From the IMG/VR virus record IMGVR_UViG_3300049491_000293, positions 1-32,062 of that record: a stretch of DNA of 32,062 nt. The stretch is one strand, 5' to 3'. Numbering within the stretch: position 1 is the stretch's first letter; the number at the start of each line of letters is the position of its first letter. Both the position numbers and the translations under genes were made by a program. The stretch comes from a virus. The notes under the pieces were generated by a model. It made no database searches, was not told the DNA's origin, and was given only the letters and a program-made list of their open reading frames with translations. Shown piece by piece: positions 1 through 32,062 of this stretch.

Positions 1-329
1 GTGCCACCCGGCCAGATCACTGCGGCGGGCCACGTGATGGTGCGGCTACCGCCCGTGCCCTGCGTGATCAGCAGGTCCAGGTGCCCACCGCGGGTGGGCA
101 GAACCACGCTGGTCGCGTTCGCGTTCAGGGTGACGGCAACGACCGCGGTGCCGTTGTTCCCGGACAAGTCGAGCGGACCCGCCGCGTTGATCACGAGCAC
201 GCTGGGTGCAGGCGCAATCGCGATCTGAAAGGGAGACGAGGCGTTGCCCGTTCCCGTAATGACCAGGCCAGGCCCCGCCGTGATGGTGCACGAGCAAGAC
301 CCTCCTGCGCAACCGCATCCACCAGGCAT
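1..329 (-). CDS. Minor tail protein, N-terminal part (runs off the left edge)
   Basis: An open frame of 109 codons starts at ATG 329-327 and continues past the window edge without a stop. The start is supported by a purine-rich GGAAGGGG about 7 bases upstream. The protein begins MPGGCGCAGGSCSC, a Gly/Cys-rich head, followed by a beta-rich segment (TITAGPGLVITGTG, then VTLNANATSVVLPTRGGHLDLLITQG, and TITWPAAVIWPGG). Such short beta motifs are common in phage tail-fibre and minor tail proteins. It is the last gene seen of the leftward tail operon, which supports a tail-tip or fibre role. The specific function is unknown, and the C-terminus that would identify it is missing. Confidence 0.7.
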   Translation of the reverse strand, partial: MPGGCGCAGGSCSCTITAGPGLVITGTGNASSPFQIAIAPAPSVLVINAAGPLDLSGNNGTAVVAVTLNANATSVVLPTRGGHLDLLITQGTGGSRTITWPAAVIWPGG

Positions 330-343
330 TAGACGCCCCTTCC

Positions 344-358
344 GAAAGTCCTACTTTT
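344..358. promoter_or_regulatory. Start-associated palindrome, copy 1
   Basis: GAAAGT-CCT-ACTTTT, one mismatch to the family consensus GAAAGT-N3-ACTTTC. It sits between the stop codon of the upstream minor tail gene (TGA at 360-358) and the ribosome-binding site of the partial gene starting at 329. It therefore lies in a 28-base intercistronic gap, directly before a start. It is probably a regulator site or a short mRNA hairpin. Confidence 0.6.
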
Positions 359-1554
359 CATGTCGTCTCATCGGCGGCTGCCGGGAGCAGGGTTACTGCG
401 ATGTTCTCACCGTCGGAGGTCTCCGTCACGACCACCTTGTGGAGTTTCTGCATCTGGCTCATCTGTCGCGAGTTCAGCGTAGCGAGCAGAGGCATGTGCG
501 TACCGGGAACCAGGTCGTCGATCGACAGCCCCGGCGACAGCCGGAGGCCACTGCTGTCCGGGACGCGAACCTCGACCGGAACCGGGTTCCGACCTGCCAG
601 GTTCCGCTGGGCCTGAGAGTTCAGATAGGACTGGGAGGGGGCCTCTTCGTCATCCTCGTTCTCGACGGTGTGAATCTTTGCCCACGGACCGTAGTAGTCG
701 TCTTCCGCGCCAGCGCCACCGTAGCGACCGTCCTGCGCCACGGCGAAGGCAAGTGCGGCGAAGTCGGAACCGTACGCAGTGACGATGACCTCTCCGAAGA
801 AGTCCGCTTCGGTCAGCGTCCGCGTCTGACCGATGTTCCGGTTCACGTCCCAGATGTGGATAGCCCGCCCGACCACGGTGTAGTCCAGGCCACCGGTCTG
901 CGCATAGTTGTCCAGGTGCTCGCCCACGGTCATTTCGTACGGCTTCGTGTAGGCGCTGGTGCGGACCTCATCCGGGAAGTGATGCGCCACGAAGTAGGGC
1001 AGAACGTTGGCCGGAGGGGTGAGCGCTTCCCACGCCGGGACGGTGACAACCGTGACCCCATCGTTTGCCAGGTACGACATGGGCTGAGCCATTTCCCAGG
1101 CCATGATCGTTTCCATGCGAGTGGTGACCTCGGTGGGCCGCGTGAGCGGCCCCAGGTTGGCACCGGTGTCCGGGTCGATGTTGTCGCGGTACCGGTTGTC
1201 CCACTCCTTGGACAGCGGCCGAGCGTAGACGTACGCCATGACATCGGTGGCCTGAATCTCCACGTAGTCCGCGTGCCACCCGACAAGGTTGACCGGCCCT
1301 TCCCATACACGGTCGTCCCCACGGAAGATCACCAGTTCGTGGCGCTTCGGCTCGATGTTCCGGAGCACGTCGATCTGCGCGACACAGGCCCCACCCTGGA
1401 TCACGACGGATGCCGTGGACATCTCATCACGACTGCGGGACCAGGTGATCGAGGACAGGTCGACCAGTTCCGCAACGCGGGACCGACCACCACGATCCGA
1501 GAGGTAGGCGTGGTGGCCTTCGACGCAGTTGCCTCCGTAGAGGCCGCGAACCAC
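358..1554 (-). CDS. Minor tail protein, tail-tip (ReqiPepy6 Gp37-like family, probable)
   Basis: This 398-aa protein is read from GTG 1554-1552, not from the more distal upstream ATG at 1656. The GTG has GGAGG five bases upstream and forms TAGTG with the stop of the previous gene. The N-terminal half (ELVDLSSITWSRSRDEMSTA, then a segment ending RHELVIFRGDDRVWEGPVNL) has the pattern of siphovirus Gp37-like tail-tip proteins: a short beta strand, an R-x-D/E-x-S loop, then a strand-rich segment with W/G turns. These proteins usually form part of the hub below the distal tail ring. Its place after the tape measure and two other minor tail genes agrees. No catalytic motif is seen. The family assignment is by eye; the tail role is well supported by context. 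Confidence 0.65.
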   Translation of the reverse strand: MVRGLYGGNCVEGHHAYLSDRGGRSRVAELVDLSSITWSRSRDEMSTASVVIQGGACVAQIDVLRNIEPKRHELVIFRGDDRVWEGPVNLVGWHADYVEIQATDVMAYVYARPLSKEWDNRYRDNIDPDTGANLGPLTRPTEVTTRMETIMAWEMAQPMSYLANDGVTVVTVPAWEALTPPANVLPYFVAHHFPDEVRTSAYTKPYEMTVGEHLDNYAQTGGLDYTVVGRAIHIWDVNRNIGQTRTLTEADFFGEVIVTAYGSDFAALAFAVAQDGRYGGAGAEDDYYGPWAKIHTVENEDDEEAPSQSYLNSQAQRNLAGRNPVPVEVRVPDSSGLRLSPGLSIDDLVPGTHMPLLATLNSRQMSQMQKLHKVVVTETSDGENIAVTLLPAAADETT

Positions 1555-3719
1555 TACGTCCTCCGCGTCAGGGTGACGGCGGCGGTCAGGTTGCCGGGAG
1601 GGGGAGAGGTCCCGCCGACCGGCGTATCGAACGACACCAGATAGGACATCCCGCAAGAGAGCACCGGCCAGGTGGCCGGTGTCCCGCCGGTGCCGTAGAG
1701 CAGGTGGTCAGCCGCGACAGTAGGCCCGCCACTCACCGATGCGAACGTGCGCTGAAGTTCTCCATCCAGCGTCATGACTGAGGTCGCCGGGATATACGAG
1801 ATGATCTGCTCGGCGCACCAGTTGGCCGTGTCAATCTGCCCGATCGGGTAATTGAACGGGTTCGGGTAGATGCGGATGCGGACCTGACGCTCGGCGAGCG
1901 AGTAGGTGCGCAACTCGAAGGTCGGCAGAACGTCGAGCCAGTCCGAGACCTCTGACGCCGGGATCATCGCGTAGTACCGACGCCACAGGCCCACGTCCGT
2001 GATGCAGGGGTCCGAGATAACCGGCGGCCGAGGCGGGAGCGGGACGGGCGGGCAGTCCGGGTCGATCAGGTCGTCGCTGAGGCTGGTTTCGACCTGCTCG
2101 CGGATGGACGCCGACGCGTTGGGGTCGCCCATCCAGGAGTAGACATAGCCGTTGGCGTCCGGGTAGGAGCCGTCGAAGTAGTCGATCGGCACAGCACCCA
2201 GCGTGATCATCGCGGCATCCGCAGTGATCGTGTCTCCGCCGACCCACATCGACCAGCCGGTCCCAGAGACATCGAGCGCGCGGATAGACGCCCACTCTGC
2301 GAGCGGCGGAGAGTCGGCGATCACCGTCAACTGCGTCCATGAGCCAGCAGGGCAGACCACCGGTGTCCCGAGGTTGAGCGAGATGAATGTCCCCGCGGCG
2401 TTCATCCAGTACAGTTCGGCGTTCATGCGCTGTGAGCGTGACGGCTTCACGAAGATTGTGCCGACGTAGGAGGCACCAGCGGTCACGTCCGTCCGGCCGA
2501 CAGTTCCCGTGTCCGGGCCGATGCGGAAGTTTCCCGACGTGGCGTCCGTGTAGAACGTGGCACGAGCACCCTTGGTGCCCGACTGAGGGTCGGACACCTG
2601 GGCCACGACGCCGGTCCCACCGGAGGTCGTCGATCCCTGCGCAAAGGTCAGCCACCCGGTCGGTGCGTGACCTACAGCCTCAGACGTGGAGTTGCTGGCG
2701 GTACCTGTCCAGCGGTAGGTCTGGTCGCTGGTTGCCGTCGTCGCGCCGTCGAAGAAGTCACCAGGACTGGTCGACGGGTTGGGCTGGACCATCGGAGTCC
2801 ATGCCGTCCACGGCGACTGATACGCGCCGTAGTTTGCACTCCCCCGGTACTCGTAGGACGCGCCAGGGGTCAGGCCAGTGACCGTTGCAGTGGTGCTGGT
2901 TGTGGTCGTCGATGTGACGGCACCGGTAGAGCCGAGCCGATACTCCAGCGTGTAGAGCGTGACACCAGAGGTTCCACCCGGAGGCGAGAACGTTGCGACT
3001 GACGACAGGCCCGAAGGGGTGGGCGTGATGGTCATGCCCGGAGCGACGGCAGGCAGGGTGCTCTGGTTCAGCGCTCCCGACTTGACCGAGTAGCCCTGGC
3101 TGTTGTGCGCGTAGACGACCCACCAGTACGGCGTGCCCGGAGTGAGTCCGGTGACTGCGTAACTGGTGGTGCTTGCGCCCTGGCCGTAGTCGACGCGCTG
3201 AGCCGCGTCGTCGTTCTGGAGCGCCAGTGCGCTGTTGTACCGACGCAGAAGCATCGAGTCGATCGACGCGCCACCATCAGAGGGGATGTTCCAGTTCAGG
3301 GTCATCCCGGTCGTGCTGATATTCGTGGCCGTCGGCGTGTTCGGCGCGCTCGGAACCGTGGCGTCTGCGCCGTCGTAGGTTGCCCCGGCTGAGGTAGAGC
3401 CCAGCGTGTCGTACTGCGCGTAAATCTGCGCGCCCGAGTTGCCGTCCGCTCCGACGGTGATCGTGTCGTCACGGCTGTGGAGCAGGAAGTTGTCGCCGTT
3501 GCGGAAGTCGTAGCCACCCGACCAGTTGGCGACGTTGCCGACTCCATCCACGTACAACTGCCATGCGGAGCCACTGCCCGAGTACGTCGGCGAGTAAGAG
3601 AGTTTGTCGATCCAGACTTCGGTGTGCTTCGACACCGTGCGGCCGGACTGCCAGTTGTACCAGACCTCGATGCGCAGGCGGAACGGCCGGTTCGGGAAGT
3701 TCCCGGTTCCAGTTGCCAT
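1554..3719 (-). CDS. Minor tail protein with FN3-like domains and carbohydrate-binding-like modules
   Basis: A 721-aa protein from ATG 3719-3717, preceded by GGGGGGAAGAG. The first ~120 residues are an adhesin-like beta domain (VWYNWQSGRTVSKHTEVWID). Two fibronectin type III-like domains follow, at roughly residues 125-225 and 225-320. Each has a proline-rich start, W or Y in the B strand and the hallmark VTGLTPGTPYWW / VTGLTPGASYEY. Residues ~350-530 look like a jelly-roll carbohydrate-binding module flanked by two copies of an FDG...Y-x-W-x-G...S-x-S motif. FN3 and carbohydrate-binding folds are typical of virion proteins that touch the cell surface. It lies between two other minor tail genes and overlaps the next start by one base (TAGTG). 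Receptor binding is an inference; the structural class is fairly sure. Confidence 0.75.
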   Translation of the reverse strand: MATGTGNFPNRPFRLRIEVWYNWQSGRTVSKHTEVWIDKLSYSPTYSGSGSAWQLYVDGVGNVANWSGGYDFRNGDNFLLHSRDDTITVGADGNSGAQIYAQYDTLGSTSAGATYDGADATVPSAPNTPTATNISTTGMTLNWNIPSDGGASIDSMLLRRYNSALALQNDDAAQRVDYGQGASTTSYAVTGLTPGTPYWWVVYAHNSQGYSVKSGALNQSTLPAVAPGMTITPTPSGLSSVATFSPPGGTSGVTLYTLEYRLGSTGAVTSTTTTSTTATVTGLTPGASYEYRGSANYGAYQSPWTAWTPMVQPNPSTSPGDFFDGATTATSDQTYRWTGTASNSTSEAVGHAPTGWLTFAQGSTTSGGTGVVAQVSDPQSGTKGARATFYTDATSGNFRIGPDTGTVGRTDVTAGASYVGTIFVKPSRSQRMNAELYWMNAAGTFISLNLGTPVVCPAGSWTQLTVIADSPPLAEWASIRALDVSGTGWSMWVGGDTITADAAMITLGAVPIDYFDGSYPDANGYVYSWMGDPNASASIREQVETSLSDDLIDPDCPPVPLPPRPPVISDPCITDVGLWRRYYAMIPASEVSDWLDVLPTFELRTYSLAERQVRIRIYPNPFNYPIGQIDTANWCAEQIISYIPATSVMTLDGELQRTFASVSGGPTVAADHLLYGTGGTPATWPVLSCGMSYLVSFDTPVGGTSPPPGNLTAAVTLTRRT

Positions 3720-3731
3720 GTCTCTTCCCCC

Positions 3732-5663
3732 CTACGGAATCGTGACGGCGAGAGCGTCTACATAGAGACGGATGTCGGAGTTGGTCGCACCCGCGGCGCT
3801 TGTCCAGGTGACATTCGCACGCGCCCTGACCCGCACCTTCGTCGCCGTTGCGGGGACCGCCACCGACTTGACCGAGAATGCCCGACCGTTGTAGTCAGTC
3901 GTGGATGCCGTGCCGAAGGTCGTGGCCGCACCCAGGCTCGCGGCTCCGTTGAAGAACTCGTACGTCGTGATCAGCGAGTTGACCAGCGTCCCCGGAGAAC
4001 TCCCACCCAGGATCAGGACGGACGACCAGACGCTTATCGAAGCCCTCCGCCCCGTGCCAGCGGGAAGAGACGCATCCTGATAGGCGTCGATGGTGGACAC
4101 TGCCGCCGCGACCGCCGTCGTACCGTTGTCGCCGAGAAGCCGCACGCGGACAGAAGCGGTACCAGCCGCGAACAGTTCCGTCGTGCGGGACAGCACGGTG
4201 AATGCCGTCGGTGCCGTGCCAGATACTACGGCGGTGGCAAGGGTCCAGTCAGTGGTGTTGACCTCCGCGCTCGGATTCGTCGCATAGTTCGTTGCCACCA
4301 CGAGGTTGGCCGCTTCGGCGAGTTCGGCCGAAGGGTAGGGGACCAGGTTGAACGGCGAATCCTGTACCACGGAAGGTGATGTCGGAGCCAGCGTGAGAGC
4401 CTTCGGCTCTCCGTAGATGTACGGCGTAGCCGCGGCAAGAGTGAACTCGATTTCGTAGGCGTGGTAGTTGCTGTTGTGGAAGTGCTGAACGACGAGCGGT
4501 CCCGAGATTGCCGTCAGCCCATGCATCCGGCGACGAAGCGGGTCCAGCACGGCGTCGTAGGTGGCATCCGGCACCGGCACCTGAATTGCCGAGCGCGCCT
4601 CGAAGGTGGACGCCGATGCGTCCGCGGTTCCCACCCACGAATACTGAGCAATGGCCGTGTCTGTGGTGGCCCCATCGAAGAAGTCCGGGGCCGCCGCACC
4701 AGCGGCGACCATGACCTCGGCAATCTCCACCCAGTCCGACACGGATGCCGTCGTACTGATCAGAACGACAGATGCCGATGCTCCCGGTGCCGTGCCAGTC
4801 GTTGTGAAGGTGTACTCCAGCGTGACCGGAGTCGTGGACATCGACAGGCCGGTGGCGATGATGACCTCGCCCGTGGTGGACGTGGGTCCAGACGGCCGGT
4901 AGTTGAGCGTCCACCCCGTCCACGCCTTCGACGTGCGTGCCTTCAACCGCACCGAGTGCTGAGTGCTGGCAGCCAAGGACGCCTTGGGGCCGACGCGCAC
5001 GGTAGCCGTTGTCGCCGTGAAGCGCGCCGCGTACGTGGCGCTGAACGTGGTGCCCGCCACACGGGATGCTGTCGCACCGTCCGAGGACCAACTCGCCGTG
5101 GTTGCCACACGCGCGCTCGGGTCCAGAGCAAGATTGCGCGAGACCACATCGAACGGCGTGTAGTCCGTCATGGTCGGGCGCTCCGGAGGGCAGGTCACCC
5201 AGAAGCATCCGTCGACCTCGCCACACGCGCCTTGGTGGGTAGAGCAGGTGTTGCCGTCCAGCACGGCATCCAGCCAAGACAGCCCCGCGTCCAGCCCGTC
5301 CTGCCCATCGCCAACCATGACGCCACGGACGCGAATCTCGCGGACCGCACGGCGCGTCCCCTGGATCACGCCACCGTCCAGGATACCCTCCTGGATGTTG
5401 GCGGTACGAGTCGAGGAGTCCAGCCCGTCCATTGCAATCGGGTAGATGCCGAAGAACTTATGCGTGGCAGGGTCAGCGTCGTCGTACCAGGGTGCATCGG
5501 CCAGGGTGCCGACGTAGGAGTTCACGCCGAGCGCATCCTCCAGCCCAGGGCAGGGCAGACAGCGGAGCCAGCCCGCCGGACACCCGCTCTCCTCGACGTA
5601 GGCGTACGTCCGGGCCTGGTTGAAGACCTCGGTTCCACCGAGGACGAGGTATCCAGGGAACAC
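3732..5663 (-). CDS. Minor tail protein, distal-tail-like with carbohydrate-binding-like inserts
   Basis: A 643-aa protein starting at GTG 5663-5661, which shares a base with the tape measure stop (TAGTG). Residues 1-170 resemble the N-terminal ring domain of distal tail proteins: MFPGYLVLGGTEVFNQART, then a cysteine-rich stretch, then REIRVRGVMVGDGQDGLDAGLSWLDAVLDG. Residues ~180-350 and ~470-640 are two beta-sandwich modules rich in T, S and A, of the type seen in carbohydrate-binding modules. A short segment with FHNSNYHAYEIEFTLAAATPYIYG lies between and looks like the second half of the distal tail core. An FDG...YSWVG...S-x-S motif shared with the next gene lies near residue 335. The first gene after the tape measure is normally the distal tail protein, which fits. 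Confidence 0.75.
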   Translation of the reverse strand: MFPGYLVLGGTEVFNQARTYAYVEESGCPAGWLRCLPCPGLEDALGVNSYVGTLADAPWYDDADPATHKFFGIYPIAMDGLDSSTRTANIQEGILDGGVIQGTRRAVREIRVRGVMVGDGQDGLDAGLSWLDAVLDGNTCSTHQGACGEVDGCFWVTCPPERPTMTDYTPFDVVSRNLALDPSARVATTASWSSDGATASRVAGTTFSATYAARFTATTATVRVGPKASLAASTQHSVRLKARTSKAWTGWTLNYRPSGPTSTTGEVIIATGLSMSTTPVTLEYTFTTTGTAPGASASVVLISTTASVSDWVEIAEVMVAAGAAAPDFFDGATTDTAIAQYSWVGTADASASTFEARSAIQVPVPDATYDAVLDPLRRRMHGLTAISGPLVVQHFHNSNYHAYEIEFTLAAATPYIYGEPKALTLAPTSPSVVQDSPFNLVPYPSAELAEAANLVVATNYATNPSAEVNTTDWTLATAVVSGTAPTAFTVLSRTTELFAAGTASVRVRLLGDNGTTAVAAAVSTIDAYQDASLPAGTGRRASISVWSSVLILGGSSPGTLVNSLITTYEFFNGAASLGAATTFGTASTTDYNGRAFSVKSVAVPATATKVRVRARANVTWTSAAGATNSDIRLYVDALAVTIP

Positions 5664-8464
5664 TAGGCCACCGCCCTCTCGACGATTCTGTTGACGACCT
5701 CAATCGCGGTGCGCCGCGGGTCGATGGAGCCGTTGACCTGGATCGCACCCTCGGCAATGCTGATCGACTTGCCGCCGGTGACGACGCCACCCGCGGCCAT
5801 GCGCGGCGTGCCGATTCCCTGCGCGAAGGCAGACAGCGCGCGGACCGAAGGGTCCACCGCGCTGAGCGGCCGACGCAGGGGCACGATCGCCTCAGGTCCC
5901 GCCTCGCCCATCAGCACGTGAGTCGGTCCGAAGTGGATGCCACCCATAGCCTGGGGGATTGCACCCCGACCGCCACCGCCGCCACTACTGGCGGCTCCTC
6001 TCGCCGCGCTGGAGGCCGAACTGGCCGCCCCGAAGAGGTCGTTGAACCAGCCGATCGCATCCTGGATCGCGCCGCCGATGTTGTCGAACACGTCGATAAT
6101 CGTCTGTCCGAAGTTGCGGAAAAATCCCTCGATGCCGCTCAGCACGTCCTTGATCTTCTGCTTCAGGATGTCCATGCCAATCTTGATCTGATCCCAGTTG
6201 CCGCCCAACTTCTCGACGACCGTCTTCACGACGTTCTCGAAGTCCTGCCAGGCCGCGGATGCATCGCCGCGGATCAGATCGGCGATGATCTTCAAGCCTC
6301 CGGTGACCAGGGCGTTCCAGACCTCAAAGGCGTCACCGAGGAAGGCAAGCACGTTGAACAGAATCTCGCCGAACAAGGTGGTTTCCTCGCTGGTGCCGAT
6401 CAAGGCTTCGACGAAAGCGGAGAGGACCTCGATGATCCCGGCGATCACTTCGACGCCACCGGCAATGATCGTGAAAAGCGTCGGCAGGAGGGCCTCCACC
6501 AGCGGAGCCAGGTTGGTGATCAGCGGAGCCAGGGATTCGCCCACTTCCGCGAAGGCGGGTGTGAGTGTTTCGAGACCAGCGATCAACTGCTCACTGATGA
6601 TGGTTGCCATTTCCATCAGCGGCGGGATGATCGGAGCAAGAGCAGCGCCCAGGGTATCGAGAGCCGCCGCGATCACGCCGAACACGTTCAGGTTGGCGAT
6701 CACGCCGACGATCTGACCGAGTACCGGGACGAAGTTCGTCAGCGACGCAAGGAACTGCTCGGTGCCCGCGATCGTCGCAGGAGTCACCAAGCCAGCGAGC
6801 GCATTGGCAATCGCGACCACCAGGTCGACGACCGGAGGCATGATCCGCTCAGCCGTCTCAAAGAACTGCTTGATCCGCGCGCGGCCCTCCTCGCTGGAGG
6901 TCCACGTGCTGAACTGCGTGGCAACGTTGGCGATTGCCTCCGCGAACTTCTGGGCGGTCGGGAGGGACTCAACCAGGATGTCGCCGAAAGCATCGCCGAA
7001 GCCGATTGCCGCTGTCGTGAGGGAATCCAGGATGGGAGAGAAGCCCGCGAGCAGAGCGTTGAAGGTCGACACGCCCGCGTCGGACGACAGTGCGGTGAAG
7101 ATTCTGCTGATGCTCTCGCCGACGGTCCCGGCAAACGCGTTGAGATTCTCCGACACCTGCGGCAGTGCGGCCGTGATTGCCTGAATCGACGGTGCCATGT
7201 TCTCGAACATGGCCGTGACGATTCCGGTCTGGAGTCCATGGAACGCAGAGCCCAGTTCGATGAACGCATCCTTGGCGCGCTGAGCGCCCTCCGTCAGAAC
7301 CTCGCCTTCGCCGAAAAGCCCGAAGAACCCAGCCGTGGCGATACCGGCGGCGGCACCTGCCGCAGTAAGCATGGTGACCAGCGTGACCAGCGTGCCGGAC
7401 AGCGCCGAGGTCAGCACAGAAAGCGTGCCAAGAGCGGAGATAGTGAGGGTGATCCAGAACACCGCCTGGCGGAGTCCGTGCGGCAGACCCTTCCATGAAC
7501 CGATCAGCGAGCGGATGCCGCCGACACCACGCCGAGATGCCCGCTGGGTGCGACGCCCGATCGCGTCATTCGCTCGATCAGCGCTATCTGCCGTGTCGTC
7601 AGTCGCGTCCCCCGCGCTCTTCATCAAAGAGATGTAGTTGGCGATGCCCTCTCTGGTCCCAGCCATAGCCTCCCGACCGACCATGAACGTTCGAGTGAGG
7701 CGCGACCATGCCGTGTCCATCCGACCGGCAGAGTCGCGCACGTCGTCCATGTCCGGGCCGAGCGCCTTGATCCGGCCGCCGAAGTCGACGGCCGCGTCCT
7801 TGACTCGGACGAATCCGTTTCGGGTGTTGCGAAGCGCGCGCGTCACGCCAGGAAAAGTCTGCTGAAGGTCTTCGAGGGAGGGCTTCATCGCCCGGAACGA
7901 CTCGCGCAGGTCGCGCATCACGACGATCTGCTCGTCCCGCATCTCGCGGCCCATGGTGGCCATGTCAGTACGGAACTTCCGGATTGCGCCGCCGGTGTCC
8001 TGGATGAACTTGGTCGTCTTGGGGAAGGATGCCGCCCAATCGTCGATCGTCGGCTTCATTGCCTTGAACGACTCGCGCAGTTCCGCCATGGTCTTGATGT
8101 GGTCGTCGCGAATATCGCCAAAGACCTCGCCGAAACCACGACGTACCTTACTCAGCGTGCTGGTCGTGAAGTTCTTGATCTGACCGCCGAGGTTCTTGAA
8201 CCCCTCCCGCAGACGGAGCGTCTGCCGGTAGAGCCCACGCACTGCACCCGAGGACAGCACGAGAGTCTGCATCATGTCGCCGAGAGACTTGGCGAAATCC
8301 TTGACGGAGTTCCGGAGCGCCTTGCTCATCGCCTTCTTGAAGGCGGGCTCGAATGCCTGACCGCCAGCGATGGCGGCTACCCGCGCCGCATTCCGTACCT
8401 CACCGGGGAGCGAGGTCCCGTCGACGTGGACCTCAATCTCGGCTTCGCCCCATACGGCGGCCAC
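5663..8464 (-). CDS. Tape measure protein
   Basis: A 933-aa protein from GTG 8464-8462 (TAGTG overlap with the chaperone frame). It is the longest alpha-helical protein among the tail genes. Residues ~1-320 are charged helices. Residues ~335-390 are a hydrophobic stretch (FWITLTISALGTLSVL onward) that may enter the host membrane. Residues ~400-780 are long amphipathic helices rich in A, I and L. The C-terminus has GPTHVLMGEAGPEAIVPL, a motif seen in many siphovirus tape measures. It sets tail length and is probably ejected during infection. Residues 118-148 and 175-205 are an internal duplication. Length suggests a tail of roughly 130-140 nm by the usual rule of ~1.5 Å per residue. Position directly after the chaperone genes confirms the call. 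Confidence 0.93.
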   Translation of the reverse strand: MAAVWGEAEIEVHVDGTSLPGEVRNAARVAAIAGGQAFEPAFKKAMSKALRNSVKDFAKSLGDMMQTLVLSSGAVRGLYRQTLRLREGFKNLGGQIKNFTTSTLSKVRRGFGEVFGDIRDDHIKTMAELRESFKAMKPTIDDWAASFPKTTKFIQDTGGAIRKFRTDMATMGREMRDEQIVVMRDLRESFRAMKPSLEDLQQTFPGVTRALRNTRNGFVRVKDAAVDFGGRIKALGPDMDDVRDSAGRMDTAWSRLTRTFMVGREAMAGTREGIANYISLMKSAGDATDDTADSADRANDAIGRRTQRASRRGVGGIRSLIGSWKGLPHGLRQAVFWITLTISALGTLSVLTSALSGTLVTLVTMLTAAGAAAGIATAGFFGLFGEGEVLTEGAQRAKDAFIELGSAFHGLQTGIVTAMFENMAPSIQAITAALPQVSENLNAFAGTVGESISRIFTALSSDAGVSTFNALLAGFSPILDSLTTAAIGFGDAFGDILVESLPTAQKFAEAIANVATQFSTWTSSEEGRARIKQFFETAERIMPPVVDLVVAIANALAGLVTPATIAGTEQFLASLTNFVPVLGQIVGVIANLNVFGVIAAALDTLGAALAPIIPPLMEMATIISEQLIAGLETLTPAFAEVGESLAPLITNLAPLVEALLPTLFTIIAGGVEVIAGIIEVLSAFVEALIGTSEETTLFGEILFNVLAFLGDAFEVWNALVTGGLKIIADLIRGDASAAWQDFENVVKTVVEKLGGNWDQIKIGMDILKQKIKDVLSGIEGFFRNFGQTIIDVFDNIGGAIQDAIGWFNDLFGAASSASSAARGAASSGGGGGRGAIPQAMGGIHFGPTHVLMGEAGPEAIVPLRRPLSAVDPSVRALSAFAQGIGTPRMAAGGVVTGGKSISIAEGAIQVNGSIDPRRTAIEVVNRIVERAVA

Positions 8465-8811
8465 TATGACACCCCCCGGCTCAACTGGCTGTGCTCGGCA
8501 GAGAAAGCCTGGAAGAGAGCCATTTCCTCTTCGACGACCCTGGGTGCCACGTTATCGGGTTCGGTCCCACTCCGCCGCTCATCCTCGCCGAAGAGTGCCT
8601 CGTCGAGTTCGGTGCGGCCGTTCTCGGAGAACTGGACCCGCTCGCAGGCCCAGGAGTAGATCAGATTCAGGAAGCGATCGAAGGGGAGTCCGAGCGGGTC
8701 GAACCCGGTCCGTGCACACGCCCCGTCGATTTCGTGCCAGAACTCGTCGGCGATCCGGATGAGACCGGCGACTGCTGAGTAGGAAAAGATGACCACTTCT
8801 CCATCAGCCAT
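8464..8811 (-). CDS. Tail assembly chaperone, second frame (made by -1 frameshift or internal start)
   Basis: This frame overlaps the first chaperone gene and runs to a TAG at 8466-8464 that touches the tape measure start. It encodes MADGEVVIFSYSAVAGLIRI, then ADEFWHEIDGACARTGFDPL, then LPFDRFLNLIYSWACERV. This is the usual second-frame (G-T type) domain, a small helical module upstream of the tape measure. In siphoviruses it is normally fused to the first protein by programmed -1 frameshifting. A slip at the UUUU run (8787-8784) would give a fusion of about 233 aa. An ATG at 8811-8809, with AGAGG a few bases upstream, could also start it independently. The coordinates given use that internal ATG; the frame itself is open further upstream. 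Confidence 0.75.
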   Translation of the reverse strand: MADGEVVIFSYSAVAGLIRIADEFWHEIDGACARTGFDPLGLPFDRFLNLIYSWACERVQFSENGRTELDEALFGEDERRSGTEPDNVAPRVVEEEMALFQAFSAEHSQLSRGVS

Positions 8812-9164
8812 TCGAGGACCTCTTCGAGCGTCGCCATGTCCACCGAATCCTCGGGGTCCGAGAGGCGCTGACGCAGGGTACGGAACTCCGCCGTCGGCAG
8901 AATGTCCCTCAGCAGGTCCATGATCCCGGACGCTTCCGCCGCGGCATTCTCGTCCTCGCCCAACTTCGCGGCGACCAGGAAGAGGCGCTCGTCCGTCGGC
9001 ATCTTCGCGTGAAAGACATCCGAACGGAGAACCTTCGGCTCTACGCCCTCTGCCTCCTGCTCTTCCGTCAGGTCTTCCACCCAGTCCAGGGTGAAGGCGG
9101 TGACGGGGCGCTCGACCTTCTTCTTCGCTGAGCGACGGAAGGAGCGGGGCGCGGTTGTTGCCAT
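8667..9164 (-). CDS. Tail assembly chaperone, first frame
   Basis: A 165-aa protein from ATG 9164-9162 with GGAGG five bases upstream; a TTG twelve bases further out is less likely. It begins MATTAPRSFRRSAKKKVERP, then an acidic helical segment (LTEEQEAEGVEPKVL, LGEDENAAAEASGIMDLLRD, LSDPEDSVDMATLEEVLEWL). Such acidic helical proteins just before the tape measure are the G component of the two-frame chaperone pair, which coats the tape measure during tail assembly. The last ~40 residues are low-complexity S/T/P/G. This is what a zero-frame tail looks like once the second frame overlaps it. Confidence 0.85.
   Translation of the reverse strand: MATTAPRSFRRSAKKKVERPVTAFTLDWVEDLTEEQEAEGVEPKVLRSDVFHAKMPTDERLFLVAAKLGEDENAAAEASGIMDLLRDILPTAEFRTLRQRLSDPEDSVDMATLEEVLEWLMEKWSSFPTQQSPVSSGSPTSSGTKSTGRVHGPGSTRSDSPSIAS
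8782..8788 (-). other. Candidate -1 ribosomal frameshift site between chaperone frames
   Basis: On the minus strand the zero frame reads TCT TTT CCT. A tRNA on TTT can re-pair perfectly one base back because the run is TTTT (8787-8784). The second frame then continues TCC TAC TCA. This is the only clean one-base re-pairing run I found in the region where both frames are open. It is not a canonical X-XXY-YYZ heptamer, so the exact slip point is inferred. Confidence 0.4.
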
Positions 9165-9200
9165 GGTGGCCTCCAATTTGTACTACGGAAAGAGTAGCCG

Positions 9201-9215
9201 GAAAGTTGTACTTTC
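9201..9215. promoter_or_regulatory. Start-associated palindrome, copy 2
   Basis: Perfect GAAAGT-TGT-ACTTTC in the 60-base gap between a connector gene (stop 9227-9225) and the chaperone gene (ATG 9164). On the minus strand it is flanked by ATAATGTCCCCCA on one side and CCGGCTA on the other. The flanks closely resemble those of the copy upstream of the terminase operon (26460). The shared flanks suggest a larger conserved element than the palindrome alone. Confidence 0.7.
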
Positions 9216-9224
9216 TGGGGGACA

Positions 9225-9710
9225 TTATGCCGGACGCCTCCCTCCGACAGTCGCGTTGGGGAAGCGTGAGCGGCCCAAGCCGAAGTACGCCATGGCCTCA
9301 GCACCCGACAGTTTCAGCCAGTCGCGCTGTTCGTGCGGCTTCTGCCCCTGCACCGATTCCTTGAACCGGCCAGGAGAGTCTCCCCGGAACCAGGAGTACG
9401 GGATCGGCCGGAGTTCGAGTTCCTTGTGGCTCTTCGGGGTGATGCGTCCTGCTCCACCGGCCATGGTGCCACGCAGGTAGATCGCGTACGGAGCCTTGGT
9501 GCCCACATAGTAGGAGCGGCCGAGTCCCTTCGGCGAACCGATCCACTTGTAGTGCAGGCGCTTCAACCGACCAGTCCGCTTCGGCGCGAAGTCCTTGGCC
9601 AACTTCAAGTGCAGGGAAGAGAGTTCCCGAATCTCCGGAGCCAGCATCCCACCCTCGGTGAACGCTTGCGCGATGCGCTCGTAGTGGACGATGGTCCGGT
9701 AGTTGGCCAC
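9225..9710 (-). CDS. HK97 gp10-like tail completion / neck protein
   Basis: A 161-aa protein from GTG 9710-9708, joined to the previous gene by a TAGTG overlap. The sequence LHLKLAKDFAPKRTGRLKRLHYKWIG, followed by YYVGTKAPYAIYLRGTMAG, matches the pattern of HK97 gp10-type proteins: an N-terminal helix, then aP-x-rTG-x-L, a strand and a Y-a-x-y-x-h/r-G turn. These sit at the head-tail joint or the tail end. The order connector, gp10-like, chaperone, tape measure is standard for siphoviruses. No distal features of a different family are seen. Confidence 0.75.
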   Translation of the reverse strand: MANYRTIVHYERIAQAFTEGGMLAPEIRELSSLHLKLAKDFAPKRTGRLKRLHYKWIGSPKGLGRSYYVGTKAPYAIYLRGTMAGGAGRITPKSHKELELRPIPYSWFRGDSPGRFKESVQGQKPHEQRDWLKLSGAEAMAYFGLGRSRFPNATVGGRRPA

Positions 9711-10240
9711 TAGAAGGACTCCCAGACGGTGACGCTGAAGGTGCCTCCCACGCATCCGCCACCGTTTACGTCGATCTGGGTGTACGCGCCCATGATGTAG
9801 TCGCGCTCGTTGTCTCCGAAGCAACACTGGATTGCACGCCGCATCGCGGCCATGTCGGCCAGTTGAAGCCGAACGGCGGCCACATTCTGCGCGGTGTCGG
9901 GCGGGGAGTAGCCGTTGACCGCGCTGTTCTCACCGAGCGGAGCGCACCGCGCGACGCCGACTTCGAGCGTGAACGCGAGCGGTGCCTTGCAGTTGGCCAG
10001 GTCACTGCTCTGGTTCGGGAAGGTGCTGGACAGATAGGCGTCGGTGAAGCGCACCCATGCCTGACCGCCGCATCCGTTCCCGTCACAGCCGCCGTGGCAG
10101 TAGTCCAGCGCGACCTCGCCGGTGACCAGTCCGCAGTAGCAGAGACTCGGCCCGTGGGCCGCCTCCATTTCGTAGCAGAGACAACCCGCCAGGCTGATCA
10201 GCGTGGGGTAGACGATGACATCTTCGACGAGAGCGGCCAC
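9710..10240 (-). CDS. Head-tail connector / tail terminator-like protein
   Basis: A 176-aa protein from GTG 10240-10238, three bases after the previous stop (10245-10243). It is unusually cysteine-rich (LAGCLCYEMEAAHGPSLCYC, LDYCHGGCDGNGCGGQAWVR, AIQCCFGDN). It has the arrangement of an actinobacteriophage connector family: CGGQAWVR, then FTLEVGVARCAP, then a conserved QLADMAAMRRAIQCC, then a GGGCVGG turn near the C-terminus. Proteins of this type lie between the adaptor and gp10-like proteins and are annotated as stopper or tail terminator. Which of the two it is cannot be decided from sequence alone. Confidence 0.65.
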   Translation of the reverse strand: MAALVEDVIVYPTLISLAGCLCYEMEAAHGPSLCYCGLVTGEVALDYCHGGCDGNGCGGQAWVRFTDAYLSSTFPNQSSDLANCKAPLAFTLEVGVARCAPLGENSAVNGYSPPDTAQNVAAVRLQLADMAAMRRAIQCCFGDNERDYIMGAYTQIDVNGGGCVGGTFSVTVWESF

Positions 10241-10242
10241 GG

Positions 10243-11025
10243 TCAGCCCCAGGTCTGCACGCGACCGCGCGCCGCGTCGGGACTGGTCACCCGCGCCGTC
10301 ATCTTCAAGCCATTCGGGTTGTAGATGCGGATGATCGCGTCAACCTCACGGATGCCGGTACCACCGTTCGGGAACAGGCCGGAGGGAATCTCCATCGAGA
10401 TGCCGTTCCGGCTGATGCTGGTCACCCCGCTGGGCAGACGGCACGCACCGCCGGTGCATGCCTTCATGAACTCATGGGCCATGAGGCCCGCGGCGTAGCG
10501 GAGCAGATCGTTCGGTCCAAGGTAGGGGTAGAACGACACGATGAACGAGCCATTGGCATCCGAGGTCATGTCCTGGCAGGCGGGCCAGGCGTCGCCGTCC
10601 GTGCGGACCAGCCGGTTCCCGTTGTGCACCACGTAGGCGGAGGGGTCCAGCACCGCGCCGTTCAGGCTGATGGACTCGATGCCACCCACCGGGACAGGCA
10701 TGATCACTTCGCTGAGGCTGGTGCAGGAGCAGTCGGTGGTGCACCCACAGGCGTTGTACCACAGGCCCCCGGCAACGTAGGGCTGGAAGGTGCCACCGCT
10801 CCCAGACGTGGGAGCCGAGTAGTACGTGCTTGCGTTGGCGTTGCACCGTGCCGCACACGGCCGAAGCACGACCGGGCACAGGCTGAGCCGGTAGCCGATC
10901 AGCGCAGAAAGAGTGGACCAGGCGAGCGCCTCAGAGCGAGCCTTGATGTCCGGGTCGATCGAGTCGATTTCCTGCTGGGAAAGGGCGCACCCCCAGTCGG
11001 TGCCGGTCGGGTAGCAAACGTCCAT
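10243..11025 (-). CDS. Head-to-tail adaptor-like connector protein
   Basis: A 260-aa protein read from ATG 11025-11023, preceded by GAGG at six bases and seven bases after the previous stop. The frame is open further upstream, but that part would overlap the preceding gene. It begins MDVCYPTGTDWGCALSQQEI, then DSIDPDIKARSEALAWSTLS and LSLCPVVLRPC. This matches the actinobacteriophage adaptor pattern: a short N-terminus, a D-P-x-v helix, a helix ending in a W/L-rich segment, and C-P-V-x-x-R-P-C. A beta-rich part follows. Adaptors dock on the portal inside the connector. Confidence 0.7.
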   Translation of the reverse strand: MDVCYPTGTDWGCALSQQEIDSIDPDIKARSEALAWSTLSALIGYRLSLCPVVLRPCAARCNANASTYYSAPTSGSGGTFQPYVAGGLWYNACGCTTDCSCTSLSEVIMPVPVGGIESISLNGAVLDPSAYVVHNGNRLVRTDGDAWPACQDMTSDANGSFIVSFYPYLGPNDLLRYAAGLMAHEFMKACTGGACRLPSGVTSISRNGISMEIPSGLFPNGGTGIREVDAIIRIYNPNGLKMTARVTSPDAARGRVQTWG

Positions 11026-11032
11026 GCGCGCC

Positions 11033-11326
11033 TCAATCCAGGTCCGCGATGACGCGGAGATTCTCGTAGGAGTCGGTCGGCGCGGTGATGATGTCCGTGC
11101 CTCGGGTGATTTCGAGTTCGACAGCGTAGGTGCCAACTCCGAGCGTGCCGTCCAGGACGTGCTGGACCACACCACCGGTCGGGTTGCTGACGGTAGAGGG
11201 AAGAGTGACGACGGGATTGGACCCACGGCGGGCGAGGAGACGAACCGTGCAGTTCGTCAGGTCCATCGGGACTGTCCAGTACGTCGGATACCGGTCCCCC
11301 GACTTGATTGTGAGGATGGTCCCCAT
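11033..11326 (-). CDS. Small beta-rich structural protein (BppU N-terminal-like)
   Basis: A 97-aa protein from ATG 11326-11324, overlapping the stop of the repeat protein by one base (TGATG). It begins MGTILTIKSGDRYPTYWTVP, then LTNCTVRLLARRG, and near the end LGVGTYAVELEITRGTDIIT. A start with a short strand and K-x-G-D-x-x-P, a V-R-L strand, then G-t-Y-x-v-E-x-E-I is the pattern of the phage baseplate BppU N-terminal immunoglobulin-like domain. Such domains bind other virion proteins. Being translationally coupled to the giant repeat protein, it may be its partner or anchor; that is inference. Confidence 0.5.
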   Translation of the reverse strand: MGTILTIKSGDRYPTYWTVPMDLTNCTVRLLARRGSNPVVTLPSTVSNPTGGVVQHVLDGTLGVGTYAVELEITRGTDIITAPTDSYENLRVIADLD

Positions 11327-14310
11327 CAGCACACCCCTTCCAGGGTCAACCGCTCGGCGGTCTTGGTCACAGAATAGCCCTCGGCCTCGCCGCTCAACGG
11401 GAGGCGGTCGACTTCCATCTGGAGGGTCAGAAGCGGGGTGCTCCCGGCCAGCGGCATGAAGGGTCCGGACGGCACCAGCGTGAGCCCATCACAGGGGAAC
11501 GGCGGCGGCTCCGGGACGTAGATGAACCCCGACACAGAGGTCAGGACGATGACGGTTCCGCTCACCGGGTAGCGGGCGCTGATTGCGCCGACGGCGGCGG
11601 TCGTGACCGGCACGGTTCCACTGACACGCATGCGCGCGGATACAGTTCCGCTGGCCGCCGTGACGACGGCGGCGGTACCCGCCACCTGACTGCGCTTCGT
11701 GATCGTGCCGGTGGCGTTGGTGGTCACGGCGACCGTGCCGCTGACCTGGTACTGCTGAGCGCCACCGACAAGAGCCACGTTTCCCGTGGCGGCCGTGACG
11801 ACCGGAACGGTACCGGACACCTGGAACGTGACCGGGGAACGCGTCGCATCACCCGTTGCCGCAGTGGTGACGGCGACCGTGCCGCTGACCTGGTGCACCT
11901 GGCTGACGGTGCCGGACACCCCGACCGTGACCGGGGCCGTGCCCGACGTGGGCAACTTGGCTGTGACAGCACCCGACACACCGACCGTGACCGCGACCGG
12001 AGTGCCGGAGATTCCCTGCCGAGAGGTCACCGATCCGGTGACGGTAGTGACGACCGGGACAGTGCCCTGCATGCCACCCGGAGGGAACGCACTGCCGGTC
12101 GCGTTCGTGACAACGGCGACCGTTCCGGACACGCCCTGCCGTGACGTGATTGCACCAGTCGCGTTCACCGCGACGGGGACGGTGCCCGACACCGGCAACT
12201 TCGCTGTCACCGTGCCGGACACCGCCGTCTGCACCGCAACGGTGCCCGACACCTGGAAGGTGATCGGCACCCGCGTGGCGTCGCCGGTTGCCGAGGTCAC
12301 CACCGCGGCAGTTCCCGAGACAGCGAGCGACTGTGAACCGATAGTCCCCGCCGCGGTGGTGACGACTGCGACGGTACCCGACACCGGATAGGTCTGGGCT
12401 CCGCCAACAAGGCTGGCATCCCCGACTGCCGTCGTGACGACCGGGATTGTGCCGCTGACCTGGAGTTTCTGCGTCACGGCACCGGTGGCAACGGTGACGA
12501 CAGGCACCGTGCCGGAGACCTGCTGACGCAGGGCAACTGTGCCCGTGGCGTTCGTAACAACGGCCACGGTGCCAGACACCTGGAGGGTGAGTGGAACGCG
12601 CGTCGCGGCACCTGTTGCGGTGGTGACGACAGGGACCGTGCCCGCCGCACTCAAGTTTGCTGAGACGGAACCGGACGCCGCCGTGACAACCGGGACGGTA
12701 CCGCTGACCTGGTACTGCTGTGACCCGGCCTGTACGGTGGCGTCACCCGTCGCGGCAGTGACGACCGCCACCGTGCCGGAAACCTGGAAGTTCTGCGGTG
12801 CGCGAGTCGCATCGCCGGTGACGCCCACGACCACCGGTACTGTGCCGGACACGCCCATCCGGGCGGTGACCGCGCCGGTCGCACCGACCACCACCGGGAC
12901 AGTTCCGCTTGCGCGCAGGTTGGCGGTGACCGCACCAGTCGCGTTCGTGACAACGGCAACCGTGCCAGATACCTGCTGAGGCGGCGCGGACATTCTGTAC
13001 GACCCAGCCCAAAGCGTCGTGCCGGAGGGGGTGGGCCAGGTCACTCCCACTGCCGTGGTCGGGCCTCCCGACGCGATGGCATGGGCGGCGGCAGACCAGT
13101 TTGTGCCCTGGGGCTCGTTCGCGTCCTCCGTAACCCCGGTCCACGAGGAGGGCGGGGCTGTGTTTGACCAGCCCATGGTCGCGGCCAGGATCGCGTCATT
13201 GGCCACGGTGACGATGTTCCGGTTGCCGCTGGTCGTCAGCGCCGCCTGCTCGTCTACCCGTGACCACGCGCCGTCGTAGAGCGCCCAGACGTAGACATGG
13301 TTCGTTCCCGGCGAAGTCGAGTCGTAGGTCAGCACGCCGAGGGTACCTGTGGGCCAGTCAGCCTCATAAATCCAGATGCGGTTGCGGGAGTCGTAGGCAC
13401 GCACCAAGGTCAGGAGCGTGCCGTCCAGGCTCGCGTCGATGTCCGGGTCGGTCAGAGTGGACTGGGACATGATCGCAACGACGATCTTGCGCTCCGGTGA
13501 AGGTGCGCCCAGGTGTACAGGTCGGTTGAAGGAGTCGGTGGACGGCGTTGAGATGTGGTGGACCAGTTGTACGCCGTGGGGAGTCCATGCCGTCGCGTCA
13601 CCGGTCGCGTTCGTTGTTACCGCGACCGTGCCCGCCACCTGGTACGTGGTCCCGGTCGGGGCGGGCTGGAACTGCGCGGAAATCATGCCACCGTCGGTGG
13701 AGTTCCACGTCTCCGTGCGCGAAGTGGCATTGATCAGATACAGCGCCGCTTCCCACACGTTCGTGACCGCTGACCCGCCGGTCGTTCCGTTCGACGCTGT
13801 AATGGCGATAGCGGCACCGGCAGTTCGACCGGGAACAGCGTTGTTCTCCGTGCCGATCATCCAGACGTTCACCCCACCGGCGGGAGTGAAGGGCATAGTG
13901 AGGGTAGTCGATCCAGACGAGGACGAATGGGTCTGAGGGGTGCCGTCCAGTGCGCCGAGGCCAGTGAACTGGAAAATGATGATCGCCTTGGCGGTCACGT
14001 TGCCTGAGAGGCTGGCCGAGTGCGCGATGTTCGATACCGTGGTGGTATCGAGCCGCCACATCTCTCCGCGTAGACCGCCACCCGCCGCCGACTGTGGCGA
14101 GTCGAAGTACGCGATCCGGGACCAGTTGTTCGTCTCGGAGGGGTGCTTGGTGATGTCGGTCACCTGCGGCGTCGTCGCCGTGGCGTTGTCGAAGACGATG
14201 CACGCGATCAGACTCGCGTCAGCGCTGACGCTGTATATCGAGGCAAGCCCGATGGTGCCACTCGACGTCTTGTTCTGGTTAGTCGCCGAACTGACGAATG
14301 CGATCGCCAT
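11326..14310 (-). CDS. Giant tandem-repeat structural protein (putative fibre or appendage)
   Basis: A 994-aa protein from ATG 14310-14308, preceded by AAGGGGGG. Residues 1-~215 form a jelly-roll-like domain (VSADASLIACIVFDNATATT, GEMWRLDTTTVSNIAHSAS, IIFQFTGLGALDGT) of the type seen at fibre bases. One isolated repeat sits near residue 225. A second globular beta domain occupies ~240-445. From residue ~447 to ~930 there are about 23 tandem units built on VSGTVAVVTNATGAVTARQ, in 20-, 23- and 25-residue versions. The C-terminal ~60 residues are a non-repeat cap. Strict beta-strand/turn periodicity suggests a beta-solenoid or elongated stack. It lies between the major tail protein and the connectors, so it could be a head, neck or tail appendage. 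I do not recognise a named family. Confidence 0.75.
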   Translation of the reverse strand: MAIAFVSSATNQNKTSSGTIGLASIYSVSADASLIACIVFDNATATTPQVTDITKHPSETNNWSRIAYFDSPQSAAGGGLRGEMWRLDTTTVSNIAHSASLSGNVTAKAIIIFQFTGLGALDGTPQTHSSSSGSTTLTMPFTPAGGVNVWMIGTENNAVPGRTAGAAIAITASNGTTGGSAVTNVWEAALYLINATSRTETWNSTDGGMISAQFQPAPTGTTYQVAGTVAVTTNATGDATAWTPHGVQLVHHISTPSTDSFNRPVHLGAPSPERKIVVAIMSQSTLTDPDIDASLDGTLLTLVRAYDSRNRIWIYEADWPTGTLGVLTYDSTSPGTNHVYVWALYDGAWSRVDEQAALTTSGNRNIVTVANDAILAATMGWSNTAPPSSWTGVTEDANEPQGTNWSAAAHAIASGGPTTAVGVTWPTPSGTTLWAGSYRMSAPPQQVSGTVAVVTNATGAVTANLRASGTVPVVVGATGAVTARMGVSGTVPVVVGVTGDATRAPQNFQVSGTVAVVTAATGDATVQAGSQQYQVSGTVPVVTAASGSVSANLSAAGTVPVVTTATGAATRVPLTLQVSGTVAVVTNATGTVALRQQVSGTVPVVTVATGAVTQKLQVSGTIPVVTTAVGDASLVGGAQTYPVSGTVAVVTTAAGTIGSQSLAVSGTAAVVTSATGDATRVPITFQVSGTVAVQTAVSGTVTAKLPVSGTVPVAVNATGAITSRQGVSGTVAVVTNATGSAFPPGGMQGTVPVVTTVTGSVTSRQGISGTPVAVTVGVSGAVTAKLPTSGTAPVTVGVSGTVSQVHQVSGTVAVTTAATGDATRSPVTFQVSGTVPVVTAATGNVALVGGAQQYQVSGTVAVTTNATGTITKRSQVAGTAAVVTAASGTVSARMRVSGTVPVTTAAVGAISARYPVSGTVIVLTSVSGFIYVPEPPPFPCDGLTLVPSGPFMPLAGSTPLLTLQMEVDRLPLSGEAEGYSVTKTAERLTLEGVC
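11520..12972 (-). repeat. Coding tandem repeat array, about 23 units of 60-75 bases
   Basis: Minus-strand units encode V-S-G-T-V-x-V-V-T-x-A-T-G-x-V-T followed by a variable 4-9-residue linker. Basic units are 20 aa. Some carry a 23-aa linker type (R-x-P-x-T-F-Q) and some a 25-aa type (L-V-G-G-A-Q-Q-Y-Q). The long linkers recur at scattered positions, which suggests growth by unequal exchange of multi-unit blocks. Codons differ between units, so the array is old or under protein-level selection. On the plus strand the array makes long open antisense frames that are not genes. Confidence 0.9.
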
Positions 14311-14339
14311 GTGTCACCCCCCTTCGAGGGAGGGGAGGA

Positions 14340-14708
14340 TCAGTCCATCGTGATCGCGAGTGCGCCGATCGCCCACTGGAGGGTGTCGTTGGTCGCGACG
14401 GTACGGGATGCCGTGAGGGTCGTCCAGTCCGTCTTCTGCGTGCCCGCGGTGACCGCCGAGAACACGGCGAAGTGCGTCACGGTGCCTGCGCCGGTTGCCG
14501 CCGCCGACGTGAGGATCGCGTTGTTCGCCTTGACCGACGGCTGAGCCGCCGTGGCCGCCGCCCACCCAGTCGCGCCGATCGCGGTGCGGGTGAGGCTCGC
14601 GAACTCGGTCGAACCGTTCGTCGAGTACCCCACGTAGTCGGGGTTGGCCGACGTGGGGTGGTTCGCGTCCAGTGTCGTCTGGGCGTATGCCTGGGTGTAA
14701 CCCGCCAT
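14340..14708 (-). CDS. Small beta-rich virion protein (fibre- or decoration-like)
   Basis: A 122-aa protein from ATG 14708-14706, with AGGAGA seven bases upstream. It begins MAGYTQAYAQTTLDANHPTS, then GATGWAAATAAQPSVKANNA, then AGTVTHFAVFSAVTAGTQ, and ends in TNDTLQWAIGALAITMD. This last third (T-V-T-H-F-A-V-F, then a t-s-x-T-V strand, then L-x-W-x-x-G-x-L-x-I-T-x-D) is a beta-sandwich signature common in small phage fibre or appendage proteins. It lies between the major tail protein and the giant repeat protein. With the latter it may form one appendage module inserted before the connector genes. Confidence 0.55.
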   Translation of the reverse strand: MAGYTQAYAQTTLDANHPTSANPDYVGYSTNGSTEFASLTRTAIGATGWAAATAAQPSVKANNAILTSAAATGAGTVTHFAVFSAVTAGTQKTDWTTLTASRTVATNDTLQWAIGALAITMD

Positions 14709-14733
14709 GATCTATCTCTCCTGTACTTGGAGG

Positions 14734-14766
14734 CCGGGGGCCCGCTCTCCTGAAACGAGCCCCCGG
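14734..14766 (-). terminator. Intercistronic hairpin after the major tail protein gene
   Basis: CCGGGG at 14734-14739 pairs with CCCCGG at 14761-14766, with GCTC/GAGC inside, in the 71-base gap after the major tail protein stop. No T-run follows on the minus strand, so it is more likely an attenuator or mRNA-stability hairpin than a full terminator. Confidence 0.45.
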
Positions 14767-14779
14767 ACCTGTAGCAGTC

Positions 14780-16036
14780 CTACGTGGTGGTGACGGAGCC
14801 GGTGATGAACCGACCGTTCGTGGATGCCTTCGGTGCCCACGTTCCTGCGCCGGGGTAGACGTGCGTCGTCGTACCGGGTGCCGCCACGTAGTCCCACGTG
14901 CCGTCGCCGAAGTCCCACCAGACCGGACCCGTTGCGGCGGGTGTGGTCGTGAAGGCCACCGACGAGCCAGTCGGGACGCCAGCGATCGACGTGAGGACGG
15001 CGATCGACGGGTCCAGGACCGGCCGAGCACCACACGCGGATGCCGGAGGAGCCACGTCCACGATCATCGTGCGGAGTGCGACCGAGGTCGACACCGCCGA
15101 GGTCATGACCGAGGCCAGCGGTGCGACACCGGGCGTGATCGTGGTGGGCGTCACCGTCGGCGTAGTGCCGCCGGTGAGGGCGTTGCTCGCCGTAATGGCG
15201 GGCACGTCCCTGACGTTCTGCGTTCCACCGAAGGTGATCGTCACTGCCGTGGCAGGAAGCGGACCACCCGTTGCCACCACGTCACCGACAGCGATGTTGC
15301 CGAGCGCCTCCAGGGCGGTCTGCACCGCGGCGGCCGTCGCGTTGTACGCGATGTTGGCCGTAGTCGCTCCGGCGTAGGTCAGGGCGAACGTGCCACCCGT
15401 CGGGACGCCGGTGATCGTGACGCGCTGAACCTCGTTGGTGCCACCCGTGCCGAGCATGACCGGGTACGGCCCGGTGCCCCAGGCATTGCCCTCTGCCGTG
15501 TTCGCGCCGGTGATCGTGAACGTCACTGCGCCGTTCTCCACGGTGAAGTCGCCGAGGATGCCGCCCTTCAGGAAGGGCAGGAGCAGGTAGCCGTACGAGC
15601 CGGTTGCGGCGGGGTTCGCGCAGGCGTCCGTGGCGGTCGAGCCAGCCCACAGTTCCATCGCGAAGTTCGAGTTGTCGAGGCTGATCTTGGTGTCGACATC
15701 GAAGCCGACGACGGTCACGCCGTCGGCGGCCTTGACGACGGGCTGGCCAGTGACCAGGGAGAAGAGTTCGGGATCGACCTCGCAGAACTGGATTTCGAGT
15801 CCATATCCGGTCAGCGACGTGACGGCCGCGTCGAAGACGCAGACCTCACCTGCCGCGTTGGTCACCCGAATCTCATCGGACTCCGACGTGTTCGCGGTGA
15901 ACGCGACACTGATGAAGCCCTTCGATACGACCTGAGTGGTGTCTCCGTAGACCGGCCGACCACACGAGTCCAACTTCGTGACCCGTATGCGCCGCCCCTT
16001 CACGAGAGACAGGCACTTGGTAACGTGCGTTGCCAT
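14780..16036 (-). CDS. Major tail protein (tail tube) with inserted repeat domain and C-terminal PKD/Ig-like domain
   Basis: A 418-aa protein from the second of two adjacent ATGs (16036-16034), which has AAGGAG at five bases. The first ATG overlaps the previous TAA and is only two bases from it. Residues ~1-200 are the tube domain as seen in actinobacteriophages: TKLDSCGRPVYGDTTQVVSK, then CEVDPELFSLVTGQPVV, then FAMELWAG and YGYLLLPFLKGG. Residues ~205-310 are an extra beta module (VTITGVPTGGTFALTYAGAT, AAVQTALEALGNIAVGDV) of a type scattered among phage virion proteins. Residues ~350-418 contain WDFGDGT and THVYPGAGTW, the PKD/Ig-like signature. Both extra domains should project from the tail surface. 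Confidence 0.85.
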   Translation of the reverse strand: MATHVTKCLSLVKGRRIRVTKLDSCGRPVYGDTTQVVSKGFISVAFTANTSESDEIRVTNAAGEVCVFDAAVTSLTGYGLEIQFCEVDPELFSLVTGQPVVKAADGVTVVGFDVDTKISLDNSNFAMELWAGSTATDACANPAATGSYGYLLLPFLKGGILGDFTVENGAVTFTITGANTAEGNAWGTGPYPVMLGTGGTNEVQRVTITGVPTGGTFALTYAGATTANIAYNATAAAVQTALEALGNIAVGDVVATGGPLPATAVTITFGGTQNVRDVPAITASNALTGGTTPTVTPTTITPGVAPLASVMTSAVSTSVALRTMIVDVAPPASACGARPVLDPSIAVLTSIAGVPTGSSVAFTTTPAATGPVWWDFGDGTWDYVAAPGTTTHVYPGAGTWAPKASTNGRFITGSVTTT

Positions 16037-16038
16037 CA

Positions 16039-16359
16039 TTACTCCTTGTCTGTCGCGTTGATTGCGGCGATCATGTCGGCCTTCTTGGTTGCTTCACCAA
16101 GATCGACCTCATGGGCCTCGGCCCATGCCTTGATGTCGGCGTTCTTCCAGGTCTCGTCGGGAACTTCCGACTCCTCCTCGGGTGCCGCACCAAGCGTCTC
16201 TTCGTACCTCTTGGCCACATCGACCGGGACGATGAAGCCACCGATCGAAGTCCGGATCGCGTCCGGGGAGAGTCCCTGCGACTCAGCGATACCCAGAAGT
16301 GCCTGCGCAACCTCCGGTGTCACCGGTCCGACAGCGGCGTATCCGTCTTCCATCGCCAT
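16039..16359 (-). CDS. Small capsid/tail-region protein with C-terminal HeH/LEM-like domain
   Basis: A 106-aa protein from ATG 16359-16357, with GGGAG about eight bases upstream. The frame is open upstream but that part overlaps the preceding gene and looks non-coding. It has an acidic middle (AAPEEESEVPDET) and ends WKNADIKAWAEAHEVDLGEA followed by KKADMIAAINATDKE. This ending fits the HeH/LEM (SAP-like) helix-extended-helix motif, which binds DNA or proteins and occurs near capsid genes in many phages. It ends TAATG on the major tail protein start, so translation is coupled. Its role is unknown; a connector or DNA-packaging contact is one option. Confidence 0.6.
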   Translation of the reverse strand: MAMEDGYAAVGPVTPEVAQALLGIAESQGLSPDAIRTSIGGFIVPVDVAKRYEETLGAAPEEESEVPDETWKNADIKAWAEAHEVDLGEATKKADMIAAINATDKE

Positions 16360-16361
16360 GC

Positions 16362-17096
16362 TCAGACTCCCGTGCTCTTCACGCGGTAGGCGCAATCGAC
16401 CACGATCGCGTACACCGCCTCTGCGATCTGCCACTCGTCATTGCTTCTCGGATCGAGTGCCTCGATGGTCGTGACGGGCGAGCGGAGGACCGTCGTGGCA
16501 CCCAGGCCGTACACGGTGCCCGCGGCGACACGGCCACTGGCGACGACGGGCGTGCCATTGACTGTGGTCGGGATGCCGTCCAGGCCGGGGTCGATGATTG
16601 CCTGCTGAGCACGAGCACGAACGGCGTCCGACCGAGCCATGAGAAGGAACCCACGCCCGATGTACTTGTCGTCCATGTCCTGCTCGACCAGCGCGACTGC
16701 GCCGACCAGCGTGGTGCCTGCCGCGAGGGCAGTGCCGCCGGTTGCGTATGCCTCCAGACGATCCTCGATCATCCGGTCTTCACCGTTGACCAGGATGTTC
16801 CGAGCGCGTTCAGCGAGGTCGCTGTCCGGGCCGAGGAAGCACTTGACGCCGCCGTACATGGCGAACGGCGCACCGATGCCCGACTGGTTGGTGATGCCGA
16901 CACCCACCTTGTCGGGCGCGACGACCTCCCCGTAGCAGAGGCCAGGGGCCCCGACCGGGAACGTGCACCCATCCGACTGGAAGGCGACGGTCTCTGCCGC
17001 GCCGATGCGGGCGTCCTCCACCCAGGTAGCAACTGCGCGGATTCCACCGAGTCGAGCCGGTCGTACCGGGGCGGCGACAGGAAGTACAAGTGCCAT
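16362..17096 (-). CDS. Capsid-region structural protein, unknown role
   Basis: A 244-aa protein from ATG 17096-17094, with GGGAG upstream. It begins MALVLPVAAPVRPARLGGIR and contains VGAPGLCYGEVVAPDKVGVG, IGAPFAMYGGVKCFLGPDSD and AERARNILVNGEDRMIEDRL. It ends IEALDPRSNDEWQIAEAVYA and VVDCAYRVK. I do not recognise a named family. The gene directly follows the major capsid protein, across a strong hairpin, so a minor capsid or head-completion role is likely. The mix of strands and amphipathic helices (AEAVYAIVVDC) resembles HK97-fold fragments, but this is weak. Confidence 0.5.
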   Translation of the reverse strand: MALVLPVAAPVRPARLGGIRAVATWVEDARIGAAETVAFQSDGCTFPVGAPGLCYGEVVAPDKVGVGITNQSGIGAPFAMYGGVKCFLGPDSDLAERARNILVNGEDRMIEDRLEAYATGGTALAAGTTLVGAVALVEQDMDDKYIGRGFLLMARSDAVRARAQQAIIDPGLDGIPTTVNGTPVVASGRVAAGTVYGLGATTVLRSPVTTIEALDPRSNDEWQIAEAVYAIVVDCAYRVKSTGV

Positions 17097-17120
17097 GTGC
17101 CCTCTCCCTTCGTTCGGTTA

Positions 17121-17154
17121 CCTGGTGGGCGGGGGTCACGTACCGCCCACCAGG
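17121..17154 (-). terminator. Strong intercistronic hairpin after the major capsid gene
   Basis: A perfect 12-bp stem, CCTGGTGGGCGG (17121-17132) with CCGCCCACCAGG (17143-17154), and a 10-base loop. It lies in the 66-base gap between the capsid stop and the next start. No T-run follows on the minus strand. It could stabilise the upstream capsid mRNA or reduce read-through, letting capsid be made in excess. Confidence 0.5.
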
Positions 17155-17162
17155 AACTCGAC

Positions 17163-18908
17163 TTACGGGATGGTGACGCCGGTGCCCGAGTTGACGGCCG
17201 GGAAGCCGCTGGAGCCGTTGACGTTGATCGCGATGGACACCTGCACGGCCGTGCCACCAACGTTGGCGATTGCGGCACCTTCCTCGAAGAACGCGGCGGT
17301 GTAGTTGTTCTGCTTGATGTTCGTGCTGTCGTAGATCGCGTCCAGGTCGATCACGTCGGCCGTCAGACGGACGAACGCACCAGCCGGGTAGAGCACCGCG
17401 TTCAGCACGGTCGGGAAGCCGACCCAGGTTGCGGTACCACCGGCAGTGCCAGCCGCACCCGCGTTGAAGTCCTGGAAGTCGTAGACGTACTGGACCGACA
17501 GGCCACGGACCGAGAAGAACGAGTTCAGTTCGGCATCCGAGACGGCCAGTTTGTCGACGCCGTTCCGACGGCTCAGGTCTGCGCGGAGAATCTCCTTCGC
17601 CCACACCGGCAGGATGACCTCGATGGTCGCCTCCGGGCTCATGAGGTAGGTGTAGCGCAGGCGCAGGGCCTGGATCGTCAGTGCGTCGAGCACGTCCGAC
17701 GTGGTGGCGGTGCGACCGGCAGTCGCGCTTCCGACCTCGACGTGGTTGACCGCGGCACCCGCGAAGCCCACGATCTTGCTGATCGTGTACGCGTTCATGC
17801 GACGACGCTGGCCGACCAGGGCCAGTTCGAGCACGCGACGGATCAGTTCGGGGTAGGCGGCGTTCGTGAGGATACCGGCCGTGATGCAGAAGCCGATTGC
17901 ATCGAGGCGAACCTCGGTGAAGGGCGGGCACACGACGGCGTAGCAGGGCTTGGCGGTGTCCGCGATTGCCTGCGCCTCAGTCTGGGTGAAGCCGAAGTTC
18001 ACGTTGCCGTAGAGCGTCGCGAAGTCGGGGCCCTTGGTGAAGTTGATACCACCACGACGCGCGGTGACCTCGGGGATCGAGAGCAGTCCGGCGTTGCCGT
18101 CCTCCAGGCGGAGGAAGGAGTCGTACCAAATCTCCGACGGGGCACACCAGCCACCAGCCGCGACGAGCGATCCGCCGGGGAGGCGGTGCTCACGAGCCGC
18201 CGCGAGGACGGTCTCCATCTGCTGGTCGAGCGGCTGGTCCATGCCGGTCTCGAACTCGGTGACGGGCTTCTTGATCTTGGCGACCCCGAAGTGCTGAGCG
18301 CCCTCGGTCATCGTGTAGATGCCGGACGGGAGCCCCTCTTCGTTGCGGCCTCCGAAGCCACGGGCACGCGAGACGAATGCCTCGGCCAGTGCGGTGAAGT
18401 CATCGAGTTCCTCACCCGATGCCTTGCCGGGAACGTTCGCCGCGGCGACGATCGTCGGCAGTTCGTTGTTGCGTTCGATCACGACCTCGGCGGCCTTGGT
18501 CGTCGCAATGGCGACCGTGCGACGAGGCGGGTTCTTCGGTGCCGGTGCGGACGCCACGACGACCTCCTTCTTGGTCTCGGCTTCCGCGCCCTCGGGCTCC
18601 TCTGCCTCCTCGTTGGGCTCTTCGACCACAGCCTCCTCGACGGGGGCTTCGGGCTCAGGGTCCTTGGTCGCATCGCGGAGCGCGGCGATCTTCGCGGCAC
18701 GCTCCTCGTCGGCGGCTACCCGAGTCTCGACTTCCTGGTCGATTTCTGCGGATGCTGCCATAAGTTCTTCGGCCTGCGCGATCTTCTCGTCAGTCAGGTC
18801 GGCGTCGTCGCTGGCCATGATGGCCTGTGCGTCTGCGATTGCCTCCGCGCTCAGTGCGCGAAGAGCGTCGAGGTCAAGACCCTCAAAGGTCTCCGGCTTC
18901 TTGAACAT
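17163..18908 (-). CDS. Major capsid protein with N-terminal scaffold-like (delta) domain
   Basis: A 581-aa protein from ATG 18908-18906, with AAGGAG about nine bases upstream. Residues 1-~80 are helical and acidic (LDALRALSAEAIADAQAIMA, DEKIAQAEELMAASAEIDQE). Residues ~83-130 are an E/P/A-rich linker (EPEAPVEEAVVEEPNEEAEE). Residues ~150-581 are the HK97-type capsid domain, with PGGSLVAAGGWCAPSEIWYD, TEVRLDAIGFCITAG and YTYLMSPEATIEVILPVWAK. No separate scaffold gene lies between the protease fusion and this gene, so the N-terminal part probably scaffolds assembly and is removed by the upstream protease. The isolated position of the gene, with a regulatory palindrome 104 bases upstream and a hairpin after it, fits high expression. 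Confidence 0.9.
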   Translation of the reverse strand: MFKKPETFEGLDLDALRALSAEAIADAQAIMASDDADLTDEKIAQAEELMAASAEIDQEVETRVAADEERAAKIAALRDATKDPEPEAPVEEAVVEEPNEEAEEPEGAEAETKKEVVVASAPAPKNPPRRTVAIATTKAAEVVIERNNELPTIVAAANVPGKASGEELDDFTALAEAFVSRARGFGGRNEEGLPSGIYTMTEGAQHFGVAKIKKPVTEFETGMDQPLDQQMETVLAAAREHRLPGGSLVAAGGWCAPSEIWYDSFLRLEDGNAGLLSIPEVTARRGGINFTKGPDFATLYGNVNFGFTQTEAQAIADTAKPCYAVVCPPFTEVRLDAIGFCITAGILTNAAYPELIRRVLELALVGQRRRMNAYTISKIVGFAGAAVNHVEVGSATAGRTATTSDVLDALTIQALRLRYTYLMSPEATIEVILPVWAKEILRADLSRRNGVDKLAVSDAELNSFFSVRGLSVQYVYDFQDFNAGAAGTAGGTATWVGFPTVLNAVLYPAGAFVRLTADVIDLDAIYDSTNIKQNNYTAAFFEEGAAIANVGGTAVQVSIAINVNGSSGFPAVNSGTGVTIP

Positions 18909-19011
18909 GGGGTGTCACTCCTTGGACGGTAGATGGACGGAAGCGGCTACGCCTTCACGCCCCCGTCTACGACAGGAGTGAGTCAAGAGATTTCTACCAC
19001 ATGATCGGGTA

Positions 19012-19026
19012 GAAAGTTGTACTTTC
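19012..19026. promoter_or_regulatory. Start-associated palindrome, copy 3
   Basis: Perfect GAAAGT-TGT-ACTTTC in the 123-base gap upstream of the major capsid gene (ATG 18908). It starts five bases after the stop of a small membrane-protein gene. A weak TGGTAGAAA resembling an extended -10 lies just downstream on the minus strand (18999-18991). This could be an internal promoter for the capsid part of the operon. Confidence 0.7.
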
Positions 19027-19031
19027 TCGGT

Positions 19032-19196
19032 TCAGAGAACCGCGTCGAACAGCATGATGACCTGCGCCACGGCGTAGATCAGCCCACCGACCACCATCAG
19101 GGTGACAGCAGGCGGCTTGGTGAACAGGTGCAGAACGGCACCCACGATGAAGATGAGCAGGCCGATGATCGCGACGATCGCGAGGAAGAGAGTCAT
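19032..19196 (-). CDS. Small membrane protein, 54 aa
   Basis: From ATG 19196-19194, overlapping the previous stop by four bases (ATGA). The sequence is MTLFLAIVAIIGLLIFIVGA, then VLHLFTKPPAVTLMVVGG, LIYAVAQVIMLFDAVL. Two transmembrane helices (residues ~3-24 and ~31-52) are joined by a short basic loop with a KPP turn. I recognise no family. Small two-helix membrane proteins next to capsid genes occur in many actinobacteriophages and have no assigned role. The hydrophobicity pattern, the coupled start and the clean stop before the palindrome support a real gene. Confidence 0.7.
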   Translation of the reverse strand: MTLFLAIVAIIGLLIFIVGAVLHLFTKPPAVTLMVVGGLIYAVAQVIMLFDAVL

Positions 19197-19345
19197 CCCT
19201 GCACCCGATACGTTCCGCCGAGGCGCTGTTGCGCCGCGGCCGCTTCGACCTCGGACTTGTACGTCTTGCGTTCACCCTCGGGCGACGTGTGCACGTAGGT
19301 CTTGTTGGCCTGGTTGGTGGTGGTGCTCCCACATCCGCATCCCAT
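19193..19345 (-). CDS. Small Gly/Cys-headed protein, 50 aa
   Basis: From ATG 19345-19343 and stop TGA at 19195-19193, which overlaps the next start. The product is MGCGCGSTTTNQANKTYVHT, then SPEGERKTYKSEVEAAAAQQ, RLGGTYRVQG. The N-terminal Gly-Cys repeat could bind a metal or form disulphides. The second half looks like a small beta-alpha-beta unit (YVHTSPEGERKTYKSEVEAAAAQQR). Its start lies three bases from the stop of the protease fusion. No function is known to me. Coding is supported by tight coupling on both sides. Confidence 0.7.
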   Translation of the reverse strand: MGCGCGSTTTNQANKTYVHTSPEGERKTYKSEVEAAAAQQRLGGTYRVQG

Positions 19346-19347
19346 GA

Positions 19348-21954
19348 CTACTCCTTGATCTTCTGGCGAAGGTTCTCGATGCGCTTCTGGCGCAGGGTGT
19401 CCCGGATCGGTGCCGCCTTGGCGGCCACCTTCTCCTGGTGCCGGTACTCACTGACAGCAGTGCGGACAATCCCGACTACTTCGTGAGCGCCGAACATCTT
19501 GTCGTGCTCGACGACCGTCTTCATCGCCTCCTCGGGCGTGTCGGTCAGACCAGCCGCAACGAGCGAGACCTGCTCGCCGTTGTAGACACCGGCACGGACG
19601 TGCGGGATCGGGAAGCCGGGAACGTTCACCGCGAGCGCGGCGACCAGTTCAAGGTCATGACCGATCTGCCGCCAGTCGCCGGACACCCGACCTGCCGCAC
19701 GGAGCGCGTGCCGCTGTTCGTCGGTGACCTTCGAGCGGAGCACGCCGGAGAACCAGATGCCGAAGTCATCCTCGCCGACCACCACGTCAGCCGCGGCGGC
19801 ACCGGTGTTGTCGTAGTGGGCCGCCGCCACCTTGGCGGATGCCTTCATCGAGGCGTGTCCGGTGTCCATCGTGATCTGTCCGACCCGGACCGTCTCGCCG
19901 GTGTCGGTGTCGACCTTGCCGGTGGCAAAGTACCAGTAGTCGGTCAGCGAATGCGGTGCGGTGGTGCAGACGCCCTGGATGCCGATGTGGCAGACACCCC
20001 ACTGTGCGATGTAGCCGTAGACGTGATCGCCCTCGACCTCGACACCCACGCGGGGGTTCTCCATTTCGGTGCGCTTCAGGAAGTTCGCGTCGAAGATGTA
20101 GTTCGCGGAGGCCACGATCGTGAAGATCGGGGCCGGGGTGCCGGACGCGACCAGTGAGTGCTTGCCGCGCTTGCCGGACTCCATTCCGGGCCAGATGCCA
20201 ATGGCTTCCTTGTGCATGTTCGCGCACAGGCCCGCGAGCCACTCGGGGTTCTGCACGTACTTGGCCAACTGCCGACGGCACCGGTTGAAGTCGCCGGGGA
20301 CACCCCAGCGAATCTTCGCGGCACCCTTGCCCCGCGTCCAGTACCGGCGGATGCGGTTCGTGGCGACCGGGTGGGTGATCCAGCCCGGACCATCGTGGGT
20401 TCCCGGCGCGAACGCGGAGGCGATGATCATGTCCAGGTGGGTGTCGATGAACGCTTCCTGCTCATCCATCGTCATGGCGTTGTACGCCTCGAACTCGTCC
20501 GAAGTCAGGTCGCTGAGGTCGATCACGTCTGCGCCCCAGCCCTCGGGGATCAGGTCGGTGTGGCCAAGAGCGCGAGCCCGCTTCTTGATGTGCGCCTTGG
20601 CGGCGGCGGGGTCGGATGCCCGCCCGATTGCCTGGATCGCGTTGTGCAGGTCCTCTTCGTCGGCGATCGGGAAGGAGCCGTCCGGCAGGGCGGTTCCGGC
20701 CTTGGCCATGCGCTTGCGCGCCTCGGCGTCGTACTCCTTGAAGGCGTCGTAGGCCAGTTCCACATCCGGGTTGTCCTCGACCTCATCCTCGGGGCCGTAG
20801 CAGTCACCGCATGCGGCGAGCGCCTGCTTCGCCTCGTCGGGCAGATCAGCGAGGAACTCGTGACCGAGCGCGAGGAATGCTTCCTGGAATGCCGGGATCG
20901 GGACGATGGTGACACCGGCGATGCGCGCCTCGGCGAACTCCACCATGCCGGGGAAGCCCATCTCGTCGGTCTCGGACATTTCGCCGACGACCACGTTGTC
21001 CACGTCGACGGAGATTCCCCGGACAGTGCCGTCGATGATGCCCTGGATGACCTCGGGGGTCTTCTCGCGGTTCATCATGAGCGCGCCACGGAAGCGCATC
21101 AGGTTGTCGACGCGCTCAATCTCGTCGATCCGGCCGACGGTGACCGAGTTCAGGTGACCCTCTGCGGACATCACCTGATACGCGATCGGGAGCGGAAGTT
21201 CACGGTTCGTGAGTGACCCCGCCGCGAACTGGCGGCCGTCCCCGGTCGGGACGCCCTCGGGCGCGAGGACGCCATGCACCGGAATCTCGGTGAGTTCCTC
21301 TTCGTCGTCTTCGAGTTCGTCGATGGGAAGTTCGTCGTCTTCGAGCGGGATGGGCTGAGTGTCCTCGTCCATCGAGAAAGTTGTCGGGCTCACGTTCGCT
21401 ACCCCTCTCCGTTCTGCCGGTTGCATGAGGCACCGGCAGTTGATCCAGACTTCGGCCGGTCCCACCGGGTCACCGGGGAACCGCAGTTTGTACCCATCTA
21501 CAAGGAAGGGTGCCTCAATTGGGCGCACCTGTCCATCAGCCAGCAGGTGCGAGTCGCGCACCTTGCTGTCCCGCATCGTGTACCAGCGCTTGGCAGTCAT
21601 GCCACGAGCGCCTGCTCCCTGCCACGTCGCATCGTTGATCGTGTAGGTGCCGAGCCACCGGGTAAGGCGCTCCACCTGGGACTGTTCGACCATGCCCATC
21701 GGCTGATCGGTGTGTTGCAGGGCCTCCATCAGAGACCTCTGGAAGCGGTACATGAACTTGTCCGGGTCTGCGAACGGGGCCTCGGTCTTGAAGATTTCCA
21801 GCCAGAGCACGGAGGCGCTCTCCACCAGGTCGTCGTCCCACCCGGCGCGGCCGTTCATGTATCCGCGGAGCGCCTTGACGACCTCGGGTTCGAGGTCCTC
21901 ATCCACCTGAACGAACTTCTGCTTCCGGCGGGCGGCGAACTCCTCGGGAGTCAC
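19348..21954 (-). CDS. MuF-like / prohead protease fusion protein (capsid maturation protease)
   Basis: An 868-aa protein from GTG 21954-21952, overlapping the portal stop by four bases (GTGA). Residues ~30-180 are MuF-like (RDSKVRDSHLLADGQVRPIE, then VWINCRCL), a minor head protein normally bound to the portal. After an acidic linker (~195-222), residues ~225-370 are an HK97-type prohead protease. H267 (in SAEGHLNSV) and S315 (in VRGISVDVDN) fit the catalytic His and Ser. Residues ~450-830 are a further region with THPVATNRIRRYW, GDFNRCRRQLAKYV and VVGEDDFGIWFSGVL, which recurs in actinobacteriophage maturation proteins but has no known role. The last ~40 residues are basic and coiled. It should cleave the capsid delta domain. 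Confidence 0.85.
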   Translation of the reverse strand: MTPEEFAARRKQKFVQVDEDLEPEVVKALRGYMNGRAGWDDDLVESASVLWLEIFKTEAPFADPDKFMYRFQRSLMEALQHTDQPMGMVEQSQVERLTRWLGTYTINDATWQGAGARGMTAKRWYTMRDSKVRDSHLLADGQVRPIEAPFLVDGYKLRFPGDPVGPAEVWINCRCLMQPAERRGVANVSPTTFSMDEDTQPIPLEDDELPIDELEDDEEELTEIPVHGVLAPEGVPTGDGRQFAAGSLTNRELPLPIAYQVMSAEGHLNSVTVGRIDEIERVDNLMRFRGALMMNREKTPEVIQGIIDGTVRGISVDVDNVVVGEMSETDEMGFPGMVEFAEARIAGVTIVPIPAFQEAFLALGHEFLADLPDEAKQALAACGDCYGPEDEVEDNPDVELAYDAFKEYDAEARKRMAKAGTALPDGSFPIADEEDLHNAIQAIGRASDPAAAKAHIKKRARALGHTDLIPEGWGADVIDLSDLTSDEFEAYNAMTMDEQEAFIDTHLDMIIASAFAPGTHDGPGWITHPVATNRIRRYWTRGKGAAKIRWGVPGDFNRCRRQLAKYVQNPEWLAGLCANMHKEAIGIWPGMESGKRGKHSLVASGTPAPIFTIVASANYIFDANFLKRTEMENPRVGVEVEGDHVYGYIAQWGVCHIGIQGVCTTAPHSLTDYWYFATGKVDTDTGETVRVGQITMDTGHASMKASAKVAAAHYDNTGAAAADVVVGEDDFGIWFSGVLRSKVTDEQRHALRAAGRVSGDWRQIGHDLELVAALAVNVPGFPIPHVRAGVYNGEQVSLVAAGLTDTPEEAMKTVVEHDKMFGAHEVVGIVRTAVSEYRHQEKVAAKAAPIRDTLRQKRIENLRQKIKE

Positions 21955-23720
21955 GGCTCCTCCTCGACGAACCGAGCGAATGCGATGCTGTCATGCGGGC
22001 GGTTGGTCTCGATCAGGTACCGGACGTAGTGGTCCATCGTGTGCGCCGGGATCGAGATGGGCGGCAGGGAACCCAGACAGGTCCAGGCATCCATCAGCAC
22101 GTCGTCCACCTGCTCCGGCGTCAACTTCTGGGTGAACCGGTAGAGCGTGTGCGTCGGCATGTTCTCCGCGCCGAGGCTGATGTTCTCCTTGTACTTGCTC
22201 TTGATCCGGTTGCCCGCCCGTTCCAGCGCACGGAAGACGATGACCTCGGCGATCGCGGCCTCTTCGGAACGGCGGTGCTTGCGTGCATTCGGGTCCGGCG
22301 GCTGGCGCTGGGCGTCAATCTCCTCGTGAGCGGGCTGAGGATGCGTGTCCTCCTGAACCCGGATCGCCTCCATCGGCAGGGCAACGCCGAGCAGAGCGAG
22401 TGCGGCGGCGACCAGTTCCGGCGTGGTCTGCCCACCGGCGACCTTGCGCGTGTAGAAGTCCCGACGCTGCTGATCGTTCATCATGTCGCTCGGCTGGAAG
22501 CCGGTCTCGGTGATCACGGCCTCGTCGGTGAGCAGGCCCATGCTGTGCAGTTCGATCGCTTCCTTCGAGCGGTCCGGACGCAGACGCATCATCGCGGTGT
22601 CGGCAACGAACTGGTACTCACGGACCTCTGTCTCGTCCATCCCGGTCGCTTCGAGGTACGGCCAGAGATAGCCCTCGGTCAGCGAGGACACGATGATCTG
22701 GAGAAGCGGCTCGGTGTGCGCCTTGATCGAGGCGTCCTCGATCTGCCATGCGCCCCAGTGGTTGACCTCGCCGGTGCCGGTGAGGACCTCGGGCGGCATG
22801 TCCATGCCCAGGGCCAGTCGGCGGATCGCCTCCTGGCGCAGTTCGATCGCCTGCTCGTCGAGCGGTGTGGAGAAGGTCAGGTGCCGCACCTTGTCCAGAT
22901 ACTCACCGTTGGCCTGCAACAGAATCGGCACCAGAGCCGACGCATCCTGACGGTTCGAGATTGCCGTCATCATCGTCTGCATCAGTTCTTCGAGGAACGG
23001 GTCCAGCGCAAGGTTCTGCTGTTCCGTGTCCGCGCCGTCCGGCTTCACCGTCGATGTCGTGGCGAAACTGATGTTGTCCGGCAGGAGCAGGATGCCCGCG
23101 CCCGCCAGGCGACTGTCGATCTGCGCCGCAACGTGCTTGGTCAGGCCGTCGATTTCGCTGAGGACAGGAAGGACGGCACGAGCCGGGGAGTCCGGCGAGT
23201 TGTTGACGCGGGGGTGCGGACGCCAGAGCCGCACGACCAGCGGGTTCTTGACTTCCTTCTTGCCGATCTTCCACTCGTCGCCGTTCTTGCGGAGTTCGGA
23301 CGAGGCCACTACCCACCACTGGTCGTCGGGGTTCTCGCCGCCGTCCTCGCCGACGATGTACGCCTCGCCTGCGACGGTGAACTGGATGCCCAACTGGCGG
23401 AACATTTCCTTCTGTCCCTCCGGCCCACCGAACAGAGAGTTCAGTGCGTCGAAGGCATCGCCTTCAGTGACCCGCTCCCCACCGCGGGTCACGTGCAGTA
23501 CGGCGCGGGAGAGGACATTGCCTACCCATGCACAGGCGAACCGAAACTCGCCGATCACGTCGTACCACATCCATGCGCGCTCTTGCCACGCAGAGTCGTT
23601 CTTCGGCTTCCCCTCGCCGCCCTGTTTTCCCGGCACACTCATCCTCTTCGCTGAGGCCACGACAGCATTGCCCTGCGGCATCCGGATCACACGCGACTCA
23701 AACTGCGATACGCGAGGCAT
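21951..23720 (-). CDS. Portal protein
   Basis: A 589-aa protein from ATG 23720-23718, whose ribosome site GGGGGAG overlaps the previous stop. Features typical of actinobacteriophage portals include WYDVIGEFRFACAWVGNVLS and LHVTRGGERVTEG near the N-terminus, FTVAGEAYIVGEDGG, VVRLWRPHPRVNNS, IDSRLAGAGILLLPDNISFA, LALGMDMPPEVLTGTGEVNH and WGAWQIEDASIKAHTEPLLQ. The C-terminal ~100 residues are charged and helical. The portal forms the dodecameric DNA channel and docks the terminase. Its place between terminase and the MuF/protease fusion is standard. Length is slightly long for the family because of the C-terminal extension. Confidence 0.92.
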   Translation of the reverse strand: MPRVSQFESRVIRMPQGNAVVASAKRMSVPGKQGGEGKPKNDSAWQERAWMWYDVIGEFRFACAWVGNVLSRAVLHVTRGGERVTEGDAFDALNSLFGGPEGQKEMFRQLGIQFTVAGEAYIVGEDGGENPDDQWWVVASSELRKNGDEWKIGKKEVKNPLVVRLWRPHPRVNNSPDSPARAVLPVLSEIDGLTKHVAAQIDSRLAGAGILLLPDNISFATTSTVKPDGADTEQQNLALDPFLEELMQTMMTAISNRQDASALVPILLQANGEYLDKVRHLTFSTPLDEQAIELRQEAIRRLALGMDMPPEVLTGTGEVNHWGAWQIEDASIKAHTEPLLQIIVSSLTEGYLWPYLEATGMDETEVREYQFVADTAMMRLRPDRSKEAIELHSMGLLTDEAVITETGFQPSDMMNDQQRRDFYTRKVAGGQTTPELVAAALALLGVALPMEAIRVQEDTHPQPAHEEIDAQRQPPDPNARKHRRSEEAAIAEVIVFRALERAGNRIKSKYKENISLGAENMPTHTLYRFTQKLTPEQVDDVLMDAWTCLGSLPPISIPAHTMDHYVRYLIETNRPHDSIAFARFVEEEP

Positions 23721-23728
23721 GGCTCCCC

Positions 23729-24073
23729 CTACTCCCTCGGCTCATCGCGGACGATCAGCATTGTTGCCAAATAGGAGACGGCCAAGCCGCCCCAGAAAAT
23801 CCACCATGACCAGGCAAAAATCGGATGCACGTCGCCGAGCAGGAACCACCCGATACAGACCAGGGCCACCCAGAAGGACAGGCACCACCAACACAGGAAC
23901 AACTTCGACCACGGGCCGTCCTTGGTCCAGGTTGCCCACTTGATCCTCCACCACACTGCGGGAGGGAAATCGTCGTGCACGATCACCCGCGTCAACCGGG
24001 CCACACCGACAATTGCGACGATGATTGCGAGGAAGACGATCCAGTGCCTATCAATGTCCAGCAACTCGATCAT
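23729..24073 (-). CDS. DUF1360-like membrane protein
   Basis: A 114-aa protein whose ATG (24073-24071) overlaps the terminase stop by four bases. It has an N-terminal membrane helix (WIVFLAIIVAIVGVARLTRV), the segment RLTRVIVHDDFPPAVWWRIK, then CWWCLSFWVALVCIGWFLLG, and a third helix (WWIFWGGLAVSYLATMLIV). R-L-T, a W/R-rich loop and C-x-x-C-x-x-x-W are the DUF1360 hallmarks. The family occurs in Bacillus and in many actinobacteriophages beside the terminase, without known function. Its fixed place between terminase and portal suggests a structural or packaging link. Confidence 0.8.
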   Translation of the reverse strand: MIELLDIDRHWIVFLAIIVAIVGVARLTRVIVHDDFPPAVWWRIKWATWTKDGPWSKLFLCWWCLSFWVALVCIGWFLLGDVHPIFAWSWWIFWGGLAVSYLATMLIVRDEPRE

Positions 24074-25542
24074 GCGGACCTCCGGTAAGGTCCGTCACTA
24101 TCGTCGTCCCTGCGCCGAATCGTACCGCCGCGAGCGCTCCGGATGCGACCTATCGTCGACGCGTTGATCAACTCGTCCATCGCCCAGACCAGGGCGTCCA
24201 CCCGGTTCGGGGACGGGCCGGTGCCCGGAATCCAGGTGAGCATCTCTGTCTCCAGTTCCACCAGGTCACCGGTGTGCCACACCCGGCTCTGTTCGTAGAG
24301 GCCGACGATCGGCTCGGCGCGCAACTGCTTGGACCGCATCGCCTGCTTGACGATGATCCGCGGCGTCAGGCCCATCGACTCGGCTTCGGTCTCGATCACC
24401 TTGCGCACCATGTCACCACCGAAGTTCTTCTCGGCGATGATCGCGTCGGCATCCAGGTCCCTATAGATGCTGAGTGCCATGCGTGCCCAGCCCTGCGGAC
24501 TGTACTTGCCGGAGGCGTCTTTCAGCACCCAGCCCTTCTTGTCCACCCGACCGGCGGCGACGATGCCGGTCTCGTCGGAGCGCTTGTTCTGCGAACCGGC
24601 CGGGTCGATCGCGACCACGATCCGGTCGAACTCCGGGAGAGCCATGTCCCGCGGCCAGCGCTGGAGCCACTCTTCCTGCCACTGCGCGCCCTCGACATCG
24701 AGGAGCAGTTCGCCGTACAACTCCTGGCGACCCTTCCGGGTGCCCTCGAACTGGGCGACGACCTCTTCGCGGAAGTTCGGGGCCAGGTTGTCGAGGTTCG
24801 CGTAGGTCGAGACTCGGACCACGCGGGTCTTCTCCCGGCCCTGGATGTCTCGCACCCATTTCGTCGGAAGCGGCGTCGAGGTCAGCACGACGTGAGGCCG
24901 CTTCCCGATGCGGAGGCCGAACATCAGGTTCGACCAGACCTCTTCGACGTTCGGGTAGTGGGCAGGTTCGTCGAGCCAGGCGAAGCCGTGGTTCGGACCG
25001 CGGAGGCGGTCCGGTTCCTCGGCCGAGAAGGTGGTCGCGATGCACCCGTTGGCGAAGGTGACACGGCGCTTCGACGGCTCCCATTTTGCCCCCTGACCAG
25101 CCACGGAGCAGACATAGAGGAGTCCGGACTCACCCTCGATCATCGTGTCGCGCACGTCCGCGCCGGTCGGAGCGATCAGGGCCATGCGCCCGACGCGCTC
25201 GCTCATCCGCCGCGCGTACTCGGCACCGGTCCGGGTCTTCCCGGAACCGCGCCCGCCGCTCAGGAACCACGTGAACCAGTCCGATCCGGGCGGGGGCCAC
25301 TGGTCGCCTCGGGCGTGAGGGTACATATAGCCCTGATGCGGCTTCCCATCGCACTCCCTTCCCGGATTTGCGCAGTACCACGCCCGCCGACGCCCTTGCA
25401 CGAGGTCTTCGATCATCGAAGCGGCCTGAGACCGGGCTTCCGGGGACCATCCCTCGGCCATAGCCCGGATTTCGGCGGGGGTAAGCCCCTTCGGAGCCTC
25501 GTCGTCCCCGGAATCGTCCTCAAAGGGGGGCACGTAGGTCAT
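24070..25542 (-). CDS. Terminase large subunit
   Basis: A 490-aa protein from ATG 25542-25540, overlapping the previous stop (ATGA). The ATPase domain has Walker A GGRGSGKT (residues 96-103), a Walker B-like HGFAWLDEPAH and coupling motif TSTP. The C-terminal RNase H-like nuclease has IVVAIDPAGS, IIAEKNFGGDMV and PNRVDALVWAM, giving three acidic metal ligands. It packages DNA into the prohead and cuts it at the genome ends. The N-terminal part includes a C-x6-C segment (CANPGREC) typical of this actinobacteriophage group. The domain set is complete. Confidence 0.96.
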   Translation of the reverse strand: MTYVPPFEDDSGDDEAPKGLTPAEIRAMAEGWSPEARSQAASMIEDLVQGRRRAWYCANPGRECDGKPHQGYMYPHARGDQWPPPGSDWFTWFLSGGRGSGKTRTGAEYARRMSERVGRMALIAPTGADVRDTMIEGESGLLYVCSVAGQGAKWEPSKRRVTFANGCIATTFSAEEPDRLRGPNHGFAWLDEPAHYPNVEEVWSNLMFGLRIGKRPHVVLTSTPLPTKWVRDIQGREKTRVVRVSTYANLDNLAPNFREEVVAQFEGTRKGRQELYGELLLDVEGAQWQEEWLQRWPRDMALPEFDRIVVAIDPAGSQNKRSDETGIVAAGRVDKKGWVLKDASGKYSPQGWARMALSIYRDLDADAIIAEKNFGGDMVRKVIETEAESMGLTPRIIVKQAMRSKQLRAEPIVGLYEQSRVWHTGDLVELETEMLTWIPGTGPSPNRVDALVWAMDELINASTIGRIRSARGGTIRRRDDDSDGPYRRSA

Positions 25543-25853
25543 CTCAGCCTCACGATCTGCCAGTCGCCGTGACCGCGCCCCCGAAGACGGTCTTTCGGGA
25601 AGCCGGGACGCACTAAATCGCTGATCGGAGGCTCTTTTTCGGTGATTTCCTCCCAGAGCAGTTCACCGTGGGAGTCGAACACCGCGAAAGCCAGTGCGGC
25701 ACGGCCGACGTACTCTCTGGTGGTCATCCGGCGGTTGTACGCGGCGTCCTCAATCTCGTTGAAGGCGCTCTCGAAGGTGGTGAAGCGGCTCTGGAGTCTC
25801 TTCTCCGGCATCTGGTCCGCGATTTCCTGGCGGATGCGCTGGTTTACTGCCAC
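25539..25853 (-). CDS. Small protein between terminase subunits, unknown function
   Basis: A 104-aa protein from GTG 25853-25851, whose start lies inside the end of the small subunit gene (10-base overlap). It begins MAVNQRIRQEIADQMPEKRL, then FTTFESAFNEIEDAAYNRRM, TTREYVGRAALAFAVFDSHG, with a basic tail GFPKDRLRGRGHGDWQIVRL. The N-terminal half is helical and charged and the rest may fold as beta. It overlaps both neighbours, so it is translated with the terminase. A packaging accessory role is plausible from context alone; I recognise no family. Confidence 0.65.
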   Translation of the reverse strand: MAVNQRIRQEIADQMPEKRLQSRFTTFESAFNEIEDAAYNRRMTTREYVGRAALAFAVFDSHGELLWEEITEKEPPISDLVRPGFPKDRLRGRGHGDWQIVRLR

Positions 25854-26425
25854 TCACCCGTCTCCGGGTCCTGAGTGAGTTCGATGTCGCCGAACGGATC
25901 ACCCTCCACCGGAGGCGCGGTGCCGTTGAACATCGCCACGGCGGCGACCCACTGGTCGAGTTCGTCCTTGGAGGGCAGGCCCAACTGGATGTTGACCGGC
26001 GCATCGAGGCCGAGCAGGCGAGCCTTGCGGTCCACGACCATCATCGCGGCGCGGAGGTAGGACAACTGCGCCTCGTCGGTCTGGTCCAGGGCGCGGTCGA
26101 CGACAGAACGGAGGAAGGCATCCAACTGGAGGGACACCCGCTGTCTCTGCTTGGTCTTGTCCTCGGTGTCATCGAGCGAATCAGCCAGGACGCGCTCCAC
26201 CGCCATGCGGGCGGTGGGAACAGAGACCCCGAACTCGTCGGCAATCTCGGGATAGTTCGCGCCGCGGGTCCACAGCGACATGATGCCGCGGGCCATGACC
26301 TCGCTCATGGTCTCGGCGTCGCGGACATCCTTGTTGGTGCCGATCCTCTTCTGGATGCGGCGGATGCCGAGGTCCTCCGGGATGCGTTCGAGGTCATCGC
26401 CGGGGTCACGTGCGGCATCGGTCAT
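25844..26425 (-). CDS. Terminase small subunit (probable)
   Basis: A 193-aa protein from ATG 26425-26423, with GGGAGG seven bases upstream. It has an N-terminal acidic stretch, then a helix-turn-helix (RGANYPEIADEFGVSVPTAR, MAVERVL; residues ~55-85), then a long helical segment with a Q/D-rich start (KTKQRQRVSLQLDAFLRSVV, ARLLGLDAPVNIQLGL). The HTH recognises DNA near the packaging start and the helical core usually forms a ring. It heads the leftward operon, directly followed by the terminase large subunit. The R-A-A-x-M-x-V-V-D-R-K-A-R-L-L-G-L segment is common in small subunits. Confidence 0.8.
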   Translation of the reverse strand: MTDAARDPGDDLERIPEDLGIRRIQKRIGTNKDVRDAETMSEVMARGIMSLWTRGANYPEIADEFGVSVPTARMAVERVLADSLDDTEDKTKQRQRVSLQLDAFLRSVVDRALDQTDEAQLSYLRAAMMVVDRKARLLGLDAPVNIQLGLPSKDELDQWVAAVAMFNGTAPPVEGDPFGDIELTQDPETGEWQ

Positions 26426-26459
26426 TGCGGGCCTCCCTGATGCGCCAGAGTTTAGCGCG

Positions 26460-26474
26460 GAAAGTATTACTTTC
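26460..26474. promoter_or_regulatory. Start-associated palindrome, copy 4 (between divergent genes)
   Basis: Perfect GAAAGT-ATT-ACTTTC. It lies between the terminase operon start (ATG 26425, leftward) and an RHH-like gene (ATG 26486, rightward), so it could act on both. On the minus strand its flanks (ACGTTCCCCA before, CCGCGCTA after) resemble those of copy 2 (9201). On the plus strand CTGGGGA supplies the ribosome site for the rightward gene. Confidence 0.7.
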
Positions 26475-26485
26475 TGGGGAACGTA

Positions 26486-26680
26486 ATGGTTCTGTGGGAC
26501 AATAGACGCATGGTACGCCCGCCCCTTGGTCCCGTCACGATGACCTACACCGTCAAGTTCCGCCTGTCGGACGCCGATATGGAGGACCTGCGCGACATTG
26601 CCGGGGGTGCCTCTCTCTCTGAAGCCATGCGCCGCATGATCAAGGAAGAGAAGCGGCGGATGAAGAGGCGCTCGTCATGA
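26486..26680 (+). CDS. Small ribbon-helix-helix-like protein
   Basis: A 64-aa protein from ATG 26486, which has GGGGA five bases upstream; ATGs at 26510 and 26538 are alternatives. The core is TYTVKFRLSDADMEDLRDIA, then SLSEAMRRMIKEEKRRMKRR. A short strand with alternating residues, then two helices, then a basic tail is the RHH (Arc/CopG-like) pattern seen in small phage DNA-binding regulators. It lies directly beside a palindromic site and the operon divergence, so control of the divergent promoters is a reasonable guess. The class is likely, the target unknown. The next gene overlaps by four bases (ATGA). Confidence 0.6.
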   Translation: MVLWDNRRMVRPPLGPVTMTYTVKFRLSDADMEDLRDIAGGASLSEAMRRMIKEEKRRMKRRSS

Positions 26681-26919
26681 GCGCCCAGCGGCTCAGCGAC
26701 AAGACAACGCGCCGCCTCTCGCGTGCCGTGGGCTTGGATGTCGTTCGCGCCTGGGCCCACGGCGGCTACGTCTACGACTTCGTGGTCGCGGACGACAACG
26801 AGGACCGCCACCTGCACGGCTGGTACGACAAGAAGACCGGCGACTGGGAACTAGAGGAGCCGGGACAGCGGGACATCCACTACCACACCTGCTTCACCGA
26901 ACTCTTCCCGCCGCAGTGA
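26677..26919 (+). CDS. Unknown small protein, 80 aa
   Basis: From ATG 26677, overlapping the previous stop (ATGA), with the stop TGA at 26917-26919. It begins MSAQRLSDKTTRRLSRAVGL and contains WAHGGYVYDFVVADDNEDRH and ELEEPGQRDIHYHTCFTELF. A basic N-terminus is followed by an acidic, histidine-rich part (H-x-H-G-W, H-Y-H-T-C) that could bind a metal. No family is recognised. Coding is supported by overlapped starts on both sides. Confidence 0.6.
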   Translation: MSAQRLSDKTTRRLSRAVGLDVVRAWAHGGYVYDFVVADDNEDRHLHGWYDKKTGDWELEEPGQRDIHYHTCFTELFPPQ

Positions 26920-26999
26920 GGTTCCTCCTCGGCGCGGCCGTCGGCATCCTGGCGGCTGTGCTGTGGAGGCGCTTCCACCGCTGGTGGTTCTTCTTCTAG
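26916..26999 (+). CDS. 27-aa membrane peptide
   Basis: From GTG 26916, sharing GTGA with the previous stop, to TAG at 26997-26999. The sequence is MRFLLGAAVGILAAVLWRRF then HRWWFFF. One hydrophobic helix (residues ~3-17) is followed by an R/W/F-rich tail. Tiny single-helix peptides like this occur in phage operons and sometimes act at the membrane. Alternatively it is chance coding at a convergent gene end. Its stop overlaps the end of the leftward gene by a few bases. Confidence 0.35.
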   Translation: MRFLLGAAVGILAAVLWRRFHRWWFFF

Positions 27000-27163
27000 T
27001 CGACGACCGCCGACTCGCGGATCGTGTTCAGCCTGGCGGCGGCACGGTCGGCGTCTCGCTCCCGCTCGAAGCCGAGAGGGTGGGTGTGGTCATCGGTGCC
27101 GTCGTCGTTGCGGAGCACGACGAACCACTCGCCTGACTTGGGCACCACGATCCAGCGCTTCAT
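26996..27163 (-). CDS. Unknown small protein, 55 aa
   Basis: I choose ATG 27163-27161, which has AGGGGA five bases upstream. An ATG six bases earlier lies on top of that site, and a TTG further out is unlikely. The sequence is MKRWIVVPKSGEWFVVLRND, then GTDDHTHPLGFERERDADRA, AARLNTIRESAVVD. Two strands (WIVVPKSGEWFVVLRN) and a helix (RERDADRAAARLNTIRES) suggest a small beta-alpha fold. It is the last gene of a leftward group of four. Function is unknown. Confidence 0.6.
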   Translation of the reverse strand: MKRWIVVPKSGEWFVVLRNDDGTDDHTHPLGFERERDADRAAARLNTIRESAVVD

Positions 27164-27203
27164 GTCCATCCCCTGTGTAGGGTCCTGCAAAACTTTCGAG
27201 AAA

Positions 27204-27371
27204 CTACCACTCCGGCCGGGGGAAGTCCTGCTCGCCGGTGACTCCCCACGGCACGAATCCTTCCAGGACTCCTTCGGCTACCGGCTTACCGAAGTCATGC
27301 ACCCGCACACGACGGTAGAGGTCGCCGTTCTCTTCCATGGCGACGTTCACGTCGAACGGGTCGTAGATCAC
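27204..27371 (-). CDS. Unknown small protein, 55 aa
   Basis: From GTG 27371-27369, overlapping the previous stop by four bases (GTGA). The sequence is MIYDPFDVNVAMEENGDLYR, then RVRVHDFGKPVAEGVLEGFV, PWGVTGEQDFPRPEW. A mostly beta, mildly acidic protein with no clear motif. Coding is supported by the coupled start and by the gene order. No role can be given. Confidence 0.6.
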   Translation of the reverse strand: MIYDPFDVNVAMEENGDLYRRVRVHDFGKPVAEGVLEGFVPWGVTGEQDFPRPEW

Positions 27372-27637
27372 TGCGGTTCCGGCAGGTCCTGGTTCGGCGC
27401 GGGCTCGCTGTCGTCTGCGGCATCTTCCTTGCGCTCGGCCCGGTCCTCGGCGCGTTCGCTCTTGCGCTCGGCCTGCTTGGCGGCACGTTCCGCCTTCGCG
27501 GTCTCCCGCTCGTTCTCGCGTGCGACCTTGGCGGCCTCGCGCTCCTCGGCTTCGCGCTGCTTGCGCTCTTCCTTGTTCGTGTCAGTGATGTCGACGGCAT
27601 CTTCGAGGTAGGGGCCGTCGGCGTTTGCGTCACTCAT
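27368..27637 (-). CDS. Charged coiled-coil protein, 89 aa
   Basis: From ATG 27637-27635, with AAAGGA seven bases upstream. After MSDANADGPYLEDAVDITDT the protein becomes a run of E, R, K and A (KEERKQREAEEREAAKVARE, then ERETAKAERAAKQAERKSER), ending in an acidic tail. It is predicted as a single long charged helix or coiled coil. Such low-complexity proteins are hard to assign. They occur as phage accessory proteins, often DNA- or RNA-associated. Confidence 0.65.
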   Translation of the reverse strand: MSDANADGPYLEDAVDITDTNKEERKQREAEEREAAKVARENERETAKAERAAKQAERKSERAEDRAERKEDAADDSEPAPNQDLPEPQ

Positions 27638-27686
27638 GGCAGTTCCTTTCGTGGACGGTACTTGTGTACCACAGAAAGGATACCGC

Positions 27687-27821
27687 CTACTTCTCCCCCT
27701 CCGAAGGGGTTGACGCGGCGGGGTCGACCATTTCCGATCCTGACCCGACGCCGACCACTCCCTCGACCTGGTGGATCACGCCACCGAACTCGTTGTACTG
27801 AACTTCCTCAGTTCCGCCCAT
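27687..27821 (-). CDS. Unknown small acidic protein, 44 aa
   Basis: From ATG 27821-27819; the ribosome site AAGGAG lies nine bases upstream, and a nearer ATG is too close. The stop is TAG at 27689-27687. The sequence is MGGTEEVQYNEFGGVIHQVE, then GVVGVGSGSEMVDPAASTPS, EGEK. It is the first gene of the leftward group after the long gene-poor stretch. The strong ribosome site supports it. No family is recognised. Confidence 0.6.
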   Translation of the reverse strand: MGGTEEVQYNEFGGVIHQVEGVVGVGSGSEMVDPAASTPSEGEK

Positions 27822-27879
27822 GTTCCCATTCTCCTTTTTCTGGCCTGACCTGGGCCTTCTGTTACGGCGAAGTGTCCCA

Positions 27880-27930
27880 CAAAAAGAATAGCCCCCCGGC
27901 GGCTCTAGGTGAGCGGCACCGGGGGGGCTA
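27880..27930 (-). terminator. Rho-independent terminator, minus strand
   Basis: TAGCCCCCCGG (27889-27899) pairs with CCGGGGGGGCTA (27919-27930); one extra G makes a small bulge. On the minus strand it is followed by TTCTTTTT. This has the shape of a terminator for leftward transcription arriving from the gene-poor region. No leftward gene lies upstream of it, so it implies an untranslated leftward transcript or a safety stop. Confidence 0.5.
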
Positions 27931-28285
27931 TGGTGAGTTCTGTCGAGGAACGCGGCTTCATGCTACCAGGCATACCGCGTTCCGGGCTACAGGCTCCGAA
28001 CTGAATATTGTACCCCGCTTCGGCGGAAGGGGCTACCAGATCGAGTCTGGTAGTGACAGGTAGGGCGGCGCTCCTCAATCAAGGGCTGGCATCCGAGAGG
28101 TACTCGCGCGCGGTGGTCAAGGCATGACCGGACACCGTTCGAGTCGAACGCGATACCTCATACCCCGTCCGTGACGCTCACGCGTGGCCCTGATTACTTC
28201 AGCGTTCCCCCCAGAACGGGGGGGACCTCTGCCCAGCACGGAACTTTAGTCGGATGCCGTGTAGGGGCCGCCTGGAGCGGCCCCA

Positions 28286-28300
28286 GAAAGTTCTACTTTC
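28286..28300. promoter_or_regulatory. Start-associated palindrome, copy 5
   Basis: Perfect GAAAGT-TCT-ACTTTC, directly after a GGGGCCGC/GCGGCCCC hairpin (28264-28284). It lies in the gene-poor region, more than 400 bases from the next start. It is therefore one of two copies that are not close to a start codon. Confidence 0.65.
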
Positions 28301-28317
28301 CCAGGCATGGGTTGTGT

Positions 28318-28332
28318 GGGACATAATGTCCC
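28318..28332. promoter_or_regulatory. 15-bp palindrome GGGACATAATGTCCC
   Basis: A perfect 7-1-7 palindrome, 18 bases after the palindrome at 28286. Half of it recurs beside other copies (GGGACATTATG at 9219 and GTGGGACAATAG at 26505), so it may be a second protein-binding element or part of a promoter (CATAAT as a -10). Confidence 0.4.
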
Positions 28333-28385
28333 CACCACGGTGATGCATGAGTAGGTGGTGAGCGTAGTCAAACAGCGCTCCCGGT

Positions 28386-28414
28386 TAGGCTCCACCCCCC
28401 TAGTCTGGTAGACT
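28386..28414 (+). promoter_or_regulatory. Candidate promoter in the gene-poor region
   Basis: TTAGGC, 17 bases, TAGACT (28409-28414), with TGG directly before the -10 as in an extended -10. The -10 area (GTCTGGTAGACT) closely resembles that of the strong promoter at 31738 (GTGTGGTATACT), and both carry an inverted repeat over it (AGTCT-GGT-AGACT here). The -35 is weak. It would transcribe toward the gene at 28750. Confidence 0.4.
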
Positions 28415-28447
28415 TGACGAAGCGGGGCAACGAGGCCCCACTTGAAA

Positions 28448-28462
28448 AAAAGTAGAACTTTG
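28448..28462. promoter_or_regulatory. Start-associated palindrome, copy 6 (degenerate)
   Basis: AAAAGT-AGA-ACTTTG: the inner AAAGT/ACTTT is kept but the outer base pair is lost. It lies about 35 bases after the likely start point of the candidate promoter at 28386, inside an A-rich stretch. Confidence 0.4.
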
Positions 28463-28749
28463 TCACTTGAAGGAGGAACGCGCACAAAAACACCCGAATA
28501 TGGGTCTACTCGGAGTACCCAAAAACTCCGCCCAGTCGCTAGGGAGAACTCTCTCTAGAACACCGAATAGTAAAACTATTTGGTAAGCACTCGGATAGGT
28601 CAAGCGACCGCATTCCCCGTGATCCGCTGGCGTCAAGCCCCGGCATCCGGCCTGTAATGCACCCGCTAACCTCATCCGTGAACTCGGATACGGGTTGACT
28701 AGGTAGTCCACTCTCACTACGCCGCGAGGCAGATTGAGAGAGCCACATC

Positions 28750-29397
28750 ATGGCTAAGACCACCACCAACACTCACACCCGTTCGATCGACGAAATCGTC
28801 GAGGAGTTCGCGCTCATCTCCGACACCGGAGACCTGCGCCTTCACCAGTCCCGACTCGCTTACGAGTACATCGGGTCCACCGAAGGTGCGGATGCCGCCG
28901 AACTTCGGGACGTGTTCCGCAAGACCGCGAACGCCGCGCTCCTGCGTCACCACGAGCCCATCCTCAGCGAGCCCGCTGTCACCAACCTGGTGAACACATG
29001 GAAGTACATGCTTCGGGCGAACGTCGACACGAACCCCGAGACGAACTCGCAGGCGGGAGCCGTGGCGAAAGCCGCGTTCAACTTCGCCAGCCAGTCGTTC
29101 CGGGCCAAGGAAGAGAACTACGTCATCCCCGCCATTGAGGCGATCCAGAATGGTGCCGACCCCGTTGCCACCTTCATCAAGCAGAAGTCTGCCTTGCTGA
29201 AGGACAAGAAGGCGGACCAGGAGCAGAAGGCCGCGACGCGCAAGCAGAAGCAGGCCGAACTCGACAAGCAGATCACGTTCGACGGTCTGGTCGGGACGCT
29301 CTCTCTGGTGACCCCCGAGAACGTCGGCAAGTACACCGACGAGCAGAAGTCCACCATCCGCGACCTCCTGGCCAACCTGGCCGCCCTGGTCGCGTAG
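28750..29397 (+). CDS. Unknown alpha-helical protein, 215 aa
   Basis: From ATG 28750, preceded by TTGAGAGAG. It begins MAKTTTNTHTRSIDEIVEEF, then RLHQSRLAYEYIGSTEGADA, VTNLVNTWKYMLRANVDTNP, and has a highly charged helix (KADQEQKAATRKQKQAELDK) near residue 160. No catalytic or DNA-binding motif is evident. It is the first gene after the structured region and may be strongly expressed from it. A role in regulation or DNA metabolism cannot be excluded, but nothing in the sequence shows it. Codon use is like the rest of the window. Confidence 0.75.
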   Translation: MAKTTTNTHTRSIDEIVEEFALISDTGDLRLHQSRLAYEYIGSTEGADAAELRDVFRKTANAALLRHHEPILSEPAVTNLVNTWKYMLRANVDTNPETNSQAGAVAKAAFNFASQSFRAKEENYVIPAIEAIQNGADPVATFIKQKSALLKDKKADQEQKAATRKQKQAELDKQITFDGLVGTLSLVTPENVGKYTDEQKSTIRDLLANLAALVA

Positions 29398-29499
29398 CAC
29401 CCACCCATCGGCGCAATCCCGCGCCAACCCTGGGAGTGGACTATCTAGCCAACCCGTATCCGCGGATTCAGTCACTTGATAGCGGCATGCCTCCACCCA

Positions 29500-29514
29500 G
29501 AAAGGTCTACTTTC
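29500..29514. promoter_or_regulatory. Start-associated palindrome, copy 7
   Basis: GAAAGG-TCT-ACTTTC (one mismatch), 18 bases before the ATG at 29533 and directly before its ribosome site GGAGG. This is the tightest example of the motif sitting just upstream of a ribosome site. Confidence 0.6.
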
Positions 29515-29532
29515 TGAGAATCGGAGGACCAC

Positions 29533-29688
29533 ATGGCCACCACTTTTGACCCGAGCCCGTCGTCATTCACCGACACCTGCCCATGCGGGCGGGAGCATTG
29601 GATCACTGTCGACGACTCGATCATCGCTATCGAATACCGCTGTCCGGAATGCGGGCAAGCCTGCCGCATCACGTTCACCAATGACTGA
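29533..29688 (+). CDS. Small zinc-ribbon-like protein, 51 aa
   Basis: From ATG 29533, with GGAGG six bases upstream, to TGA at 29686-29688. The sequence is MATTFDPSPSSFTDTCPCGR, then EHWITVDDSIIAIEYRCPEC, GQACRITFTND. C16, C18, C37 and C40, with a fifth cysteine at 44, form two cysteine knuckles separated by a strand-rich stretch, the layout of a zinc ribbon. Such proteins often contact nucleic acids or RNA polymerase, but the target is unknown. Confidence 0.65.
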   Translation: MATTFDPSPSSFTDTCPCGREHWITVDDSIIAIEYRCPECGQACRITFTND

Positions 29689-29740
29689 AGACATCACCGA
29701 TTGGTTGCTCGCCCATGCGCGGGACAACCCTGCCAACTAA
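29681..29740 (+). CDS. Possible 19-aa peptide
   Basis: From ATG 29681, overlapping the end of the previous gene by eight bases, to TAA at 29738-29740. The sequence is MTEDITDWLLAHARDNPAN, a short amphipathic helix. The coupled start makes it possible, but the length is too small for certainty. Confidence 0.25.
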   Translation: MTEDITDWLLAHARDNPAN

Positions 29741-29789
29741 CCCTGGCATGCCGCGATCTGGTGACTGAATCCTTTGCTTGACCCTGCCG

Positions 29790-29804
29790 ACATTCGCCGA
29801 ATGT
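29790..29804. promoter_or_regulatory. 15-bp palindrome ACATTCGCCGAATGT
   Basis: A perfect 7-1-7 palindrome in the 167-base gap before the gene at 29908. It lies seven bases after a -35-like TTGACC (29778-29783). It could be an operator, but no good -10 is seen after it. Confidence 0.4.
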
Positions 29805-29829
29805 GGGCACTTTGGCGACCCTACGCGCA

Positions 29830-29844
29830 GAAAGTTCTACTTTC
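29830..29844. promoter_or_regulatory. Start-associated palindrome, copy 8
   Basis: Perfect GAAAGT-TCT-ACTTTC with A and T flanks (AGAAAGT...ACTTTCT) and GC-rich arms (CGCGC and CGCGCG) that lengthen the inverted repeat. It is paired with copy 9, 44 bases downstream. Confidence 0.7.
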
Positions 29845-29873
29845 TCGCGCGCGGATGCCGATGCCACCAGCCA

Positions 29874-29888
29874 GAAAGTACGACTTTC
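29874..29888. promoter_or_regulatory. Start-associated palindrome, copy 9
   Basis: Perfect GAAAGT-ACG-ACTTTC, directly before the GA-rich ribosome region (GAGAGAGAG) of the gene at 29908. Its centre is 44 bases from copy 8, about four helical turns, so one dimer or tetramer could bind both on the same face. Confidence 0.7.
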
Positions 29889-29907
29889 CGAGAGAGAGAC
29901 ACCGAAG

Positions 29908-32062: not shown

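Follow-up and report, generated by a model that had tools for sequence, protein, structure and literature searches.

Layout of the locus and its control region

The window analysed here, meaning the whole stretch of 32,062 bases, is an entire IMG/VR record, which is assigned to the linear class and may be a fragment. Large structural genes, including those for terminase and portal, run leftward, and rightward genes occupy the DNA from 28750 on; between them lies the stretch 27889-28749 (Table 1). Among named isolates, phages of Curtobacterium, Arthrobacter and Microbacterium come nearest in the large terminase, at ~52% identity or below, and the left arms of these phages are arranged unlike the window's. 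Nearer relatives are metagenomic (L003/L014, L006/L084, L007/L087, L008/L088, L009, L015/L085, L086 and L097). Four complete relatives close into circles via terminal repeats of 69-127 bp, with their breaks outside the counterpart of the stretch. In the window, the first gene to the left of the stretch, a 44-aa ORF, has no match in Pfam.

Table 1. Coordinates of features in and around the stretch (positions in the window)
Feature	Position	Strand	Remarks
Small ORF, 44 aa, MGGTEEVQYNEFGG...	27690..27821	-	First gene leftward of the stretch; AGGAGA upstream
10-bp perfect hairpin ATAGCCCCCC/GGGGGGCTAT, then TTCTTTTTG on minus strand	27888..27931	-	
Hairpin-rich spacer	27947..28284	no strand preference	Window-specific, absent from relatives
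Spacer hairpins	27947-27983, 28015-28026 (UUCG), 28033-28053, 28097-28159, 28200-28231, 28264-28284		
Operator-like palindrome AAAGTAGAACTTT	28287..28299	-	Motif matches
Palindrome GGGACATAATGTCCC	28318..28332	.	Similar GTGGGAC-containing motif at same place in relatives
-10 box TAGACT of putative rightward promoter	28409..28414	+	Conserved
5' leader of rightward operon, ~329 nt	28421..28749	+	Conserved in L003, L006, L086, L097
Operator-like palindrome AAAGTAGAACTTT	28449..28461	+	Directly after expected start site
AAAGTNNNACTTT palindrome family	345, 9202, 19013, 26461, 28287, 28449, 29501, 29831, 29875, 30068, 30458, 31126, 31813		
Conserved leader RNA module	28490..28588	+	Conservation and fold
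Module stem CGGAGT/ACTCCG	28511-28516/28525-28530	+	
Module stem CTAGGGAG/CTCTCTAG	28539-28546/28551-28558	+	
Module stem	28562-28571/28575-28584	+	
Bracket helix 1, 5' arm	28685..28716	+	
Hairpin covering ribosome site GAGAG (28736-28740)	28711..28740	+	5' strand overlaps end of bracket-1 5' arm
Bracketed gene 1	28750..29397	+	215-aa protein, modelled as all-helical
Bracket helix 1, 3' arm	29431..29462	+	
Bracket helix 2, 5' arm	29464..29491	+	One base past bracket 1
Bracketed small ORF 2, 51 aa	29533..29688	+	GGAGG upstream
19-codon ORF	29681-29740	+	Overlaps end of small ORF 2
Bracket helix 2, 3' arm	29745..29772	+	

The initial annotation had described the stretch as crowded with inverted repeats and free of any credible gene, and so it proved. 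Twelve inverted-repeat pairs of at least 8 nt lie where they had been reported, the nested outer helix GAGGTA/TACCTC (28097-28102/28154-28159) and the C-UUCG-G loop can be read directly in the sequence, and the absence of a credible gene was borne out on checking. Perfect stems of at least 8 bp with loops of at most 40 number five against 0.44 expected, a count reached by none of 100 shuffles. No tRNA was detected in the stretch, and a comparison of its DNA with phages and plasmids gave no homologue, the Vibrio matches (E 0.1) being chance. Relative to shuffles the whole stretch folds with z of -5.0 on the plus and -5.9 on the minus strand, but unusual folding does not extend along its length as had been claimed: among 150-nt segments those covering 27976-28200 show nothing unusual (z +1.3 to -0.5), and two alone stand out, 28201-28350 with z of -4.0 on the plus and -3.1 on the minus strand, and 28501-28650, which with -4.2 and -0.6 is clearly plus-strand specific.

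The segment ~28287-28460 is a divergent control region, comprising palindromic operators, a conserved -10 box and, at 28318-28332, a further palindrome. The AAAGTNNNACTTT palindromes, with 17 matches in the window at up to 2 mismatches against 0.05 expected, are likely operators of a phage regulator. In relatives their centres are phage-specific, and three complete genomes carry 26-40 exact copies. The genome of L009 contains no operators of this type; positions 1607-2305 of the reverse complement of its bases 1-6700 hold repeated palindromes of type AAAGGGCCCTTT, perhaps L009's own operator family. A GTGGGACA motif recurs in both orientations at apparent promoters (28318-28332, 26493 and 27873), in relatives as well as in the window, and is possibly a second regulator site, the short motif by itself being not above chance. 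The -10 box, TAGACT or TATACT, is common to the window, L003, L006, L007, L008, L085, L086 and L097, and the rightward message would be expected to start near 28421.

Within the leader of that message, the module at 28490-28588 is highly conserved among five phages (the window and four relatives) and folds unusually well on the plus strand only (z -3.7). Its CTAGGGAG/CTCTCTAG stem has one pair with both sides changed in L003, five sequences being too few for a formal test. In the leaders of L003 and L086 the module stands in tandem duplicate (CCCAAAAA...GGGAGAACTCT); the window has one recognisable copy. Pattern matches to the leader in L090, L092 and L093 are chance occurrences inside coding DNA, and a conserved leader peptide was rejected, reading frames differing among phages.

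The left half, 27889 to ~28284, is bounded on its left by the hairpin at 27888-27931, which with its T-run resembles an intrinsic terminator for a leftward RNA, although the TATTCT there could alternatively be a -10 box. Folded alone, 27985-28266 reaches only moderate z on the two strands (-2.2 and -1.8). No counterpart of the left half occurs in any relative found, nor in public phages or plasmids, with the sole exception of a short match in L008 around the 28264 hairpin and operator; a candidate homologue in L126 shares just 19 bases. In its place L003, L007, L008, L085, L086 and L097 have a leftward gene that, judged from sequence, is winged-helix-like, and L009 has a gene of similar kind at the same position; the window and L006 are without one. 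Translated comparison (the L097 query excepted) gave no convincing similarity that would make the left half a decayed copy of this gene.

Taken together, 27889-28749 is not one large RNA: a spacer is followed by a divergent control region and then by the 5' part of the message of a phage operon. The initial annotation had proposed that the entire stretch forms a single large structured noncoding RNA, and both the fold z of about -5 and the surplus of perfect stems lean that way. We nevertheless consider it very improbable: a conserved putative promoter sits within the stretch, its parts differ in conservation (28490-28749 is kept in relatives and 27889-28284 in none, most having the leftward gene there), and the noncoding counterpart in L006 is not unusual in structure, folding like its shuffles (z -0.6). 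The plus-strand preference that had been read from G-T positions is clear only in the leader, the left part folding about equally on both strands. GOLLD and ROOL, proposed for comparison, are large structured RNAs, some of them carried by phages (PMC12286853); unlike these, the locus has no conserved large noncoding RNA and no match to any Rfam family covariance model, the whole window giving zero matches at gathering thresholds and unrelated chance matches only (E > 4) in a relaxed search. A cos or pac packaging region had also been suggested, in keeping with the abundant inverted repeats and the terminase genes ~2.4 kb away, but is very unlikely: relatives carry the stretch in the interior of their contigs, the four complete genomes form circles with breaks elsewhere, and the left half is unconserved while the terminase is conserved. 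The third suggestion, a long regulatory leader, holds for the right-hand ~330 nt, with their conserved putative promoter and structured module. It is possible, if rather unlikely, that 27889-28284 makes up a leader or attenuator of its own, directed leftward, whose RNA would start near 28.3 kb, run through the hairpins and stop or read through at the minus-strand terminator (27931-27880) ahead of the small leftward genes. The terminator-like hairpin, the leftward ORF downstream and the relatives' winged-helix-like gene, which starts from the same side, agree with this; against it, no leftward promoter was identified and a covariation test lacks any homologue. Such a leader would concern the left half only, and is compatible with the account of the rightward message that we favour below.

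Complementary flanks of consecutive cistrons

Matching the region against the window's own sequence revealed that 28685-28716 recurs inverted at 29431-29462, flanking the gene at 28750-29397. This gene belongs to a conserved family, and its product is modelled as all-helical (pLDDT 82), without a match in Pfam, PHROGs, the PDB or viral folds; the family was not found in bacterial genomes. The bracket is present in seven phages (the window and six others), each time around a homologue of gene 1. In the alignment 93.5% of cells are paired, both sides have changed at 7 of the 24 core pairs, and the covariation score of 0.224, against 0.089 for shuffled alignments, was reached by 0 of 500 shuffles; shifting the partner by 1-3 columns nearly abolishes the signal. 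One mismatch, A.C, is fixed in all seven. L008 carries a matched one-base insertion in both arms, and in L009, an eighth and divergent phage, a bracket occupies this position too, around a gene of ~235 aa that looks different. A pattern match in L099 turned out to be without a bracket.

Immediately downstream is a second bracket, represented by seven helices in six phages. Here 92.1% of cells are paired, both sides have changed at 9 of 27 pairs, the covariation score is 0.332 against 0.141 shuffled (0 of 500), and a U.U mismatch is fixed in 7 of 7. The enclosed ORFs (45-97 aa) are mostly unrelated-looking between phages, though the arms are conserved, so coding constraint offers no explanation for arm conservation. 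L085 contains two such helices in a row, 2a and 2b, with energies of -49 and -47 kcal/mol between own partners against -34 and -35 across partners, a preference that argues against two sites co-drifting under one binding protein. Pattern matches to bracket 2 in L100, L103 and six bacterial contigs are chance, with no bracket and no other above-chance similarity to the window.

Across the set, each 5' arm finds in its own 3' arm the best partner or one within about 1 kcal/mol of the best (-40 to -62 kcal/mol), and adjacent helices are 1-7 nt apart. In the four complete relatives no further repeat around a gene scores comparably; among all loci compared for it, only one other pair (L030, with a 160-base gap) equals the better brackets. 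Sequence comparison, albeit of seven sequences per helix from a single phage clade, thus gives strong support to the pairing, covariation, tandem order and restriction to the locus. Covariation among relatives, which the initial annotation had suggested as a check on its large RNA, is present, but in long-range helices with only one arm inside the flagged interval.

RNA helix or DNA sites, and a proposed working

The complementary flanks of one gene, with their compensatory changes, are what a long-range helix between 5' and 3' UTR would leave behind, and the flanks very probably do form one. That it acts in the plus-strand mRNA is, we think, quite likely. This assignment rests mainly on gene and promoter being on the plus strand, both arms and the gene lying downstream of one conserved -10 box. 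In duplex stability the plus strand is ahead in 12 of 15 brackets, and of the wobble cells 22 are G.U on the plus strand and 11, which read A.C there, would become G.U on the minus strand, a modest bias. The arms might instead be inverted DNA sites for binding, recombination or replication that evolve together, any RNA helix being irrelevant. We take this seriously because operators in these phages change in concert: palindromes are many, and their centres differ from phage to phage together. It is nonetheless improbable. Not only are all 15 brackets inverted and placed around a gene or cistron, but the arms match over 25-35 nt, even at their distal ends, which differ freely from one phage to the next. 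The two brackets of one genome retain separately matched arms, the L008 insertion is matched, mismatches fixed across phages rule out simple homogenisation, and L009 keeps its bracket in a genome without such operators.

We lean, with some reserve, towards an RNA reading in which a divergent control region and 5' leader precede first cistrons that would each be closed by a long-range helix of ~25-35 bp. The message would start near 28421 and run through the leader with its hairpin module into the bracketed cistrons; on completion of a cistron's transcription, the two flanks would clamp to form a closed loop. The likeliest role of the helix would be that of a double-stranded stalk for processing or protection, marking each cistron off as a separate RNA unit, with RNase III the obvious candidate enzyme; the mismatches, whose position is constant from phage to phage, may indicate a recognised site. 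The brackets do resemble an RNase III stalk in being long, near-perfect duplexes around a product, and by this analogy a processing or protection role is plausible, if tentative.

A ribosome-site switch at gene 1, compatible with a stalk, is a more doubtful proposition that draws on folding predictions with the interior of the ORF kept unpaired. When folded without the 3' arm, a hairpin ahead of the start codon hides the Shine-Dalgarno (SD) sequence in seven phages. Adding the 3' arm raises predicted exposure of the site from 0.00 to 0.58 in the window, and the gain is clear in five of the seven phages and small to negligible in L006 and L007. The clamp may thus loosen the hairpin and favour translation of complete messages. 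No overlap with a ribosome site was seen in bracket 2, so enclosure itself seems the general feature, which favours processing or protection, with low confidence as to which of the two. If the enclosed cistron is actively translated, ribosomes might hold back the helix or melt it, a consideration that counts against the clamp. We incline, if only slightly, to a string of clamped cistrons, in which the first two or three genes each have their own covarying helix, with fixed mismatches in a similar position, and a single machinery, be it RNase III of the host or some phage factor, would process or protect each separately.

Relation to known systems

Control of bacterial and phage mRNAs is usually ascribed to local hairpins, and in the intervening sequence (IVS) of 23S rRNA the flanks are paired. 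Among the known systems nearest to the arrangement proposed here are the leader-trailer helices of pre-16S and pre-23S rRNA, in which a long helix between complementary flanks closes off a product RNA inside a larger transcript, with several such units in tandem, and which in E. coli are important even independently of RNase III (PMC10250234); what the brackets enclose, by contrast, are short cistrons of a phage operon that code for protein. A 3' UTR that pairs with the 5' UTR of its own message, with involvement of the ribosome-binding site, is known from icaR of the bacterium Staphylococcus aureus, where the pairing creates an RNase III substrate and the short motif UCCCCUG blocks the SD; the brackets span 25-35 nt, come in tandem, lie upstream of the SD and are predicted to free it (PMC3868564). 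The Coxiella IVS carries an ORF on a segment excised by RNase III, a likeness in which cutting is only proposed for the brackets, but it lies within rRNA and is discarded, whereas the brackets are in operon mRNA around the operon's own genes (PMC4990558). In E. coli operons, too, every ORF is its own structural unit, although that ORF-centric structure is a statistical folding tendency and here a dedicated covarying helix stands at the ORF borders (PMC5318159).

Long-range UTR pairing and enclosing stalks are thus known separately; for cistron-enclosing mRNA helices, in tandem around successive cistrons, a limited literature search, which does not prove absence, found no description. If the reading is correct, an operon message can be split up into loops complete in themselves, much as rRNA precursors are, and the brackets offer an example of closed-loop mRNA from a bacterial virus that is open to test. 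Inverted flanks around a single gene also make a sequence signature that can be scanned for elsewhere. As a separate observation, the lowest plus-strand fold z of the window (-6.1, against -4.1 on the minus strand) falls at 31651-31800, where the last of the listed rightward genes ends.
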